A DNA stretch of 64,000 nt from Paratractidigestivibacter faecalis (lineage in GTDB: Bacteria > Actinomycetota > Coriobacteriia > Coriobacteriales > Atopobiaceae): the NCBI RefSeq assembly GCF_003416765.1, contig NZ_QSNG01000001.1, forward strand, positions 398,742 through 462,741, in the 5' to 3' direction. Below the pieces are notes generated by a model, which saw nothing but the letters and a program-made list of their open reading frames with translations, was not told where the DNA came from and ran no database searches. The position numbers and the translations under genes are program-made. Positions 1-64,000 of the stretch are shown here, piece by piece (position 1 is the stretch's first letter; the number at the start of each line of letters is the position of its first letter).

Positions 1-290
1 GAAGTCCTCGGAATTCCCTTCCACTGAAACCTCCTAATACTAGAAGCAAATAACGGTGTTAGATATTGCCTCGGCAGAGTGCCGCTAGTCCCGTGGCGCG
101 CCCTTCTCCACGGGTCCCTCACATAGATGAAGGGCACCGTCCGGTCGCCGTGCGCCTCTATGTCACGCGTTTCTTGCAATTTGGGTGGTTCGCTGGGGAC
201 ACCTGGCCTTAATGGACGTGTAACAATGGGCAACTAGAGTTTTCTCCCGTAAGCCAAGCACGCCAAACTACTAGACGGAAAGAGGCGCAC
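1..290. other. Non-coding region upstream of glnN
   Basis: I see no convincing gene here. A 7-bp inverted repeat (CCCGTGG at 90-96, CCACGGG at 108-114) could be the end of a transcript entering from the left, but it has no T-run. The last 60 bases hold the glnN ribosome binding region (GAAAGAGG about 8 bases before the ATG). No clear -35/-10 pair or known nitrogen-regulator site could be assigned by eye. Confidence 0.4.
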
Positions 291-2381
291 ATGGGCAAGG
301 ACAAGGTCACCGAGGAGTACGGAAGCCTCCTGTTCACGGATGCCGTGATGCAGGAGAGGCTTCCCAAGCCTACCTACAAGGAGCTCAAGCAGGTCATCGA
401 GGAGGGCAAGAAGCTCGACCTGAGCATCGCCAACGAGGTGGCCCACGCCATGAAGGAGTGGGCGCTGGAGAAGGGCGCGACGCACTACGCGCACTGGTTC
501 CAGCCGCTGACGGGCATCACCTCCGAGAAGCACGACAGCTTCATCACGCCCAAGGACGACGGCAGCGTCCTCATGTCGTTCTCGGGCAAGGAGCTCATCC
601 AGGGCGAGCCGGACGCCTCCTCCTTCCCCTCCGGCGGCCTGCGCGCCACCTTCGAGGCCCGCGGCTACACCGCCTGGGACCCCTCCAGCCCCGCCTTCAT
701 CAAAGACGAGGTCCTATGCATCCCCACGGCCTTCATCTCCTACACCGGCGAGGCGCTTGACAAGAAGACCCCGCTGCTGCGCTCCCAGGTGGCCCTTGAG
801 GGCCAGGCCAAGCGCGTGCTGGAGCTCTTCGGCCGTCCCGCCAAGCACGTCATGACCACCGTCGGCCCCGAGCAGGAGTACTTCCTCATCAAGGAGGAGG
901 ACTTCCAGAAGCGCCCGGACCTCATCATGTGTGGCCGCACGCTCTTTGGCTGCGAGCCGGTCAAGGGCCAGGAGCTCGAGGAGCACTACTTCGGCGCCAT
1001 CCGCCCGACGGTCAACGCCTTCATGAAGGAGGTCGACGACGAGCTCTGGAAGCTCGGCGTCCCCGCCAAGACCAAGCACAACGAGGTCGCCCCCGGCCAG
1101 CACGAGCTCGCCCCCATCTTCGAGCAGGGCTCCCTTGCCATTGACGACAACCTCCTGACCATGGAGAAGCTCAAGCTCCTGGCCACCCACCACGGCCTGG
1201 CCTGCCTCGAGCACGAGAAGCCCTTCGACTACGTCAACGGCTCCGGCAAGCACAACAACTGGTCCATCTGCGCCGACGGCAAGAACCTGCTCGAGCCTGG
1301 CGCCCAGCCCAACGAGAACCTGCAGTTCCTCGTCTTCCTGGCCGCCCTCATCGCCGCCGTCGACACCCACGCCGACCTGCTGCGCATGAGCGTCGCCTCC
1401 GCCGGCAACGACCACCGTCTGGGCGCCAACGAGGCGCCCCCGGCCATTGTCTCCGTCTTCCTGGGTGATGAGCTGGACGAGATCGTCGAGGCCCTCATCC
1501 ATGACGAGGCCACCGAGGCTCACGGCCGCACCCGCATCGACCTGGGCGTTCCCTCCCTGCCCACGGTCCTGCAGGACACCACGGACCGCAACCGCACGTC
1601 TCCCTTCGCCTTCACCGGCAACAAGTTCGAGTTCCGCATGTGCGGCTCCCAGCAGAACCTGTCCGACCCCAACGTGGTACTGAACACCGCCGTGGCCGAG
1701 CAGTGCGACGAGTTCGCCTGCGCCATGGCCGGCAAGACCGGCGACGAGTTCACCGCCTGCGCCCTGGCCTGGGTCAAGCAGACGCTCAAGGATCACCACC
1801 GCATCATCTTCGAGGGCAACGGCTACTCCGAGGAGTGGGAGCAGGAGGCCGAGCGCCGCGGCCTGCCCAACCTCAAGACCACGCCGGACGCCCTGCCCAC
1901 CATGGTCAAGCCCGAGAACGTCGCCTTCTTCGACAAGTACGGCGTCCTCAACGAGGCCGAGGTCCACGCCCGCTACGTCTCCAAGGCCGAGCAGTACTCC
2001 AAGCTGCTCAACATCGAGGCCAACACCATGGTCTACATGGCCCGCTCCCTCTACCTGCCCGCCCTCTTCGACTACTCCGGCGACATTGCCACGAGCGTTG
2101 CCACCAAGGCCGAGCTGGGCATCGAGGCCACGGCCGAGAAGGAGCTCGTCAAGACCCTGACCAACGGCATCAACGCCATCTACGAGGCCACGGCTGACCT
2201 CGAGTCCAACAACGCCGACGCCCGCGCCATCGAGGACCCGCAGGCCCAGTGCGACGCCTACCGCGACTCGGTCATCCCGAGCATGGAACACCTGCGCGCC
2301 TCCGTCGACGCCATGGAGAAGATCTGTGGCGCCGACTACTGGCCCGTCCCCAGCTACAACAGCCTGCTCTTCTGGGTGTAG
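291..2381 (+). CDS. glnN: Type III glutamine synthetase (GlnN)
   Basis: Cytoplasmic enzyme making glutamine from glutamate, ammonia and ATP, the main entry of ammonia into biosynthesis. The 696-residue length is typical of the GSIII (GlnN) family and far longer than GSI (about 470) or GSII (about 350). Recognisable GSIII core motifs include [16 protein letters not shown] near residue 266 (glutamate/metal site) and [16 protein letters not shown] near residue 370. The ATG is preceded by GAAAGAGG at good spacing. The gene stands alone, with a strong hairpin just after its stop and no PII or glutamate synthase gene nearby. Long antisense frames across this gene are codon-bias shadows. Family assignment is firm; regulation is not visible. 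Confidence 0.97.
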
Positions 2382-2415
2382 CCCCACGGCCCCATAGTCC
2401 ATAGCACGACCCCCT

Positions 2416-2451
2416 GCGGGCGGCGAGAAGCGCGTTCTTCTCGCCGCCCGC
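2416..2451 (+). terminator. 15-bp perfect hairpin after glnN
   Basis: A perfect stem (2416-2430 with 2437-2451) encloses a 6-base loop and starts 34 bases after the glnN stop. Each arm contains the recurring octamer TTCTCGCC or its complement. There is no downstream T-run, so it may be an mRNA 3' stabiliser or an atypical terminator. Confidence 0.6.
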
Positions 2452-2497
2452 CTCTCAAATTGGGGACGTGTTCGTTTTTGCGCAAAAGGGGGACAGG

Positions 2498-2528
2498 TTG
2501 CCACGCGTAAACCCCCTAGGGGTATACT
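2498..2528 (+). promoter_or_regulatory. Possible promoter for the HMA-domain gene
   Basis: TTGCCA (2498-2503) and TATACT (2523-2528) are separated by 19 bases and lie about 40 bases before the ATG at 2569. The -10 is good; the spacing is long. It is the first signal after the glnN hairpin. Confidence 0.45.
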
Positions 2529-2568
2529 GCTTGCAGTAAGCCGAGGCTAACTACTAGGGGAGAAACCA

Positions 2569-2976
2569 ATGGGTCCAGCAGACATTGCCATCATCGCGGT
2601 CGTTGCCGTCATTGTCGTCGTGGCGGTCGTGCGCCTGGTGGGTACCACCAGGGGAACGCGCGACTGCTGCAGCGGCGCCAAGAAGGGCGCGGCCTCCGGT
2701 GGGTGCAGCTTCCCTGCCGTCGAGGTTGCCGACAAGGACGAGTCCCACTACCCCTACTCGGCCGAGCTCGGCATAGGCGGCATGTCCTGCGAGCGCTGCG
2801 TGGCCGCGGTGGCAAACGCCCTGGACTCCCTCGACGGCGCCTGGGCCACCGTCGAGCTTGCCGGCGGCCACGCCCACGTATGCTCCAAGGCGCCCCTCAC
2901 CGAGCAGGCCTGCCGCCAGGTCGTCGAGCAGGCCGGCTACCGCCTCGTCTCCTTCCGCCAGGTAACAGGTAAATAA
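2569..2976 (+). CDS. Small membrane protein: Cys-rich FeoB-associated-like N-terminus plus heavy-metal-associated (HMA) domain
   Basis: 135 residues. Residues 5-24 form one hydrophobic helix (IIAVVAVIVVVAVVRLV), followed by a cysteine-rich stretch (CC near residues 32-33, then SGGC). This layout is like the small FeoB-associated Cys-rich membrane proteins. Residues about 65-132 form an HMA domain with the metal motif GMSCERC, as in copper chaperones and P-type ATPase N-termini. The protein probably sits in the cytoplasmic membrane and presents two thiol sites to Cu(I), Zn(II) or Fe(II); which metal is unknown. The start has AGGGGAGA upstream and a promoter-like sequence further up. No feoAB or copper ATPase is adjacent. 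It converges with the HAD gene, with 11 bases between the stops. Confidence 0.75.
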   Translation: MGPADIAIIAVVAVIVVVAVVRLVGTTRGTRDCCSGAKKGAASGGCSFPAVEVADKDESHYPYSAELGIGGMSCERCVAAVANALDSLDGAWATVELAGGHAHVCSKAPLTEQACRQVVEQAGYRLVSFRQVTGK

Positions 2977-2987
2977 CAACGTCCCTA

Positions 2988-3710
2988 TTAACTGGTGGCG
3001 ATGAGGCGGGGGAGGGCCGGCGCGAGGTCGGACATGCGGCCGCTCCAGATGGCGCGCTTGGGGCGGGCGTGACCCACGTAGATGGTGCGCAGGCCGCACT
3101 CGGGGTGGGCAAAGTCGCGCCGGGCGTCGTTTCCAACCATGAGGCACTCGTCGGGAGCCACGCCGAGCTTGCCGCAGAACTCCTCGTAGTAGCCGGCCCA
3201 TGGCTTTGATCGCGTGCTGTTCTCGGCGCAGGAGATGAGGGCAAAGTCGTCCTCGTCAAAGCCCGCCCAGTGCAGGCGCGCGACGTCGCAGGCGCGCGAG
3301 ACCACCGGGTTGGTTGCCAGCGCGCAGACAAGCCCCAGGTCATGGACGCAGTCGACGGCCTCGTGCGCCCCGGGCATGGGCTGGGCGCGCACGATGCCGC
3401 CACCCATGCGCGGCACCACGGTGCGCTCGTAGCAGCAGATCATGTCCGCGATGGCCGGGTCGTCCAGGGGAATCCCCGTCTGCTCGAAGACGATCTTGTT
3501 GATGAGCTGCTCGTTGGTGAGCCTGTCTCGGCGCGTCTCCGCCTCCACAGCAAGCCAGGCCCGGGCGTAGGCAGCCATGATGTTCACGCGCACCTTGCCG
3601 CTTGCCCGGCACAGCAGCCCTGACGCCCCGTTTACGTACCGGGCGAGAAACGCGGTGAGGTTGAGGCTCAGGAGGGTGTTGTCCAAGTCAAAGAGAACGG
3701 CGCGAATCAC
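2988..3710 (-). CDS. HAD-superfamily hydrolase
   Basis: 240 residues. The N-terminal DLDNTLL is HAD motif I (nucleophile and acid aspartates); ALATNP is motif II; the lysine in SKPW and GNDARRDF are motifs III and IV. A helical cap lies between motifs I and II, so a small-molecule phosphatase is likely, but the substrate cannot be told. I chose the GTG at 3710 because GGGAAAGGTGG lies just upstream and motif I begins six residues in. A longer in-frame reading to 3908 would add about 66 unlikely residues. It is transcribed away from rpsA. Confidence 0.85.
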   Translation of the reverse strand: MIRAVLFDLDNTLLSLNLTAFLARYVNGASGLLCRASGKVRVNIMAAYARAWLAVEAETRRDRLTNEQLINKIVFEQTGIPLDDPAIADMICCYERTVVPRMGGGIVRAQPMPGAHEAVDCVHDLGLVCALATNPVVSRACDVARLHWAGFDEDDFALISCAENSTRSKPWAGYYEEFCGKLGVAPDECLMVGNDARRDFAHPECGLRTIYVGHARPKRAIWSGRMSDLAPALPRLIATS

Positions 3711-3945
3711 GTGCGGGCCACCTTTCCCAACATGCGAAGTACCTGCGAAGAAGGACAAAAAACACAAAAGCGAACCTTGAAAAGAGCGTACCCATAACGT
3801 TACTCTAGAACGCGTGTGGGCATAGGGTCCGCACAAACGTATCTGTCGGCCCCCGAGAGCATGCAAGTTTCCGAGTAGACGCCACACGGCACTGCAGGCA
3901 GCGACCATGACGACCGGGGCCCCGTTGTTCGAAAGGGGTCCACCT

Positions 3946-5124
3946 TTGAGTGAGATTCAGAACTCGTCCATCTTTGCGTTGGATGACATTTCCGACGAGG
4001 AGATGAACAACCTCATCGACGGCACCGTCACCGACTTTGATGAGGGCGATCTTGTCACCGGCACCGTCGTCAAGATCGAGCGCGACGAGGTCCTGCTTGA
4101 CATCGGCTACAAGTCCGAGGGCGTCATTCCTTCCCGCGAGCTCTCCATCCGCAAGGATGTCAACCCGGCTGACGTCGTTGCCATGAACGACGAGATCGAG
4201 GCTCTGGTTCTCCAGAAGGAGGACAAGGAGGGCCGTCTCGTCCTCTCCAAGAAGCGTGCCGAGTACGAGCGCGCCTGGAACGCCGTCGAGGAGAAGTTCA
4301 ACTCCGGCGAGACCGTCGAGGGCGAGGTCATCGAGGTCGTCAAGGGCGGCCTGATTCTCGACATCGGCCTGCGCGGCTTCCTGCCCGCCTCCCTCGTCGA
4401 CCTCCGTCGCGTCAAGGACCTCAACGCCTACATGGGCACCCGCATCGAGGCCCGCGTCATCGAGATGGACCGCAACCGCAACAACGTCGTCCTCTCCCGC
4501 CGCGTCGTGCTCGAGGAGGCCCGCAAGGCCGAGCGCCAGGAGATCCTCTCCAAGCTCAAGGTCGGCATGCGCCTCAAGGGCACCGTCTCCTCCATCGTTG
4601 ACTTCGGTGCCTTCGTGGACCTCGGCGGCATCGACGGCCTGGTTCACATCTCCGAGCTCTCCTGGAACCACGTCAACCACCCCTCCGAGGTCGTCAAGGT
4701 CGGCCAGGAGGTCGAGGTCCAGGTGCTCGACGTCGATCTGAACCGCGAGCGCATCTCCCTCGGTCTCAAGCAGACCACCGAGGATCCTTGGCGCACCCTC
4801 GTCAAGAAGTATCCCGTTGACGCCATCGTCGAGGGCAAGGTCACCAAGCTCGTCACCTTCGGCGCCTTCGTCGACCTTGGTGACGGCGTCGAGGGCCTGG
4901 TCCACATCTCCGAGATGGCCAAGCAGCACGTCGACCAGCCTTCCCAGGTCTGCACCGTGGGCGACACCGTCCAGGTGAAGGTCATGGAGATCGACCTCGA
5001 CCGTCGTCGCATCTCCCTGTCCATGAAGGCCGCCGCCGAGACCCTCGGCACCGAGGTTGAGGTCAAGCCTCTCCCCGAGTCCGAGAAGCCGGCTGAGGCT
5101 GCCGAGGAGACCGTCGAGGAGTAA
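3946..5124 (+). CDS. rpsA: 30S ribosomal protein S1 (four S1 repeats)
   Basis: RNA-binding ribosomal protein that helps load mRNA onto the 30S subunit. Four S1/OB-fold repeats are visible at about residues 35-105, 120-188, 205-275 and 290-362. Repeats three and four carry the classic VDFGAFVDLG...GLVHISEL and VTFGAFVDLG...GLVHISEM patterns. Four repeats (392 residues) is the form known from actinobacteria, against six in E. coli. I prefer the TTG at 3946: GAAAGGGG lies 7-8 bases upstream and the protein then starts SEIQNSS. An in-frame ATG at 3907 would add 13 residues but has a poor ribosome site. A strong terminator follows. Confidence 0.95.
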   Translation: MSEIQNSSIFALDDISDEEMNNLIDGTVTDFDEGDLVTGTVVKIERDEVLLDIGYKSEGVIPSRELSIRKDVNPADVVAMNDEIEALVLQKEDKEGRLVLSKKRAEYERAWNAVEEKFNSGETVEGEVIEVVKGGLILDIGLRGFLPASLVDLRRVKDLNAYMGTRIEARVIEMDRNRNNVVLSRRVVLEEARKAERQEILSKLKVGMRLKGTVSSIVDFGAFVDLGGIDGLVHISELSWNHVNHPSEVVKVGQEVEVQVLDVDLNRERISLGLKQTTEDPWRTLVKKYPVDAIVEGKVTKLVTFGAFVDLGDGVEGLVHISEMAKQHVDQPSQVCTVGDTVQVKVMEIDLDRRRISLSMKAAAETLGTEVEVKPLPESEKPAEAAEETVEE

Positions 5125-5158
5125 CCTCCTTCAGGCTCCCAGCACCAAGCAGGTTCAA

Positions 5159-5188
5159 GGGCCGTCCCAATCAGGGGCGGCCCTTTTT
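5159..5188 (+). terminator. Rho-independent terminator of rpsA
   Basis: A 10-bp GC stem (5159-5168 with 5174-5183, one G-T pair), a 5-base loop and TTTTT. It lies 35 bases after the rpsA stop. Confidence 0.9.
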
Positions 5189-5390
5189 GTGTCCAGACTT
5201 GCATGAACGGTGTGTTTTTCTCCCCAAAAGGTTTCCAACGCTTTGCTTTTGTTAAGCGAGGTTAAAAGACGCAGGCAGAACGGGAGCATCGCGGATACTA
5301 CCTTGAGCCGGGGGATTCTCATACATGTGCTGTCCAACGGCCGCGCGAAAGGGACGCGCGTCAAATAGGGAGAAGAGAAAGGCAAGTCAA

Positions 5391-7019
5391 ATGACTAACC
5401 TCACCCGCCGTAACTTCGTCAAGGGCGCCGCCGTTGCCGGCTCCGCCGCGACGATGCTTTCCATGGCCGCCTGCGGTGGCTCCGACTCCTCCACCACCGA
5501 CGGTGGCGAGAAGAAGAAGGTCCTGCGCTTCGGCCAGTCCAACGCCAAGCTCGGCCTGGACATGCAGAAGTCCACCAACTCCGGCTCCTCCTCCGTCTCT
5601 GACTGCGTCTTCGAGGCTCCCCTTCGCTGGACCGAGGACAACGAGCTCGTCCCGTGCCTGCTGACCGAGATCCCGACCTTCGAGGACGACGGCGTCACCC
5701 TGCACTGCACCCTCAAGGAGGGCATCAAGTGCCACGACGGCTCCACGCTGACCGCCAACGACGTCAAGTACACGTTTGAGCGCATGTTCAAGCCTGAGAC
5801 CGCTGCCAAGTCCACCTACATGTACGACCTCATCAAGGGCGCCAAGGACATGCTCGCCGGCACCGCCACCGAGCTCGAGGGCCTCACCGTCGAGGACGAC
5901 ACCCACTTCACCTTCGTCCTCGAGTCCCCGATGGTCACCTTCATCAACAACCTGGGCATCAGCTACGCCCAGATCTACCCGCAGAAGGCTTGCGAGGAGG
6001 CTGGCGACCAGTGGGGCTGGGGCACCAACTGCGTTGGCACCGGCAAGTACAAGGTCGTCGAGAACGATGACGCCACCGAGGTCAAGTTCGAGAAGTTCGC
6101 TGAGTACCACGACGGCGAGCCTGCCCTCGATGAGATCGACATCATCTACTACGACGACAACAACACCAAGCTGTTGGCCTTCAAGAACGGCGACATTGAC
6201 TGGTGCGACGTCTCCGCCGACATGCTGACCCAGTACTCCAACGACCCCGACGTCAAGGACTGCATAACCCTGTACAACACCCTGGGCGTCCACTTTGTGA
6301 ACCTCAACCTCCAGAGCGACAAGCTCAAGGACGTCAAGGTCCGCGAGGCCCTCTCCCTGGCCATCGACCGTCAGGCCCTCATCGACAACACCCTGTCCGG
6401 CGCCGGCGTGCCCGCTGGCTGCTGGCTGGCTCCTGCCACCCCGGGCCACGACGACTCCGCCACCCTCGACTACGACCCCGAGAAGGCCAAGCAGCTCCTG
6501 GCCGAGGCCGGCGTCTCCAACCTCACCCTTGACTGCAAGATCCGCAAGGGCCAGTACGAGAAGTACATGACCGTCATCCAGTCCTACTGGGCCGAGATTG
6601 GCGTCACCCTCAACCTCACCGTCGAGGACACCGGCGTCTGGCAGTCCGACTGGGCCGACGGCAATCTCGAGGTCACTGCCCTCGGCTGGTTCCCGCTCTA
6701 CGCCGACGGCGACAACCACTTGTACACGTACTTCTACAGCGCCAACGCCAAGGGCAAGTCCTCCTTCTACAACAACCCCGAGGTTGACAAGCTCCTGGCT
6801 GACGCCCGCGTCTCCCAGGACAAGGACGAGCGCGCTTCCCTCTACAAGGAGGCCGACCACATCATCTGCCACGAGGACTTTGCCACCATCCCGCTGTTCT
6901 GGCCCAAGAACTCCTTCGCGGCCAAGAGCTACGTCAAGAACGCCAAGGTCGGCAACCTCATTTACCATATGTTCGACCTTGACATCGACACCTCTGATCC
7001 GGACTACAAGACCGCTTAA
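5391..7019 (+). CDS. dppA: Peptide ABC transporter substrate-binding lipoprotein (DppA/OppA family)
   Basis: 542-residue family 5 solute-binding protein that captures di- or oligopeptides outside the cell. The N-terminus holds a twin-arginine pair (RRNF, residues 6-9), a hydrophobic stretch and a lipobox LSMAAC ending at Cys28. It is therefore probably Tat-exported and lipid-anchored. A Ser/Thr/Gly linker follows, then the SBP_bac_5 fold (for example LKEGIKCHDGSTLTANDVKY and VREALSLAIDRQALI). The start at 5391 is supported by GAGAAAGG and the signal peptide; an upstream in-frame start at 5325 is rejected. It is the first gene of the dpp operon and is separated from dppB by a hairpin, which fits higher expression of the binding protein. 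Confidence 0.95.
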   Translation: MTNLTRRNFVKGAAVAGSAATMLSMAACGGSDSSTTDGGEKKKVLRFGQSNAKLGLDMQKSTNSGSSSVSDCVFEAPLRWTEDNELVPCLLTEIPTFEDDGVTLHCTLKEGIKCHDGSTLTANDVKYTFERMFKPETAAKSTYMYDLIKGAKDMLAGTATELEGLTVEDDTHFTFVLESPMVTFINNLGISYAQIYPQKACEEAGDQWGWGTNCVGTGKYKVVENDDATEVKFEKFAEYHDGEPALDEIDIIYYDDNNTKLLAFKNGDIDWCDVSADMLTQYSNDPDVKDCITLYNTLGVHFVNLNLQSDKLKDVKVREALSLAIDRQALIDNTLSGAGVPAGCWLAPATPGHDDSATLDYDPEKAKQLLAEAGVSNLTLDCKIRKGQYEKYMTVIQSYWAEIGVTLNLTVEDTGVWQSDWADGNLEVTALGWFPLYADGDNHLYTYFYSANAKGKSSFYNNPEVDKLLADARVSQDKDERASLYKEADHIICHEDFATIPLFWPKNSFAAKSYVKNAKVGNLIYHMFDLDIDTSDPDYKTA

Positions 7020-7046
7020 GGGGTAGCCTAGAAAGCGTTATCCGGG

Positions 7047-7079
7047 ACGTCCCGACGCCGGTTATGGCCGTCGGGACGT
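7047..7079 (+). promoter_or_regulatory. Intercistronic hairpin between dppA and dppB
   Basis: A perfect 11-bp stem (7047-7057 with 7069-7079) and an 11-base loop, without a T-run. In other ABC operons such hairpins protect the abundant binding-protein message or attenuate the permease genes. That role is inferred here. Confidence 0.6.
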
Positions 7080-7148
7080 TCCCGAGTTTGAGGGGCGTGG
7101 CGCAACGGGGAGTGCGCGTACCGCGCCACGTAAGAAAGGAGTAGGTGG

Positions 7149-8084
7149 ATGAGAGACTATCTCATCAAGAGGATCTTGTTGGCCATCGGCGTCATCTTCG
7201 CCATCTCGGCCATCACGTTCTTCGTGCTCAACATCGTGCCGGGTGACCCCGTGCGCGTCATGGTGGGCGACATGGCCGACGAGGCCACCATTCAGCGCAT
7301 CCGCGAGCAGATGGGCCTGAACAAGCCCGTGCTCGAGCAGTTTGCCAACTGGCTTGGCAACATGCTCCACGGCGACTTCGGAACGTCCTACACGCAGCGC
7401 AAGGCCGTCGTCGACCTCATGGGCAACGCCTTTGGCACCACGGTCAAGCTCGCCGGCTTCGCCTACATCTTCGCCCTCATCCTGGGCCTCACCGTGGGCG
7501 TCGTCGCCGCCGTCAACCACGGCCGCGTCGCCGACCGCGTGCTGATGTCCCTCTCCATCTTCGGCATCTCCGCGCCCGCCTTCTGGATGGCCGTCATCCT
7601 GCAGATCGTCTTTGCGCTGACCCTCAAGTGGTTCCCGCTCTCCGGCATCAAGACCTGGCAGGCCTTCGTGCTTCCCACGTGCGCCTTGGGCATCCGCTAC
7701 GCGGCGTCCATCGCCCGCGTCACCCGCACCTCCATGCTCGAGGTCCTCTCGCAGGACTTCATGCGCACCGCCGAGGCCAAGGGCGTCAAGAAGTGGGTCA
7801 TCATCCTGAAGCACGGCCTGCGCAACGCCCTCATCCCCATCATCACCATCGCGGGCACGCAGCTGGGTGACATCTTCACGGGCTCCATTCTCATCGAGTC
7901 CATCTTTGCCATGCCGGGCATGGGCAAGCTCCTGCTTGACGCCATCAACGCCCGCGACCTGCCCCTCATTCAGGGCGGCGTCATGTACATCGCACTCATC
8001 TGCGTCGTGGTCTACCTCGTCGTCGACATCCTCTACGCCGTCGTTGACCCGCGCATCCGACTCGGAGAGGAGGCCGCGGAGTAA
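7149..8084 (+). CDS. dppB: Peptide ABC transporter permease (DppB family)
   Basis: 311-residue inner-membrane permease. It starts with the typical DppB/GsiC N-terminus (one helix, then NIVPGDPVRVMVG), then a periplasmic segment and five more helices. The ATPase-contact loop reads DFMRTAEAKGVKKW...HGLRNALIPI (EAA motif), near residues 200-225. The start has GAAAGGAG nine bases upstream. The stop overlaps the dppC start by one base (TAATG), so the two are translationally coupled. Confidence 0.96.
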   Translation: MRDYLIKRILLAIGVIFAISAITFFVLNIVPGDPVRVMVGDMADEATIQRIREQMGLNKPVLEQFANWLGNMLHGDFGTSYTQRKAVVDLMGNAFGTTVKLAGFAYIFALILGLTVGVVAAVNHGRVADRVLMSLSIFGISAPAFWMAVILQIVFALTLKWFPLSGIKTWQAFVLPTCALGIRYAASIARVTRTSMLEVLSQDFMRTAEAKGVKKWVIILKHGLRNALIPIITIAGTQLGDIFTGSILIESIFAMPGMGKLLLDAINARDLPLIQGGVMYIALICVVVYLVVDILYAVVDPRIRLGEEAAE

Positions 8085-9040
8085 TGGGACTGCTTTCTAG
8101 CGACAAGAACGACTCCAAGGTCCAAAAGACGGAGCGCGTCGCGGCCGACGCTGCCGCCGCCATCGCCGACGAGAAGGCCAAGACCGGCAAGAAGCGCGCC
8201 CAGAGCTACTGGGCCGTCTCCTGGAACATCTTCAAGAAGAACAAGCTCGGCATGTTCTGCCTCATCGTGGTCGCCCTGCTGTGCCTGGTGGCCATCTTCG
8301 CGCCCGTCCTGGCGCCCTATGACCCGGACGCCCAAGAGATCACCAACATGTTCCAGAACCCCGGCGGCGCCCACATCTTCGGCACCGACGAGTTTGGCCG
8401 AGACATCCTCTCCCGCGTCATCTACGGCTGCCGCATCAGCCTGTCCGTCGGCGTGATCTCCCAGGCCATCGCCCTTCTCATCGGATTTGCCGCGGGCGTT
8501 TTGGCCGGCTACTTTGGCGGCAAGATCGACGCCGTCATCTCCTTTGTGATCCAGGTGTTCTCCAGCTTCCCGTTCCTGCTCTTCGCCATCGTCGTGATGT
8601 TTGCCATGGGGCCGGGCCTCATCAACCTCTACGTGGCGCTGGGCCTTCTGGGCTGGACCTCCACGGCGCGTCTGGTGCGTGGCGACGTCATGCGCCTCAA
8701 GGGCTCCGAGTACATCCAGAGCTGCATCCTGTCTGGCGGCAAGCCCATGCGCATCATCCTGAAGCACCTGCTGCCCAACTGCGTCTCCACGCTCATCGTC
8801 GTGTCCACGCTGGGCATCCCCAACGCCATCCTGTCCGAGGCGTCCCTGTCCTTCCTGGGCCTGGGCGTCCAGCCGCCGATGTCCTCCTGGGGCCAGATGA
8901 TCTCTGCCGCCCAGCCCTACATCCAGACCTGCACGTACTACAGCATCATCCCCGGCGTTGCCATCATCATCACGGTCATGGCCTTCAACCTCCTGGGTGA
9001 CGCGCTTCGTGACGCGCTCGATCCCAAGATGCGTTCCTAG
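8084..9040 (+). CDS. dppC: Peptide ABC transporter permease (DppC family)
   Basis: 318-residue second permease subunit. A charged cytoplasmic N-terminus of about 45 residues is followed by the first helix, the conserved FGTDEFGRDILSRVIYG segment near residue 103 and the EAA loop EYIQSCILSGGKPMRIILKHLLPN near residue 210. Six helices in all, as in DppC. It pairs with DppB to form the channel. The start is coupled to the dppB stop, and 18 bases separate it from dppD. Confidence 0.96.
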   Translation: MGLLSSDKNDSKVQKTERVAADAAAAIADEKAKTGKKRAQSYWAVSWNIFKKNKLGMFCLIVVALLCLVAIFAPVLAPYDPDAQEITNMFQNPGGAHIFGTDEFGRDILSRVIYGCRISLSVGVISQAIALLIGFAAGVLAGYFGGKIDAVISFVIQVFSSFPFLLFAIVVMFAMGPGLINLYVALGLLGWTSTARLVRGDVMRLKGSEYIQSCILSGGKPMRIILKHLLPNCVSTLIVVSTLGIPNAILSEASLSFLGLGVQPPMSSWGQMISAAQPYIQTCTYYSIIPGVAIIITVMAFNLLGDALRDALDPKMRS

Positions 9041-9058
9041 GGGAGGGGAGAAGAACCA

Positions 9059-10138
9059 ATGTCTGAGACCAACGTTTCCCTGAACGCCGAGCTCCGAGAC
9101 GAGCTGGCAGACGAGATCGAGGCCAAGATCGCCGAGTCCAAGAAGGCCGACGTGCTTCTGGACGTGGATGACCTCTGCGTGACGCTGTTCACCGAGGACG
9201 GCGAGCTTCCCGCCATCCGTCACCTCAACCTCGTCATGCGCAAGGGCGAGACCCTGGCCGTCGTCGGCGAGTCTGGCTGCGGCAAGTCCATGACGGCCCT
9301 TTCCATCATGGGCCTTCTGCCCCAGCCCCCCGCAAGGATCGTGGGCGGCTCCATCAACCTGGAGGGCACGGACCTCGCCAAGCTCTCCCGCGACGAGATG
9401 CGCTCCTTCCGTGGCTCCAAGATCGGCATGATCTTCCAGGAGCCCATGACCTCCCTCAACCCGGTCATGAAGGCGGGCCTGCAGATCCGCGAGGGCATCC
9501 TCGTCCACAACCCCAAGATGGACAAGAAGGAGGCCGACGCCCGCGCTCTTGAGATGATCAAGCTCGTAGGCATTCCCGCCCCCGAGAAGGTCTTCAAGAG
9601 CTATCCGCACGAGCTCTCCGGCGGCATGCGCCAGCGCGTCATGATTGCCATGGCCCTTGCCTGCCAGCCGAGCCTGCTCATCTGCGACGAGCCCACCACG
9701 GCTCTGGACGTCACCATCCAGGCGCAGATCCTGCAGCTCATCGACCGCATGCGCGAGGAGCTTGGCACCGCCGTCATGCTCATCACCCACGACATGGGCG
9801 TCGTGTCCGAGATGGCCGACTGGGTCGCCGTCATGTACGCCGGCCACCTGGTGGAGTACACCACCGCCGGCGAGCTCTTCACCAACCCCAAGCACCCCTA
9901 CTCCATCGGCCTCATCAACTCCATTCCCTCGATGGACGACGCCGTGGAGAAGCTCTACGCCATCCCCGGCAACGTGCCCATGCTGAACGAGCTGCCCACC
10001 GGCTGCCCGTTCCACCCCAGGTGCCCGTACGCCAAGGACGTGTGCCGTACCAAGTGCCCGCACGTCTCGCCGCTCAATGGTGACGAGAACCACACCGTGG
10101 CCTGCTGGATGTTTGACTCTGAGGAATGGGGGGAGTAG
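9059..10138 (+). CDS. dppD: Peptide ABC transporter ATP-binding protein (DppD family)
   Basis: 359-residue ATPase. Walker A GESGCGKS (near residue 75), Q-loop [10 protein letters not shown], signature LSGGMRQR, Walker [13 protein letters not shown] and H-loop THD are all present. The C-terminus has the Cys-rich oligopeptide-ABC extension ([19 protein letters not shown]), where some relatives bind an Fe-S cluster. About 35 extra acidic residues precede the ABC domain. The stop lies two bases before the dppF start. Confidence 0.96.
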
Positions 10139-10140
10139 CG

Positions 10141-11169
10141 ATGGGCAAGAACGCCGACATGAACGACGTCGTCCTCAAGGTCGAGCACCTCACCAAGCAC
10201 TACCCGATCAAGAAGGGCGTCTTCTCCAAGTCCGACGCCTGCGTGCATGCGCTCGAGGACGCCTCCTTTGAGGTCCACCGCGGAGAGACCTTCGCCATCG
10301 TGGGCGAGTCTGGCTGCGGCAAGTCCACCACCGGCAAGTGCATCCTGCGCCTGACCGAGCCCACCTCCGGCGAGGTCATCCTCGACGGCGAAGACTTCAC
10401 CAAGCTCAAGGGCGAGGACCTCACGCGCGCCCGCCAGAAGATGAAGCTCATCTTCCAGGACCCGTACAGCTCCCTCAACCCGCGCATGACTGTGGCCGAC
10501 ATCATTGCCGAGCCCATCGACATTGCTGGCACCTACAAGACCCGCGCAGAGCGCGATGCCCGCGTCGAGGAGATCATGCAGGCCGTGGGTCTGGACCTGG
10601 CCTTCAAGTACCGCTACCCGCACGAGTTCTCCGGCGGCCAGCGCCAGCGCATCGGCATCGCCCGAGCCATCGTGCTTGAGCCTGAGATCGTCGTCTGCGA
10701 CGAGCCCGTCTCGGCCCTGGACGTCTCCGTGCAGGCAAAGGTCATCAACCTGCTTGAGGAGCTGCAGGACAAGCTTGGGCTGTCCTACATCTTCATCAGC
10801 CACGATCTCTCCGTGGTCAAGCACATCTCCGACACGGTCATGGTCATGTACCTTGGCCACACCATGGAGCTGGCGAACAAGCAGGAGATCTTCGACGAGC
10901 CTCTGCATCCCTACACCAAGGCGCTTCTCGACGTCATTCCGCGCATTCGCCACGAGCGCATCCAGGACAAGAAGATCCTGCAGGGCGACGTGCCCAGCCC
11001 CACCAACCCGCCCGCGGGCTGCGTCTTCCACACGCGCTGCCAGCACTGCATGAAGGTCTGCTGCGAGTGCGCGCCCGAGATGCGCGAGGTCAAGCCTGGT
11101 CACAAGTGCGCCTGCCACCTGTTTGACGAGGGGCTGACGGAGGAGGAGAAGACTCCGGTCTCCATCTAG
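10141..11169 (+). CDS. dppF: Peptide ABC transporter ATP-binding protein (DppF family)
   Basis: 342-residue second ATPase of the importer. Walker [10 protein letters not shown]-loop FQDPYSSLNP, signature FSGGQRQR, Walker B IVVCDEPVSALD and the C-terminal Cys-rich region (CVFHTRCQHCMKVCCEC) are intact. I chose the ATG at 10141 with GGGGGAG upstream over the GTG at 10126, which lies inside dppD. It completes dppABCDF; a long hairpin of the family described under findings begins 12 bases after the stop. Confidence 0.96.
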   Translation: MGKNADMNDVVLKVEHLTKHYPIKKGVFSKSDACVHALEDASFEVHRGETFAIVGESGCGKSTTGKCILRLTEPTSGEVILDGEDFTKLKGEDLTRARQKMKLIFQDPYSSLNPRMTVADIIAEPIDIAGTYKTRAERDARVEEIMQAVGLDLAFKYRYPHEFSGGQRQRIGIARAIVLEPEIVVCDEPVSALDVSVQAKVINLLEELQDKLGLSYIFISHDLSVVKHISDTVMVMYLGHTMELANKQEIFDEPLHPYTKALLDVIPRIRHERIQDKKILQGDVPSPTNPPAGCVFHTRCQHCMKVCCECAPEMREVKPGHKCACHLFDEGLTEEEKTPVSI

Positions 11170-11181
11170 TCCTACCTGTTC

Positions 11182-11288
11182 GGGAGCCCCTGGTTATCTC
11201 CGTGCTCGGACAGTCCTGCTCGCACGGACGCCACATTTAGTGGCGTCCGGCTCGTGCGGAACTGCGCCGGAGATAATCAGGGGCTCCC
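11182..11288 (+). repeat. Long 3' hairpin element, copy 1 (after dppF)
   Basis: Outer arms of 21 bp (11182-11202 with 11268-11288, one G-T pair) flank a 65-base core. The core holds CAGTCCT (11211-11217), a perfect inner hairpin (CGGACGCCAC with GTGGCGTCCG, 11225-11249) and TGCGGAACTGC. Motif order and orientation match the copies at 22233, 22564 (minus strand) and 34921. There is no T-run. Confidence 0.8.
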
Positions 11289-11424
11289 TGCGTAAGGGAT
11301 GCTTGATTGGGCTCCTGGTTTCTTCGGCATTAAGCACGGTCAATTGGCGGCTTGCTGACCGAGAAAATCGCGTATCACGGGTGCTGGTGCTAAATGCCTC
11401 TTTTGAAAAGAGAAGGAGAAGTTC

Positions 11425-12675
11425 ATGTCTGACGTGCTTGATAGGTTTATTAGGTATTGTGCGGTTCCGTCGCAGTCTAATCCGCTGACGGCGGAGAAGG
11501 TGCCCTCCACGCCGGAGCAGTTCGACATTGCCAACGTCATTGCGCTGGACCTGCGCGAGCTGGGCGCAGAGGACGTCGCCGTCGACGAGCACGCCTACGT
11601 GACGGCGCACTGGCCGGCCTCCGAGGGCTGCGAGGACCTGCCGTGCCTGGGCTTCTGCTGCCACATCGACACCGCCTGGCAGAGCGTGGGCAGCCCTGTG
11701 CACCCCGAGGTCAAGCACTACGAGGGCGGAGAGCTCCGCATTGGCACTGACCGTGATGGCCGCCCCGTCGTGGTCTCTCCCGAGACCAACCCGCAGCTGG
11801 CCAACATGGTCGGTTGGGACATCGTGACCACGGACGGCACCTCCCTGCTGGGCGGGGACGACAAGGCCGGCGACGCCATGGTCGTGAGCCTGCTTGCCCG
11901 CCTGAAGGCCGACCCCAGCCTGCCCCACCCGCGCCTGGCGGTCTCCTTCGTGCCTGACGAGGAGATCGGCCACGGCGCCGCCCTGCTTGACCTCAAGGAG
12001 TTTGGCGCGGACTTTGGCTACACCATCGACGGCGGCCCCCTGGGCGAGTTCTGCTACGAGACCTTCAACGCCGCCGAGGTCAACGTGCGCGCCCGCGGCC
12101 TCTCCTGCCACACCGGCACCGCCAAGGGCATGATGGTCAACGCCTCCGAGCTCATCATGCGCTTCCACCAGATGCTTCCCGCCGAGCAGCGCCCCGAGTT
12201 CACCGAGGGCTATGACGGCTTCTTCTACCTGGAGCGCATGAGCGGCGACTGCGAGTCCGCCAGCGCCGACTACATCATCCGCGACCACGACCAGGCCAAG
12301 GTCGAGCAGCGCAAGCGCGTGATGTGCCACGCCGCCAAGCTCCTGAACGTCCAGATGGGCGAGGAGTACGTGACCATCGACATCCACGACCAGTACCACA
12401 ACCTTGCCGACGTGGTGACCCGTCCCGAGTACGCCCACCTCATCGAGAACGCCCGCGCGGCCTACACCTCCATTGGCCAGGAGATGACCTGCGTCCCCAT
12501 GCGCGGCGGCACCGACGGCAGCCAGCTCAGCTTCCGCGGCTTCCCCTGCGCCAACCTCTCCGCCTGCTACTACAACGCCCACGGCGTCCGCGAGTTCGTG
12601 CCCGTGCCCGAGCTCGAGGCCATGGTCGACATGCTTGTCGACCTGGTCGGCCGCTACGCGGTGCCGCAGAAGTAG
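11425..12675 (+). CDS. pepT: Peptidase T (tripeptide aminopeptidase)
   Basis: 416-residue cytoplasmic M20-family zinc peptidase that removes the N-terminal residue of tripeptides. Metal and catalytic motifs are FCCHIDTA (His/Asp, near residue 77), GGDDKAG (near 143), PDEEIG (near 178) and TIDGGPLG; the C-terminal metal half is GGTDGSQLSFRG. Length and motif order match PepT. GAAAAGAGAAGGAG precedes the ATG. It follows the peptide importer, so imported peptides are likely substrates. Confidence 0.95.
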   Translation: MSDVLDRFIRYCAVPSQSNPLTAEKVPSTPEQFDIANVIALDLRELGAEDVAVDEHAYVTAHWPASEGCEDLPCLGFCCHIDTAWQSVGSPVHPEVKHYEGGELRIGTDRDGRPVVVSPETNPQLANMVGWDIVTTDGTSLLGGDDKAGDAMVVSLLARLKADPSLPHPRLAVSFVPDEEIGHGAALLDLKEFGADFGYTIDGGPLGEFCYETFNAAEVNVRARGLSCHTGTAKGMMVNASELIMRFHQMLPAEQRPEFTEGYDGFFYLERMSGDCESASADYIIRDHDQAKVEQRKRVMCHAAKLLNVQMGEEYVTIDIHDQYHNLADVVTRPEYAHLIENARAAYTSIGQEMTCVPMRGGTDGSQLSFRGFPCANLSACYYNAHGVREFVPVPELEAMVDMLVDLVGRYAVPQK

Positions 12676-12729
12676 GGGAGCGTCCGGGCCCCGCGCGCTT
12701 CTCGCCTGATGGGGCGCGCCGGCTGGTGC

Positions 12730-12735
12730 CATAAT
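12730..12735 (+). promoter_or_regulatory. Extended -10 promoter of the M42 peptidase gene
   Basis: CATAAT preceded by TGGTGC, 42 bases before the ATG. Similar TGG-plus-ATAAT arrangements lie before the genes at 45743 (TGGTACATAAT) and 50026 (TGGCACAAT). No clear -35 is visible. Confidence 0.5.
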
Positions 12736-12777
12736 GACCGTAGCTTCAAAACCGTTGACCCTCTAAGGAGACTTCCA

Positions 12778-13842
12778 ATGGACCTTCAGCTTGAGAAGAT
12801 CGACCCCAAGTACCTCACCAGCGTGCTTCGTGAGTGCGTCGAGGTCGATAGCCCCGTTGGCTACTACCCTGAGATCCACGCCTGGCTCTCTGACACCCTG
12901 GCCGAGCTTGGCTACGAGATGTACACCGACAACAAGGCCACGGCCTACGTGCGCGTTGCTGGCCAGAGCTCCGAGAAGTGCGTCTGCGTGGGTGCCCACC
13001 TGGATACCATCGGCCTCATCGTCCGTGGCTTCAACGAGGACGGCACCCTGCGCGTCCGTCAGCTCGGTGGCATCAACTACGCAAGCATCGAGGGCGAGAC
13101 CTGCTCCATCCTGTGCCGTGACGGCTCCGCTATTGCCGGCCAGGTCATCTGCAACCACCACTCCGTGCACGTCTGGGCCGAGACCAAGACCGACCCGCGC
13201 GACGAGGACCACATGTCCGTCTCCGTCATCGGCGACGTCAAGAGCCCGGCTGACGCGCGCGCCCTGGGCATCACCGAGGGCGCCATCATTGGCATCGACC
13301 CCCACTACGAGGAGTTTGACAACGGCTACGTGGTGAGCCGCCACATCGACGACAAGGCCGCCGTTGCCGTCCTCATCGACGTCCTGCGCTGGCTCAAGGA
13401 GGAGGGCCTGAAGCCCGCCTACGACACGCTGTTTGCCTTCCCCATCTACGAGGAGATCGGCAACGGCGGCTCCTGGGTGCCGCGCGAGTGCAGCGAGTAC
13501 GTGGCCATCGACATCACCCTCGTCGGCCCGGACTACGACTCCGACGAGCACCAGGTGGGCGTCATTGCCTCCGACGCCAAGGGTCCCTATGACTGGAACC
13601 TCACCAACACGCTCATCGACTGCGCCGAGGAGGCCTGCGACCCCGAGAAGTGGAACACCCAGGTCTGCTTCCACTACAGCACCGACGCCAACGCCGCCTA
13701 CCTGCATGCCAACAACATCGCCGCTGGCGCCTTTGGCATGGCCTGCACCAACACCCACGGCCGCGAGCGCTTCCACGTGGACGCCATGGTGGAGACCGAG
13801 AAGCTCACCCGCGCCTACGTCATGGGCGTCGGCCGCGAGTAG
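12778..13842 (+). CDS. M42-family aminopeptidase
   Basis: 354-residue cytoplasmic di-metal aminopeptidase of the M42 (glutamyl aminopeptidase/PepA-like) family. Metal and catalytic motifs are GAHLDTIG (near residue 80), HIDDKAA (near 190) and IYEEIGNGG (near 224); a late HYSTDAN...HTHGRERFH-like segment completes the site. The ATG at 12778 is preceded by TAAGGAG; an upstream in-frame start at 12709 is rejected. It lies beside pepT but has its own promoter-like sequence. It probably finishes hydrolysis of imported peptides. M42 enzymes often form large shells, which cannot be judged here. Confidence 0.92.
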   Translation: MDLQLEKIDPKYLTSVLRECVEVDSPVGYYPEIHAWLSDTLAELGYEMYTDNKATAYVRVAGQSSEKCVCVGAHLDTIGLIVRGFNEDGTLRVRQLGGINYASIEGETCSILCRDGSAIAGQVICNHHSVHVWAETKTDPRDEDHMSVSVIGDVKSPADARALGITEGAIIGIDPHYEEFDNGYVVSRHIDDKAAVAVLIDVLRWLKEEGLKPAYDTLFAFPIYEEIGNGGSWVPRECSEYVAIDITLVGPDYDSDEHQVGVIASDAKGPYDWNLTNTLIDCAEEACDPEKWNTQVCFHYSTDANAAYLHANNIAAGAFGMACTNTHGRERFHVDAMVETEKLTRAYVMGVGRE

Positions 13843-13907
13843 GGAAGACCTGTCCCTTTAACCTGCATAATGTCACCGTCCCCGACGGCGGGGCGAGGGG
13901 AAGACGA

Positions 13908-13935
13908 CGGGCCGCCTTTAGGGGCGGCCCGTTTT
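13908..13935 (+). terminator. Terminator after the M42 peptidase gene
   Basis: A 9-bp GC stem (CGGGCCGCC with GGCGGCCCG), a short loop and TTTT, about 65 bases past the stop. Confidence 0.85.
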
Positions 13936-13977
13936 GGGTAGAAGAAGAGCTGTTGAACTTCGACCGAGAGGCAAGAG

Positions 13978-14388
13978 ATGGCAAACCAGGACTGGCAGCG
14001 CAAGGTGGCGGAGTGGCTGAGGGGCAGGCAGGGGCCCGACGACATCGTGATCTTCTGCACCAACCTGGCATTTGTCCTGGTGGTGATCAACCTCTTTGCC
14101 CGCACGGGCTGGCTGGGCTGGGTCGCGCTGGCGCTCATCGCGTACGCGGTTTTTCGCATCCAGTCAAAGAACCTGGGCGCCCGCGCGCGGGAGAACGCGG
14201 CCTTCCTGAAGGCGCTTGGCCCCGCGCGCCCCTGGGTCCAGAACCCCAAGGCCGCGTTTGCAGAGGCCAAGGCCTACAAGCACGTCAAGTGCGCAAGCTG
14301 CGGTCAGCGCGTCCGCGTCCCGCGCGGCAAGGGCAAGCTCCGCGTGACCTGCCCCAAGTGCCGCACCAAGTTCGAGGTCAGGTCCTAG
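13978..14388 (+). CDS. Membrane protein with C-terminal zinc ribbon
   Basis: 136 residues. A basic N-terminus is followed by a hydrophobic block at about residues 24-62, probably two helices (IVIFCTNLAFVLVVINLF, then WLGWVALALIAYAVF). A linker leads to a zinc ribbon with two CxxC pairs (CASCG near residue 103 and CPKC near 125). The layout matches small actinobacterial membrane zinc-ribbon proteins of unknown role. GAGAGGCAAGAG precedes the ATG. It converges with the nitroreductase gene. No function can be assigned. Confidence 0.75.
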   Translation: MANQDWQRKVAEWLRGRQGPDDIVIFCTNLAFVLVVINLFARTGWLGWVALALIAYAVFRIQSKNLGARARENAAFLKALGPARPWVQNPKAAFAEAKAYKHVKCASCGQRVRVPRGKGKLRVTCPKCRTKFEVRS

Positions 14389-14403
14389 GGCCCTGCAAGG
14401 GCG

Positions 14404-14952
14404 CTACGCGTCCAGGGCGTCGGAGTCCTCGCCTGTGGCGTAGGAGTCAAAGAAGACGGTCTTCTGGACGCCCTGGCGCATGCGGTGCAGGCGAGAAGGA
14501 CGGCTGCGCTCGCTGGGATAGCCCAGCGGCATGACGGCCACGATCTTGTACGTCTGCGGGACGCCAAACTGGCGGCGCAGCTCCGAGGGGTCGATGAGGC
14601 CCACCCAGCAGCTGTGGACGCCCAGCTCCTCGGCGGCAAGCGACATGTGGTCTCCCACGATTGCGATGTCTACCATGCCAAAGTCCGCCACGTCGGGGTG
14701 GCGGGCGGCCACGGTCATGTCATAGGCCAGGACCAGCACGACGGGGGCTCCAAAGCGGCAGCGCGTGCACTCGTCCATCTTGGCCAGGGCCTCGTCCCCG
14801 CGCACCACCAGGATGCGCTGCGGCTGCTTGTTCTCGGCCGTGGGGGCCAGCGCTCCCGCGGCAAGGATGGCCTGGAGCTTCTTGTCCTCAACGGGTGCGG
14901 GCGAGAAGCGCCTCTCGGAGTAGCGGTTTGCCATGAGGTCGGTGACGGACAT
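14404..14952 (-). CDS. Nitroreductase-family FMN oxidoreductase
   Basis: 182 residues, a typical length. The N-terminal NRYSERRFSPAPV is the FMN phosphate-binding RxSxRxF signature. AGALAPTAENKQP is the second FMN contact, and the AEELGVHSCWVG segment near residue 115 is conserved in the family. Expected to be a cytoplasmic NAD(P)H-dependent flavoenzyme; the natural substrate is unknown. The start ATG has GAAGGGAGC upstream. It is single and divergent from the cstA leader. Confidence 0.9.
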   Translation of the reverse strand: MSVTDLMANRYSERRFSPAPVEDKKLQAILAAGALAPTAENKQPQRILVVRGDEALAKMDECTRCRFGAPVVLVLAYDMTVAARHPDVADFGMVDIAIVGDHMSLAAEELGVHSCWVGLIDPSELRRQFGVPQTYKIVAVMPLGYPSERSRPSRLHRMRQGVQKTVFFDSYATGEDSDALDA

Positions 14953-15082
14953 GGGGCTCCCTTCATAGTTTTGCCTGCAAGCAAATCTTACCTGTCTTGC
15001 CTATCTATCCTCGGCAGGCGGCTGGTTCTTCTCGCCAGACGGAGCTATTCAATGTTACTAGCGTGTTAGGTGTTGGTTATTG

Positions 15083-15313
15083 TGGGCGGCTCGTGAAGGT
15101 TGCGAGTTCACTATGTGACTTGTCCACAGGAGGTGCTTCGGCACCACGGCTTATGGAGTCTTCAACAACATGACCGCCCAGCTATCCATTATCAGCGTTG
15201 TAATTATCTGATACGGGTTGGCACATACAGCCAGCCCGGAAGATACGGGCGGCTGATAAGCGCGAATGCAGCGGGGCCGCTTGGGAGCAAAACCCAAACG
15301 GCCCCGCTTTTTT
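15083..15313 (+). ncRNA. Structured leader upstream of cstA, candidate riboswitch or attenuator
   Basis: About 230 bases of non-coding sequence with several compatible stems. A long-range stem TGGGCGG (15083-15089) with CCGCCCA (15174-15180) encloses two hairpins: CTCG/CGAG, and GGTGC-TTCG-GCACC at 15132-15145. A second domain is closed by TTATCAGC (15189-15196) with GCTGATAA (15252-15259) and contains GGGTTGGC with GCCAGCCC. A strong terminator follows directly, 31 bases before the cstA start. Aptamer-like stems plus a terminator in the leader fit regulation by transcription attenuation. I do not recognise it as a T-box, SAM, TPP, lysine, glycine, cobalamin or cyclic-dinucleotide class. Confidence 0.5.
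15270..15313 (+). terminator. Leader terminator upstream of cstA
   Basis: AGCGGGGCCG pairs with CGGCCCCGCT, extended by TTGGG with CCCAA across one mismatch. The loop is AGCAAAA and seven T follow. Because it lies between the structured leader and the gene, it is a conditional terminator candidate. Confidence 0.9.
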
Positions 15314-15344
15314 GTTGAAGGCACCTGAGGAGGAAAGAAAGTCA

Positions 15345-17150
15345 ATGAACGGAATCGTACTGATGCTCGTCGCGGCGGTTGTTCTCGCCTGCGGCTACCT
15401 GCTCTACGGCAGGTGGCTGTCAAACAAGTGGGGCGTTGACGCCAAGACTCTCACCCCCGCCCGCCGCATGGAGGATGGCAAGAGCTTCTCGCCCGCCTCC
15501 GCCTTCACCGTGTTCTCCCACCAGTTCAGCTCCATCTGCGGCGCCGGCCCCGTCACGGGCACCATCGTCGCCATGGCCTTTGGCTGGCTGCCCGTCGTCC
15601 TCTGGGTCCTCATCGGCGGCATCTTCTTCGGCGCCGTCCACGACTTCGGCGCCCTCTACGCTTCCATGAAGAACAACGGCAAGTCCCTTGCCCAGCTAAT
15701 CGAGAAGTACATCGGCAAGACCGGCCGTCGCCTCTTCCTGATCTTCTCCTGGCTGTTCTGCATCATCGTCATCGCCGCCTTCACCTCCATGGTCTGCGGC
15801 ACCTTCAAGTACACCCCGGCCGAGGCGGGCGGCATTGACTTTGCCAAGTCCTACGCCGCTGGCTGCGCCGGCACCATCTCCATCCTCTTCACCTTTGTGG
15901 CCATTGCCTTCGGCTGGGCCCAGCGCAAGTTCAACCTTGATGGCGCCAAGGAGTTCGTCGTTGCCGTCGTGGCCATCGTGCTGATGTTTGCCGTCGGCAT
16001 GCAGTTCCCGCTCTACCTTGACCTCAACCAGTGGATTGCCGTCGTCATGGTTTACCTGGTCTTTGCCGGCGCCATGCCGATCCAGACCCTCAAGCAGCCG
16101 CGTGACTACCTCACCACCATCATGATGGTCGTCATGATCGTCTGCGCCGTGCTGGGCATCGTCGTCCTGGGCGTTAACGGCCAGGCCACCATCACGGCCC
16201 CCATGTTCACCGGCTTCTCCACCAAGTCCGGCATGATGTTCCCGGTGCTCTTTGTCTCCGTCGCCTGCGGCGCCCTCTCCGGCTTCCACAGCCTGGTCTC
16301 CTCCAGCACCTCCTCCAAGCAGGTCTCCAACGAGACCGACGCCGTCAAGGTCGGCTATGGTGCCATGGTCCTGGAGTCCTTCGTGGGCGTCCTCGCCATC
16401 ATCATCGCTGGCATCATGTTCTCTGACATGAACACCGCCGGCACCGGCGCCCTCAACAACGGTGTCGCTTCCACCCCGTTCCAGATCTTCGCCGCCGGCA
16501 TCGCCCGCGGCATGCAGGCCTTCGGCGTCAACGGCACCGTCGCCACCGTGTTCATGACCATGAACGTGTCTGCCCTTGCTCTGACCTCCCTTGACGCCGT
16601 GGCCCGCATCGCCCGCACGTCCTTCTCCGAGTTCTTCGCCAAGTCCAACGACGCCCTGGCTATCGAGGACAAGTCCGGCGCCATGAAGGTCCTGGGCAAC
16701 CCCTGGTTTGCCACCCTCGTGACCCTTCTCCCGGGCCTGGCCCTCACCTTCGGCGGCTACCTGGCCATCTGGCCGCTCTTCGGCGCCTCCAATCAGCTCC
16801 TCGGCGGCATGACCATGATCACCCTTGCCGTCTTCTGCAAGTGCACCGGCCGCAAGGGCGCCATGCTCTACGTGCCCGTCGCCTTCCTGCTCTGCTGCAC
16901 CTTCACCTCCCTGGTCCAGAGCATCATGGGCTGTGTCACCGCCCTGTCTGCCGGCACCGCCGCCTCCGTCTTCAACTCCGTGCTGCAGCTCGTCTTTGCC
17001 ATCCTGCTCGTGGTCCTCGGCCTCATCGTTGCCGTGAACTGCCTGCGCGAGCTGTTCACCAAGGAGTCCGGCTCCCTGCCCGACGAGGAGCCCGAGTGGT
17101 CCGAGCTCGGCCGCAAGAACTGCGGCGTCGAGGCCCCCGAGACCAAGTAG
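15345..17150 (+). CDS. cstA: Carbon starvation protein CstA family transporter
   Basis: 601-residue polytopic membrane protein, about 16 hydrophobic segments from the N-terminal helix onward. The family hallmark region SPASAFTVFSHQFSSICGAGPVTG is near residues 50-73, followed by GGIFFGAVHDFGALYAS and later SSTSSKQVSNETDA. CstA proteins import pyruvate or peptides in E. coli and relatives; which substrate applies here is not visible. The ATG at 15345 has TGAGGAGG upstream and follows the leader terminator. The end has a strong bidirectional terminator. The neighbouring peptide importer makes a nutrient-scavenging role plausible but does not identify the substrate. Confidence 0.94.
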   Translation: MNGIVLMLVAAVVLACGYLLYGRWLSNKWGVDAKTLTPARRMEDGKSFSPASAFTVFSHQFSSICGAGPVTGTIVAMAFGWLPVVLWVLIGGIFFGAVHDFGALYASMKNNGKSLAQLIEKYIGKTGRRLFLIFSWLFCIIVIAAFTSMVCGTFKYTPAEAGGIDFAKSYAAGCAGTISILFTFVAIAFGWAQRKFNLDGAKEFVVAVVAIVLMFAVGMQFPLYLDLNQWIAVVMVYLVFAGAMPIQTLKQPRDYLTTIMMVVMIVCAVLGIVVLGVNGQATITAPMFTGFSTKSGMMFPVLFVSVACGALSGFHSLVSSSTSSKQVSNETDAVKVGYGAMVLESFVGVLAIIIAGIMFSDMNTAGTGALNNGVASTPFQIFAAGIARGMQAFGVNGTVATVFMTMNVSALALTSLDAVARIARTSFSEFFAKSNDALAIEDKSGAMKVLGNPWFATLVTLLPGLALTFGGYLAIWPLFGASNQLLGGMTMITLAVFCKCTGRKGAMLYVPVAFLLCCTFTSLVQSIMGCVTALSAGTAASVFNSVLQLVFAILLVVLGLIVAVNCLRELFTKESGSLPDEEPEWSELGRKNCGVEAPETK

Positions 17151-17197
17151 CTCCCGGCCAGGCGCTTCTCGCCTGATCGCTTAGCCCGACAGCATGA

Positions 17198-17236
17198 AAC
17201 GCCCCGCACCAAGCGACTCGGTGCGGGGCGTTTTTT
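17198..17236. terminator. Bidirectional terminator between cstA and the metallopeptidase gene
   Basis: A perfect 13-bp stem (AACGCCCCGCACC with GGTGCGGGGCGTT) and a run of T. The A residues on the other side make it usable for the convergent minus-strand gene too. Confidence 0.92.
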
Positions 17237-17253
17237 CGTATGCGGGCTGGGCT

Positions 17254-17964
17254 CTACACGATGACGGGAATCCTGTCGGCGGGCGAGGCGCCTGCGTCGG
17301 CGACCTCGCGCGGATTCCTCTTGAGGAGGGCACGGGCCTTCTTCTCTTCTGGGAAGACCAGTGCCAGATGCAGGTGGAAGCGGCTGTTGTGCGAGGGCTC
17401 GATGAAGTGCGTGAGCTCGTGCGCCACGACGTACTCGAGGCAGGTGGGCGGGTAGGCGGCCAGGCGGATGTTGATGCTTATGTGGCCGGTTGACGGCGTG
17501 CAGGATCCCCACCTCGAGGTGAGGTCACGCAGGCGCCAGGCGGTCGCATGCTGGCCCGTCGCTTCCTCGTAGGTCTTGATGAGGGCTGGGAGGGCCTGCG
17601 CGACTTCCCTGTGATACAGCTCGTCGACTGCAAGGTCGCAGGGAAGCTCGACGAGCCTTCCCCAGAGGGGAACGAGCCCGTCGTCGGGAGCCTCGGGCTG
17701 CTTCTCGAGCGCCTGGGCAATGCTCCTCTTCAGCCAGTAGCGGTGCTTGTCGAGGAATGCCTGCGCCTTCTGCCGGTTGGTCTGCCAGGGGATGCTCATG
17801 ACGGCGGTTCCGTCTGACCTGACGCGTAGGTTGAAGTTCTTGACCGCCTTGCGCGTGACGTGGACGGTTATCGTGCCGGTCGTCAGGTCGTAGGATGGGT
17901 CCCACTTAACGGGACGCTCGCGCAGAAGGTACTTTGGTGTGAGTCGACCGTTGCCTCGTTGCAT
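17254..17964 (-). CDS. YgjP/DUF45-type zinc metallopeptidase
   Basis: About 236 residues. The zinc site is HELTHFIEPSHNSRFH near the C-terminus: HExxH plus a third His. SRWGSCTPSTGHISINIRL just before it is the hallmark of the YgjP-like (DUF45/WLM-related) group. No signal peptide or membrane helix, so probably cytoplasmic. The family role is poorly known. I prefer the ATG at 17964 (GAAGGCGAG upstream) to the in-frame ATG at 18036, which has no ribosome site and lies in AT-rich sequence. It is convergent with cstA. Confidence 0.85.
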   Translation of the reverse strand: MQRGNGRLTPKYLLRERPVKWDPSYDLTTGTITVHVTRKAVKNFNLRVRSDGTAVMSIPWQTNRQKAQAFLDKHRYWLKRSIAQALEKQPEAPDDGLVPLWGRLVELPCDLAVDELYHREVAQALPALIKTYEEATGQHATAWRLRDLTSRWGSCTPSTGHISINIRLAAYPPTCLEYVVAHELTHFIEPSHNSRFHLHLALVFPEEKKARALLKRNPREVADAGASPADRIPVIV

Positions 17965-18310
17965 CAAACTCGCCTTCGTGTGAGTGGGGTTTGAGGCCCC
18001 AAGGGTAACGGCACGCCATTTTATGCAATATCCCATTTTGGTATCTGGGAAAACGTCCCGTTTTATTCATTAGAATTATGATAACTGATGGTTGCCACCA
18101 AAATGGACTCGCACGAAGGCCACTTTGGTGCACTCGACTTAAAAATCCTCGCACGAAGGGGACTTCTGCGCAAAGGTCGGCCCGGAACGCTCGCAAATGG
18201 CGGAACAAATGCTATCTGCGATGTAGCATTTCTGTCTTCCATGCGGCGTGCGACAGGTTGCGGCAGTCCGCGGATACACTCGTGACGTCAACCGAGCGAA
18301 GGGAATCAAA
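17965..18310. other. Gene-free AT-richer region with partial repeats
   Basis: I see no gene. The stretch around 18060-18090 is clearly AT-rich and may hold divergent promoters. CTCGCACGAAGG occurs at 18108-18119 and 18148-18159, with a near-complement at 17973-17984. About 24 bases at 18114-18138 also resemble 17925-17948 inside the metallopeptidase gene. These look like a local duplication or operator-like repeats. Confidence 0.4.
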
Positions 18311-18838
18311 ATGACCGAACACTCAATCCAGCACGGGCCCATCGCTGCCAGCGCCACCGAGGCAGACGGCGCCCAGGGCCTTCGTGACCAGCTCATGGCA
18401 GAGCTCTGCGGGCTTGGGGCCACCATGACCGCGGCCATGGTGGCCCAACCGGGCTTCGTGCCCTGCGAGCACGCCTTTGGCATGGTCATCGAGGGCCTTG
18501 AGGCTGCCGTCTCCTCCTCCGACGAGTCCTGCCTCTCCGAGGTTGCCGAGGACGTCCGTGCCCGCAGCGAGCACGTGAGCGCCCATCGCGGGGTTCCCAT
18601 GGGCACGGCCCAGATGCCCGCCCCCGCCACGCCCGAGGCCGCGCTGCTCCTGGCTGCCCTGCGTGGCATCGCTGCCGATGCCGCCTGCGCCATGAGGCTC
18701 GGTCGCATGGACCAGGACGTTGACGTCTTCCTGGTCAATGCCCTCACGGCCCTGGGGGCTGGCGATGCAAGCCATGCCCTTCTTGAGCGTGCGGGCCAGG
18801 CCGCCCTTGCCGCCTCCCGTCTTGCACGCCAGGCATAG
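18311..18838 (+). CDS. Alanine-rich protein of unknown function
   Basis: 175 residues, rich in Ala, Met and acidic residues, with no signal peptide or membrane helix. It looks largely helical (for example LLLAALRGIAADAACAM, then ALLERAGQAALAASRLARQA). The ATG is preceded by GCGAAGGGA. Codon use matches the neighbours, so I take it as a real gene. I recognise no family. It lies upstream of the ABC transporter gene with a promoter-like gap of 125 bases, so a shared role is not shown. Confidence 0.6.
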   Translation: MTEHSIQHGPIAASATEADGAQGLRDQLMAELCGLGATMTAAMVAQPGFVPCEHAFGMVIEGLEAAVSSSDESCLSEVAEDVRARSEHVSAHRGVPMGTAQMPAPATPEAALLLAALRGIAADAACAMRLGRMDQDVDVFLVNALTALGAGDASHALLERAGQAALAASRLARQA

Positions 18839-18963
18839 ACGATAGCTGGACAGCCCAAACCTGAACGGCACGTGTTGAATTGTCTCGCTTGGGTTGCCCA
18901 TTGGGTTGCCGGGGCCTCTTCTGGGTAGTCTTATCTAGTCAACCCCAGCTAGAGAGGCTCCGG

Positions 18964-21900
18964 ATGCTTGAGCTCAAGGACATCTGCAAGAAGTACGTCA
19001 CCTCGTCGTTTACCCAAATCGCCCTCGACCACGTGAGCCTGGCCTTCAGGGACAACGAGTTCGTTGCCATCCTGGGCCCGTCCGGCTCGGGCAAGACCAC
19101 GACGCTGAACATCATCGGCGGCCTTGACCACTTTGACTCTGGCGACCTGGTCATCGACGGCATCTCGACCAAGCGCTACAAGGACCGCGACTGGGACACC
19201 TACCGCAACAACCGCATTGGCTTCGTGTTCCAGAGCTACAACCTCATCCCGCACCAGACCATCCTGGAGAACGTCGAGCTGGCCCTCACGCTCTCGGGCG
19301 TCGGCCGCGCCGAGCGCAAGCGTCGCGCCAAGGAGGCCCTGGAGCGCGTCGGCCTGGGCCAGCACGTGGACAAGCGCCCGAGCCAGCTTTCCGGCGGCCA
19401 GATGCAGCGCGTGGCCATTGCCCGCGCCCTCATCAACGACCCTGAGATTCTCCTTGCCGACGAGCCCACCGGCGCCCTCGACTCGACCACTTCCGTGCAG
19501 GTCATGGACCTGCTCAAGGAGGTTGCCAAGGACCGTCTGGTCATCATGGTCACTCACAACCCCGAGCTTGCCGAGCGCTACGCCACGCGCATCGTGCGCC
19601 TCGCGGACGGCCGCATAACCAATGACTCCAACCCCTTCGACCCCGCGACCGCGCCGCACAGGGAGGCCAAGCCGCCTCGCCGCACGTCCATGTCCTTCCT
19701 CACTGCGCTGGGCCTCTCCTTCAGGAACCTCATGACCAAGAAGGGCCGCACGGCCATGACGGCCTTCGCGGGCTCCATCGGCATCATCGGCATCGCCGCC
19801 ATCCTGGCCCTCTCCAACGGCGTGAACGAGTACATCGCCAAGGTGGAGGAGGACACGCTCTCCAGCTATCCGCTCTCCATCACCAAGCAGAGCTACGACA
19901 TGAGCGGCATGCTGGGCGGGACCTCCTCCTCGGAGGACGGCGCTGCGGACGGCTCCGGCGACTCCTCTGACTCCAAGTCCGCCGCGGGCGACGTCTCCCA
20001 GACCGACGCCATCCCGCAGTTCACCTTGCTCAAGGACATGTTCGCCTCCGTGAAGTCCAACGACCTCAAGAGCCTCAAGTCCTACCTCGACTCTGGCGAC
20101 GCGGGCATCGGCGACAAGATCAACGCCATCCAGTATGACTACGGCGTGACGCCCCTCGTCTACTCGGCCGACGCCACGGGCGACCCGGTCAAGCTCAGCC
20201 CCAGCGCCCTCACCACGGCCATGAGCGGCGGAGCCAGCCAGACGGCAATGGCCGGCACCATGGCCGGCACCTCGTCCATCTTCAACGAGATGATCGACAA
20301 CCAGGACCTTCTCGCCCAGCAGTACGACGTGGTGGCGGGCCGTTGGGCCTCCGCTCCCGACGAGGCCGTCCTGGTGCTCAACCGCAACGGCGGCGTGAGC
20401 GACTACACGCTCTACAGCATCGGCGTGCTCGACCCCAGCGAGCTCGACAGCATGGTCAATGCAACCATGACCGCCTCCGGCGACGTGGATGTGCCCCAGA
20501 ACGACGTGACCTTCACCTACGAGGACGCCCTCAACAAGTCATTCAAGGTCCTGAGCCCCTGCGAGACCTATCGGGCCAACGCCGAGACGGGCGGCTGGAC
20601 CGACATGTCCGACGACGCCGAGTTCATGGCGCAGAAGGTGGCCGACGGCCTTGACCTCAAGATCGTAGGCGTGGTGCGCCCCAACGAGACCGCAGACTCC
20701 AACGCGCTCAGCGCGGGCGTGGCCTACACCCACGGCCTCACCGAGGAGCTCATGGCCCGCGCGGCTTCCTCTCCCATCGTCCAGCAGCAGCTCGCGGACC
20801 CCAACACTGACGTATTCACCGGCAAGTCCTTCGACGAGCTCCAGGACGAGGCCAAGAAGGGCGTGGACCTGGGCAGTCTCTTCTCCGTTGACCAGGCCAA
20901 GCTCCAGAGCGCCTTCACGTTTGACACCTCCAAGCTCGGAAACGTCGACTTCTCCAACATCGACCTGTCCGGCGTGAGCATTGACCCCACGCTCATCTCA
21001 TCCTCGCTTGACGTGGACGCACTGGTCTCCGGAGCGCCCGCCCCGGACTTCTCGCCCCTCTTTGACGACGACGGCAACCTGGACGGCGCGCTCAGCGCCG
21101 ATGAGATCGGCCAGATCGTGCGACTGGGCGGCCAGCTCACCCAGGGCTTTGTGACCTGGTGGGGCCAGAACGGAACCACCACCGACCCGAGCGACCCCAA
21201 CTTCAACGCCATTGTCGGCGAGAAGTTCAAGGAGTACCTGGCCACAGACGAGGCGCAGCAGATCTTAGGCCAGATCTCGGCCATCGCCGGCCCGGAGCTT
21301 GCCCAGCGCGTGCAGCAGATTGTCACCGACTACGTGCAGAACCAGCTGGCCCCCTACCTGCAGGACTTCTTCTCCAAGTTTGCCGAGCAGGTGAGCGCCT
21401 CCGTCTCCGCGCAGCTCCAGGCGTCCATGACGCAGGTCATGGCCCAGGTTGCCGACCAGGTGGGCACGAGCCTGGCCAACCTGCAGAGTGCCTTTTCGGT
21501 TGACGCGAGCGCCTTCAAGAGCGCCATCAGCTTCAACATGGGCGCCGAGGACCTGACCTCGCTCATGTCCAACTACGCCAACGCGAGCAGGCTCACCTAC
21601 GACAACAACCTCACGACCCTGGGCTACGCGGACGCGGACGACCCCATCTCCATCTCCATCTACCCCAAGGACTTCACGGCCAAGGAGGACGTGCTTGCCT
21701 CCATTGACGCCTACAACGAGCAGGCCCGTGCCGCCGGCGAGGACGACCGCGTGATTGGCTACACGGACTACATGGGCATCATCATGGGCTCCGTCACGGA
21801 CATCGTGAACATGATCAGCCTGGTGCTCATTGCCTTCGTGAGCATCTCGCTGGTGGTGAGCTCCATCATGATCGGCATCATCACCTACATCAGTGTCCTG

Positions 21901-22215
21901 GAGCGCAAGAAGGAGATCGGCATCCTGCGCGCCATCGGCGCGTCCAAGGGCAACGTCAAGAGCGTCTTCAACGCCGAGACCTTCATCGAGGGCCTGATCT
22001 CGGGTGTCTTTGCCATCCTGGTCGTGGTGGTCGTGAGCTTCCCGGTGAATGCCTACGTGCTTAAGACCCACCAGGTGCCCAACATCATGAGCCTGCCGTG
22101 GACAAGCGCCCTCGTGCTCGTCGGCATCTCCGTGCTGCTCACGCTCATCGCCGGCCTCATTCCCGCCAGCTCTGCCAGCAGAAGGGACCCGGTCGAGGCC
22201 CTGAGGTCGGAGTAA
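18964..22215 (+). CDS. ABC transporter with fused ATPase and FtsX-type permease, very large extracellular domain
   Basis: 1083 residues. Residues 1-235 form a LolD/MacB-type ATPase with Walker [10 protein letters not shown] (38-46), signature LSGGQMQR, Walker [13 protein letters not shown] and H-loop THN. A helix at about 270-295 ([17 protein letters not shown]) leads to some 650 extracellular residues with Ser/Asp-rich and coiled-coil-like parts. Three C-terminal helices form the FtsX permease core, with an [19 protein letters not shown] coupling loop. Like MacB, it probably couples ATP use to movement of an outside domain rather than bulk import. The substrate is unknown; antimicrobial-peptide or lipid handling are possibilities. 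The start at 18964 has AGAGAGG upstream. Confidence 0.9.
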
Positions 22216-22232
22216 CACGGACCTGCGGGGTT

Positions 22233-22320
22233 GGCGGCCCGGCATTTGTCTCTGGCTCAGTCCTCGCCGCGCGTAGGGCGCGCGGCTGCGGAAGTCGCCA
22301 GCGACAAATGCCGGGCCGCC
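22233..22320 (+). repeat. Long 3' hairpin element, copy 2 (after the ABC/FtsX gene)
   Basis: Perfect 18-bp outer arms (22233-22250 with 22303-22320) begin 17 bases past the stop. The core reads CAGTCCTC, an inner stem GCCGCGCG with CGCGCGGC, then TGCGGAAGTCGCCAG. Same motif order as copies 1 and 4. No T-run follows. Confidence 0.8.
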
Positions 22321-22378
22321 GCCGGTTCGCGATGACTCCTTCATCCCCTGACGTTGTTGTGAGGGTGACGGTGGGCGC

Positions 22379-22505
22379 ATCGAGTGCGGGGATTGGGAGG
22401 TCCATGGGCCCGCATTCGTGGTGCATGCTCAAAAGGACGCTGTCATTTATCTGCAAATATATAAATCTAAACGTATCGAGTGCGGGCCAGACTCGCACAC
22501 TCGAT
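22379..22505. repeat. Pair of ATCGAGTGCGGG repeats with inverted partners
   Basis: ATCGAGTGCGGG occurs at 22379-22390 and 22475-22486. The first can pair with CCCGCATTCG near 22410. The second has a perfect partner for ATCGAGTG, namely CACTCGAT at 22498-22505. Between them is a strongly AT-rich patch (22441-22472), unusual for this DNA. It could be a promoter with operators or a relic of inserted DNA. I see no ORF I can support. Confidence 0.45.
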
Positions 22506-22563
22506 GACTTTCACCAGCGTCAATTAGGCACTTAGTCCAGTTCAGACCGTGGTCGACCCGGCA

Positions 22564-22674
22564 GCGTTACCGTAGGGGCCCCTCGCGCCCTTCTCGCCAG
22601 CGACTTCCGCAGGCGCGTCCTTTGCGCCGAGGACTGAGCAGGCGAGAAGGGCGCGAGGGCCCCTACGGTAACGC
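22564..22674 (-). repeat. Long 3' hairpin element, copy 3 (after the PfkB-like gene)
   Basis: Outer arms of about 34 bp with a single bulge (22564-22598 with 22641-22674). Read on the minus strand, the core is CAGTCCTC, inner stem GGCGC/GCGCC with loop AAAGGAC, then TGCGGAAGTCGC. That orientation is the direction of the PfkB-like gene, whose stop is 12 bases away. The arms include TTCTCGCC/GGCGAGAA. Confidence 0.8.
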
Positions 22675-22686
22675 AACCTCCGTAGA

Positions 22687-23688
22687 CTACTGCCTGATGG
22701 ACGGCTTCATTCCGGCGGCGAGGAGGCTGGCGATCTCGGTCTCGCTCGCAAAGGAGAAGTCGCCGGAGACGGTGGCCTTGAACGCGGACGTCATGGTTGC
22801 GAAGTCGATGACAAACTGCGGCTCCCACCTGCTCGAGAAGCCGTGGATGAGCGCCGCCGCAAACACGCTGCCGCAGCTGGAGATGTCGGCAAGCGAGACA
22901 TGCTGGGGGAGTGACAGGTACGTGTCCTCGCGCGTGATCATGCCGCCGCGAATGCGGGCCACGTCGTAGCGGTCGATCTGCCGCACGACGAAGCAGACCT
23001 TGGAGAGCGGGTAGTCCATCATGAGGCCGCGGGCCCAGCCCAGGCAGAAGTCAAAGACCTCGCGCTCGCCGACCTTGGCCTTCTCGATGGTGATGATGTC
23101 GTCCTCGGAGGCAACCAGCACGTCCACGTAGCGCAGCAGCTTGTGGACCTTCTTCAGGGCATCGTCGCAGGTCCACATGGTCTCGCGGTAGTTGAGGTCC
23201 ATGACCACCTTGATGCCGCGGCCCTTGCAGGCCTTGAGGCCGCCAAGCGAGGCGCGGTACACCTCGTCCGAGATGGCGGGCACCACGCCCGAGAAGAAGA
23301 AGACCTCGACGCCGTTGAGCATGCGGTCCCAGTCAAAGTCCTCGCGGATGGCGTTTGCCATGGCCGTGTCGGAGCGGTCGTAGGTGACCACGGTGGGCCT
23401 GATGGAGCGGCCTCGCTCGGTGTAGTAGAGGCCCATGCGGTGGTTGGAGCGCGTGATGCGCGAGGTGTCCACGCCGTAGCGGGCCAGGTTCATGATGGCG
23501 TTGGTGCCCAGGCGGTTGCTGGAGAGCTTCGAGGCAAACGAGACCTGCTCGCCAAACTGCGCCAGCGTGACGGCAACCACGCTCTCGGCTCCGCTGTAGG
23601 AGATCTCCATGGTGCGGGCCTCGTCAAGGCGCTCGTGGGCGACGGTGGCAAAGCGGATGAGGGGCTCCCCAAAGCAGAGGATGTTCAT
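22687..23688 (-). CDS. PfkB-fold sugar kinase-like protein lacking the catalytic aspartate
   Basis: 333 residues, with the overall size and pattern of the ribokinase/PfkB family, closest in style to 2-keto-3-deoxygluconate kinases (MNILCFGEPLIRFA, VVMDLNYRE, VLVASEDD). The C-terminal signature normally reads DTxGAGDxF and its Asp is the catalytic base. Here residues 268-276 read DISSCGSVF, so Ser replaces that Asp. The N-terminal GGxxxN signature is also altered (YSGAESVVAV). It may be inactive, regulatory, or an unusual kinase. It is followed by hairpin copy 3; its start is two bases from the stop of the upstream AEC transporter gene, so the two are co-transcribed. Confidence 0.8.
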   Translation of the reverse strand: MNILCFGEPLIRFATVAHERLDEARTMEISYSGAESVVAVTLAQFGEQVSFASKLSSNRLGTNAIMNLARYGVDTSRITRSNHRMGLYYTERGRSIRPTVVTYDRSDTAMANAIREDFDWDRMLNGVEVFFFSGVVPAISDEVYRASLGGLKACKGRGIKVVMDLNYRETMWTCDDALKKVHKLLRYVDVLVASEDDIITIEKAKVGEREVFDFCLGWARGLMMDYPLSKVCFVVRQIDRYDVARIRGGMITREDTYLSLPQHVSLADISSCGSVFAAALIHGFSSRWEPQFVIDFATMTSAFKATVSGDFSFASETEIASLLAAGMKPSIRQ

Positions 23689-23690
23689 GT

Positions 23691-24617
23691 CTAGACTCCG
23701 AGAACTACGACGAGGACGGTCATTATCGCGATGCCCGCCACGACAGAGATGGCGTTTGCCATGCCCGCGAGGCCGACGTCACCTCCAGCCCACAGCGTGT
23801 AGAGCGGACCGGTGGATCCGATAGGCGCCCAGGCAAGAACGCAGATGACCTTGCAGACCTCGGGGTCAAACGGAAGCACCTTGAGCGCAATAATAGACAG
23901 AATAATTGCAAAAATAACGCGCCAGGACAGAAGTCGAACCAATTCCTTAACTTTCTTGCCCGTGAGGCTGAAGCGGATCATGAGTCCGACCATAAACATG
24001 GCAAGAAACGCGTTGGCGTTGGCGATGTGGTCGATGAGGGTGATGACCTCGGCGGGAATCTTGAGCCCAAGAAGGCCCATGGCAATGAGGACTATGTAGG
24101 AGTCAAACGCCATGGACGAGAAGAGCGTCTTGCAGAACGTCTTGAGCTTCTGCCCGCGTGACTGGTCGTCGTTGCCCAGGACGAGCGTCTGGGTGAGGGC
24201 GTAGGTGCCGCCGGTGCCCATGAGAGAGTTGCCCGCGTCAAAGAGGCAGGTGGCCACAACGCAGCCGGCGGGGAAGAACGCCTGGACGAAGGCGAGGGCA
24301 AAGCAGCCGATGTTGAAGCCGCAGACGGAGAGCTGCTGGACTATGCGCTCCTGCTGGGGCTTGTTGCGATAGACGAAGAGCGAGAGGAAGTAGGGGATGA
24401 CCGTGGCCGCAAAGCCCAGGCCCACAAGGCCCAGCAGGCTGACGTTAAAGTCGTAGGACTCGAATGCCCTGATGATGGCGCAGGGAAGCGTCAGGTTGAA
24501 GACGATCTTGGATATGAGGCGGTCAGCGCCCTTTCCGAGCTTGCCCGAGCGGGCTGTGACGACGCCAAGAAGAATTACCAGGACAAACGAGAAGACCTTG
24601 CAGAGAACCTGAGCCAT
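23691..24617 (-). CDS. AEC-family transporter (auxin efflux carrier/malate permease type)
   Basis: 308-residue membrane protein with about ten helices and the AEC pattern: ISKIVFNLTLPCAIIRAFES near residues 35-54, and VLAWAPIGSTGPLYTLWAGGD near the end. AEC proteins in anaerobes usually move organic acids such as malate, lactate or citrate. It precedes the PfkB-like gene by two bases on the same strand. The substrate is not identifiable from sequence. A possible link to export of products from the adjacent pathway is inference. Confidence 0.88.
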   Translation of the reverse strand: MAQVLCKVFSFVLVILLGVVTARSGKLGKGADRLISKIVFNLTLPCAIIRAFESYDFNVSLLGLVGLGFAATVIPYFLSLFVYRNKPQQERIVQQLSVCGFNIGCFALAFVQAFFPAGCVVATCLFDAGNSLMGTGGTYALTQTLVLGNDDQSRGQKLKTFCKTLFSSMAFDSYIVLIAMGLLGLKIPAEVITLIDHIANANAFLAMFMVGLMIRFSLTGKKVKELVRLLSWRVIFAIILSIIALKVLPFDPEVCKVICVLAWAPIGSTGPLYTLWAGGDVGLAGMANAISVVAGIAIMTVLVVVLGV

Positions 24618-24674
24618 GAACTGAGTGCCTCGATCGGGGTTGTGGATTGATACGGGCCGGCGCGCATCGCTGGC

Positions 24675-25241
24675 CTAGTACTTGGGCTTGCGGATGCGGG
24701 TGATCTTCTCGGGAGCAAAGCGGCGCACGGCGGCAAGGCCGTCCTGGGCCGTGTACTTGTCGTTTGCCTTCTTGAACTGGATGCGGATGGGGGCAAAGCC
24801 CATGTCCTTGTTTGCCTGGGCCAGGCGGGCCTGGCGGCGGTTGCGGGTGGAGGCCCAGGAGTCATATTCGGTGGGGACGGCGCAGAGGTAGGTGTCGTCC
24901 TTCAGGCGGAGCAGGAACACTTCGGAGATCTGCTCCCAGGGGGTGAAGCCAGAGCCCATGGAGTCGGTGTTGTCGGTGATGCCGCTCTCGTCGATGACGA
25001 TGGCGTTGCGACGGCGGACGATCTTGATGATGTTGGAGCAGATGATGAACAGCGACACGGGGATCATCACCCAGCCCATGCCCACCTTCATGATCATGGG
25101 GTTCTCCGCAAAGGGGAGGGGCTGGGTGAGCACCAGAATGGCGCCGGCCAGAAGGCAGACGCCCATGAAGAGATAAGAGCCCAGCAGAACGACGTTTGCG
25201 GTGATGGAGAGCCTCTCAGTGGCGGTGTTTTCCTTGGACAT
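24675..25241 (-). CDS. STM3941-like membrane protein with PH-type domain
   Basis: 188 residues. Two hydrophobic segments (about 15-36 and 45-66) are followed by a cytoplasmic domain. Its IVIDESGITDNTDSMGSGFTPWEQISEVFL segment resembles STM3941/PH-like proteins. I place the start at 25241 (GGGAAAGGGGACGGGG upstream) rather than at an in-frame ATG at 25433 that would add 64 residues. Role unknown. It lies 57 bases upstream of the AEC gene on the same strand, so it may be the first gene of that operon. Confidence 0.7.
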   Translation of the reverse strand: MSKENTATERLSITANVVLLGSYLFMGVCLLAGAILVLTQPLPFAENPMIMKVGMGWVMIPVSLFIICSNIIKIVRRRNAIVIDESGITDNTDSMGSGFTPWEQISEVFLLRLKDDTYLCAVPTEYDSWASTRNRRQARLAQANKDMGFAPIRIQFKKANDKYTAQDGLAAVRRFAPEKITRIRKPKY

Positions 25242-25603
25242 TCCCCGTCCCCTTTCCCTGCCTGTAATAAGTACGCGCGTGCGTGCGCCAATTCCTAAGG
25301 TCAAATCATATCCAAACCATGACGTAGGCCCTGTCCTACACCGCCAAATTATGAAGAAAATATGTGCAACTGGGGTAAAGGTGGCTAAATAGTAAGCCAG
25401 ATAGAACATAAACCCGAACAAACAGAAGAACAAGACGTGTTGAAAACGTGAAGTAGCGGCAAAACAGCGGTTTTACCCAACAAATGCCTGTGAAGGAAAT
25501 ATGAGTCACGCCATGCAAGACCCCCACATGAGGAGAAGCCCAACGGGCCGGGGGAGAAGAAGGCAACACAAGGAAACGAAGCGTTTGGAGAGGAGGACAC
25601 GTA
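25242..25603. other. Divergent promoter region between the STM3941-like gene and the PTS operon
   Basis: 362 bases with no gene I can support, richer in A and T than its surroundings (especially 25330-25480), as expected for divergent promoters. Possible operator-like pieces are TTGAAAACGTGAAG (25440 region) and AAAACAGCGGTTTT (25461 region), but neither is a clear Cra, CcpA or other consensus site. The EIIB ribosome site GGAGAGGAGG is at the right end. Confidence 0.4.
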
Positions 25604-25927
25604 ATGGCTAAGAAGTTCATTGTCGGTGTTACCGCATGCCAGATTGGCATTGCCCACACGTTCATGGCTGCCGAGTCCCTGACCAAGGCCATCGAGGCCC
25701 GTGGTTGCGAGGCCAAGATCGAGACCCAGGGTGCTACCGGTGCCGAGAACGTCATCACCGATGAGGACCTCGCTCGTGCCGACGCCGCCATCATTGCGGC
25801 TGACGTCAAGATCAAGCAGGGGGAGCGCTTTGAGCCCATCCCCACCCTGAGCTGCAAGACGAACGAGGTTATGACGCTTGAGACCGCTCTGTCGGTCGTT
25901 GATGAGGTACTGGAGGCGATTGGTTAA
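25604..25927 (+). CDS. PTS fructose-family EIIB component
   Basis: 107 residues, one free-standing EIIB domain of the fructose (Fru) family. The phosphocysteine is Cys12 in VTACQIGIAHTFMAAE; the usual form is ACPTGIAHTYMAA, so the PT pair is replaced by QI. It passes phosphate from EIIA to the incoming sugar. The strong site GGAGAGGAGG precedes the ATG. The stop overlaps the EIIC start by one base. The matching EIIA is probably the one at 36483, nine kilobases downstream. Substrate unknown; Fru-family systems include fructose, 2-O-mannosylglycerate and other ketose-like substrates. Confidence 0.93.
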   Translation: MAKKFIVGVTACQIGIAHTFMAAESLTKAIEARGCEAKIETQGATGAENVITDEDLARADAAIIAADVKIKQGERFEPIPTLSCKTNEVMTLETALSVVDEVLEAIG

Positions 25928-27063
25928 TGGCTGAGATTCAGCGCAAGAACGCCAAGAAGAAGAGCGCCGGCCGTCAGGCATGGGACGCCGTTCTTACTGG
26001 CATTTCCTACATGATTCCGTTTATCGTCGGCGGTGGCGTGCTCTGGGGCATCGCCAAGGCCATGGGCGGCTACAACATCGCCGCTGACATGAAGGCCCTG
26101 GTTGCCGACGGCGGCAGCTACAAGGACTACACGCTCGCCATGGTGATCTACTCCATCGGCTCCGCCATCTTCGACGTCTGCGTGCCGGTCATCGGCGCCT
26201 ACACCGCCTATGCCCTCTCCGACAAGCCCGGCCTGGCTCCTGGCTTCGCCGTCGGTGTTATCTCCAACACCATCAAGGCTGGCTTCCTCGGCGCCGTCGT
26301 CGGCGGCATCATCGCCGGCTACATCGTGAACTTCCTCAAGGACTGCTCCAAGAAGGTTCCCTCCTCCGTCCAGTCCGTGTTCCCGATCCTGATCATCCCG
26401 GTCGTCGGCACCGCTGTGACCTCCCTGCTCATGTGGTACGTCATCGGCGTGCCCATCGGCTGGTTCATGACTGCCATCACCTCCCTGCTGACCAACCTGC
26501 AGGGTGTCGGTGGCGCTGTCTTCGGCGCTGCCATCGGCATCGGCATGTCCACCGACCAGGGTGGCCCGATCTCCAAGGCCGTCGCCCTCGTTGCCAACGG
26601 CCTCAACGCCGACGGCATCCTCGGGCCCGCTGCCTGCAAGATGTGCGGCGGAATGCAGAACCCGCTCGGCGTCTGCTTCGCCCAGATCATCGACCGCTTC
26701 ACCGGCAAGAAGAAGTTCACCGAGAAGGAGCGCTCCACCACTGTCTCCGGCCTCGTGCTTGCCTGCTGCTACATCCAGGAGTACGTCATCCCGTTCCTGG
26801 TGCAGGACACCTGGCGCTGCATCATCCCCTGCATGATTGGTGGTGCCATCTCCGGTGGCCTCTGCGGCTACTTCGCTCTTGAGTCCGCGGCTGTCCACGG
26901 TGGCGTCTTCGTCATCCCGATGATGAGCAACCCGCTCCAGTTCGTTCTGTTCTGGTTCGCCGGCGCTGCCGTCAACGGCATCCTGTACTTCCTGCTCCGC
27001 AAGCCCGTCGCGGCTGAGGGCGACATGGCTGGCAACGGCGTTCTCGACCAGCTCCTCGGCTAA
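25927..27063 (+). CDS. PTS fructose-family EIIC component
   Basis: 378-residue membrane channel domain with about nine helices. GISYMIPFIVGGGVLWGIAKAMGG (residues about 23-46) and MSTDQGGPISKAVAL (about 200) match the EIIC-Fru pattern, including the GGPxxK site. It is translationally coupled to EIIB. A terminator-like hairpin 20 bases after the stop separates it from the aldolase gene and may lower downstream expression. There is no fused EIIA or EIIB. Confidence 0.94.
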   Translation: MAEIQRKNAKKKSAGRQAWDAVLTGISYMIPFIVGGGVLWGIAKAMGGYNIAADMKALVADGGSYKDYTLAMVIYSIGSAIFDVCVPVIGAYTAYALSDKPGLAPGFAVGVISNTIKAGFLGAVVGGIIAGYIVNFLKDCSKKVPSSVQSVFPILIIPVVGTAVTSLLMWYVIGVPIGWFMTAITSLLTNLQGVGGAVFGAAIGIGMSTDQGGPISKAVALVANGLNADGILGPAACKMCGGMQNPLGVCFAQIIDRFTGKKKFTEKERSTTVSGLVLACCYIQEYVIPFLVQDTWRCIIPCMIGGAISGGLCGYFALESAAVHGGVFVIPMMSNPLQFVLFWFAGAAVNGILYFLLRKPVAAEGDMAGNGVLDQLLG

Positions 27064-27082
27064 GTCCGAACCTGTACTGCCT

Positions 27083-27120
27083 GGGCGGGGAGACCTCACG
27101 GTGCGTCTCCCCGCCCTTCT
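27083..27120 (+). terminator. Hairpin between EIIC and aldolase genes
   Basis: A perfect 12-bp stem (GGGCGGGGAGAC with GTCTCCCCGCCC), then TTCT. The short T-run suggests partial termination, giving polarity inside the cluster. Confidence 0.75.
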
Positions 27121-27309
27121 GATTGACCCGCACCGCAAAACGCTCGAGCGAGGCATGGCACGTACTTCTCGCCTGCAGGGCTTTACTGACAGGCGACGCA
27201 CCACAAGCAAGACCCGCACCACCGGCACCACCCAATTTTGAAATCAACCGCTTCTGCTGGCCCCAAGCTCTTTTGCCGGGGAGTCAGGCAACCAAGGAAG
27301 GACTCACTC

Positions 27310-28200
27310 ATGTACGTCTCCATGAAGGAAATGCTCCAGCACGCAAGCGTCAACAACTACGCCGTTCCCGCCCCAAACTGCCCCAGCTACGCCCTGGTCA
27401 AGGCTGCCTGCATGGCCGCCGCCGAGAAGAAGTCCGCCGTCATCCTGGACGTCTCTCCTCGCCAGATGCGCATGAACGCCACCCCCGAGGTCTGGGCCCC
27501 CATGGTTAAGGCCATCGCCGAGCCGCTCAACGTCCCCGTGGCCCTGAACCTCGACCACGGCGGCGAGTTCGAGGACATCTGCCGCTGCATCAAGGCCGGG
27601 TTCTCCTCCGTCATGTGCGACGCCTCCGCGCTGCCCTTTGAGGAGAACATCCGCCGCGTCCAGCAGGTCGTGACCTTCGCCCACGCCCACGGCGTCTCCG
27701 TCGAGGCCGAGCTCGGCCACGTCGGCCAGGCCGCTGAAGGCGACGGCCGCTCCGACGACATGTACACCAAGGTCGACATGGCCGTCGAGTTCGTCGAGCG
27801 CACCGGCTGCGACATGCTCGCCGTCGCCATCGGTACCGCCCACGGCAAGTACCCTGCCGACTACGTTCCCACCCTCGACTTCGATCGTCTGGCCGAGATT
27901 AAGAAGGCCCTCGGCGAGAAGTACCCGCTGGTCCTTCACGGTGGCTCCGGCGCTGGTGACGAGAACTTCAAGAAGGCTGTCGCTGGCGGCATCAACAAGG
28001 TGAACCTCTGGACCGACTACGGCCGCACCTACGTCAATGCCATGCGCGACTTCCTGGCCGAGAACGAGAGCCCGGACTACATCTTCGTCACCACCGACGC
28101 CGAGGAGAAGGCCGCCAAGTGGCTCGAGCGCTACATGGATCTCTTCGGTTCCTCCAACCGCTACCAGTTCTCCGATGACAAGATGGTGGAGACGGACTAG
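27310..28200 (+). CDS. Class II ketose-bisphosphate aldolase (GatY/KbaY/FbaA family)
   Basis: 296-residue zinc aldolase that splits a phosphorylated ketose into dihydroxyacetone phosphate and an aldehyde. Catalytic Asp82 and zinc ligands His83 (NLDHGG), His178 (AIGTAHGKY) and His210 (LHGGSGAG) are present, as in GatY-type enzymes. The ATG at 27310 has AAGGAAGG upstream; the in-frame start at 27238 is rejected. A fructose-type PTS just upstream and glycerate kinase just downstream suggest a 1-phosphate ketose or related compound as substrate. The exact substrate (fructose, tagatose or other) cannot be read from sequence. It is five bases from the glycerate kinase gene. Confidence 0.92.
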   Translation: MYVSMKEMLQHASVNNYAVPAPNCPSYALVKAACMAAAEKKSAVILDVSPRQMRMNATPEVWAPMVKAIAEPLNVPVALNLDHGGEFEDICRCIKAGFSSVMCDASALPFEENIRRVQQVVTFAHAHGVSVEAELGHVGQAAEGDGRSDDMYTKVDMAVEFVERTGCDMLAVAIGTAHGKYPADYVPTLDFDRLAEIKKALGEKYPLVLHGGSGAGDENFKKAVAGGINKVNLWTDYGRTYVNAMRDFLAENESPDYIFVTTDAEEKAAKWLERYMDLFGSSNRYQFSDDKMVETD

Positions 28201-28205
28201 TCGGC

Positions 28206-29357
28206 ATGGGCAGCTTCCTCTTTGCATGTGACTCGTTCAAGGGCACGCTCTCCTCGGCTCGCTCCTCGGAGCTTCTCGCCGAGGAGGCGCGTGCCTTCTT
28301 TCCCGAGGCCGACTTCAGGAGCCTCGAGGTGGCCGACGGCGGCGAGGGCACGGTGGACGCCATCGTGGCCTCGCTCGGCGGTCAGCGCGTGAGCCTTTTG
28401 GCGGCAGACCCCCTGGGCCGCCCGGTCGAGGCCACCTATGGCATGCTGCCGGGGGAGCGCGCCGTCATCGAGATGGCGGCCGCCTCTGGCCTGCCCATCC
28501 TCTCGCCTGGCGAGCGCGACCCTCGCAAGACCAGCACCTTCGGCACCGGCCAGATGATTCTGGACGCCCTGGACCGCGGCGCCCGCGACATCTCGCTTGC
28601 CATCGGCGGCTCCGCCACCAACGACTGCGGCATGGGCGCCATGCGCGCGTTGGGCGTCCGCTTCCTCGACGCCTCTGGCGCCGAGCTCATGGGCGCCGGC
28701 GCCGACCTGGGCCTGGTTGCCAAGGTCGACCTCTCCGGCATGGACCCGCGCGTGTCCCAGACCTCCTTCCACGTCATGTGCGACGTGGACAACCCGCTCG
28801 TGGGGCCCCGCGGCGCCACACGCACCTTCGGCCCCCAGAAGGGTGCCGATGCCGCAATGGTGGAGGAGCTCGAGGCCGGCATGGCGAGCCTCGCCGCCGT
28901 CCTCGAGGACGTCTTCGGCACCTCCGTGGCAGACGAGCCCGGCATGGGCGCCGCCGGCGGCCTGGGCGCCGCTGCCCGCCTCTTCCTCGATGCCGAGGTC
29001 GTGGGCGGCGTGGACTGGGTGCTTGACCTCGTCGGTTTTGACGAGGTGCTTTCCGGTTGCAGCCTGTGCGTCACGGGCGAGGGCCACGCCGACGGGCAGT
29101 CCGCCCACGGCAAGGTGGTCTCCGGCGTCGCGGCCCGCTGCCGCCGTGCCGGCGTCCCGTGTGTCGCCATCGTCGGCGGCATGAACGCCGACGCCTGCGA
29201 GCTTCTTGACTGCGGCGTGGACGCCCTCGTGCCCACCGTCATCGACGCGGCCTCCATCGAGGAGGTCCTTGCAAACGCCGAGCGTAACTTCAGGCTCGCT
29301 GCTCAGCGTGTCTTCTCGCTCGTTTCCCTTGGACGCAAGATGGGAGAGAACCAGTGA
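28206..29357 (+). CDS. Glycerate kinase (type I, GlxK/GarK family)
   Basis: 383-residue cytoplasmic kinase phosphorylating D-glycerate with ATP, giving 2- or 3-phosphoglycerate for glycolysis. Family motifs include FACDSFKGTLSS (residues 6-17), EVADGGEGTVDAI (near 42) and AIGGSATNDCGMGAMRALG (near 133). Length matches GlxK/GarK. It follows the aldolase by five bases, and its stop overlaps the start of the ligase gene (GTGA). In this context the glycerate could come from oxidation of the glyceraldehyde released by the aldolase, or from a glycerate-containing PTS substrate. Confidence 0.93.
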   Translation: MGSFLFACDSFKGTLSSARSSELLAEEARAFFPEADFRSLEVADGGEGTVDAIVASLGGQRVSLLAADPLGRPVEATYGMLPGERAVIEMAAASGLPILSPGERDPRKTSTFGTGQMILDALDRGARDISLAIGGSATNDCGMGAMRALGVRFLDASGAELMGAGADLGLVAKVDLSGMDPRVSQTSFHVMCDVDNPLVGPRGATRTFGPQKGADAAMVEELEAGMASLAAVLEDVFGTSVADEPGMGAAGGLGAAARLFLDAEVVGGVDWVLDLVGFDEVLSGCSLCVTGEGHADGQSAHGKVVSGVAARCRRAGVPCVAIVGGMNADACELLDCGVDALVPTVIDAASIEEVLANAERNFRLAAQRVFSLVSLGRKMGENQ

Positions 29358-30970
29358 TTTCCGGATCTCGATGCTGGAACCAGACAATCCAGCGCGGCAT
29401 GGGAAGCGTCACGCTCTCCGGCCGCGAGGTCTATAGCTTCGAGGACATGAGGCCGAGCCTGTACCACCTTCTGGCAGACACCGCCGCCCGCACGCCCGAC
29501 GCCATCGCCGTCGTCGACGACTGGGGCCGCAAGACGAGCTTCGCGGAGCTCCTGGCCCACGTCGACAACCTGGCGGGGCTCCTCGTGTCTGAGGCCAAGG
29601 TGGCCCCGGGCAGCCGCGTGGGTCTGCTCATGCACGCCGACCTCGAGTTCGTGGTCGCTCTCTTCGCCATCTCCAAGGCCGGCGCCACGTGCGTGCCGGT
29701 TCCCACCAAGTACCGCGAGCCCGAGGTGGTCTCGCTCATGCAGGCCGCCGACCTCACCGCCCTGGTGGCGGGGGAGGAGTTCGAGCGCTGGGTGCCGTCC
29801 CTGCCGCTGCGCCCATCCGAGATCGTCTTTGCCCGCGGGGTGGAGGACGGCTACGGCTTTGCCGAGGCCGAGGGCTTCTCGTCTCTGTGCGAGCCCGCCG
29901 GCGGCCTTGACGATGCCGCCATCATGATGTTCACAAGCGGCACCACGTCGCGTGCCAAGGGCGTCGTGCTCACCAACGGCAACGTCATCCACGCCGCCAT
30001 GGTCTACCAGCGCCTCATGGGCACCACGCCGGCCGATTCCTGCCTCATCCCCATCCCGATCTACCACGTGACGGGCCTCATCGCGCTGCTCATCCAGTTT
30101 GTGTACGTGGGTGCCACCACCTACCTGCACCGCCTGTTTGACGCCCGCCGCGTCCTGGCCTGCGTGCGCGACCGCAAGATTACCTACCTGCACGGCTCTC
30201 CCACGTCCTTTGCGGAGCTCCTGCCCCTGCGCGGGGAGTTCCCCGAGCTGCCGAGCGTCCGCTGCATGCTCTCCGGCTCCAGCTACGAGCCCGTGGGCAC
30301 CATGCGCCAGTTCCACCAGTGGATGCCCACCGCCACCTTCCAGGTGGTCTACGGCATGACCGAGACCGCCTCCCCGGCGCTTCTCTTCCCGCTGGACTCT
30401 CCCACGTCCGTCTTTGCGGGGGCCACGGGCAAGCCCGTCCCTGGCGTGGACGCCAGAATCGTGGACGAGCGCGGCCACGAGGTGCCCTGGGGCGAGACGG
30501 GCGAACTGCTGCTGCGCGGCGCCTGCGTGACCGCCGGCTACTTCCGCCACGACAACGGAGAGATTGAGCCTGACGGCTGGCTCCACACCGGCGACGTCGC
30601 CTACGCCAACGAGGAGGGCATGGTCTGGGTGGTCGACCGCCTGAAGGACATGATCAACCGCGGTGGCGAGAAGGTCTGGTGCTCTGCGCTGGAGGAGGTA
30701 CTCTGCGAGGTCCCCGGCGTCAGCGAGAGCTGCGTCGCCGGCGTCCCCGACGAGCTCTACGGCGAGGTGCCCGTGGCTGCCATCGTTCGCGACCCTGGCT
30801 CCGACATCACCGGCCCGCAGATCTCCGAGGTCCTGGCGGGCCGCATCGCCCACTTCAAGATCCCCGTCCACTACGTCTTTGTGGACAAGATCCCCCAGAC
30901 CAGGGGAGACAAGCCCAACCGCGCCGCCGTCCGTGACGCCGTACTGGCAACCCTCGACCATGAGAGCTAA
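29354..30970 (+). CDS. AMP-forming acyl-CoA synthetase/ligase
   Basis: 538 residues of the ANL superfamily. Motifs: P-loop MFTSGTTSRAKGVV (near 193), YGMTETASP (near 333), the hinge segment WLHTGDVAYANEEGMVWVVDRLKDMINRGGEKV (near 412) and a C-terminal catalytic-lysine region PQTRGDKPNR. It activates a carboxylic acid as acyl-AMP, then acyl-CoA. The substrate is not evident; the neighbours suggest a short-chain or hydroxy acid. The GTG start at 29354 overlaps the glycerate kinase stop by four bases, which implies coupled translation. About 30 extra residues precede the ANL core. Confidence 0.9.
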   Translation: MISGSRCWNQTIQRGMGSVTLSGREVYSFEDMRPSLYHLLADTAARTPDAIAVVDDWGRKTSFAELLAHVDNLAGLLVSEAKVAPGSRVGLLMHADLEFVVALFAISKAGATCVPVPTKYREPEVVSLMQAADLTALVAGEEFERWVPSLPLRPSEIVFARGVEDGYGFAEAEGFSSLCEPAGGLDDAAIMMFTSGTTSRAKGVVLTNGNVIHAAMVYQRLMGTTPADSCLIPIPIYHVTGLIALLIQFVYVGATTYLHRLFDARRVLACVRDRKITYLHGSPTSFAELLPLRGEFPELPSVRCMLSGSSYEPVGTMRQFHQWMPTATFQVVYGMTETASPALLFPLDSPTSVFAGATGKPVPGVDARIVDERGHEVPWGETGELLLRGACVTAGYFRHDNGEIEPDGWLHTGDVAYANEEGMVWVVDRLKDMINRGGEKVWCSALEEVLCEVPGVSESCVAGVPDELYGEVPVAAIVRDPGSDITGPQISEVLAGRIAHFKIPVHYVFVDKIPQTRGDKPNRAAVRDAVLATLDHES

Positions 30971-30992
30971 GAGCTAGGAAGGAAATCCGAGA

Positions 30993-32588
30993 ATGGCATC
31001 CAAGACCCTCCAGGCAAACTTCGTCACCCCCGAGCAGGTGGCCGCCGGCATCAAGGACGGCTCCACCATCTGCACCATCGGCATGACGCTCGTCTCCGCC
31101 TCCGAGTCCAACCTCAAGGCCATCGAGAAGAGCTTCCTCGAGACCGGCCACCCCTGCAACCTCACCCTGCTGCACTCCTGCGGCCAGTCCGACCGCGCCC
31201 GCGGCATCCAGCACCTTGCCCACGAGGGGCTGGTCACCCGCATCATCGGCTCCCACTGGGGCCTCCAGCCGCGCTGGATGGACATGATCGCCAACAACCA
31301 GGTGGAGGCCTACTGCCTGCCCCAGGGTCAGATCGCCCAGCTCTACCGCTCCATGGCCTGCGGCCTGCCGGGCAAGATGAGCAAGGTCGGCCTGGGGACC
31401 TTCATCGACCCGCGCGTCGAGGGCGGCAAGATGAACGACCGCACCAAGCCCCTGCCCGACATCTCCGAGGTCATCGAGATCCACGGTGAGGAGTACATGT
31501 TCTATCACGAGGTCCCCATCGACGTCTGCCTCATCCGCGGCACCGTCTGCGACGAGATGGGCAACCTTACCACCACCGACGAGGCCATGAAGCTCGAGGT
31601 TTTCAACGCCGTCCTGGCCACCAAGCGCTACGGCGGCAAGGTCGTGGCCCAGGTCCGCGAGGTCGCCGAGACCGGCACCATCAACCCCAAGGATGTCACC
31701 GTCCCGGGCGTCTTTATCGACGAGGTCGTGGTCTGCCCCAACCCGGAGGAGGACCACCGCATGACGTCCTCCATCTACTTTGACCCCTCCTACGTGGGCA
31801 AGCTGCGCGTCCCGCAGTCTGCCGTGGAGCCCGCCCCCTTCAACGAGCGCAAGTTCATCGCCCGCCGCGGCTGCGAGGAGCTCTACCCGGGCTGCGTGGT
31901 CAACCTCGGCACCGGCATCCCCAACGACATGGTGGGCCGCGTCTGCGCCGAGGAGGGCCTCTCCGACAAGGTCATGATCACCGTGGAGAGCGGCATCTAC
32001 GGCGGCGTCCAGCTGGGCGGCACCGACTTCGGCATCGGCCAGAACCTGCTCGCCATGGTCAGCCACCCCGAGCAGTTTGACTACTACGACGGCGCCGGCG
32101 TCGACGTGACCTACATGGGCATGGGCGAGCTCGACGGCGACGGCAACGTCAACTCCACCAAGATGGGTCCGCGCTGCGCTGGCGCCGGCGGCTTTGTGGA
32201 CATCACGCAGAACGCCAAGACCGTCGTCTTCCTGGGCACCTTCACTGCAAAGGGTGCCAAGTATTCCTTCGAGGACGGCAAGCTCACCATCCTGCAAGAG
32301 GGCGCCATCAAGAAGATGGTCTCCCACGTGGGCCAGCTCTCCTTCAACGGCCCTGCGGCCCGCAAGAAGGGCCAGCGCGTCGTCGTGGTCACCGAGCGCG
32401 CCGTCTTCGAGCTCGTCCCCGAGGGCGTCATGCTCGTCGAGATCGCCCCGGGCGTGGACCTTCAGACCCAGGTCTTGGACATGATGGACTTCGCGCCCAT
32501 CATCTCCCCGGACCTCAAGGAGATGGATGCGTCCCTCTTCATCCAGGACGGACCCTCCGGTCTTCTCGCCGGCTTCGAGGCCAAGTAG
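30993..32588 (+). CDS. Acyl-CoA:acetate CoA-transferase (YdiF/propionate CoA-transferase family)
   Basis: 531 residues with both halves of a class I CoA-transferase fused. The catalytic Glu is Glu332 in ITVESGIYGG, and the oxyanion-loop region GTGIPNDM lies before it. It exchanges CoA between acetyl-CoA or another short acyl-CoA and a free acid, without ATP. AGGAAGGAAA precedes the ATG, 22 bases after the ligase gene. With the dehydrogenase and thiolase that follow, it could release 3-hydroxybutyrate or acetoacetate from the CoA ester, or run the other way. A 27-base palindrome begins at the base after its stop. Confidence 0.92.
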   Translation: MASKTLQANFVTPEQVAAGIKDGSTICTIGMTLVSASESNLKAIEKSFLETGHPCNLTLLHSCGQSDRARGIQHLAHEGLVTRIIGSHWGLQPRWMDMIANNQVEAYCLPQGQIAQLYRSMACGLPGKMSKVGLGTFIDPRVEGGKMNDRTKPLPDISEVIEIHGEEYMFYHEVPIDVCLIRGTVCDEMGNLTTTDEAMKLEVFNAVLATKRYGGKVVAQVREVAETGTINPKDVTVPGVFIDEVVVCPNPEEDHRMTSSIYFDPSYVGKLRVPQSAVEPAPFNERKFIARRGCEELYPGCVVNLGTGIPNDMVGRVCAEEGLSDKVMITVESGIYGGVQLGGTDFGIGQNLLAMVSHPEQFDYYDGAGVDVTYMGMGELDGDGNVNSTKMGPRCAGAGGFVDITQNAKTVVFLGTFTAKGAKYSFEDGKLTILQEGAIKKMVSHVGQLSFNGPAARKKGQRVVVVTERAVFELVPEGVMLVEIAPGVDLQTQVLDMMDFAPIISPDLKEMDASLFIQDGPSGLLAGFEAK

Positions 32589-32615
32589 TTGACAAAGGGA
32601 CAGTCCCTTTGTCAA
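32589..32615. repeat. GGGACAGTCCC palindrome, perfect 12-bp arms
   Basis: TTGACAAAGGGA and TCCCTTTGTCAA around a CAG centre, directly after the CoA-transferase stop. One of at least eight members in the window. Confidence 0.85.
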
Positions 32616-32730
32616 CCCGCGTAGATTGGCCCGGGCCCGACAAGAAGCCTCGGCGTCTGGGTTGCACCACATAGCTTCACCTGCACCAAAGCACCAAGCA
32701 AAGGCAAGAGCTCCGAAGAAAGGAACTGAC

Positions 32731-33585
32731 ATGGACAACGTCAAGGTTGCGGTTATCGGCAGCGGTCTTATGGGTGGCGGCATCGCCCAGGCCTGCGCTC
32801 AGGCCGGCTTCACCGTGGTCAACATCGACATCGCCCAGGCCCCGCTCGACAAGGCCCAGGCCCTTGTCGCCAAGCTCCTCCAGAAGAAGGTCGACAAGAA
32901 CAAGATGAGTGCCGAGGACCGTCAGGCCATCCTCGACCGTCTCACCTACAGCACCGACTACGCCGAGCTGGCCGGCGCCAAGTTCATCATCGAGGCCGTT
33001 CCCGAGCGCCTGGACTTCAAGCAGTCCACGTTCCAGAAGATGGACGAGTTCGCCGACGAGGACGCCGTCCTTCTGACCAACACCTCCGGCATCTCCATCG
33101 ACGAGATCGCCGCCTCCACCAAGCGTCCCGAGTCCGTCCTGGGCCTCCACTTCTTCTATCCCGCCCCGGTCATGAAGCTCGTCGAGATCATCCGCGGCGA
33201 GAAGACCTCCGACGAGGCCTTCGCCAAGACCCACGAGTTCGCTGACACCATCGGCAAGACCTCCGTCGACGCCCCCAACACCCCGGGCTTCATCGTCAAC
33301 CGCGTCATCAACCCGTATGAGAACATGGGCGCCTGGCTCGTCTCCGAGGGCGTCTCCGCCAAGGACGTCGACACGGCCATGAAGCTGGCCTGCAACCACC
33401 CCATGGGCCCCTGCGAGCTCATGGACTTCGCCGGCATCGACGTGGTCTACGCCTCCCTCATGAACCTCTACGAGGGCTTTGACCACGACGACCTCTACCG
33501 TCCGGCCCCCGTGTTCAAGGAGCTCATCGACGCCGGCAACCTCGGCCGCAAGACCGGCAAGGGCTTCTACGACTACTCCGAGTAG
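32731..33585 (+). CDS. 3-hydroxyacyl-CoA dehydrogenase (3-hydroxybutyryl-CoA dehydrogenase type)
   Basis: 284 residues, the size of Hbd/FadB2. The N-terminal Rossmann motif [21 protein letters not shown] binds NAD(P). His140 in [16 protein letters not shown] and the following Glu form the catalytic pair, and [26 protein letters not shown] links to the dimer domain. It interconverts acetoacetyl-CoA and (S)-3-hydroxybutyryl-CoA. ATG at 32731 with GAAGAAAGGA upstream; upstream in-frame starts are rejected. No enoyl-CoA hydratase or butyryl-CoA dehydrogenase accompanies it here. Confidence 0.95.
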
Positions 33586-33690
33586 CCAGGCTCAGGCAGG
33601 CGGGAACTTCTCGCCTGCGCCCAAGCGTTCCAACAGTCACCAGCCGGGCCGGCGGACAGGTGCCCGCCGGCCCCAGAAGAGGGAGTGAAC

Positions 33691-34908
33691 ATGAGCAACC
33701 GCAAGTTCGAGAACAAGCCCGAGGACATCGTCATCGTCTCCGGCGCCCGCACCGCCGTGGGCAAGTTCGGTGGCAGCCTGAAGACGCTGTCCGCCATCGA
33801 CATGGGCTCCATCGTGGTCGCCGAGGCCGTCAAGCGCGCCGGCATCGACCCGTCCGTCGTTGACGAGTGCATCATCGGCCAGGTGGGCTCCTGGGGCGAG
33901 AACGGCTTCGTCGCCCGCGCCATCAGCCTGAAGGCCGGCCTTCCCAACGAGACCTGCGCCTACTCCGTCAACCGCCAGTGCGGTTCCGGCCTGCAGTCCA
34001 TCGCCGACGGCATCATGGAGATCAAGTGCGGCCAGTCCGAGGTCGTCGTCGCCGGTGGCGCCGAGTCCCTCTCCCAGCTGCCCTACTACGTGCCCAGCGC
34101 CCGCTGGGGCGCCCGCATGGGCCACAAGCAGTTCGAGGATGGCGTCATCGACATCCTGACCTGGCCTCTCGATCACTCCCACAACGGCATCACCGCCGAG
34201 AACGTGGCCAAGAAGTTCAACGTCTCCCGCGAGGAGCAGGACGCCTTTGCCGCCCAGTCCCAGCAGCGCGCCTGCAAGGCCATTGCCGAGGGCGTCTACA
34301 AGGACGAGATCGTCCCCGTCGAGATTCACGGCCGCAAGGGTGCCGTCACCGTCTTCGACACCGACGAGAACCCCCGCGAGGGCGTGACCGCCGAGAGCCT
34401 CGCCCGCCTGAAGCCGTGCTTCGTGACCGACGGCACCGGCACCGTCACCGCCGCCAACTCCTCCTCCCTGAACGACGCCGCGGCCGCCGTGGTCATCATG
34501 ACCCGCGCCAAGGCCGAGGAGCTCGGCTGCACCCCGATGGTCTGCATCCGCGACTTCGCCGTTGCCGGCTACGAGGCCTCCCTCATGGGCTACAGCCCGT
34601 ACTTCTCCTCCAAGAAGCTTGCCGAGAAGCTCGACCTTGACCTCACCGACATCGACTTCTTCGAGATCAACGAGGCCTTTGCCTCCCAGGCCTTCGCGGT
34701 CTCCCGCGACCTCGGCCTCGACCCCGAGAAGGTCAACATCTACGGTGGCGGCATCTCCATCGGCCACCCCATCGGCGCCACCGGCACCATCCTGGCCATC
34801 AAGTGCGCCTACGAGCTCGCTCAGCGTCACCCGGAGAAGCAGGACGCAATGGTCTCCATGTGCATTGGTGGTGGCCAGGGCATCTCGATGTACTTCACCA
34901 AGGAGTAA
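33691..34908 (+). CDS. Acetyl-CoA acetyltransferase (thiolase)
   Basis: 405-residue thiolase. The acyl-binding Cys97 (NRQCGSG), His359 (GHPIGATG) and Cys391 (MCIGGGQG) complete the active site. It condenses two acetyl-CoA to acetoacetyl-CoA or cleaves it. GAGGGAG precedes the ATG at 33691; a GTG six bases upstream is also in frame. It lies 105 bases after the dehydrogenase gene, with a TTCTCGCC octamer between, and is followed after 12 bases by hairpin copy 4. Confidence 0.96.
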   Translation: MSNRKFENKPEDIVIVSGARTAVGKFGGSLKTLSAIDMGSIVVAEAVKRAGIDPSVVDECIIGQVGSWGENGFVARAISLKAGLPNETCAYSVNRQCGSGLQSIADGIMEIKCGQSEVVVAGGAESLSQLPYYVPSARWGARMGHKQFEDGVIDILTWPLDHSHNGITAENVAKKFNVSREEQDAFAAQSQQRACKAIAEGVYKDEIVPVEIHGRKGAVTVFDTDENPREGVTAESLARLKPCFVTDGTGTVTAANSSSLNDAAAAVVIMTRAKAEELGCTPMVCIRDFAVAGYEASLMGYSPYFSSKKLAEKLDLDLTDIDFFEINEAFASQAFAVSRDLGLDPEKVNIYGGGISIGHPIGATGTILAIKCAYELAQRHPEKQDAMVSMCIGGGQGISMYFTKE

Positions 34909-34920
34909 GGCCTCGCCCCG

Positions 34921-35011
34921 CCGGGCGGCAGGCATTTCTCGCCGCTGCGAACAGTCCTCGCCGCAAAGGACGCGGCTGCGGAACTTGCGTCGAGAAAAGC
35001 CTGCCGCCCGG
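34921..35011 (+). repeat. Long 3' hairpin element, copy 4 (after thiolase)
   Basis: Outer arms of 21 bp with one mismatch (34921-34941 with 34991-35011). The core reads CAGTCCTC, inner stem GCCGC/GCGGC with loop AAAGGAC, then TGCGGAACTTGC. Orientation follows the thiolase gene. No T-run. Confidence 0.8.
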
Positions 35012-35116
35012 CCTGCAGCGTTAACGTTGCATTGGGCACCTGGCCGCCGTGCTCACGGAGGTCAGTTGCTTTAAGCCAATTAAGAGCAAAGAGAGTAGAG
35101 AAGGGAATCTCTTAGC

Positions 35117-36307
35117 ATGGTTAACTTTGAGTACCTCGTTCCGACCAAGATCGTGTTTGGCAAGGAGACCGAGAAGGAGGCCGGCCGTCTGATCAAGGAG
35201 TTCGGCGGCCACAAGGCCCTCATCCACTGGGGCGGCGACTACGTCCGCGACACCGGCCTTCTCGCCCGCGTCGAGGAGGGCCTGGCGGCCGAGGGCATCG
35301 AGTACGTCGAGATGGACGGCGTCGTGCCCAACCCGCGCCTCTCCCTGGTCAAGCAGGGCGTCGAGCTCTGCAAAAAGGAGGGCGTGGACTTCATCCTCGC
35401 CATCGGCGGCGGCTCTGCCATCGACTCCTCCAAGGCCATCGCCTACGGCCTCGCCAACGACTTTGACCTCGAGGACCTCTTCCTCGGCAAGGTGAGCACC
35501 ACCAAGATCGCCAAGATCGGCGCCATCTCCACCCTGGCCGGCACTGGCTCCGAGACCTCCAACTCCACGGTCATCAACATCGACACCATGGGCGAGAAGA
35601 TGCTCAAGCGCTCCTACAACCACGAGTGCGCCCGTCCTCTCTTTGCCATCATGAACCCGGAGCTCACCTACTCCCTGCCGCCTTTCCAGACCGCTGCCCC
35701 CGGCGCCGACATCATGATGCACACCATGGAGCGCTACTTCACCACCGAGCAGCACGTCGAGCTCTCCGACGAGCTTGCCGAGGGCCTCATGCGCACCGTC
35801 AAGACCTTTGTCCCGGAGGCCCTGGCCAACCCCAAGTCCTACCCCGCCCGCGCCAACCTGCTGCTGGCCGGCGCCAAGTCCCACGATGGCCTGACCGGCC
35901 TCGGCCGCGTCGGCGACTTTGCCTGCCACGCCATCGAGCACGAGATCGGCGCCATGTTTGACGTTGCCCACGGCGCTGGCCTGACCGCCATCTGGTCCTC
36001 CTGGGCCAAGTACGTCATCGACGTCGACCCCGAGCGCTTCGCCCAGTTTGCCGTCAACGTCTGGGGCGTCCAGAACAACTTCCACGACGCCAAGGAGACC
36101 GGCCTTCGCGGCATTGACGCCTGGGACGAGTGGTGCCACTCCATCAACCTGCCCACCAGCCTCCACGAGCTGGGCATCGATCCCACCGACGAGCAGATTC
36201 ACGAGATGGCCCAGGGTGCCGTCGACGCCCGTGGCGGCGACCACGCCGGTGCCTTCATGGAGCTCCACGTCGAGGACATCGAGAACATCCTCAAGAACGC
36301 CCGCTAG
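35117..36307 (+). CDS. Iron-containing alcohol dehydrogenase (butanol dehydrogenase-like)
   Basis: 396 residues of the Fe-ADH/BdhA-YqhD group. NAD(P)-binding region IGGGSAIDSSKAIAYG (near 96); metal ligands lie in APGADIMMHTMERYF (Asp/His, near 200) and HAIEHEIGAMFDVAHGAGL (two His, near 275). Likely reduces an aldehyde to an alcohol to recycle NAD(P)H. Candidate substrates in this context are the aldehyde released by the aldolase, or butyraldehyde/acetaldehyde. AGAGAAGGGAA precedes the start. It stands between hairpin copy 4 and a terminator-like hairpin. Confidence 0.92.
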   Translation: MVNFEYLVPTKIVFGKETEKEAGRLIKEFGGHKALIHWGGDYVRDTGLLARVEEGLAAEGIEYVEMDGVVPNPRLSLVKQGVELCKKEGVDFILAIGGGSAIDSSKAIAYGLANDFDLEDLFLGKVSTTKIAKIGAISTLAGTGSETSNSTVINIDTMGEKMLKRSYNHECARPLFAIMNPELTYSLPPFQTAAPGADIMMHTMERYFTTEQHVELSDELAEGLMRTVKTFVPEALANPKSYPARANLLLAGAKSHDGLTGLGRVGDFACHAIEHEIGAMFDVAHGAGLTAIWSSWAKYVIDVDPERFAQFAVNVWGVQNNFHDAKETGLRGIDAWDEWCHSINLPTSLHELGIDPTDEQIHEMAQGAVDARGGDHAGAFMELHVEDIENILKNAR

Positions 36308-36324
36308 TCTGAGCTAGCGCCTTG

Positions 36325-36358
36325 GGGGCGAGGCCGTGCCTTCGCGGCCCCGCCCCTT
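36325..36358 (+). terminator. Hairpin after the alcohol dehydrogenase gene
   Basis: GGGGCGAGGCCG against CGGCCCCGCCCC (one bulge or mismatch), then TT. A weak or partial terminator before the EIIA gene. Confidence 0.55.
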
Positions 36359-36482
36359 CCTATGGGACGTCCTTCTCGCCTGTGCTTCTTGCCTTGGTTG
36401 AGAGGCCCCCGTTTTGGATATCATTGGAATGTTGGTGGCCGGCCGAGGGGGCACGGCCTGACACGCAGACAAGGAGACCGCA

Positions 36483-36941
36483 GTGAGCGATTTCGTCAAG
36501 GAAGACAACGTCTTCGTCAACCAGGACGCCGAGAGCCGCGAGGCCGTTCTTCGCTTCATCGCCGACCGTGCTGCCGAGCTTGGCATCACCGATGACGCCG
36601 ATGCCGTCTACGAGGCCTTCCTGGCCCGCGAGGACATGGGCGAGACGGGCATGACCGACGGCTTTGCCGTGCCGCACGCCAAGACCGACGCCATCAAGCG
36701 CGCCGCCGTCATCGTCGTGAAGAACAACCGCGCCCTGGAGTGGCCGTCCTTTGACGACAAGCCCGTCGACGTCGCCATCTCGCTGCTCGTTCCCGACGGA
36801 GAGGCCGGCACCACCCACATCAAGCTCCTCTCCAAGACCGCCGTCCTGCTCATGCGCGAGGAGTTCAAGAACCTCGTCCGTAGCACCGACGACCGCAAGG
36901 CCATCGCCGACGCCATCAACGCCGGCATCGAGGAGGACTAG
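36483..36941 (+). CDS. PTS fructose-family EIIA component
   Basis: 152 residues, PTS EIIA type 2 (fructose/mannitol) fold. The phospho-accepting residue is His65 in GFAVPHAKT. It receives phosphate from HPr and gives it to EIIB. GTG start at 36483 with CAAGGAGA upstream. It is the only EIIA in the window and shares family with the EIIB and EIIC nine kilobases upstream, so the three probably form one permease bracketing the pathway genes. It has its own terminator downstream. Confidence 0.93.
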   Translation: MSDFVKEDNVFVNQDAESREAVLRFIADRAAELGITDDADAVYEAFLAREDMGETGMTDGFAVPHAKTDAIKRAAVIVVKNNRALEWPSFDDKPVDVAISLLVPDGEAGTTHIKLLSKTAVLLMREEFKNLVRSTDDRKAIADAINAGIEED

Positions 36942-36971
36942 CTCCCTCCCAGCCCAAAGCGGGTATCCTTT

Positions 36972-37002
36972 GCCCTGTCGGCATGTGCCGGCAGGGCTTT
37001 TT
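36972..37002 (+). terminator. Terminator after the EIIA gene
   Basis: A 12-bp stem (GCCCTGTCGGCA with TGCCGGCAGGGC, one G-T pair), a 2-base loop and TTTTT. It marks the end of the PTS-associated cluster. Confidence 0.88.
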
Positions 37003-37052
37003 GCTTATGTGCGCGCGGCGCGGGGCCGCGGCTGACTGACCCGGGAGGTCTC

Positions 37053-37634
37053 ATGTTCAGGCAGAAGACAGACAAGCGCGTGGCCGTGTTCTTTGCTGAG
37101 GGCTTCGAGGAGGTGGAGGCCATCTCGGTGGTTGACGTCCTCTTCCGCGCGGGCATCCCCTGCGACATGGTCTCCATCACGGGCGAGTTGAACGTGACCT
37201 CCTCGCGCGAGGTGACGGTGGTCTGCAACCGCAGCATCGCCGACGAGGGCTTTGACTTCGACGAGTACGACATGCTGGTGCTGCCCGGCGGCATCCCCGG
37301 CATGCCCAACCTGCGTGACTGCGCGCCGCTCTGCAACGCCCTGGTGAGGTTTGCCGAGGCCGGCCGCGGCGTGGCGGCCATCTGCGCCTCTCCGTCCATC
37401 CTGGCCGAGCTGGGCATCCTGCGCGGGCGTCGCGCCACGGCCAACCCGGGCTTCCAGGACGTCTGCTCCGAGCATGGCGCCGAGGTGCTGTCGGGCGAGC
37501 GCGCAGTGCGCGACGGCAACGTCATCACGAGCCAGGGCATGGCCACGGCCACGTACTTTGCGCTCGAGATCGTCGACTACTACCTGGGCAAGGACGCCGT
37601 CGACGACGTCTGCGAGGGCATCGTCCTCATGTAG
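37053..37634 (+). CDS. DJ-1/PfpI family protein
   Basis: 193 residues. The DJ-1 family N-terminus (VAVFFAEGFEEVEAISVVDVL) includes the conserved Glu near residue 20, and the nucleophile elbow is AAICASPSIL with Cys near 110. GMATATYFALEIV near the C-terminus is also typical. Bacterial members include ThiJ/YajL types implicated in protein or methylglyoxal protection; the exact activity is disputed. GGGAGG precedes the ATG. Single gene with a terminator just upstream. Confidence 0.88.
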   Translation: MFRQKTDKRVAVFFAEGFEEVEAISVVDVLFRAGIPCDMVSITGELNVTSSREVTVVCNRSIADEGFDFDEYDMLVLPGGIPGMPNLRDCAPLCNALVRFAEAGRGVAAICASPSILAELGILRGRRATANPGFQDVCSEHGAEVLSGERAVRDGNVITSQGMATATYFALEIVDYYLGKDAVDDVCEGIVLM

Positions 37635-37677
37635 CGGCCCGGGGCCGGCCGGGCGCCGGTTGGCGATGGAGCTGCGG

Positions 37678-37788
37678 GAGCCACATTTTGCGGGCTTTGG
37701 CAGGCGAGAAGGGCGGATTTGGGCCCAAGAGCCACGTTTTGCGGGCTTTGGCACGGCCGTTTCTGCCAAACCCCGCAATCTGTGGCTC
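37678..37788. repeat. 25-bp repeat, two direct copies and one inverted
   Basis: GAGCCACATTTTGCGGGCTT begins copy 1 (37678-37702). Copy 2 (37729-37753) differs at one base. A less exact inverted copy lies at 37764-37788. The start-to-start period is 51 bases and a GGCGAGAA octamer lies between copies 1 and 2. Outside these, CCGGTTGG and CCAACCGG also pair, so the whole stretch could fold as a composite hairpin. Confidence 0.8.
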
Positions 37789-37943
37789 GGGCGGTCCGGT
37801 GGTCCAACCGGCCGTGCCACGGCCGCGCCTCGCGCGAACTTCTCGTCAGCGGCCCAAACGTTTCGTGCGCGTGTCGGTACGGGCGCGTTTATTGACCGTG
37901 CAGCGCCCCAAGCGTATCTTTACCGCATAAAATTACAGCCGGA

Positions 37944-37969
37944 TTGCATAAGCACTCATAATTATGCAA
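37944..37969. promoter_or_regulatory. ArgR-like operator upstream of argC
   Basis: TTGCATAA (37944-37951) and TTATGCAA (37962-37969) form a perfect inverted repeat with a 10-base spacer, and an inner CATAATTATG palindrome overlaps it. It sits in AT-rich DNA 22 bases before the argC start. This resembles arginine-repressor boxes in position and composition; the regulator itself is not in the window. Confidence 0.6.
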
Positions 37970-37990
37970 TAAAATGAGGGAGATATTCAA

Positions 37991-39067
37991 ATGGAGCGTA
38001 TAAGGGTCTGCGTCGTCGGCGCCACGGGCTTTGCGGGCATCGAGGTCTGCCGCCTGGTGCTTGGCCACCCCAACATGGAGCTTGCCATGGCCACCGACCG
38101 CAAGGAGGCCGGCACGCGCCTGGACGCCGTCTACCCCTCCTTTGCGGGTGCCTGCGACCTCGAGCTCTCCCTGCCCGAGCCGGACGCCATAGCCCAGGCG
38201 GCCGACGTGGCCTTCCTGGCGGTGCCGCACACGGCCTCGCTGGCCCTGACGCCCGAGCTCCTGAGGCGCGGCGTCACCGTGCTCGACCTCTCCGCCGACT
38301 ACCGCCTGCACGACCCGCAGGTCTACGAGCAATGGTACAACACGCCCCACACCAGCCCGGAGCTCCTCTCCCAGACCGTCTACGGCCTGCCCGAGCTCAA
38401 CCGCGAGGGCATCCTCGCTGTGGCCGAGCGCCACGCCGCCGGTCAGGCCGTCCTGGTCTCCGTGCCGGGCTGCTATCCCACGGCCACGGCCCTTGCCGCC
38501 ACGCCCGCCCTCTCCGCGGGCCTGGCAGGCGGTGACCTGGTCATCGCCGACGCCATCTCCGGCGTCTCCGGCGCCGGCCGCGGAGCCAACGCGCGCACCC
38601 ACTACTGCCACGCCAACGAGTCCGTGGAGGCCTACGGCGTGGCCAAGCACCGCCACACGCCCGAGATCGAGCAGACCCTCTCCGAGGTCGCCGGCCGCCA
38701 GATGAACGTGGTCTTCACCCCGCACCTGGCCCCGCTCACCCGCGGGCTTCTCTCCACCGTCTATCTTGAGGCCGCAGACGGCGTCACCGCCGAGGACGTC
38801 CAGGCCGCCTATGAGGCCCGCTTTGCCAACGAGCCACTGGTCACGGTCCTGCCCGCAGGCTCCATGCCCTCCACGAGCTCCGTCTTTGGCACCGCCCGCG
38901 CCCAGGTGGGCGTGGCCTTGGACGCCCGACGCCGACGCACCATCATTGCCTCCTGCGCCATCGACAACCTGGGCAAGGGCGCTGCCGCCCAGGCCGTCCA
39001 GAACGCAAACATCGTGCTCGGCCTGCCCGAGCTCGCCGGCATCGACATGCCGGCCCCCCTGGTCTAG
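37991..39067 (+). CDS. argC: N-acetyl-gamma-glutamyl-phosphate reductase
   Basis: 358 residues. Third step of acetylated arginine synthesis: NADPH-dependent reduction of N-acetylglutamyl phosphate to the semialdehyde. N-terminal Rossmann motif VVGATGFAGIEVCRLVLGHP; catalytic Cys161 in VPGCYPTA; HRHTPEIEQ holds the partner His region. First gene of argCJBD, 80 bases before argJ. GAGGGAGA lies before the ATG, and the ArgR-like operator overlaps the promoter region. Confidence 0.97.
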   Translation: MERIRVCVVGATGFAGIEVCRLVLGHPNMELAMATDRKEAGTRLDAVYPSFAGACDLELSLPEPDAIAQAADVAFLAVPHTASLALTPELLRRGVTVLDLSADYRLHDPQVYEQWYNTPHTSPELLSQTVYGLPELNREGILAVAERHAAGQAVLVSVPGCYPTATALAATPALSAGLAGGDLVIADAISGVSGAGRGANARTHYCHANESVEAYGVAKHRHTPEIEQTLSEVAGRQMNVVFTPHLAPLTRGLLSTVYLEAADGVTAEDVQAAYEARFANEPLVTVLPAGSMPSTSSVFGTARAQVGVALDARRRRTIIASCAIDNLGKGAAAQAVQNANIVLGLPELAGIDMPAPLV

Positions 39068-39147
39068 CAGGCGAGAAGCCCCCGCGCCGCCCTGGCGGCA
39101 CCGCCACCGCGCGTGCGGGCTTCTCGGCTTAGAAGATAGGACATTAC

Positions 39148-40440
39148 ATGAGCGACTTTGAGCCCATAGAGCTTCCGATCGCCCCGGATACGCCCGAGGC
39201 CTTTGGCTTTGCCCCCTGTGAGGGTGGCGTCTGCGCTGCCGCGGGCGTCTCTGCGGCGGGCCTGCACGCCGGCTTCCGCCGCGACCCCAACCGTCGTGAC
39301 ATGGCCCTTGTCGTTGCGGACCAGACCTGCGTGGCTGCCGGCACCTTCACCACCAACCGCTTCTGCGCAGCTCCGGTCATCGTCTCCCGCGAGCACGTGG
39401 CCGACGGCCGTGCCCGCGCGGTCATCCTCAACTCCGGAAACGCCAACGCCGCCACCGGCGAGCCGGGCCTTGCTACCGCGCGCCGCACGGCAGACCTCGT
39501 CGCCGCCACGCTGGGCTGCGAGCCGTCCGACGTCCTGGTGGCCTCCACGGGCGTCATCGGGCAGGAGCTGGACTTCTCGCCCTTTGAGACGGGCGTGCCT
39601 GCCGCGGCCGAGGCCCTTGCCGCCACGCCTGCGGCGGCCCACGACGCGGCCTGCGCCGTCATGACCACCGACACCGTGCCTAAGGAGGCCTCCTTCGTAG
39701 GCAAGCTGCCCGCGGCAGACGGCTCCGCGTACGAGGTCCACGTGGGCGGTTTCGTCAAGGGCTCCGGCATGATCCAGCCCAACATGGCCACTATGCTCTG
39801 CGTCATGTCCACGGACGCGCCCCTCACCAGCGAGGCCGCGCACGAGGCGCTTCTCGCCGCCGTGAAGCAGACCTTCAACAAGGTCACCGTGGACTCCGAC
39901 ACCTCCACCAACGACACCGCCATCCTGCTGGCAACGGGCAAGGCTGCGCCGGCGGGGGAGAGCGTGGGCGTTGGCTCCGCGGCCTTCCCGGCCATCGCCG
40001 CCGCCATCAAGGCCGTATGCGGCGAGCTTGCCCGCAAGATCGCGGCCGACGGCGAGGGCTCCACCAAGCTCGTGACCGTCAACGTGCTGGGCGCCGCCAA
40101 CGACGCCGACGCAGACGCCGTCGCCCGCGCGATTGCCAACTCGCCGCTGGTCAAGACCGCCATTTTTGGCCATGACGCCAACTGGGGGCGCGTGGCCGCG
40201 GCTGCCGGCAAGTGCGGCGTTCCCTTTGACCAGCGTGCGGTTGACATCGACTTCATGGGCGTGCCCGTGTGCCGCGCCGGCCTCACCGTCCCCATGGACG
40301 AGGACGACATGCTGCGCCGCTTTGAGGCGCCCGAGATCGACATCATCGTCGATCTGCACTCCGGAGACGCCCACACGCGCGTCTGGACCTGCGACCTCAC
40401 GCACGACTACGTCACCATCAACGGCGACTACCGCACGTAG
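39148..40440 (+). CDS. argJ: Glutamate N-acetyltransferase/amino-acid acetyltransferase (ArgJ)
   Basis: 430 residues. ArgJ moves the acetyl group from N-acetylornithine to glutamate, so acetyl is recycled. Many members can also start the cycle with acetyl-CoA. The autoprocessing site is KGSGMIQPNMATML, with nucleophile Thr215 at the alpha/beta junction. Presence of ArgJ with argC, argB and argD means the cyclic pathway. A degenerate palindrome of the GGGACAGTCCC family lies just after the stop, before argB. Confidence 0.97.
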   Translation: MSDFEPIELPIAPDTPEAFGFAPCEGGVCAAAGVSAAGLHAGFRRDPNRRDMALVVADQTCVAAGTFTTNRFCAAPVIVSREHVADGRARAVILNSGNANAATGEPGLATARRTADLVAATLGCEPSDVLVASTGVIGQELDFSPFETGVPAAAEALAATPAAAHDAACAVMTTDTVPKEASFVGKLPAADGSAYEVHVGGFVKGSGMIQPNMATMLCVMSTDAPLTSEAAHEALLAAVKQTFNKVTVDSDTSTNDTAILLATGKAAPAGESVGVGSAAFPAIAAAIKAVCGELARKIAADGEGSTKLVTVNVLGAANDADADAVARAIANSPLVKTAIFGHDANWGRVAAAAGKCGVPFDQRAVDIDFMGVPVCRAGLTVPMDEDDMLRRFEAPEIDIIVDLHSGDAHTRVWTCDLTHDYVTINGDYRT

Positions 40441-40450
40441 CTGACAACGG

Positions 40451-40475
40451 GAGAAATAGACAGTCCCTTTTTCTC
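40451..40475. repeat. Degenerate GGGACAGTCCC-type palindrome
   Basis: GAGAAA...GACAGTCCC...TTTCTC, 10 bases after the argJ stop. The left arm has diverged from the right. Confidence 0.55.
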
Positions 40476-40513
40476 ACTGCCACGTTGCCGTCCGAGTCTG
40501 TTTGGAGAAGCAC

Positions 40514-41389
40514 ATGAAGAAGCGTGACCGCATGGAGCGCGACCGCGCGGCGAGCAAGGCCGAGCTGCTCTGCGAGGCGCTGCCCTGGATCAACAAGATG
40601 AGCGGCAAGACCTTCGTCATCAAGTACGGCGGCTCTGCCATGGAGGACCCTGAGCTCTGCCGCCAGGTGGTCGCCGACATCGAGATGCTCAAGCTCATGG
40701 GCGTGCGCATCGTGCTCGTGCACGGCGGCGGCAAGGCCATCAACGCCATGCTCAAGCGCCTTGACGTGCCCGTGAGGTTCAAGGACGGCCTGCGCGTCAC
40801 CGACGACGAGACCATGGAGGCCGTGCAGGAGGTCCTGGTCGGCCACGTCAACCAGCAGCTCGTCTGGGCCCTGAACGAGTACGGCCACAACGCGGTGGGC
40901 ATCTCCGGCGCGGACGGCAAGACCCTGAAGGCCGAGCCCGTCGACCCCGACCTGGGCCGCGTTGGCCGCATCCGCGAGGTGGACACCAACCTCATCAATA
41001 CCATCCTGGACGACGGCTACATTCCCGTGGTCGCCACGGTGGGCTGCGGCCCGGACGGCTTCTACAACATCAACGCCGACGTGGCCGCCGACAAGATCGC
41101 CGAGGCCATGGGCGCCGACAAGCTCATCTACCTCACCGATGTTGACGGCCTCTTCCGCGACTTCTCCGACGAGGACAGCCTCGTGGCCCAGCTCACCCGC
41201 ACCGAGACCCACGAGCTCCTGGAGTCCGGCACCTTGGACGGCGGCATGATTCCCAAGATCCGCTCCGTCGCCGAGGCGCTTGACGCCGGCGTCTCCGAGG
41301 TCGTCATCCTGAACGGCACCTACCCGCACTCGCTGCTGCTGGAGATCTTCACCGACGCCGGCTGCGGCACCATGTTCACCCAGGACTAG
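40514..41389 (+). CDS. argB: Acetylglutamate kinase
   Basis: About 291 residues of the amino-acid kinase family. Phosphorylates N-acetylglutamate, usually the arginine-feedback step. Conserved KYGGSAM (near 37), LVHGGGKAIN (near 73) and a C-terminal DGGMIPK segment. I prefer the ATG at 40514 (TTGGAG six bases upstream) to the in-frame TTG at 40502. A basic N-terminal helix (KKRDRMERDRAASKAELL) is of the kind seen in arginine-sensitive hexameric enzymes. Confidence 0.97.
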   Translation: MKKRDRMERDRAASKAELLCEALPWINKMSGKTFVIKYGGSAMEDPELCRQVVADIEMLKLMGVRIVLVHGGGKAINAMLKRLDVPVRFKDGLRVTDDETMEAVQEVLVGHVNQQLVWALNEYGHNAVGISGADGKTLKAEPVDPDLGRVGRIREVDTNLINTILDDGYIPVVATVGCGPDGFYNINADVAADKIAEAMGADKLIYLTDVDGLFRDFSDEDSLVAQLTRTETHELLESGTLDGGMIPKIRSVAEALDAGVSEVVILNGTYPHSLLLEIFTDAGCGTMFTQD

Positions 41390-41465
41390 GACGCCCGCTG
41401 GGTCAGGGCTCACGGCCCCGCGCACTTCTCGCCCGACCGCGCGTTCCATCAAGAAAGAGGACACC

Positions 41466-42722
41466 ATGCCCGACTTTGCCACCGTTGCCGCCGACGTCGT
41501 CTCTGCCGACGAGACCTACCTCATGCACACCTACGGCCGCCTGCCCGTGGAGCTCGTCTCTGCAAAGGGCGCCGTGCTCACCGACTCTACCGGCAAGGAC
41601 TACCTGGACTTCCTTGGCGGCATTGGCTGCGCCAGCCTGGGCCACTGCCACCCGGTCGTCGTGGCCGCCGTGCGCGACCAGGCCGAGAAGCTCTGGCAGG
41701 TGGGCAACTACTTCTACATCGAGAACCGCAACGAGGCGGCGCAGGCCATCTCCGGCCTGCTCTCCACGGTGACCGACGAGTCCGGCCACGTCGAGGGCTC
41801 CACCGGCACCACCTGGCGCACCTTTTTTGGCAACTCCGGTGCCGAGGCCAACGAGGGCGCCATCAAGGTCGCCCGCCGCTGGGGCGAGGTCAGGCTCGGC
41901 GGCGCCGCGGGCATCGTGAGCGCCCACAAGAGCTTCCACGGCCGCACGCTGGCCACGCTCGCCGCCACCGGCCAGGACGTCTTCCACAAGAGCTTCCAGC
42001 CGCTGCCGGCCGGCTTTGCCTCCGTTGACCTCAACGACATCGACGCGCTGCGCGAGGCTGTGGAGAACCCCGCTCCCAGCTGCGGCCCCGTCTGCGCCGT
42101 CATGCTCGAGTGCGTCCAGGGCGAGGGCGGCGTCTGGCCGGCCACCTACGACTACCTGCGCGCCGTCTCCGACCTCTGCCACGAGAAGGGCATCCTGCTC
42201 GTCATCGACGAGGTCCAGACCGGCTTCTTCCGCTGCGGCGCCCCGTTCAGCTTCCAGCGCGCCGGCATCGAGCCGGACGTCGTGAGCATGGCCAAGGGCA
42301 TCGCCGACGGCTTCCCGATGGGCGCCGTCGCCGCCCGCGCCGAGGTGGCCGACCTCATGCGTCCCGGTGACCACGGCTCCACCTTCGGCGGCAGCGCCCT
42401 TGCCATGGCCGCCTGCCGCGCCACGCTCTGTGCGCTGGTTGAGGAGGACATGGGCGAGCACGTCATTGCCACCGGCAAGCGCCTGCGCCACCGCCTGGAG
42501 GGCATGCCGCATGTGACCGAGGTTCGCGGCCGCGGCCTCATGCGTGGCGCCCAGCTGGACGTCCCCGTGGCCACGGCGCTGGTCGACGAGGGGCTGGCCG
42601 AGGGGCTCGTCCTCAACCACATCGGCGACTCCATCCTGCGCTTCCTGCCGCCCCTCTGCATCACCGACGAGCAGGTTGACGAGGGAATGGACCGCCTGGA
42701 GGCGCTTCTCGCCAAGCACTGA
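41466..42722 (+). CDS. argD: Acetylornithine aminotransferase
   Basis: 418-residue PLP enzyme, class III aminotransferase. Converts N-acetylglutamate semialdehyde to N-acetylornithine with glutamate. PLP Lys277 lies in SMAKGIADGFPMGAV, and VIDEVQTGFFRCG carries the cofactor Asp. AAGAAAGAGGAC precedes the ATG. Last gene of argCJBD; carbamoyltransferase, argG and argH are not present here. Confidence 0.96.
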   Translation: MPDFATVAADVVSADETYLMHTYGRLPVELVSAKGAVLTDSTGKDYLDFLGGIGCASLGHCHPVVVAAVRDQAEKLWQVGNYFYIENRNEAAQAISGLLSTVTDESGHVEGSTGTTWRTFFGNSGAEANEGAIKVARRWGEVRLGGAAGIVSAHKSFHGRTLATLAATGQDVFHKSFQPLPAGFASVDLNDIDALREAVENPAPSCGPVCAVMLECVQGEGGVWPATYDYLRAVSDLCHEKGILLVIDEVQTGFFRCGAPFSFQRAGIEPDVVSMAKGIADGFPMGAVAARAEVADLMRPGDHGSTFGGSALAMAACRATLCALVEEDMGEHVIATGKRLRHRLEGMPHVTEVRGRGLMRGAQLDVPVATALVDEGLAEGLVLNHIGDSILRFLPPLCITDEQVDEGMDRLEALLAKH

Positions 42723-42746
42723 GAAAAGGGGACAGTCTCTTTTTCT
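42721..42746. repeat. Imperfect GGGACAGTCCC-type palindrome at the argD stop
   Basis: GAGAAAAGGGGACAGTCTCT followed by TTTTCT; it starts within the argD stop codon. Some arm positions no longer pair. Confidence 0.6.
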
Positions 42747-42760
42747 TATAACGGATGTCG

Positions 42761-42795
42761 CGACCCCGACGTGCCCGACCGGCGCGTCGGGGTCG
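42761..42795 (+). terminator. Perfect 11-bp hairpin between argD and the flavodiiron gene
   Basis: CGACCCCGACG with CGTCGGGGTCG and a 13-base loop, no T-run. A TAGAAT -10-like hexamer follows at 42801-42806, 42 bases before the next ATG. Confidence 0.6.
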
Positions 42796-42847
42796 TGCTC
42801 TAGAATGGGTCTCGCTCTGTGCAAACCGACTGTCTGGGGGCATTTGA

Positions 42848-44008
42848 ATGCAGATTACCGAGAGCATTGCCTACGTAGGCGTGAACGACCACGACATCGA
42901 CCTCTTCGAGGGGCAGTACGACGTCCGCCAGAACGGCATGTCGTACAACTCCTACGTCGTTGTGGGCCAGAAGGTTGCCGTCATGGACACCGTTGACGGC
43001 CACTTTGTGGAGGAGTGGCTGGGCAACCTCGACGCCGCGCTTGCCGGCCGTACGCCCGACTACCTGGTGGTTCACCACATGGAGCCTGACCACTCCGCAG
43101 GTATCGCCGTCTTCATGGAGCGCTATCCTGCCGCGCAGGTGGTGGCCTCCGCGCCGGCGTTCAAGATGATGAAGGCCTACTTTGGCACCGACTTCGCCGA
43201 CCGCCGTGTGATTGCCAAGGAGGGCTTCGAGCTTGACCTGGGCGGCTACGCGCTCACCTTCGTGGGCGCCGCCAACGTCCACTGGCCCGAGGTGCTCTTC
43301 TCGTACGAGTCCACCACCAAGACGCTTTTCTCGGCTGACGGGTTTGGCAAGTTCGGGGCGCTTGACGTTGAGGACCCCGAGGGGTGGGCGTGCGAGGCTA
43401 GGCGCTATTACTTTGGCATCGTGGGCAAGTTCGGTCGCAACGTGCAGGCAGTGCTCAAGAAGGCCGCGGGCCTGGACATCGCGCGCATCTGCCCGCTCCA
43501 CGGCCCCGTGCTTGACCAGAACCTCGGCTACTACCTGGACCTCTACAACACCTGGTCCAGCTACGAGCCGGAGGACAAGGGCGTCACCGTGGCCTACGCC
43601 TCCGTCTACGGAAACACCAGGCAGGCCGCCCTCGAGCTGGCGGGTGCCCTTGAGGCCCGCGGCCAGAAGGTCTCCGTCTTTGACCTGGCCCGCGACGACA
43701 TGGCCGAGGCCGTGGAGGACGCCTTCCGCTACGACCGCCTTGTCCTGGCGAGCGTGACCTACAACGGCGGCGTCTTCCCGTGCATGGGCACCTTCATCCA
43801 CACGCTGGCCGAGCACGCCTACCAGAACCGTACGGTGGCTCTCGTGGAGTCTGGCACCTGGGCGCCCACCGCTGCCAAGGTCATGCGCGCCCAGCTTGAG
43901 GAGATGAAGGACGTGGCCGTGCTCGAGCAGGTGGCCACCGTCCGCGGCGCCCTTGATGATGCCTCCCGCGCCCAGATTGCCGCCCTGGCCGACGAACTTT
44001 CCAAGTAG
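42848..44008 (+). CDS. FprA-type flavodiiron protein (A-type flavoprotein)
   Basis: 386 residues. The N-terminal beta-lactamase-like diiron domain carries the ligand motif HHMEPDHSAG (His, Glu, Asp, His near 77-84), further ligands in VHWPEVLFSY, SADGFGKFG and PLHGP. The C-terminal flavodoxin domain begins at about residue 252 with the FMN loop SVYGNTRQAA. Flavodiiron proteins reduce O2 to water or NO to N2O in anaerobes, fed by rubredoxin or flavin reductases. No rubredoxin domain is fused. GGGGGCATTTG before the ATG is a modest ribosome site. This indicates an anaerobe that must deal with oxygen. Confidence 0.94.
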   Translation: MQITESIAYVGVNDHDIDLFEGQYDVRQNGMSYNSYVVVGQKVAVMDTVDGHFVEEWLGNLDAALAGRTPDYLVVHHMEPDHSAGIAVFMERYPAAQVVASAPAFKMMKAYFGTDFADRRVIAKEGFELDLGGYALTFVGAANVHWPEVLFSYESTTKTLFSADGFGKFGALDVEDPEGWACEARRYYFGIVGKFGRNVQAVLKKAAGLDIARICPLHGPVLDQNLGYYLDLYNTWSSYEPEDKGVTVAYASVYGNTRQAALELAGALEARGQKVSVFDLARDDMAEAVEDAFRYDRLVLASVTYNGGVFPCMGTFIHTLAEHAYQNRTVALVESGTWAPTAAKVMRAQLEEMKDVAVLEQVATVRGALDDASRAQIAALADELSK

Positions 44009-44044
44009 AGGGCCTTCTCGCCAAACGGATGGCCCCTGGATGGC

Positions 44045-44090
44045 AAGCGCCCTTGCGTGTATTAAAACGTTGATACACGCAAGGGCGCTT
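44045..44090. terminator. 18-bp perfect hairpin, first of a related pair
   Basis: Arms 44045-44062 and 44073-44090, with AAGCGCCC outermost and GCGTGTAT innermost. It lies between two convergent genes and can act in both directions. Confidence 0.75.
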
Positions 44091-44130
44091 TGCGCACTTT
44101 GGCCGTGCATGCACGGACGATTTGTGAAAT

Positions 44131-44172
44131 AAGCCCCTGCGTGTATCAATGTCTTAATACACGCAGGGGCTT
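44131..44172. terminator. 16-bp perfect hairpin, second of the pair
   Basis: Arms 44131-44146 and 44157-44172 (AAGCCCCTGCGTGTAT with ATACACGCAGGGGCTT). It shares the CTGCGTGTAT/ATACACGCAG inner region with the first. Between the two is a 14-base perfect palindrome CCGTGCATGCACGG (44103-44116). Confidence 0.75.
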
Positions 44173-44242
44173 TGCTTGACGTAGCTGGCGCAGGAGGCCG
44201 GAAACGACGGAAAACGGCGAGAAATCCGCTCTGTCTTTGGCC

Positions 44243-45478
44243 CTACTCCGCCGCCTCCTCGCGGGCGGGGACCTTGAGCATCATGACGAAGCCGATGACA
44301 AACAGCACGGCGATGCTCATGACGCCCAGGCTGGAGTTGCCGGTGAGGGCGGTGAAGGTGCCCACCAGGAAGGTGCCCAGGATGGCGGCGTACTTGCCAA
44401 AGATGTCGAAGAAGCCAAAGTACTCGTTGGCGCGCTTCTTGGGGCAGAGCTTGCCAAACTCGGAGCGGGAGAGCGCCTGGATGCCGCCTTGGAACATGCC
44501 GACCAGGATGGCCAGGATCCAGAACTCCGTGGCGGTGCGCAGGAAGAGCGCGGCAAACAGGGTGATGCCAAAGTAGGCGGCGATGGCGATGAGCAGCATC
44601 CTGCGGGTGCCGTACTTGCTGGACAGGCGGCCGTAGATGATGGCGGACGGGAAGGCCACGAACTGCGTCACCAGAAGGGCGAGCACGAGCTGCGTTGAGC
44701 TGATGCCGAGGTCCGTTCCGTAGCTGGTGGAGAGCTTGATGATGGTGTGGACGCCGTCGATGTAGAAGAAGTAGGCAATCATGTAGAACTTGATGGCTCG
44801 ATTGGTCCACATCTCCTTGAGGGTGCCGCCTATGCCCTTGATGGCGCGGCTCACGGCGTGCTCCTCGCGCGGCTTGAAGTGCTTCTGCTGCACGTCCCTG
44901 AGCATGGGGATGGTGAAGGCCAGCCACCAGGCGGCGGTGATCACGAAGGCGATCTGCATGGCGGTCTGAAGGCCTATGCCCAGCGCGTCGTAGTTGAGCA
45001 CCACGAGCAGGCACGCGATGAACGGCACGCAGCTGCCGATGTAGCCCCAGGCGTAGCCCTGGCTGGAGATCTCGTCCATGCGGTCGTCTGTGGTGGCGTC
45101 CACCAACAGCGCGTCGTAGAACACCATGGACGAGTTGAGCGCCACCGAGCTGATGACGTAGATGACGAGGAAGGCCATGGCGCTCGTGGGTATGCCCAGC
45201 GCCACCGTGGCCACCACGCCCGTGCCGACGCAGCCAACGATGAACTTCTTCTTCATGCCCTTCATGTCGGCGATGGAGCCCAGGATGGGCATGAGCAGCG
45301 CGATGATGAGGGAGGCCACGGTCTCGGCGTAGCTCCAGGCAACCACCACGCCGCCATCGGGCGCCAGCGAGCTGAAGTAGATGGGGATGACGCTGGTGGC
45401 GAGAAGCACAAGGGCCGAGTTGCCCACGTCGTACATGATCCAGCTCTTCTCGGCGCGGGTCATCTTCTGCTTGGCCAT
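44243..45478 (-). CDS. MFS transporter of the UMF1/Atg22-like family
   Basis: About 411 residues, 12 predicted helices. IMYDVGNSALVLLATSVIPIYF at the N-terminus, LGSIADMKGMKKK in loop 2-3 and SQGYAWGYIGSC in the middle are typical of UMF1 proteins. The start at 45478 has AGGAGGAGG upstream; a longer in-frame start at 45499 is less likely. Substrate unknown (members are often annotated as efflux or amino-acid permeases). Ends in convergent hairpins shared with the flavodiiron gene. Confidence 0.88.
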   Translation of the reverse strand: MAKQKMTRAEKSWIMYDVGNSALVLLATSVIPIYFSSLAPDGGVVVAWSYAETVASLIIALLMPILGSIADMKGMKKKFIVGCVGTGVVATVALGIPTSAMAFLVIYVISSVALNSSMVFYDALLVDATTDDRMDEISSQGYAWGYIGSCVPFIACLLVVLNYDALGIGLQTAMQIAFVITAAWWLAFTIPMLRDVQQKHFKPREEHAVSRAIKGIGGTLKEMWTNRAIKFYMIAYFFYIDGVHTIIKLSTSYGTDLGISSTQLVLALLVTQFVAFPSAIIYGRLSSKYGTRRMLLIAIAAYFGITLFAALFLRTATEFWILAILVGMFQGGIQALSRSEFGKLCPKKRANEYFGFFDIFGKYAAILGTFLVGTFTALTGNSSLGVMSIAVLFVIGFVMMLKVPAREEAAE

Positions 45479-45700
45479 GGGGCCTCCTCCTGTTGTCACT
45501 GCGCTCGGTCGCGCGGAAATATTGACGTGTCAACATTACAACAACATCGTGCCGCGTGCCGTAGAGCCATTGATGAGCAAACGTTACCGCACGCCATGGC
45601 AGGGACGCGCTGCGCTGCGGTAAGGGTTGCGTAAAACGCCGTGGTCGGCGTGTGGGGGCTTTCTCGGAGGGCTTCTCGCCGTGCGCCCGTGCGTTGCCGT

Positions 45701-45711
45701 TGGTACATAAT
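45701..45711 (+). promoter_or_regulatory. Extended -10 promoter of the phospholipase-like gene
   Basis: TGGTACATAAT, 32 bases before the ATG at 45743. It resembles the signals before the genes at 12778 and 50026. No good -35. Confidence 0.45.
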
Positions 45712-45742
45712 CGGGGGCAGGAAAACGCGAGAAAGGCCACCC

Positions 45743-46705
45743 ATGCCAGCCATCGTCACTCATGACCTCTTTGGCCGCGCCGTCGCGGACGACGTCGCCG
45801 ACCTCATGAACTTCCGCTCCGTGGACGAGAGGGACGCGTACCTTCTGGGAAACCAGGGGCCTGACCCGCTCTTCTACCTGGTGGCTCACCCGCTGATGGC
45901 CAAGTGGTCAAAGCTCGGCAACACCATGCACGACGCCGCTCCCGCGCCGCTGCTGGTTGCCATGCGCGAGGCGGCAGACCAGCTCGAGGGGCGCGAGCGC
46001 GGCATCGCCCGCGCCTACGTGGCCGGCTTCACGAGTCACTGGGCACTGGACTCCACCATGCACCCCTTTGTGTACTACTGGCAAAACGGCCTCACCCGCG
46101 CCGGCGTGCCGGGCCTTGACGCCTCTGACGCGCAGAAGGTCCACGCGGAGATCGAGCGCGACTGGGACGAGATGGCCCTCTTCCGCCTCGCGGGCAAGAC
46201 CGTAGCCGAGTGGCGCCCGTACCGCGAGGTCCTTGTCGCCTCGCCCGAGGTGCTCTCCTGCGTGGACAAGCTCTACTTCTATGTGACCCTGTGGGTGTTT
46301 GGGCAGCCCGTGGACCCGCAGGCCTTCTCGGTCTCGGTCCACGAGTTCAGGCTGCTGCAGCGCCTCTTCTACTCCGCGGGCGGCGGCAAGCGCCTGGCGC
46401 TGGGCGGCGTCGAGCGCCTCTTCACGCGCGGCCGCTACTCGCTCTACCGCGCCATGAGCCACCGCGTGCGCCGTCAGGATACCAGCGACTTCGACAACCG
46501 CGGGCACGCCGCCTGGGAGAACCCCTTTACGGGCGAGGTCTCGCACGCGGACTTCTGGGAGCTCTTCGAGGGCGCTCAGGCCCGCATCCTGCCGCTCATC
46601 GACGAGATCGTGATCTCCGGCGCGGGGCTTGGCTCCGTGCGCGAGCTCACGGGCGACCTCAACTTCGAGGGCAACCCGGTGGCGCCCACGGAGGCCGCCC
46701 GTTGA
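45743..46705 (+). CDS. Zinc-dependent phospholipase C/S1-P1-like protein
   Basis: 320 residues. Metal-binding style motifs of the zinc phospholipase C fold: THDLFG near residue 5, GNQGPDPLFY near 38 and YVAGFTSHWALDSTMHPFVYY near 95 (His, Asp, His). No signal peptide is visible, unlike secreted PLC toxins, so this is probably an intracellular member of unknown substrate. The ATG at 45743 has GAGAAAGG upstream and a promoter-like TGGTACATAAT; the longer frame to 45641 is rejected. The stop overlaps the Vsr start (TTGA). Confidence 0.8.
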   Translation: MPAIVTHDLFGRAVADDVADLMNFRSVDERDAYLLGNQGPDPLFYLVAHPLMAKWSKLGNTMHDAAPAPLLVAMREAADQLEGRERGIARAYVAGFTSHWALDSTMHPFVYYWQNGLTRAGVPGLDASDAQKVHAEIERDWDEMALFRLAGKTVAEWRPYREVLVASPEVLSCVDKLYFYVTLWVFGQPVDPQAFSVSVHEFRLLQRLFYSAGGGKRLALGGVERLFTRGRYSLYRAMSHRVRRQDTSDFDNRGHAAWENPFTGEVSHADFWELFEGAQARILPLIDEIVISGAGLGSVRELTGDLNFEGNPVAPTEAAR

Positions 46706-47244
46706 CGGGGGAGCCCCTTGCCCCCAAGCCCGTCTCCGCGGCCACGCGCCACGTGATGCAGGCCAACAAGAGCAAGAACACCAAGCCCGAGCTCAAGGTG
46801 CGCGCCGCGCTGCGCGAGGCCGGCCTCTCAGGGTACCGCCTGCACTGGAAGAAGGCCCCCGGCAAGCCCGATATCTGCTTTCCTGGAAGGCACGTGGCCA
46901 TCTTCGTCAACGGCTGCTTCTGGCACCGGTGCCCGCACTGCGGCCTTACCATGCCCAAGTCAAACGTGGAGTTCTGGGAGGCAAAGTTCGCCCGCAACCG
47001 TGCCCGCGACGCTCGTGACAACGCACTGCTGGTAAGCGGCGGCTGGACGGTCATCACCATCTGGGAGTGCCGTCTCAAGAAGGGCCGCTTCGACGCTACC
47101 ATGCGGGAACTGGTGCGAGAGATTCGCCGCGCGGAGGAACTGCGCGCCCAGGGCCTGCGCTCCGGCCGCCTGGTGGAGATCGGCTCGGCCCCGGCCTGGC
47201 GCGTCCGCCGCGAGCGCCATCGACGCCGCGGCCGCAGGGGATAG
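46702..47244 (+). CDS. vsr: Very-short-patch mismatch repair endonuclease (Vsr)
   Basis: About 180 residues. Vsr nicks 5' of T in T:G mismatches left by cytosine deamination at methylated sites. Motifs: MQANKSKNTKPELKVRAALREAG, GKPDICFPGRHVAIFVNGCFWHRCPHCG (catalytic Asp, zinc His/Cys), PKSNVEFW and TIWECRLKK. The TTG at 46702, overlapping the previous stop, has CGGAGG at good spacing; an ATG at 46756 is a fallback. The Arg-rich tail (about 20 residues) is longer than in E. coli Vsr. No cytosine methyltransferase is adjacent. Confidence 0.92.
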   Translation: MTGEPLAPKPVSAATRHVMQANKSKNTKPELKVRAALREAGLSGYRLHWKKAPGKPDICFPGRHVAIFVNGCFWHRCPHCGLTMPKSNVEFWEAKFARNRARDARDNALLVSGGWTVITIWECRLKKGRFDATMRELVREIRRAEELRAQGLRSGRLVEIGSAPAWRVRRERHRRRGRRG

Positions 47245-47313
47245 GCGCGCAGGCGGCCGCTCGGGCGTAACGCCGGGGCGCCACGTTACGCCCAGGTAGC
47301 AAGGAGGTGCCGT

Positions 47314-48219
47314 TTGCCTGACGCGTCGGCCCCCGGGGCGTGTCAGGTGGTAGGCTCTTGCCAATGCGTCGCAGGTGGGGAGCCTGCCAGACCGGAGGAG
47401 GGGATTACGACGCCAACCTACGTCTACTCTGACGTGCATGGTCACAGGGCCACGCTCGAGCGCGCGCTTGAGCGCGTCAGCCCCTCCGAGCAGGATCGCT
47501 TCTTCTGCCTGGGCGACATGATCGACCGCGGGCCCGACCCCCTGGGCGTCATCGCGGTCACCCGCGCCCTTCCCAACGTCTGCGTGCTCAAGGGCAATCA
47601 CGAGGACCTCATGCTGCGCGCCCTGAGGGGTGCCGATCAGGTCGAGATGTCCATGTGCGCCATGGACTGGGCCATGAACGGCGGCTCCACCACCTCGGAC
47701 GCCCTGGAGGCGCTGGACGACGAGGACGCCTCCATGGTCGTCGACTGGGTGGAGCAGCTCCCGTGCTGGGCCCAGGTGCGCGTGGGGGAGCGCGACTACA
47801 TCCTCACGCACGCCGGCATCGACCCCTGGCGCGTCGAGGTTCCCGCAGCGTGGGACGAGGGCTCCATCGAGCGGCTCATGGCCGCACAGAGACCCGATGA
47901 CCTGCTGTGGATTCGCGACGACTTCTGGACCAGCCCCACCGGCCTGGTGGACGAGCGGGGAGAGGGGCCCATCGTCATCGCCGGGCACACCCCCACGCCC
48001 TACCTCACGGGAATGCTCGGGGAAGTCTGCGGCCCCACGCGCAACGCGGACGGGCTGGCGCAGATGGTCAAGGTCGGCGCCTCCGGGGCAACCGGTGGCG
48101 TGGCTGACCGTTGGGACATTGACGCCGGTGCCGCCGGAGGCGCCGGGTTTGGCCAGGTCCTCGTCCTTCGCCTGGACGACGGCGCCTGTTTCTACGAGCC
48201 TATCCTTCCTGGCGAGTAG
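47314..48219 (+). CDS. Calcineurin-like metallophosphoesterase (serine/threonine phosphatase type)
   Basis: About 301 residues from TTG, or fewer. Motifs YSDVHGH, GDMIDRG and GNHEDLM match PrpA/PP1-type phosphatases, followed by THAGIDPW and IAGHTPTPY for the remaining metal ligands. The TTG at 47314 has AAGGAGG six bases upstream, but 32 residues then precede the catalytic domain with no obvious role, so a later start near 47410 (with GGAGGAGG upstream, no standard start codon) cannot be excluded. Substrate could be a phosphoprotein or diadenosine nucleotide. Confidence 0.85.
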   Translation: MPDASAPGACQVVGSCQCVAGGEPARPEEGITTPTYVYSDVHGHRATLERALERVSPSEQDRFFCLGDMIDRGPDPLGVIAVTRALPNVCVLKGNHEDLMLRALRGADQVEMSMCAMDWAMNGGSTTSDALEALDDEDASMVVDWVEQLPCWAQVRVGERDYILTHAGIDPWRVEVPAAWDEGSIERLMAAQRPDDLLWIRDDFWTSPTGLVDERGEGPIVIAGHTPTPYLTGMLGEVCGPTRNADGLAQMVKVGASGATGGVADRWDIDAGAAGGAGFGQVLVLRLDDGACFYEPILPGE

Positions 48220-48242
48220 CGAAGGAAGGTCAGGGAAGAGCA

Positions 48243-48288
48243 CGAGGGGCCGCCTTGCGCCGGATGGCGCGGGCGGCCCCTCGCGTTT
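48243..48288. terminator. Bidirectional terminator between convergent phosphatase genes
   Basis: A perfect 12-bp stem (CGAGGGGCCGCC with GGCGGCCCCTCG) and TTT. The inner loop can form a second small stem. Confidence 0.8.
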
Positions 48289-48321
48289 CTCGCCATGGGG
48301 GTGGGCTGCTGGGCTGTGGCC

Positions 48322-48951
48322 CTACTTGCCGGCCTCGTGGTTGAGGACGTTCTGCGGCATGGTGGCGCAGCTGGGCTGGTAGATGTCCACGCAGCTGAAG
48401 GTGCGCTCGCGCTCGTCGAAGGCGTAGGTGACCACGCAGCAGTTTGAGAGCTGCGGGATGTCCTCCACCTGCGAGAGCGCCTTCCAGTGGTTCTTGAAGA
48501 GGCGGCCCATGGTGCCGTGGGAGACCACGAGAGTGCTCTGGACGTCGTCGCGCAGCATGAGCCCCTCCAGCGTGGAGCAGATGCGCTTCTCGGCGTGCTC
48601 CTCGGACTCGCCACCAAACTGCAGGAAGTAGTCATGGTAGGGGCCGACCACGTTGTCCGAGTTGACGGTGCCGTCAAGGCTGCCAAAGCTCATCTCCATG
48701 AGCCCGTCCACCAGCTCGTAGCCTCGCTTGGCAATGCCGGGCAGCGCGATCTCGAGCGTCTCTCTCGCCCGGCCCAAAGGAGAGCAGAAGACGTGGTCGA
48801 GCTGGATGCTCGACTCGCGCAGGTGGAGCCCGGACTCGGCCGACTGGTGACGCCCCAGCTCCGTGAGGGGCGCGTCGGTGTGTCCCTGCCAGCAGTTGCG
48901 CACGTTGAGCTCGGTCTGCCCGTGGCGCATGAATCGTAAATACTTGGTCAT
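48322..48951 (-). CDS. Histidine phosphatase family protein (phosphoglycerate mutase-like)
   Basis: 209 residues. Phospho-His motif MRHGQTELN at residue 8; SPLGRARETLEIA near 58; VSHGTMGRLF (second His) near 147. These mark the branch 1 histidine phosphatase family (GpmB/CobC-like). Probably a small-molecule phosphatase; true mutase activity is not shown. The start ATG has AAAGAGCAG upstream. Convergent with the metallophosphoesterase gene. Confidence 0.88.
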   Translation of the reverse strand: MTKYLRFMRHGQTELNVRNCWQGHTDAPLTELGRHQSAESGLHLRESSIQLDHVFCSPLGRARETLEIALPGIAKRGYELVDGLMEMSFGSLDGTVNSDNVVGPYHDYFLQFGGESEEHAEKRICSTLEGLMLRDDVQSTLVVSHGTMGRLFKNHWKALSQVEDIPQLSNCCVVTYAFDERERTFSCVDIYQPSCATMPQNVLNHEAGK

Positions 48952-49041
48952 CCGCTGCTCTTTCCGACCTGTGGGTTTCCGGCGGTAGAGTATAAGCTAG
49001 CCACGCATTCACGGCATGTCGAAAGGACGGCGAGAAACCCA

Positions 49042-49884
49042 ATGGCCCAAAACCCGGTGACCGGCGCCCCGGTCAGGCTCGTGGTGACCGACGAGGACGG
49101 CACCTTCCTGGACCTGGGCGGTGAGGACTTCAGCCGCGAGCGCTTCTCGGCGGTCCTTGCGCGCATGAGGGCGGACGGCTGCCGCTTTGCCGTGGCCACG
49201 AGCAACCAGAGCTTCCAGGTCAAGGACGTCTTTGGGCCGCTCGCGCCCTGCGTGGCGCTGGCGACCTCGAACGGGGCCTACGTGGAGGCCGAGGGCAGGC
49301 GCCTGCGCGTGAGCGTGGCCCCGGACGGCGCCGTGGAGCGCGTTCTCGCGGCCCACGCCGCCCACCCGGAGATTCCCCTCTGCACGGTCTGCGCGGACGG
49401 CGCGTGGGTGGAGCCCGGCGCCGACCCCGACTTCGTGGCGGAGATGACCGTGTACTCGCATGGCATGAGACGGGTCGAGTCCCTCGCGGACCCGCGGGCC
49501 AGGCAGGACGTGCTCATGTTCTGGTCCCGCGTGCCGGAGGGCGAGCTCGCGCGCTCCATCGCCGTCATGCGCGAGGCGCTGGGCGGCGCCATGGACGTGG
49601 TGGACAGCGGCTGCGAGGACGGCTGGGGCTACTTTGACGTGGTGCAGCGGGGGGTCTCCAAGGCAACTGGCGTCCGCGTCCTCATGGAGCACTGGGGGAT
49701 CTCTCCCGAGGAGGTCGTGGCCTTTGGCGACGCCGGCAACGACGTGGAGATGCTGCGCCTGGCCGGGGCGGGCTACGCCATGGGAAACGCCGACGAGGCC
49801 GTGAGGGCCGCGGCGGACCTGGTCTGCGCCCCCTGCCGCGAGCAGGGCGTCCTCCGCGTCCTGGAGCGGCTCTGGCCCGAATGA
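49042..49884 (+). CDS. HAD hydrolase, Cof/YbiV type
   Basis: 280 residues. Motif I TDEDGTFL, motif II ATSNQS, and a late GDAGNDVEML motif IV with GYAMGNADEAV are typical of Cof-type HAD phosphatases with the C2 cap between about 85 and 190. Likely acts on sugar phosphates or FMN. ATG at 49042 with GAAAGGACGG upstream; a TATAAG -10-like sequence lies at 48991. The stop overlaps a GAGAAAAAGGG palindrome. Confidence 0.9.
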   Translation: MAQNPVTGAPVRLVVTDEDGTFLDLGGEDFSRERFSAVLARMRADGCRFAVATSNQSFQVKDVFGPLAPCVALATSNGAYVEAEGRRLRVSVAPDGAVERVLAAHAAHPEIPLCTVCADGAWVEPGADPDFVAEMTVYSHGMRRVESLADPRARQDVLMFWSRVPEGELARSIAVMREALGGAMDVVDSGCEDGWGYFDVVQRGVSKATGVRVLMEHWGISPEEVVAFGDAGNDVEMLRLAGAGYAMGNADEAVRAAADLVCAPCREQGVLRVLERLWPE

Positions 49885-49908
49885 GAAAAAGGGACAGCCC
49901 TTTTTCTC
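49883..49908. repeat. GGGACAG-CCC palindrome at the Cof hydrolase stop
   Basis: GAGAAAAAGGG with CCCTTTTTCTC, perfect 11-bp arms around a 4-base centre (T of the usual CAGT lost). It could act as a terminator for the Cof gene. Confidence 0.75.
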
Positions 49909-50025
49909 CGCCCGCCCAGCTGCCGGCGAGAAGTGCGTGGAGCCTGGGAGGGGGCCGCGGGGCGCCCTGCCGCCTGTGGCACAATAGGCAGGCTGAGCAA
50001 ACGCAACCCAAACGCAGGAGGGGCC

Positions 50026-51840
50026 ATGGGCCCAAAGGTCAGCTGCGCCGCCGAGGGGCTTCTCCACGGCGTCGTGGGATCAGACACGGACGAGAACGGC
50101 TGGACCAGGCCGCAGCGCTTCACCGCAGGCCAGCTCAAGGCCCTGGGAAGTTGCCGCGCGTGGCATCCGGGCCTGTATCGCCAGCTCGCGGCCGCCACGG
50201 CCGGCGTCTCGCTGCAGTTTGAGACGGACTCCTCCAACGTGTGGCTCGAGGCGGAGATGGACCCCATGCCGCGCGGCTCTGCGGCGATGGTGGCCGACGT
50301 TGAGCGCTACGGCACGGGCGTTACGCCGCCCTATGACGGCTTCTCGGCGGACGTCGACGAGGTCCACCTCCCGCTGGCCCTTCCCGGCGAGGGCGGCCTC
50401 GTGAGCTTCTGCGTCGACGTGGCCGAGGCCCCCGAGCCCGGCGTGCAGCGCCTGCCCGGCATGGGCGGGGCGAGCACGCACCGCGTCACCATATGGCTGC
50501 CCTGCCTTGGCGGATGCGAGGTGCGCTCCGTCATGGGGGACGGCACCTTCATCGAGCCGGTGGCCGAGAGGGGCCAGCTCCTGGTGCTGGGAGACTCCAT
50601 AGCCCAGGGCTACGTGACGTGCGACCCGGGCCTTGCCTGGCCGTGCCGGCTTGCCGCCCAGCTTGGCCTCGACCTTCTCAACCAGGGCGTGGGAGGCCAG
50701 GTCTTCCAGCCTGGCACCTTGGTGGGCATGGCCGGGGCGGTCCGGCCCGAGCACATCGTGGTGGAGTTTGGCGCCAACTACCGCTTTGAGCCCTGCCAGG
50801 CCGGCCGCGTGGAGCAGGAGGTGCGCACCTACCTCTACGAGGTGGCCGCCACCTGGCCCGAGGTCCCCACCTGGGTCATGACCACGCTGCCCTACACTGA
50901 GGTGGCCTACCCCAACCACCCGCGGAGCTGCTTTGCCGAGGTGGACGCCATCATCCGGCGCTGCGCCGCACGTCACGGCAGCATGCGCGTCGTCGACGGC
51001 TCCGCGCTTCTTGACGCGGGCGACCTCGCGCGCCTTCTGGCGGACGGGTCTGACCACCCGGGAGCCGCCGGCCAGGCAATGCTTGCCGAGCGCCTGGGGT
51101 TTGTCGTTGCCGCCCGAACCGAGGACGAGCCGCTCCGTCGCGAGCGCGCCCTCAGCCTGCTCTCCCGCTCTGGCGAGAAGGGCCTTCCGCTGGTGGAGAC
51201 GCTGCGCCGGGGCGTGGGCGAGGTGCTGCTGGCGCAGCGCGGCTGCGTGCTGCTGCGCGCCACGGACGGCATGCAGATGCTCTGGGCGACCAACCGCAAG
51301 CTCGCGCGCCAGGCGGTGCGCTGCCTTGGCGGCGCCCGCGTGACCTGCCTGCTGGGGAGCCGCACCACGGCTGCCGACGTTGCCCGCGAGCTTGGCGCCG
51401 AGGGCTGCGAGGGCTGCCTGTCCTACTCGTTCAGGGGCGCCTCGGCGCCGCTGGCGGAGACCTCGCGCGACATCCGCGTGCTCACGGCTGCCTACGAGGG
51501 TCAGATCCTGGAGCACTACGCCCATCCGGAGTACCTCGAGCCCGGCGAGCTCGCACGCGCCCTCGAGGGCGGCCGCGTGCTCGGCGGCTTTGAGGACGGG
51601 CGCCTCTGCGCCTTTGTGGGGGAGCATGCCGAGGGGTCCATCGGGCTTCTGGAGGTCTTCGAGGGCAGCCGCAGGCGCGGATGGGGCCAGGCGCTGCTGG
51701 CTGCAAAGGTCGCCCAGCAGCTCGACGAGGGCGTGGTTCCCTGGGCGGAGGTCTGGCTGGAGAACGAGGCCTCCCGCTCCCTCATGGAGAAGGCGGGCTT
51801 CTCCTGTGCCCCCGCCGATGGCATGTGGTTCATATCCTGA
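50026..51840 (+). CDS. SGNH/GDSL hydrolase fused to a GNAT acetyltransferase domain
   Basis: 604 residues. Residues about 30-170 form a beta-rich N-terminal domain like that of SGNH-hydrolase N-terminal families. Residues about 183-360 are an SGNH hydrolase: nucleophile Ser191 in LVLGDSIAQGY, oxyanion Gly in NQGVGGQ, Asn in FGANYRF and Asp/His in DGSDHPGAAG. After a linker, residues about 480-604 form a GNAT domain with the acetyl-CoA loop GSRRRGWGQALL and WLENEASRSLMEKAGF. No signal peptide. This predicts a bifunctional cytoplasmic enzyme, perhaps removing and adding acetyl groups on related substrates. GCAGGAGGGG precedes the start. Confidence 0.85.
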   Translation: MGPKVSCAAEGLLHGVVGSDTDENGWTRPQRFTAGQLKALGSCRAWHPGLYRQLAAATAGVSLQFETDSSNVWLEAEMDPMPRGSAAMVADVERYGTGVTPPYDGFSADVDEVHLPLALPGEGGLVSFCVDVAEAPEPGVQRLPGMGGASTHRVTIWLPCLGGCEVRSVMGDGTFIEPVAERGQLLVLGDSIAQGYVTCDPGLAWPCRLAAQLGLDLLNQGVGGQVFQPGTLVGMAGAVRPEHIVVEFGANYRFEPCQAGRVEQEVRTYLYEVAATWPEVPTWVMTTLPYTEVAYPNHPRSCFAEVDAIIRRCAARHGSMRVVDGSALLDAGDLARLLADGSDHPGAAGQAMLAERLGFVVAARTEDEPLRRERALSLLSRSGEKGLPLVETLRRGVGEVLLAQRGCVLLRATDGMQMLWATNRKLARQAVRCLGGARVTCLLGSRTTAADVARELGAEGCEGCLSYSFRGASAPLAETSRDIRVLTAAYEGQILEHYAHPEYLEPGELARALEGGRVLGGFEDGRLCAFVGEHAEGSIGLLEVFEGSRRRGWGQALLAAKVAQQLDEGVVPWAEVWLENEASRSLMEKAGFSCAPADGMWFIS

Positions 51841-51963
51841 TGCACCTCCCCGCGTGGTTGTTGTCCGCGTCTTGTGCTATACCGTGCATGGCCTGCTGCC
51901 TGTTGGGGTAGAAGCAGGCACGAAGGCGCCCGGAGGGCGCACACGGAAAGGACGGACGCGCCC

Positions 51964-53211
51964 ATGGCCACGCTAACCAACCCGCTTGCCCCGGAGCTCA
52001 CCGGGACGCTCTCTGCCGAGGTCGAGCAGCTCGTGCGCGAGCGGGTCTCGACGGGCGGGCTGTCCGCCTATGCGTGCCGCGACGTCGCGGCCATCCGCCG
52101 AAGCACCGCCGAGCGCGACAGGGACACCGCCATGCGTCCCGCCTTCGTCCGCGACGCCGAGAAGATCGTCCACCTCCCCGCATACAACCGCCTGGGCGGA
52201 AAGACCCAGGTGTTCTCCTTCCGTGCGGACGACGACCTCTGCCGGCGCGGCCTTCACGTGCAGCTCGTGGCCCGCGTGGCGCGAGACATCGGCCGAGCGC
52301 TTGGCCTGAACCTAGACCTCATCGAGGCCATTGCCCTTGGCCACGACCTGGGCCACACGCCGTTTGGCCACGCTGGCGAGCGCTACCTCAACCAGGCCTT
52401 CAACCGCAGGTGTGGCAGGTGGTTCTTCCACAACGTTCAGAGCGTGCGCGTGCTCGACGTGCTGGGCGGGCGCAACGTCTCCCTGCAGGTCCTGGACGGC
52501 ACCCTCTGCCACAACGGCGAGTTTGAGCAGCAGGTCTTTGAGACCAGCGGCCTGGCGGAGTTCGACACCTTCGACCGCGTGGTTGACTCCTGCTGGCGCA
52601 GCGGCGAGCAGGCCATCGCGCACCTGAGGCCCATGACCCTCGAGGGCTGCGTGGTGCGTGTGAGCGACATCATTGCCTACGTGGGCAAGGACCGACAGGA
52701 CGCCATCCGCGCGGGCCTCCTGCCCGAGGACGCCTTTGACGACGGGCTGGGCGGCGCCTACAACGCCTGGGCGCTCAAGGCCTTCGTGGCAGACGTCGTG
52801 GAGTCCAGCGCCGGCAAGGACCACATCGAGATGAGCCCCGCGGGCTTTGCGGAGCTGCGACGCGCCAAGCGGGAGAACTACCAGAAGATCTATGGCTCCA
52901 CCGAGGTCGATGGGGACTTTGGCCGCGAGGTGGCCGAGCTCTTTGACGCCCTCTACGACCACGAGCTGGCGGCCCTGCGCGCCGGTGACGAGAAGAGCGC
53001 CATCATCGCGCAGCACGTGCGCCCCACCGAGCGCAGGCTCTCCTACTACGGCCGAACCTACGACTGGGAGGACGACCCGGACCAGACCGTGGTGGACTTC
53101 ATCTCGTCCATGACTGACGACTACTTCATGGCCACCTGCGAGGCGCTCTTCCCCTCGGCCGCGCGGGTCTTTCCGCGCCGCGGGTACTTCTCGGCTGACG
53201 TGAGGCCGTAG
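51964..53211 (+). CDS. dgt: dGTP triphosphohydrolase (HD-domain dNTPase)
   Basis: 415 residues. Hydrolyses dNTPs to nucleoside and triphosphate. Markers: RLGGKTQVF, the HD motif GHDLGHTPFGHAGE near residue 124, and a RGVSDIIAYVGKD-like metal His/Asp region near 240 (CVVRVSDIIAYVGKD). ATG at 51964 with GGAAAGGACGG upstream; the longer frame to 51874 is rejected. A TGTGCTATACC promoter-like sequence is at 51874-51883. Family membership is clear; dGTP preference is inferred. Confidence 0.9.
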   Translation: MATLTNPLAPELTGTLSAEVEQLVRERVSTGGLSAYACRDVAAIRRSTAERDRDTAMRPAFVRDAEKIVHLPAYNRLGGKTQVFSFRADDDLCRRGLHVQLVARVARDIGRALGLNLDLIEAIALGHDLGHTPFGHAGERYLNQAFNRRCGRWFFHNVQSVRVLDVLGGRNVSLQVLDGTLCHNGEFEQQVFETSGLAEFDTFDRVVDSCWRSGEQAIAHLRPMTLEGCVVRVSDIIAYVGKDRQDAIRAGLLPEDAFDDGLGGAYNAWALKAFVADVVESSAGKDHIEMSPAGFAELRRAKRENYQKIYGSTEVDGDFGREVAELFDALYDHELAALRAGDEKSAIIAQHVRPTERRLSYYGRTYDWEDDPDQTVVDFISSMTDDYFMATCEALFPSAARVFPRRGYFSADVRP

Positions 53212-53237
53212 GGGAGGCGCGCGCCGGAGGCGTGGGG

Positions 53238-53576
53238 CTAGCTCTCCGCCTGGTCTCCGGGCCCTTGGCCTTCTGCCGCCTGCTCCTTTGGCGCGGGGCG
53301 TGGCGCTGGGCGGGGCATCCCCAGATTGGCCAGGGCGTCCAGGCGGTCCTCCAGGTCAAGGCGCTCTGCCAGCCAGGACTTGATGAGCGCCTGGCGGGGA
53401 ACCCCGCTGGCCGAGGCGCGCGCGTCAAGCCGGTCGATCATGGCAAGCGGCATGTCCACGCCCACGCGGCGCTGGCGCAGGCCTGGACGGTCGCTGTAGT
53501 CGGCGTACTGGGCCACGTCGACGCCCTCGTCAAACATGCGCTCGAGCTCTTCCATGCTCGGCTTCTCCTTAGCCAT
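53238..53576 (-). CDS. BrnA-type antitoxin (CopG/RHH-like)
   Basis: 112 residues. The central part (RVGVDMPLAMIDRLDARASASGVPRQALIKSWLAERL) is a ribbon-helix-helix DNA-binding domain. A Pro/Ala/Glu-rich tail follows. It overlaps the upstream BrnT gene by eight bases; ATG at 53576 with GAGAGG upstream. In BrnT/BrnA systems the antitoxin binds the toxin and represses the operon. Convergent with dgt. Confidence 0.85.
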   Translation of the reverse strand: MAKEKPSMEELERMFDEGVDVAQYADYSDRPGLRQRRVGVDMPLAMIDRLDARASASGVPRQALIKSWLAERLDLEDRLDALANLGMPRPAPRPAPKEQAAEGQGPGDQAES

Positions 53577-53847
53577 GGTGATACCTCTCAATCTCCTGCT
53601 TGGTTGCGTACCTTGCCGAGATGAGCCGAATGCGCTCCTCCCGGTAGGTCACCACTGCAGACATGTAGATGCGTGGTCCGAGCCTTGCGATGACGAGCCA
53701 ACGGGTCTCTGGTTGGTCGCAGAGGTGATAGCAGATTCTCCTCTCGTCATCCCAGATGGTCCGGGCGCGCTCGAAGGAGAGGCCGTGCTTCTTAATGTTT
53801 GCCTCGTCCTTCTGCGGGTCCCACTCAAACTGGTAGTCCTCGAACAT
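53569..53847 (-). CDS. BrnT-type ribonuclease toxin
   Basis: 92 residues of the BrnT (DUF497) family. FEWDPQKDEANIKKHGLSFERA near the N-terminus and the C-terminal RIRLISARYATKQEIERYHHG carry the conserved basic/His residues of this RNase-like fold. Toxin-first gene order with an overlapping antitoxin is the usual BrnTA layout. GGAGATGCC precedes the ATG, and an AT-rich patch upstream (AAGGTATCACATTGAGGC) may hold the promoter. Confidence 0.9.
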   Translation of the reverse strand: MFEDYQFEWDPQKDEANIKKHGLSFERARTIWDDERRICYHLCDQPETRWLVIARLGPRIYMSAVVTYREERIRLISARYATKQEIERYHHG

Positions 53848-53991
53848 GGCATCTCCAATAAGGTATCACATTGAGGCTTAAAGAGTTCCAAAAAGGTACT
53901 GTCTTGAGTTGTGGAAAGCGGGCAGCAGGAAGACCGACGCCGCGGCGGCCGAGTCAGAGACGCCGCGGCGCCGGTTGGGGGCCCGCGTCCG

Positions 53992-54459
53992 CTACGCCAC
54001 CTGCCCAGGCCTCACGATGACGTCCCCGCAGCCGTTGATCACGAGCTGTACCTGCGGCGCGTTGCCCGTTCCAAGGCCGTAGCCAATCTCCAGCGCGCGG
54101 CCGAGGCACCTGTCGAAGGGCTCATCGTCCTCCTCGTCGCCCGCCTCCTCCTGCGAGACGAGACCCTCGAAGAGCTCACTGATGGACGGAACCCCGTGTA
54201 CCGTTTTGGTACCCTCGGGCATCACGCCCCGCTCGCCGTCCGCACTATCGCGTCCGTCCGCGGGACGCCTTGGGGCAAACCTCTCGGTGCGCCTGATGAT
54301 GAGCTCGCGCACCTCCTCCAGAAACTCGGGGTCGTCCACCTGCTCCTCGCGGACGCTCAGGACCAGGACTCCGGGCGGGTACTCGCTCTCCGCGCGCCGC
54401 GGGACCTCGCCCTCCATGAGGTCGAGGGCAAACCTCGCCTCGGGCCAGTACAGTGCCAT
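53992..54459 (-). CDS. Acidic protein of unknown function
   Basis: 155 residues, no signal peptide or membrane helix. Clear AAAGGAG ribosome site before the ATG. The opening MALYWPEARFALDLMEGEV has a faint likeness to the first strands of restriction-fold proteins found in actinobacterial genomes, but the catalytic residues of such nucleases are not visible. The middle is acidic (EEAGDEEDDEPFD). I do not recognise a family. It lies beside the BrnTA pair but with its own start signals. Confidence 0.55.
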   Translation of the reverse strand: MALYWPEARFALDLMEGEVPRRAESEYPPGVLVLSVREEQVDDPEFLEEVRELIIRRTERFAPRRPADGRDSADGERGVMPEGTKTVHGVPSISELFEGLVSQEEAGDEEDDEPFDRCLGRALEIGYGLGTGNAPQVQLVINGCGDVIVRPGQVA

Positions 54460-54719
54460 CTCGTGCTCCTTTCTTCCGACCGATGGGGTGGAGGGAGCGT
54501 ATCAGCGAAGGCGCTTGCACTTCTCTTTCCGTAGGCGGACCGCTGACTTACACGGCAGCTCGGAGGGGGCGTGGCCTCCGGGGGAGTCGGCAGACGGCGC
54601 TGTTTGCGCCTGCGGGAGGCGCCCGTGCGGCACAAATGTGCCCCCGCTTCCGCGAGGGCGTGTCTGGGCGTGACAAGTTGGTACAAGCAGAGAAAAACTG
54701 CAGGTAGAAAGCCCTGCCC

Positions 54720-55106
54720 CTATTCGGACTCCCCGGCTATCTCCTGCTCGGCCTTGACGATGAGGTCCTCGTAGTGGGCGATCTTGTAGTCAAGGCGGTC
54801 GAGGCCCGCCTGCATCTCCGCCATGCGCTCGCGGACCTTCTCGCGCTCCTCCTCGAGGATGGCCTTGCGCGCGCCCAGCGTGGCGTCGCCGCCCTGGAAG
54901 AGCTCCATGTACTCGATGAGCGCCTCGATGGAGACGTTGGCCCCGCGCATGCACTTGACGAAGCGAATGCGCGCGAGGTCCTGCTCGCCGTAGTCGCGGA
55001 TGCCGCTCTCGTTGCGGTGCACGTGCGACAGCAGACCGATGCGCTCGTAGTAGCGCAGCGTGTCTGCGCTGATGTCAAACTGCTTTGAAACCTCCGCGAT
55101 GCGCAT
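54720..55106 (-). CDS. MerR-family transcriptional regulator
   Basis: 128 residues. The N-terminal winged HTH (RIAEVSKQFDISADTLRYYERIGLL) is followed by a second-wing segment (GIRDYGEQDLARIRFVKCMRGANVSIEAL). A C-terminal coiled coil (about 80-120) has no metal-binding cysteines, so it senses something other than metals. Start at 55106 with GAGAGGAG upstream; nine extra residues to 55133 are less likely. It lies downstream of the aldo/keto reductase on the same strand, a frequent pairing. Confidence 0.9.
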   Translation of the reverse strand: MRIAEVSKQFDISADTLRYYERIGLLSHVHRNESGIRDYGEQDLARIRFVKCMRGANVSIEALIEYMELFQGGDATLGARKAILEEEREKVRERMAEMQAGLDRLDYKIAHYEDLIVKAEQEIAGESE

Positions 55107-55136
55107 GGCGCGCTCCTCTCTGGGCGTTGCCAAAAA

Positions 55137-55167
55137 ATGATACGAAGGGACTGTCCCTTTGTATCAT
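55137..55167. repeat. GGGACTGTCCC palindrome (reverse centre), 14-bp arms
   Basis: ATGATACGAAGGGA with TCCCTTTGTATCAT (one G-T pair) and centre CTG, so it is inverted relative to most copies. It lies between the aldo/keto reductase and merR. Confidence 0.85.
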
Positions 55168-55195
55168 CTGGAGCCGGCTCCAGGTCAACGGGAAC

Positions 55196-56332
55196 CTACT
55201 CGGCCGGGACCTCGAACTCCGCCGTGACCTCCTGCAGGAGCTCGCGGATGGGCAGGTGCTGGGGACAGGCGTGCTCGCACCTGCCGCAGCGGACGCAGTC
55301 GCTCGCGCGGCCGCGGCCCTTGGTGTGGACGTTGTTGTAGTAGAAGGCCTGGCCGCGGTCGCCGTAGGCTCGCTTGGCGTTGAGGCAGGCAAACAGGGCC
55401 GGGATGTCGATGCGCCTGGGGCAGCCCTCGACGCAGTAGCGGCAGGCCGTGCAGGCAACCACGTCCTGCTCGTGCATGACGTCGACCACGCGCGCAAGCC
55501 CGGTCAGCTCCTCCTCCGACAGCGGGTCGAGGGGCGAGAAGGTCTTGACGTTCTGCGCCATCTGCTCGGTGGTGCCCATGCCCGACAGGACCATCGCCAC
55601 ACCCTCGTGGCCGCCGGCAAAGCGCAGCGCGTAGCTGGCCGGAGCGTCCGGGCAGGTCTGGGCCAGCGCCTCGGCCGCGGCCGGCGGCAGGGTGGCCAGG
55701 GTGCCGCCCTTGATGGGCTCCATGACCATGACCGGCTTGCCGTGGGCGCGGCAGACCTCGTAGCAGGCGCGGCTCTGGACCGAGACGTCGTCCCAGTCAA
55801 GGTAGTTGAGCTGCAGCTGCACGCACTCGACCTCGGGGTGCTCGGCCAGGATCTGGTCCAGGACCTCGGCGGTGTCGTGGAAGCTGATGCCAAAGTGGCG
55901 CACGCGGCCGTCGCGCACCAGCTTGTAGGCCTCCTCGTAGGCGCCGAGGCGCTGGTACTTGGCGTAGCTCTCGCGGCTCTGCGCGTGCATGAGCAGCAGG
56001 TCGAAGTACTCGACGCCGCAGGCGGCAAGCTCCTCCTCAAGCAGCGGGACGATCTCCTCGGTGCTGTTGAAGTTGCCGTTGGTGAGCTTGTCCACCAGGA
56101 AGTACTCGTCGCGGGCGTGGCGGCTCGTGAGCGCCTGCCTGATGGCCGGCTCGCTCTTGCCCTCCAGGTAGACGTGGGCGGTGTCAAAGTAGTTGAAGCC
56201 GGCGTCCAGGAAGGCGTCGACCATCTGGCTGAACTGCGGGATGTCGATCTCGCCGTCCTCCAGGCGCGGCAGCCTCATGCAGCCGAAGCCGAGCCTGCCG
56301 CGGGCGTGCTCGAAGGGGTCTGTCTGCGTCAC
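55196..56332 (-). CDS. Aldo/keto reductase with C-terminal ferredoxin-like 4Fe-4S domain
   Basis: 378 residues. An AKR barrel (FGCMRLPRL near the start; active-site GFNYFDTAHVYLEG with Tyr; the Lys in FLVDKL; then LLLMHAQ) occupies residues 1-300. Two 4Fe-4S motifs follow: CTACRYCVEGCP and CVRCGRCEHACP. Such proteins are common in anaerobes and may take electrons from ferredoxin; substrates are mostly unknown. The GTG at 56332 has AGGAGAGG at good spacing; an ATG six codons upstream and a longer frame also exist. It is followed by the MerR gene, a possible regulator. Confidence 0.88.
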   Translation of the reverse strand: MTQTDPFEHARGRLGFGCMRLPRLEDGEIDIPQFSQMVDAFLDAGFNYFDTAHVYLEGKSEPAIRQALTSRHARDEYFLVDKLTNGNFNSTEEIVPLLEEELAACGVEYFDLLLMHAQSRESYAKYQRLGAYEEAYKLVRDGRVRHFGISFHDTAEVLDQILAEHPEVECVQLQLNYLDWDDVSVQSRACYEVCRAHGKPVMVMEPIKGGTLATLPPAAAEALAQTCPDAPASYALRFAGGHEGVAMVLSGMGTTEQMAQNVKTFSPLDPLSEEELTGLARVVDVMHEQDVVACTACRYCVEGCPRRIDIPALFACLNAKRAYGDRGQAFYYNNVHTKGRGRASDCVRCGRCEHACPQHLPIRELLQEVTAEFEVPAE

Positions 56333-56361
56333 GGTCGTTCCTCTCCTCATAGGTGCAAAAA

Positions 56362-56390
56362 GGTGACAAAGGGACAGTCCCTTTGTCACC
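56362..56390. repeat. GGGACAGTCCC palindrome, perfect 13-bp arms
   Basis: GGTGACAAAGGGA and TCCCTTTGTCACC around CAG, 30 bases upstream of the aldo/keto reductase start and between it and the map gene. Confidence 0.85.
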
Positions 56391-56451
56391 CCGGGACGCC
56401 CAAGAGTGTCCCTTTTCCCAGGTAACTAACAACGTCCCCAGCGTCTGGTGG

Positions 56452-57336
56452 CTACCAGCTGAGGAGCTCGTAGCCGTCCTCGGTGACGACGAGCTGGACC
56501 TCCCACTGGGCGGAGTCGGAGCCGTCGGCGGTGCGGACGGTCCAGCCGTTGGGGTCGTTCATGTCGATGGCGGCGCCACCGGCGTTGACCATGGGCTCGA
56601 TGGTGAAGCACATGCCCGGCACCAGCACGGGGCCCTCGCCCGGCTCGCCCACAAAGCCCACGAAGGGGTCCTCGTGGAACTCCTTGCCAATGCCGTGCCC
56701 GCCAAACTCGCGCACCACGTTGAAGCCGGCCGCCTCGACGCAGCTCTGGACGGCGTGGGACATGTCGCCCAGCGTGGCCCAGGGCCTGACGGCGGCAAGG
56801 CCCTCCTGGACGCTCTGGCGCGTGACGTCCACCAGGCGCTGGCGCTCGGGGCTCACCTCGCCGATGCAGAACATGCGGCTGGAGTCCGAGAAGTACCCGT
56901 CGAGGATGGTGGAGCAGTCCACGTTGACGATGTCGCCCTCCTCAAGGACGTCCTTCTCGCTGGGGATGCCGTGGCAGACCACGCTGTTGATGGAGGTGCA
57001 GACGCTGTTGGGAAAGCCCTCGTAGTTGAGGTCGGCGGGAATGCCGCCGTGCTCCACGGTGTAGTCGTAGATCCACTTGTCCACCTCGGCGGTGGTCACG
57101 CCGGGGGCAATGTGGGCGGCCACGTAGTCCAGCACGCCGATGTTGATGGCCGCCGAGCGCTTGATGCCCTCGATGTCGGCCGGCGTCTTGAGGAGGCTGC
57201 GGACAGGCACCTCGAAGCCCTCGTTGTAGAGGCGGTCAAGGCGCTGGTCAATCTCGGCGTGGCACTTCTTGTACTTCTTGCCGCTTCCGCACCAGCAGGC
57301 GTCGTTGCGGCCGGGGACGGGCAGGTTGTCATACAT
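56452..57336 (-). CDS. map: Type I methionine aminopeptidase with N-terminal SEC-C motif
   Basis: 294 residues. Removes the initiator Met from new proteins. The N-terminal SEC-C zinc motif GRNDACWCGSGKKYKKCH (residues about 9-26) is seen in many bacterial MetAP1c proteins. Metal ligands: VNVDCSTILDGYFSDSS (two Asp), GGHGIGKEFHEDP (His) and FTIEPMVN (Glu). GAAAGGAAGTTAGCC precedes the start. Convergence or pairing with def and fmt further on fits N-terminal processing. Confidence 0.97.
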   Translation of the reverse strand: MYDNLPVPGRNDACWCGSGKKYKKCHAEIDQRLDRLYNEGFEVPVRSLLKTPADIEGIKRSAAINIGVLDYVAAHIAPGVTTAEVDKWIYDYTVEHGGIPADLNYEGFPNSVCTSINSVVCHGIPSEKDVLEEGDIVNVDCSTILDGYFSDSSRMFCIGEVSPERQRLVDVTRQSVQEGLAAVRPWATLGDMSHAVQSCVEAAGFNVVREFGGHGIGKEFHEDPFVGFVGEPGEGPVLVPGMCFTIEPMVNAGGAAIDMNDPNGWTVRTADGSDSAQWEVQLVVTEDGYELLSW

Positions 57337-57405
57337 GGCTAACTTCCTTTCTATCTGCTGGTGAGTATCGCACTTCTCGGCTGGGTACGCGCGGCGAGAA
57401 GGGCG

Positions 57406-58182
57406 TCACGCCAGGCCGGCCATCTCCAGGGCGGTCTTGGCAAAGAGGATGGCAAGCACCAGCAGGATGATGGGCCTGACCACGCGCGAGCCGCCCCGCA
57501 TGACCATGCCGGCGCCCAGCAGGTGCCCGGCCACAGAGAAGGCCGAGGCCACCGCGCCCAGTGCGATCCAGCTCTGACCGGCCAGCGCCAGCGTGGCAAA
57601 GCCAGAGACGTTGCTTGCGAGGTTGATGACCTTGGTCTGCCCGGCGCAGTCCGTTACGCCCAGGCGGGCGAAGGCGGAGAGCCCAAGGATGAGGAAGGTG
57701 CCGGTGCCCGGCCCATAGAAGCCGTCGTAGACGCCGCAGGCCAGGGCCACGCAGCACATGACGGCCCGCCTGCGCCCGCGGGGCATCTCCTCGGTGGCCG
57801 GCAGCAGCGCCCGGCGCCGCAGCGTGAGCGCCGCCACCACGGGCAGCAGCACCATGAGAACCACGCGGAAGCGCTCCTCGGGCAGGAGCATGGAGAGCCT
57901 GGCGCCGCCCACGCTGGCCGCAAGCGAGCACGCGGCTGCGGGCACCGCCAGCCCCCAGTCCACGTAGCCGCTGCGCACGAAGCGCCCGCACGAGAACGCC
58001 GTGCCCACCATGGAGCTCATCTTGTTGGTGCCTATGGCCAGGTGCGCGGGCAGGCCGCACAGCAGGTAGGCCGGCAGCGTGATGAGGCCCCCGCCTCCGG
58101 CGATGGCGTCCACGAAGCTCCCCAGAAACACCAGGGGGCACAGTATCAGCAGGATGTGCGGGTCGGGCAGGCCAAGGGGCAT
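57406..58182 (-). CDS. TSUP-family membrane transporter (TauE/SafE)
   Basis: 258 residues, about eight hydrophobic segments. GSFVDAIAGGGGLITLPAYLLCGLPAHLAIGTNKMSS at the N-terminus and GVYDGFYGPGTGTFLILGL in the second half are the duplicated TSUP hallmarks. Members export sulfite, sulfoacetate or other organic anions; the substrate here is not evident. ATG at 58182 with AGAGAGGA upstream. Divergent from priA. Confidence 0.9.
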   Translation of the reverse strand: MPLGLPDPHILLILCPLVFLGSFVDAIAGGGGLITLPAYLLCGLPAHLAIGTNKMSSMVGTAFSCGRFVRSGYVDWGLAVPAAACSLAASVGGARLSMLLPEERFRVVLMVLLPVVAALTLRRRALLPATEEMPRGRRRAVMCCVALACGVYDGFYGPGTGTFLILGLSAFARLGVTDCAGQTKVINLASNVSGFATLALAGQSWIALGAVASAFSVAGHLLGAGMVMRGGSRVVRPIILLVLAILFAKTALEMAGLA

Positions 58183-58312
58183 GGCGGTCCTCTCTGAAGG
58201 CGGTTGGCAGACCCACGGTACGCCGTCGTCGCGCGCGTTACAATCAATGCCCTGCAGGCGAGAGGTTCCTGCAACAAACCCCAGCAAGATGAACCAGAAG
58301 GGACGACGGCCC

Positions 58313-60616
58313 GTGAGCTACGCCAGCGTCGCGCTCGACATACCGACCCGCGCCATAGACACGGCCTACGACTACCTCGTGCCCGACGGCCTTGCCGCCA
58401 CGGCGACCGTGGGAGCAACGGTGCTCGTGCCCTTCTCGGGGCGCGACGTCGTGGGCTACGTCATGGACGTCCACGAGGAGCCCCCCGCGGGCGTGGCGCC
58501 CGGCCGCGTGAGGCCGGTGACGCAGGTCCTGGCCGAGCCCGCCTTTGACGCCGCCGCCGCCCGCGTGGCCCGCTGGATGGCCGCAGAGTACGCCTGCCCC
58601 CTCTGCGAGGCGGTCCGCCCCTTCTTGGCGCCCGGCCAGAAGGTCCGCGTGACCCGCGCCTCCGCGGACGCCCCCTGGCAGCTGGTCAGCGAGAAGGCCG
58701 GCCCGGTCGACGAGCGATGGGTGGGCCTTGCGCCCGCGGCCAACGACTACGCCCCCGGCCAGCGCGCCAGCCGCCAGCGCGCCGTCCTGGAGGCCCTGCG
58801 CGAGGGCCCGCAGCGCGTGGCCGAGCTCTCCGCTACCATCCCCGGCGCCGCGAGCGCCGTGACCGCCCTGGCCAAGCGCGGCGTGGTGGAGGTCTTCTCT
58901 CGCCGCAGCGTGCGCGGCTCGGAGGCAACCTCGCTCTCCAGCGCGGCCGCCCCGCGGCCGGAGCGCCTCACGGCGGGCCAGGTGGAGGCCCTCGCGGCCA
59001 TCGACGCGGCCCGCGAGGAGGCGGCCGGCGGCGTGGTGCTGGTGGACGGCGTGACGGGCTCCGGCAAGACCGAGGTCTACCTGGACGCCATCGAGCACGC
59101 CCTCTCCGCCGGGCGCGGGGCCATAGTCCTCGTGCCCGAGATCTCGCTCACGGCCCAGACGGTGGGGCGCTTCCGCAGCCGCTTTGGCGAGGACGTGGCC
59201 GTGCTGCACTCGCGCCTCTCCACGGGCGAGCGCTTTGACCAGTGGGACCTCGTGCGCCGCGGCTTGGCCCACGTGGTGGTGGGCGCCCGCTCGGCGCTCT
59301 TCGCCCCGCTGGCAGACCCCGGCCTCATCATCATCGACGAGGAGCACGAGGCCTCCTACAAGCAGGACTCCTCCCCGCGCTACCACGCCCGCGAGGTTGC
59401 CGCCCGCATGGCGGCCGAGCGCGGCTGCGCCCTGGTGCTGGGAAGCGCCACGCCCTCCCTGGAGAGCCTGGCCCGCTGCCGTGCCGGCCACTTCCTGGGC
59501 CGCCCCTGGACGCGCGTGAGCATGCCGGAGCGGCCGGCGGGCGCCGTCCTTCCCAAGGTGACCATCGTGGACATGGCCGAGCAGTTCCGCGGCGGCGGCC
59601 GCGGGGTCTTCTCGGCTCCCCTGGCCCACGCGCTCGAGGGCGTCTGCGAGCGTCGCGAGAAGGCCGTGCTGCTCCTCAACCGCCGCGGGTTTGCCAACTT
59701 CCTCATGTGCCGCGAGTGCGGGTGCGTGCCGGAGTGCCCGCACTGCAGCTGCGCCCTCACCTACCACGAGCGCACCCATTCGCTCATGTGCCACACCTGT
59801 GGTCGCGCCTGGCCGGTGCGCGCCTACCCGGACCCGTCCACCTGCTGCCCCAACTGCGGCAGCCGCTACATGGGCGCCTACGGCGTGGGCACCCAGCGTG
59901 TGGAGGACGAGCTTCACGCGCTTCTGCCCGAGGGCGTGGAGGTCATCCGCATGGACGCGGACACCACGCGCACCAAGGGCGCCCACCAGCGGCTCCTCGA
60001 GCAGTTTGACGCTGCGGAGTGCGCGGTGCTCGTGGGCACGCAGATGATCGCCAAGGGCCTGGACTTCCCGGAGGTCACCCTGGTGGGCGTCATCAACGCC
60101 GACACCATGCTCAAGCTGCCGGACTTCCGTGCGGCCGAGCGCACCTACGACCTGCTCGAGCAGGTGGCGGGCCGCGCCGGCAGGGGAGGGCGCCCTGGCG
60201 AGGTCGTGGTCCAGACCTACTGGGCCACCCACCCCGCCATGCAGGCCGTCCTTCTCCACGACCGCTCGGTGTTTCTTGCCGCGGAGCTGGAGGAGCGCGA
60301 GGACGCCGGCTACCCGCCGTTCTCGCGCCTGGGAAACGTCACCCTGTGGGGCCGCGACGAGCACGCCGTGCGCCAGGCCGCCGACGGCATGGCCGCCGCC
60401 CTGCGCGAGCAGGTGGGGGCCCGTGCGGGTTGGGAGGTCCTGGGGCCCACCGACTGCGTGAAGGCCCGCGTCAAGGACCAGGTGCGCCGCCACGTCATGG
60501 TCAAGGCCCCGTCCGAGGCCGCGCTGGGAGCCGTGTTGTCCTCGTGTGCGGCCTCCCTCGGGCGCCTCCAGGGCATTAACATGGCACTAGACGTAGACGC
60601 GTACGACATGATGTAG
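58313..60616 (+). CDS. priA: Primosomal replication helicase PriA
   Basis: 767 residues. Restarts stalled forks. The N-terminal 3'-binding domain (YASVALDIPTRAIDTAYDYLVPDGL) is followed by Walker A GVTGSGKTEVYL, the DEEH box IIDEEHEASYKQDSSPRYHAREVA and four CxxC zinc pairs (CRECGCVPECPHC, CHTCGRAW, CCPNCG). Helicase lobe 2 motifs (GTQMIAKGLDFPEVTLVG; QVAGRAGRG) complete it. I prefer the GTG at 58313 (GAAGGGACG upstream) to the ATG at 58289, which lacks a ribosome site. Long antisense frames here are shadows. Confidence 0.96.
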   Translation: MSYASVALDIPTRAIDTAYDYLVPDGLAATATVGATVLVPFSGRDVVGYVMDVHEEPPAGVAPGRVRPVTQVLAEPAFDAAAARVARWMAAEYACPLCEAVRPFLAPGQKVRVTRASADAPWQLVSEKAGPVDERWVGLAPAANDYAPGQRASRQRAVLEALREGPQRVAELSATIPGAASAVTALAKRGVVEVFSRRSVRGSEATSLSSAAAPRPERLTAGQVEALAAIDAAREEAAGGVVLVDGVTGSGKTEVYLDAIEHALSAGRGAIVLVPEISLTAQTVGRFRSRFGEDVAVLHSRLSTGERFDQWDLVRRGLAHVVVGARSALFAPLADPGLIIIDEEHEASYKQDSSPRYHAREVAARMAAERGCALVLGSATPSLESLARCRAGHFLGRPWTRVSMPERPAGAVLPKVTIVDMAEQFRGGGRGVFSAPLAHALEGVCERREKAVLLLNRRGFANFLMCRECGCVPECPHCSCALTYHERTHSLMCHTCGRAWPVRAYPDPSTCCPNCGSRYMGAYGVGTQRVEDELHALLPEGVEVIRMDADTTRTKGAHQRLLEQFDAAECAVLVGTQMIAKGLDFPEVTLVGVINADTMLKLPDFRAAERTYDLLEQVAGRAGRGGRPGEVVVQTYWATHPAMQAVLLHDRSVFLAAELEEREDAGYPPFSRLGNVTLWGRDEHAVRQAADGMAAALREQVGARAGWEVLGPTDCVKARVKDQVRRHVMVKAPSEAALGAVLSSCAASLGRLQGINMALDVDAYDMM

Positions 60617-60619
60617 GAA

Positions 60620-60668
60620 TGATACGAAGGGACAGTCCCTTCGTATCAAAGGACAGTCCCTTTTTCTC
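60620..60668. repeat. GGGACAGTCCC palindrome plus adjoining half copy
   Basis: A perfect 13-bp-arm palindrome (TGATACGAAGGGA, CAG, TCCCTTCGTATCA at 60620-60648) starts four bases after the priA stop. A half copy AAGGACAGTCCCTTTTTCTC follows directly. Confidence 0.85.
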
Positions 60669-60717
60669 ATTGGGCCGCCGCGGGGCGGTCCTGCGCCGGA
60701 ACAAGAAGGAGGACCCC

Positions 60718-61266
60718 ATGGGCCTTTTGGACAAGATCGTGCTCTGCCCCGACGAGCGCCTGTTCACCGAGTGCGCCCCCATCGAGAAGATCGACGACGA
60801 GGTGCGCACCCTGGCGCAGGACATGCTCGACGTCATGTACGAGGCCGACGGCTGTGGGCTGGCCGGCCCCCAGGTGGGCGAGATGCGCCAGATCGTGGTC
60901 ATCGACGTGGACTACAGCGGCCACTCCAAGCGCAACCCCTATGTGCTCATCAACCCCAAGGTCATCAAGGCAGACGGTGACCCGCGCGACTTCCAGGAGG
61001 GGTGCCTGTCCTTCCCGGGCATCAGCGTCAACGTCACGCGCCCGAGCCACGTCATCGTCCAGGCCAGGAACCTCGACGGCGACCTCATGCAGTACGAGGC
61101 CGAGGGCAACCTCATGGCCGTCTGCCTGCAGCACGAGATCGACCACCTGCACGGCGTGACCATGGTGGACCACCTCACGCCCAGCGAGCGCACGCGCGCC
61201 CTGCGCGACTTCGAGGACGCCCTGGCCGCCGGCGCCCGCCCGGGTGAGACCGAGGTGGAGGACTAG
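60718..61266 (+). CDS. def: Peptide deformylase
   Basis: 182 residues. Removes formyl from the initiator Met. The three PDF motifs are present: GCGLAGPQVGE (usual GxGLAAPQ), EGCLSFPG with the metal Cys, and QHEIDHLHG (metal His pair plus catalytic Glu). AAGAAGGAGG precedes the ATG at 60718. It is followed by fmt and rsmB, the common translation cluster. Confidence 0.96.
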   Translation: MGLLDKIVLCPDERLFTECAPIEKIDDEVRTLAQDMLDVMYEADGCGLAGPQVGEMRQIVVIDVDYSGHSKRNPYVLINPKVIKADGDPRDFQEGCLSFPGISVNVTRPSHVIVQARNLDGDLMQYEAEGNLMAVCLQHEIDHLHGVTMVDHLTPSERTRALRDFEDALAAGARPGETEVED

Positions 61267-61270
61267 CCGG

Positions 61271-61296
61271 TCGACAAGGGGACAGCCCCTTTGCCA
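61271..61296. repeat. Imperfect GGGGACAGCCCC palindrome
   Basis: TCGACAAGGGGACAGCCCCT followed by TTGCCA, four bases after the def stop. The pairing is partly decayed. Confidence 0.65.
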
Positions 61297-61341
61297 ACTT
61301 CTGAGGACCAACCGGGCCGCGCCCGGGGAGGGGAGAGGCGC

Positions 61342-62256
61342 ATGCGCGTCGTTTTCATGGGCACGCCGGACTTTGCCGTGGCGTCCCTTTCTGCCGTGGC
61401 CGCCGTCCACGAGGTGGCGCTCGTCGTCACGCGCCCGGACGCCGTCCGTGGCCGCGGAAGCGAGCTTCTGCCCTCGCCGGTGAAGGCCCGCGCCCTCGAG
61501 CTGGGCATTCCTGTGCTCGAGACCAAGCGCATGACTCCGGAGGCCATCGAGGCCGTGCGCCAGGCGGCCCCCGACGTCATCTGCGTGGTGGCCTTTGGCT
61601 GCATCCTGCCCGACGAGGTGCTCGAGGTGGCCCCGCTGGGCGCCGTCAACGTCCACGCCTCGCTGCTGCCGCGCTGGCGCGGCGCCGCCCCCATCCAGCG
61701 CTCCATCCTGGAGGGGGACGAGCGCACGGGCGTCTCCATCATGCGTGTGGCCCACGAGCTTGACGCTGGCGCCTGGTGCCGCCAGGCCAGCGTCCAGATT
61801 GGCGAGAAGGACGCGGCCACGCTCACGGCCGAGCTCGCGCAGCTGGGCGCCGAGGAGCTGGTGGATGCCCTGCCGGAGCTCGCGGCCCACGAGGAGACCT
61901 GGCACGAGCAGGACGAGTCCCAGGTCTCCTTTGCCGCCAAGATCAAGAAGGCCGAGATGCGCCTTGACCCGGCAGACCCCGCCTCCGCCAACGCCCGCCG
62001 CGTGCAGGCCGCCGGCGACACCGCGCCGGCCCGCACCGCCGTCGCCGGCCGAGGCGTGCGTGTCATGGCGGCCCGCGTGTCGGCAGACCTCCTTGCGCCC
62101 CGGGGCGGCGTCGTTGTGGAGCACGGCCGCGTGGGCCTGGGCTGCTCTAACGGCACGCTCGAGCTGCTGCGCGTGAAGCCGGACGGCAAGCGCGAGATGG
62201 AGGCCTCCGCCTGGGCCGCCGGCCTTCGCGGCGAGCTCTCTTGGGAGCGCATCTAG
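61342..62256 (+). CDS. fmt: Methionyl-tRNA formyltransferase
   Basis: 304 residues. Formylates initiator Met-tRNA with 10-formyl-THF. MRVVFMGTPDFAVASL at the N-terminus, the VVAFGCILPDEVL catalytic-site strand, NVHASLLPRWRGAAPIQRSILEG (catalytic Asn/His) and a C-terminal OB domain are all seen. GGGGAGAGG precedes the ATG. Its stop overlaps the rsmB GTG start by one base. Confidence 0.97.
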   Translation: MRVVFMGTPDFAVASLSAVAAVHEVALVVTRPDAVRGRGSELLPSPVKARALELGIPVLETKRMTPEAIEAVRQAAPDVICVVAFGCILPDEVLEVAPLGAVNVHASLLPRWRGAAPIQRSILEGDERTGVSIMRVAHELDAGAWCRQASVQIGEKDAATLTAELAQLGAEELVDALPELAAHEETWHEQDESQVSFAAKIKKAEMRLDPADPASANARRVQAAGDTAPARTAVAGRGVRVMAARVSADLLAPRGGVVVEHGRVGLGCSNGTLELLRVKPDGKREMEASAWAAGLRGELSWERI

Positions 62257-63581
62257 TGGCTGGCCAGGCCGGGCTGGCGCCCGCGCGCAGGGTGGCCCTC
62301 GGCGTGACGTCCGAGCGCCGCCGCCGGGACGCCCGTGCCCGTGACCTCTTGCGCGCCTACGCCGCCATGGGCGCCCTCGACGAGCGCGACCGCGCCCTGG
62401 CGAGCCGCCTGGTGCTGGGAAGCGTGGCCGCCGAGGGCGAGCTTGACCGCGTCATAGACTCCCACCTGCGCCGGGGCGCCAAGCTGGAGCCCCGCGTGAG
62501 GGACGCGCTGCGCCTCGCCGTCTTCGAGGTGCTCTACCTGGACACCCCGGACTCCGTTGCTGCGAGCCAGGGCGTCGAGCTCGTCCGTACGGTGGCCCCG
62601 CGCGCGGCGGGCCTGGCAAACGCCGTCCTGCGCCGCGTGGCCGGCGAGGACGTCGCCCGCCTGGCCGCCAGCCGCGAGGCCCTGGCTCGCGGGCGCTTCT
62701 CGGTGTACGACATGGCCCACGTGGGCGGGCTTCCCATCTGGCTCTGCGAGGCCGCGCTGGGCGCCCTTGGGCGCGAGGGTGCCGCCTCCTATGCCGAGGA
62801 CGCGCTCGCGCCCGCGCTGCCCACCGTGGCGGCAAACCGCTGCAGACACAGCGAGGCCGAGGCCGTCTCGCTGCTTAGGGAGGCCGGCTGCGACCCGGCT
62901 GCCGGCGTGCTGCCGGGAAGCATCCTGCTCGGCCGCATGGCGCGGCTCGCCCCCTCGGGCCTGGTTGACGCCGTGGACGTGCTCCCGTGCGACTACGCCG
63001 CCCAGGAGGTGGCGCTTCTCGCCAGGCCCCGCCCGGGCTCCCGCGTGCTAGAGGTGGGGCAGGGCCGCGGCACCAAGACGGTGCTGCTGGAGTCCGTTGC
63101 CTGCGCCGCCGGCGGGCCGTGCGAGGTCACGGCCGTTGAGGTGGACGCCGCAAAGTCCGCTGCCGCCGCAAGGCGCATGGAGAAGGCCGGCTTGGCCGAG
63201 CACGTGAGGTGCGTGGCCGACGACGGGCGCGCCCTCGATGCCCTTGGCGATGACCTCTTTGACCTGGTCTTTGTTGACGCACCCTGCACGGGCACGGGCA
63301 CGCTCTCGCGCCACCCCGAGATTGCGTGGTCGCTGGCCGATTCCTCAGTGGCGGGCCTTTCTCGCCTGCAGCTCGAGATGCTGACGGCGGCGTCGGCCCA
63401 CGCGCGCCGTGGCGGGCGGCTGGTCTACTCCACCTGCTCCATCCTCGCCGAGGAGAACGAGCGCCTGGTGGAGGCCTTCCTCTCTAGCCCGTCGGGCGCC
63501 CGCTACGAGCTCGTGGGCACGCATCGCACCGCCATCCCCGGCGCCGACCGCCACTTCTGCGCCACCTTCCGCCGCCGCTAG
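62256..63581 (+). CDS. rsmB: 16S rRNA (cytosine-5)-methyltransferase RsmB
   Basis: 441 residues. N-terminal NusB-like RNA-binding domain (to about 130), then a SAM-dependent domain with LEVGQGRGTKTVLL. The two catalytic Cys lie in VDAPCTGTGTLSRHP and VYSTCSILAEENE, as in RsmB/NOP2 m5C methyltransferases. The GTG at 62256 overlaps the fmt stop (TAGTG), with GGGAGC upstream. Target C967 is inferred from the family. Confidence 0.95.
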   Translation: MAGQAGLAPARRVALGVTSERRRRDARARDLLRAYAAMGALDERDRALASRLVLGSVAAEGELDRVIDSHLRRGAKLEPRVRDALRLAVFEVLYLDTPDSVAASQGVELVRTVAPRAAGLANAVLRRVAGEDVARLAASREALARGRFSVYDMAHVGGLPIWLCEAALGALGREGAASYAEDALAPALPTVAANRCRHSEAEAVSLLREAGCDPAAGVLPGSILLGRMARLAPSGLVDAVDVLPCDYAAQEVALLARPRPGSRVLEVGQGRGTKTVLLESVACAAGGPCEVTAVEVDAAKSAAAARRMEKAGLAEHVRCVADDGRALDALGDDLFDLVFVDAPCTGTGTLSRHPEIAWSLADSSVAGLSRLQLEMLTAASAHARRGGRLVYSTCSILAEENERLVEAFLSSPSGARYELVGTHRTAIPGADRHFCATFRRR

Positions 63582-63608
63582 GCGCCACCTCTGCCCCTGC
63601 CGTCCCGC

Positions 63609-63667
63609 GCTTTGCATGTGAACCTGGTCGCTGCCATGGCGCCCACCGACCACATTCGCATGCAAGC
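63609..63667. repeat. Imperfect long inverted repeat after rsmB
   Basis: GCTTTGCATGTGAACCTGG on the left and CCACATTCGCATGCAAGC on the right pair with several mismatches. It lies 28 bases after the rsmB stop. Possible 3' hairpin. Confidence 0.45.
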
Positions 63668-63698
63668 TGCGGGCACTTCTCGTCTTGCAAATAATACG

Positions 63699-63744
63699 AA
63701 GTCGGACTAAACTGTCCCGTGCTTTGTCCGAAATCGGATTAAGT
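63699..63744 (+). promoter_or_regulatory. Operator-like repeats upstream of the MarR gene
   Basis: AAGTCGGACTAA (63699-63710) and AAATCGGATTAA (63731-63742) are direct repeats 32 bases apart. The second overlaps a perfect inverted repeat TCCGA-AA-TCGGA (63727-63738). An AATAAT sequence at about 63689-63694 could be a -10. This fits autoregulation by the MarR protein. Confidence 0.5.
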
Positions 63745-63758
63745 TAGCGAGGTCAAAC

Positions 63759-64000
63759 ATGGCGAGAAACACGCAGGACTCCCTGCGCGAGCAGTCGCGC
63801 CAGATGGACTGCCTCTACAACGAGACCGACCGCCTCTACAACGGCTTTGCCCGCAGCTGCGGGCTCTCCGAGTGCGCGTACTGGGTCATGTACGAGATCG
63901 AGGTCTCCTCGGGCTCCGCCTCCCTGCGGGGCATGGCCGAGGCCTTCTCACTCAGCAAGCAGACGCTGAGCTCGGCCGTCAAGTTGCTGGAGGCCAAGGG
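63759..64000 (+). CDS. MarR-family transcriptional regulator, cut by the window end
   Basis: 80 residues are visible. The protein starts MARNTQDSLREQSRQMDCLY, followed by helices and a winged-HTH section (SLRGMAEAFSLSKQTLSSAVKLLEAKG) typical of the MarR DNA-recognition helix. AGCGAGG precedes the ATG. The C-terminal wing and dimer helices lie outside the window. Probably a ligand-responsive repressor of its own operon; downstream genes (often an exporter) are not seen. Confidence 0.85.
   Translation, partial: MARNTQDSLREQSRQMDCLYNETDRLYNGFARSCGLSECAYWVMYEIEVSSGSASLRGMAEAFSLSKQTLSSAVKLLEAK

Follow-up and report, generated by a model that had tools for sequence, protein, structure and literature searches.

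Why a strong terminator should stand between a long structured leader and its gene is the question raised by the cstA locus of the window, by which we mean the whole 64,000-nucleotide stretch of Paratractidigestivibacter faecalis DNA that was analysed. The regulated gene lies on the forward strand at 15345–17150, with its start codon ATG at 15345, and was assigned as cstA by PF02554 (E 3.2e-141); the NCBIfam pyruvate/proton symporter CstA model scored it at 184 bits, far under the cut-off of 1188. The neighbouring genes, both on the reverse strand, encode a nitroreductase-family protein (14404–14952) and a YgjP-like metallopeptidase (17254–18036). The original prediction had described the leader as a candidate riboswitch or attenuator that matched no known class, with a TTCG-capped hairpin, two domains that are each closed by a stem, and a strong terminator ending 31 bases before cstA. 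Folding of 15075–15320 reproduced both domains where they had been placed (15083–15180 and 15189–15259) and contained the hairpin (GGTGC-TTCG-GCACC), and the T-run of the terminator ends at 15313, as the proposed distance demands. The minimum free energy of this region was −108.8 kcal/mol; 200 dinucleotide shuffles averaged −80.3 (sd 4.7), which corresponds to z −6.0, and folding of 15075–15262, with the terminator removed, still gave z −4.2. The lack of a match to known classes was likewise reproduced, with 0 Rfam 15 matches at gathering score for the window and 15 relatives; with E up to 10 there was nothing convincing, the best being CrfA on the opposite strand (25.7 bits, cut-off 38). A consensus scan of the window for promoters and terminators returned 0 promoters and 3 terminator-like sites; the cstA-leader terminator, absent from that scan, is plain in both sequence and fold. 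Comparison with related genomes, described below, indicates that the leader is very probably a ribosome-mediated transcription attenuator that would sense the charging of Ile and Leu tRNAs.

The comparison separated the two domains. A DNA search of 395 Coriobacteriales genomes with 15070–15262 found matches in 38 genomes besides the window's own at E ≤3.8e-5, nearly all of which cover query positions ~108–193, corresponding to about 15177–15262 of the window, at 72–90% identity; weaker rows of the search look like chance. Those matches that we inspected in relatives lie directly upstream of a terminator and a cstA gene. Domain 1, the structured 5′ leader at 15083–15169 (forward strand), the 3′ strand of which extends into the first part of an ORF described below, had no DNA-similarity matches in relatives beyond the same genus among the 395 genomes. 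In a relative of that genus (L048), the sequence aligns across domain 1 but adopts a different fold: the closing helix is not formed, and the inner hairpin alone is retained, via changed pairs (GGTGC/GCACC to GGCGC/GCGCC). This comparison ruled out domain 1 as a conserved aptamer. The conserved part of the element is 15170–15313, and the expected conservation of stems in relatives was borne out, with covariation, for the second domain and failed for the first.

At the start of the conserved part is a short ORF on the forward strand (15170–15211) encoding the leader peptide MTAQLSIISVVII, for which homologous ORFs, gaps in threes and codon bias are the evidence. It was missed by the original prediction, although the 5′ strand of the second domain sits inside it. 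Its codons are ATG ACC GCC CAG CTA TCC ATT ATC AGC GTT GTA ATT ATC TGA, placing CTA at 15182–15184, Ile codons at 15188–15193 and 15203–15208, and the stop TGA at 15209–15211. A Shine-Dalgarno-like GGAG (15155–15158, forward strand) is located 11 bases 5′ of the ATG, and in relatives the ATG and Shine-Dalgarno sequence open the conserved block. Using a script that picked short ORFs ending at a conserved CGGG with an Ile+Leu+Val content of at least 30%, we obtained an ORF rich in branched-chain amino acids (BCAA) in 65 cstA leaders, of which 44 were left after collapsing near-identical ones; L042 and L060 were dropped from the leader set as duplicates. Example peptides from relatives are MRTQLLAIISEIIS, MNAHCLSIAIEIIA, MLIGLLDMLVLLIS, MGVSTLAEAIIII and MFLAELAIIAIVI, and the ORF of L089, MYKRQLSIISAVIIT, was skipped by the script and spotted by eye. 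An ORF that has a ribosome binding site and looks translated therefore stands 5′ of the terminator, as in ribosome-mediated attenuators. Two leaders of a single genus (L095 and L114; f3, genus g43) lack the usual stop and end in KRG nine bases on, within the downstream segment A, so that a ribosome there would cover more of that segment.

The original prediction required that the transcript should not start downstream of 15259. In 35 of the 44 cstA leaders, a TTGAC-type promoter with a −10 element, ~40–80 bases 5′ of the ORF, places the start upstream of the element in those relatives; for the window itself, none was assigned. The hexamers of these promoter-like sites are spaced by 16–18, and in many of them GCTAAAGCG lies between the hexamers, where it could be a regulator site.

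Alignment gaps and codon use both bear on translation of the ORF. In a first count, 60 of 60 gaps in the ORFs were multiples of three, a result that was partly forced because the ORFs had been cut from start to stop, and an ORF-independent count was made instead. Over the 48 bases 5′ of segment A, 93 of 96 gap runs were multiples of three, compared to 11 of 111 in the 5′-UTR control of the same leaders; extended to 60 bases, a stretch that passes beyond the ORF start, the count was 86 of 122. Leu is encoded by CTA in 47 of 76 leader codons versus 1 of 1385 in 32 cstA ORFs of relatives, and CTA accounts for 1.7% of Leu codons in 39 long ORFs of the window. ATT likewise makes up 116 of 170 leader Ile codons versus 25 of 850 in the same 32 cstA ORFs. 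Since codons for Glu (all 22 are GAG) and Gln (28 of 29 are CAG) retain a third-position G, the use of CTA and ATT in the leaders is not a general A+T bias. CTA is present in 41 of the 44 cstA leaders, the three exceptions being one genus (f4, g47). The fraction of Ile in the leader ORFs is 0.307, compared to 0.036 in the 39 long window ORFs, and their BCAA content is 49%, a figure raised in part by the 30% picking threshold. Codons for the amino acids that would be sensed are thus enriched in the leader ORF. The Ile codons that adjoin the stop are too near it for stalling there to be told from termination.

Downstream of the ORF, the same short segments are complementary to more than one partner. 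Segment A (CGGGTTGGC, 15214–15222) pairs with segment B (GCCAGCCCG, 15230–15238), B can pair with A or with segment C (CGGGCGGCT, 15246–15254), and C has two possible partners, B and the 5′ arm of the intrinsic terminator (15270–15313; 5′ arm 15270–15285, 3′ arm 15293–15308, T-run to 15313), all on the forward strand. In 40 of 44 leaders, 2 bases separate the stop codon from segment A. Covariation in A:B and the terminator is strong: across the 44 leaders, the two helices together have 94.6% of cells paired and show changes on both sides in 13 of 20 pairs. None of 500 shuffles was as high, and slid partners reached at most 47.0%, although related sequences beat shuffles easily and covariation counts here are support, not proof. 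The terminator by itself contributes 10 stem pairs, 6 of them changed on both sides, with 95.9% of cells paired. In the cstA leaders, 90.6% of the B:C cells are paired and 2 B:C pairs have changes on both sides; on a wider alignment of leaders from several genes, this helix was no better than shuffles. C and the terminator 5′ arm are paired in 98.4% of cells in the 44 cstA leaders with 0 changes on both sides, that is, conserved without covariation. In 42 leaders of several genes, 94.9% of cells are paired and 3 of 7 pairs are changed on both sides; none of 500 shuffles equalled the fraction of cells paired or the covariation score, 40 equalled the pair count, and the slid control gave at most 61.8%. 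The central pair of this helix is G-C in 31, A-U in 6 and G-U in 5 of these leaders, and across 62 leaders each of the 6 with an A in C carries a T in the arm. An intrinsic terminator lies between leader and gene throughout, except that one leader before a symporter gene of the major facilitator superfamily (MFS; L168) has no T-run.

Energy-based comparisons of the proposed antiterminator were less telling. The C:arm duplex was matched by at most 5% of mononucleotide shuffles in 27 of 62 leaders, a modest result, and a swap test was likewise modest, with segments C of MFS leaders at −18.3 kcal/mol with their own arms versus −13.7 with cstA arms. When the transcript was truncated to mimic a stalled ribosome, the minimum-energy fold contained A:B together with C:arm in 51 of 62 leaders, but 354 of 620 dinucleotide-shuffled-arm controls gave the same, so that this test is a weak one. 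Neither a strict two-state switch (24 of 62 real leaders versus 221 of 620 dinucleotide-shuffled-arm controls) nor a partition-function switch score (39 of 44 leaders versus 588 of 880 shuffled controls) was discriminating. Antitermination by this route must be kinetic, since the C:arm helix is much less stable than the terminator.

The ORF itself also takes part in the fold. Within the ORF lies TTATCAGC (15189–15196, forward strand), which supplies the 5′ strand of the closing stem and whose partner in a ribosome-free transcript is GCTGATAA at 15252–15259; in L048, the stem is shifted to other codons (CGCAGAGC:GGCTCTGCG). A stem of at least 5 pairs between the ORF and a stretch behind C is predicted for the ribosome-free fold of 24 of 62 leaders, the window among them, and in several other leaders the ORF pairs with A. 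Both pairings would be expected to favour termination when the ORF is untranslated.

These elements suggest the following mechanism. A ribosome would translate the Ile/Leu-rich leader ORF close behind RNA polymerase. With charged Ile- and Leu-tRNA plentiful, it would reach the stop and cover the adjacent segment A, leaving B to pair with C; the terminator would then form, and cstA would remain untranscribed. A ribosome stalled on CTA or on the middle Ile codons would instead allow A:B to pair and set C free, and free C would pair with the terminator 5′ arm (in the window, CGGGCGGCU with GGCCGCUUG), so that transcription could continue into cstA. Without translation, pairing of the ORF with the flank of C or with A would again tip the balance towards termination. 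Judged from sequence comparison, conditional read-through of the terminator is well supported, and the switch probably turns cstA on when branched-chain amino acids are scarce, in many gut Coriobacteriales.

The other half of the original prediction, a metabolite riboswitch whose terminator would be governed by a ligand bound to both domains, could draw on the strong folding, on the terminator ahead of the gene, and on the lack of an Rfam match, which makes a new class conceivable. We consider it very unlikely, as what relatives conserve is a reading frame whose gaps come in threes and whose rare codons are selected, followed by competing hairpins, the fold of the first domain is not kept in L048, and our alignment (A1) has no strongly conserved unpaired stretches outside the codons, A, B, C and the terminator. 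The accompanying suggestion of an amino-acid signal was near the mark if what is sensed, by way of a ribosome, is the charging of Ile and Leu tRNAs. A terminator that acts constitutively behind an unrelated leader, with partial read-through giving low basal cstA and the ORF incidental, would fit the very high stability of the hairpin (about −30 kcal/mol); compensated helices, gaps in threes, codon selection and recurrence of the arrangement before other genes make this reading scarcely credible.

Translation could also be sensed for another purpose, with ribosome inhibition or general stress rather than amino-acid supply as the signal. Leader ORFs that sense ribosome-targeting antibiotics have been published (PMC12121999), but the Ile content of 31% and the rare CTA indicate specific codons, and the genes behind the leader are metabolite symporters and metabolic enzymes rather than drug-resistance genes, which renders this explanation improbable. 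An attenuator that would respond to Ile/Leu-tRNA charging is our preferred explanation.

We searched the 395 Coriobacteriales genomes with a covariance model of the element (R2), which gave 94 matches at E ≤7.5e-9 in 88 genomes, followed by a gap to two weak ones (G168:C1:157033 and G349:C2; E 3e-4 and 7e-4) that were set aside, the first lying within coding-looking sequence. Assigned to genes by reading or by coordinates, 76 of the strong matches precede cstA, 12 precede MHS-type MFS symporters and 3 precede 2-oxo-acid-type enzymes, while the 3 others are one with no gene identified behind it (L157) and two at contig ends (L152, L186). The symporter genes score 348–401 bits with TIGR00883 (metabolite/H+ symporter), somewhat under its cut-off of 443. 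Two of the enzyme leaders (L154 and L156) precede 2-oxopent-4-enoate-hydratase-like genes (E 2e-16 and 1e-18, below equivalog cut-offs), followed in L156 by a ketopantoate-reductase-type gene; the third (L155) precedes a ketopantoate-reductase-type gene with TIGR00745 above cut-off. All 18 of 18 further loci that we examined have an Ile-rich ORF and the order A-B-C-terminator. None of the non-cstA leaders contains CTA, which makes Ile the common codon, while Leu seems special to cstA. The element was found in 0 of 36 genomes from other orders of the class, and the window's own genome has no second copy, a single match at E 4.2 being noise.

The leader is present at 30 of 62 named cstA loci (one of the named loci, L259, is a fragment), comprising 25 from Collinsella, L199, L217, L226 (Parafannyhessea umbonata), L231 and L239 (Olsenella sp.). 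When 62 CstA proteins were placed in a tree, that of the window belonged to a 28-row clade (support 100/99) in which every row has the leader, and three label changes suffice to explain leader presence over the whole tree.

Several described attenuators resemble this leader in part. The Corynebacterium ilvBNC attenuator (peptide MTIIRLVVVTARRLP; ilvB-II motif) has, in the parts of PMC11857589 and PMC10272879 that were covered, a short BCAA-rich leader ORF in an actinobacterial host and terminator, antiterminator and anti-antiterminator hairpins. As described there, it precedes ilvB, a gene of BCAA synthesis, and its first hairpin contains the ORF, which begins one base from the transcript start. 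The cstA-type leader, by contrast, precedes transporters or 2-oxo-acid enzymes, and its ORF precedes the hairpins and has a Shine-Dalgarno sequence. An ilvB-II/ilvL identity was considered and rejected, the strong matches being mainly upstream of cstA rather than ilvB. No strong match precedes ilvB among the resolved loci, and a search of five ilv loci for a leader of the cstA kind gave one weak candidate (L196) and none in the other four. Corynebacterium and Streptomyces trp attenuators have an invariant complementary triple, gGCC-rGCy-GGCC, common to terminator and antiterminator (PMC1262725, in the sections covered). The near-invariant triple in competing helices is shared here (B GCC(A)GCCC, C GGGCGGC, arm GCCGY); the codons and genes are different, and the cstA-type leader has one more competing helix. 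The ilv operon of S. aureus, a synthesis operon in another phylum, has a leucine-rich attenuator peptide (PMC5794164) that, by its description, also carries BCAA codons. The covered parts of PMC1262725, which predicts attenuators in Actinobacteria, make no mention of cstA, and open-licence literature on cstA, Coriobacteriia or Collinsella leader peptides, riboswitches and attenuation, at the level of listings, contains no description of the element. The cstA leader would thus add a leader-peptide attenuator aimed at transporters rather than synthesis genes, with a covariance model for finding more.

E. coli CstA is a pyruvate importer (PMC7730263), and both peptides and pyruvate have been proposed as substrates in E. 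coli and Salmonella; outside these organisms the substrate is unsettled, and a switch that reads Ile and Leu links the transporter to BCAA nutrition. ilvC is present in 19 of 30 leader-bearing genomes (in G051 by partial match) and absent from 11, compared to 8 of 10 present in other genomes. Since 11 of 30 genomes keep the leader without ilvC, the switch is not tied to BCAA synthesis. The genes behind the leader may have 2-oxo acids in common as substrates. Tentatively, we propose a previously unlisted Coriobacteriales regulon in which charging of Ile tRNA, and before cstA also Leu tRNA, would control how 2-oxo acids or peptides are taken up and turned over by CstA, MHS-type symporters and the enzymes resembling 2-oxopentenoate hydratase and ketopantoate reductase. 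Since genomes lacking ilvC retain the switch, CstA in those genomes would acquire BCAA themselves, in the form of peptides or branched-chain 2-oxo acids, and not pyruvate for use as a precursor; this wider proposal is possible but doubtful. The regulation and the CstA substrate are both open to direct test in common gut species, Collinsella aerofaciens being one example.

Two further observations concern the loci without cstA. At L154 (G059:C1:441100-444600) and L190, the leader stands before an operon with a 2-oxopent-4-enoate-hydratase-like gene that also contains genes resembling a molybdopterin-dehydrogenase FAD subunit and large subunit as well as ABC-permease-like genes. Genome G175 has three copies of the leader, one before cstA and two before ketopantoate-reductase-type loci (L155 and L156), the products of which, we presume, may be branched-chain 2-oxo-acid reductases.
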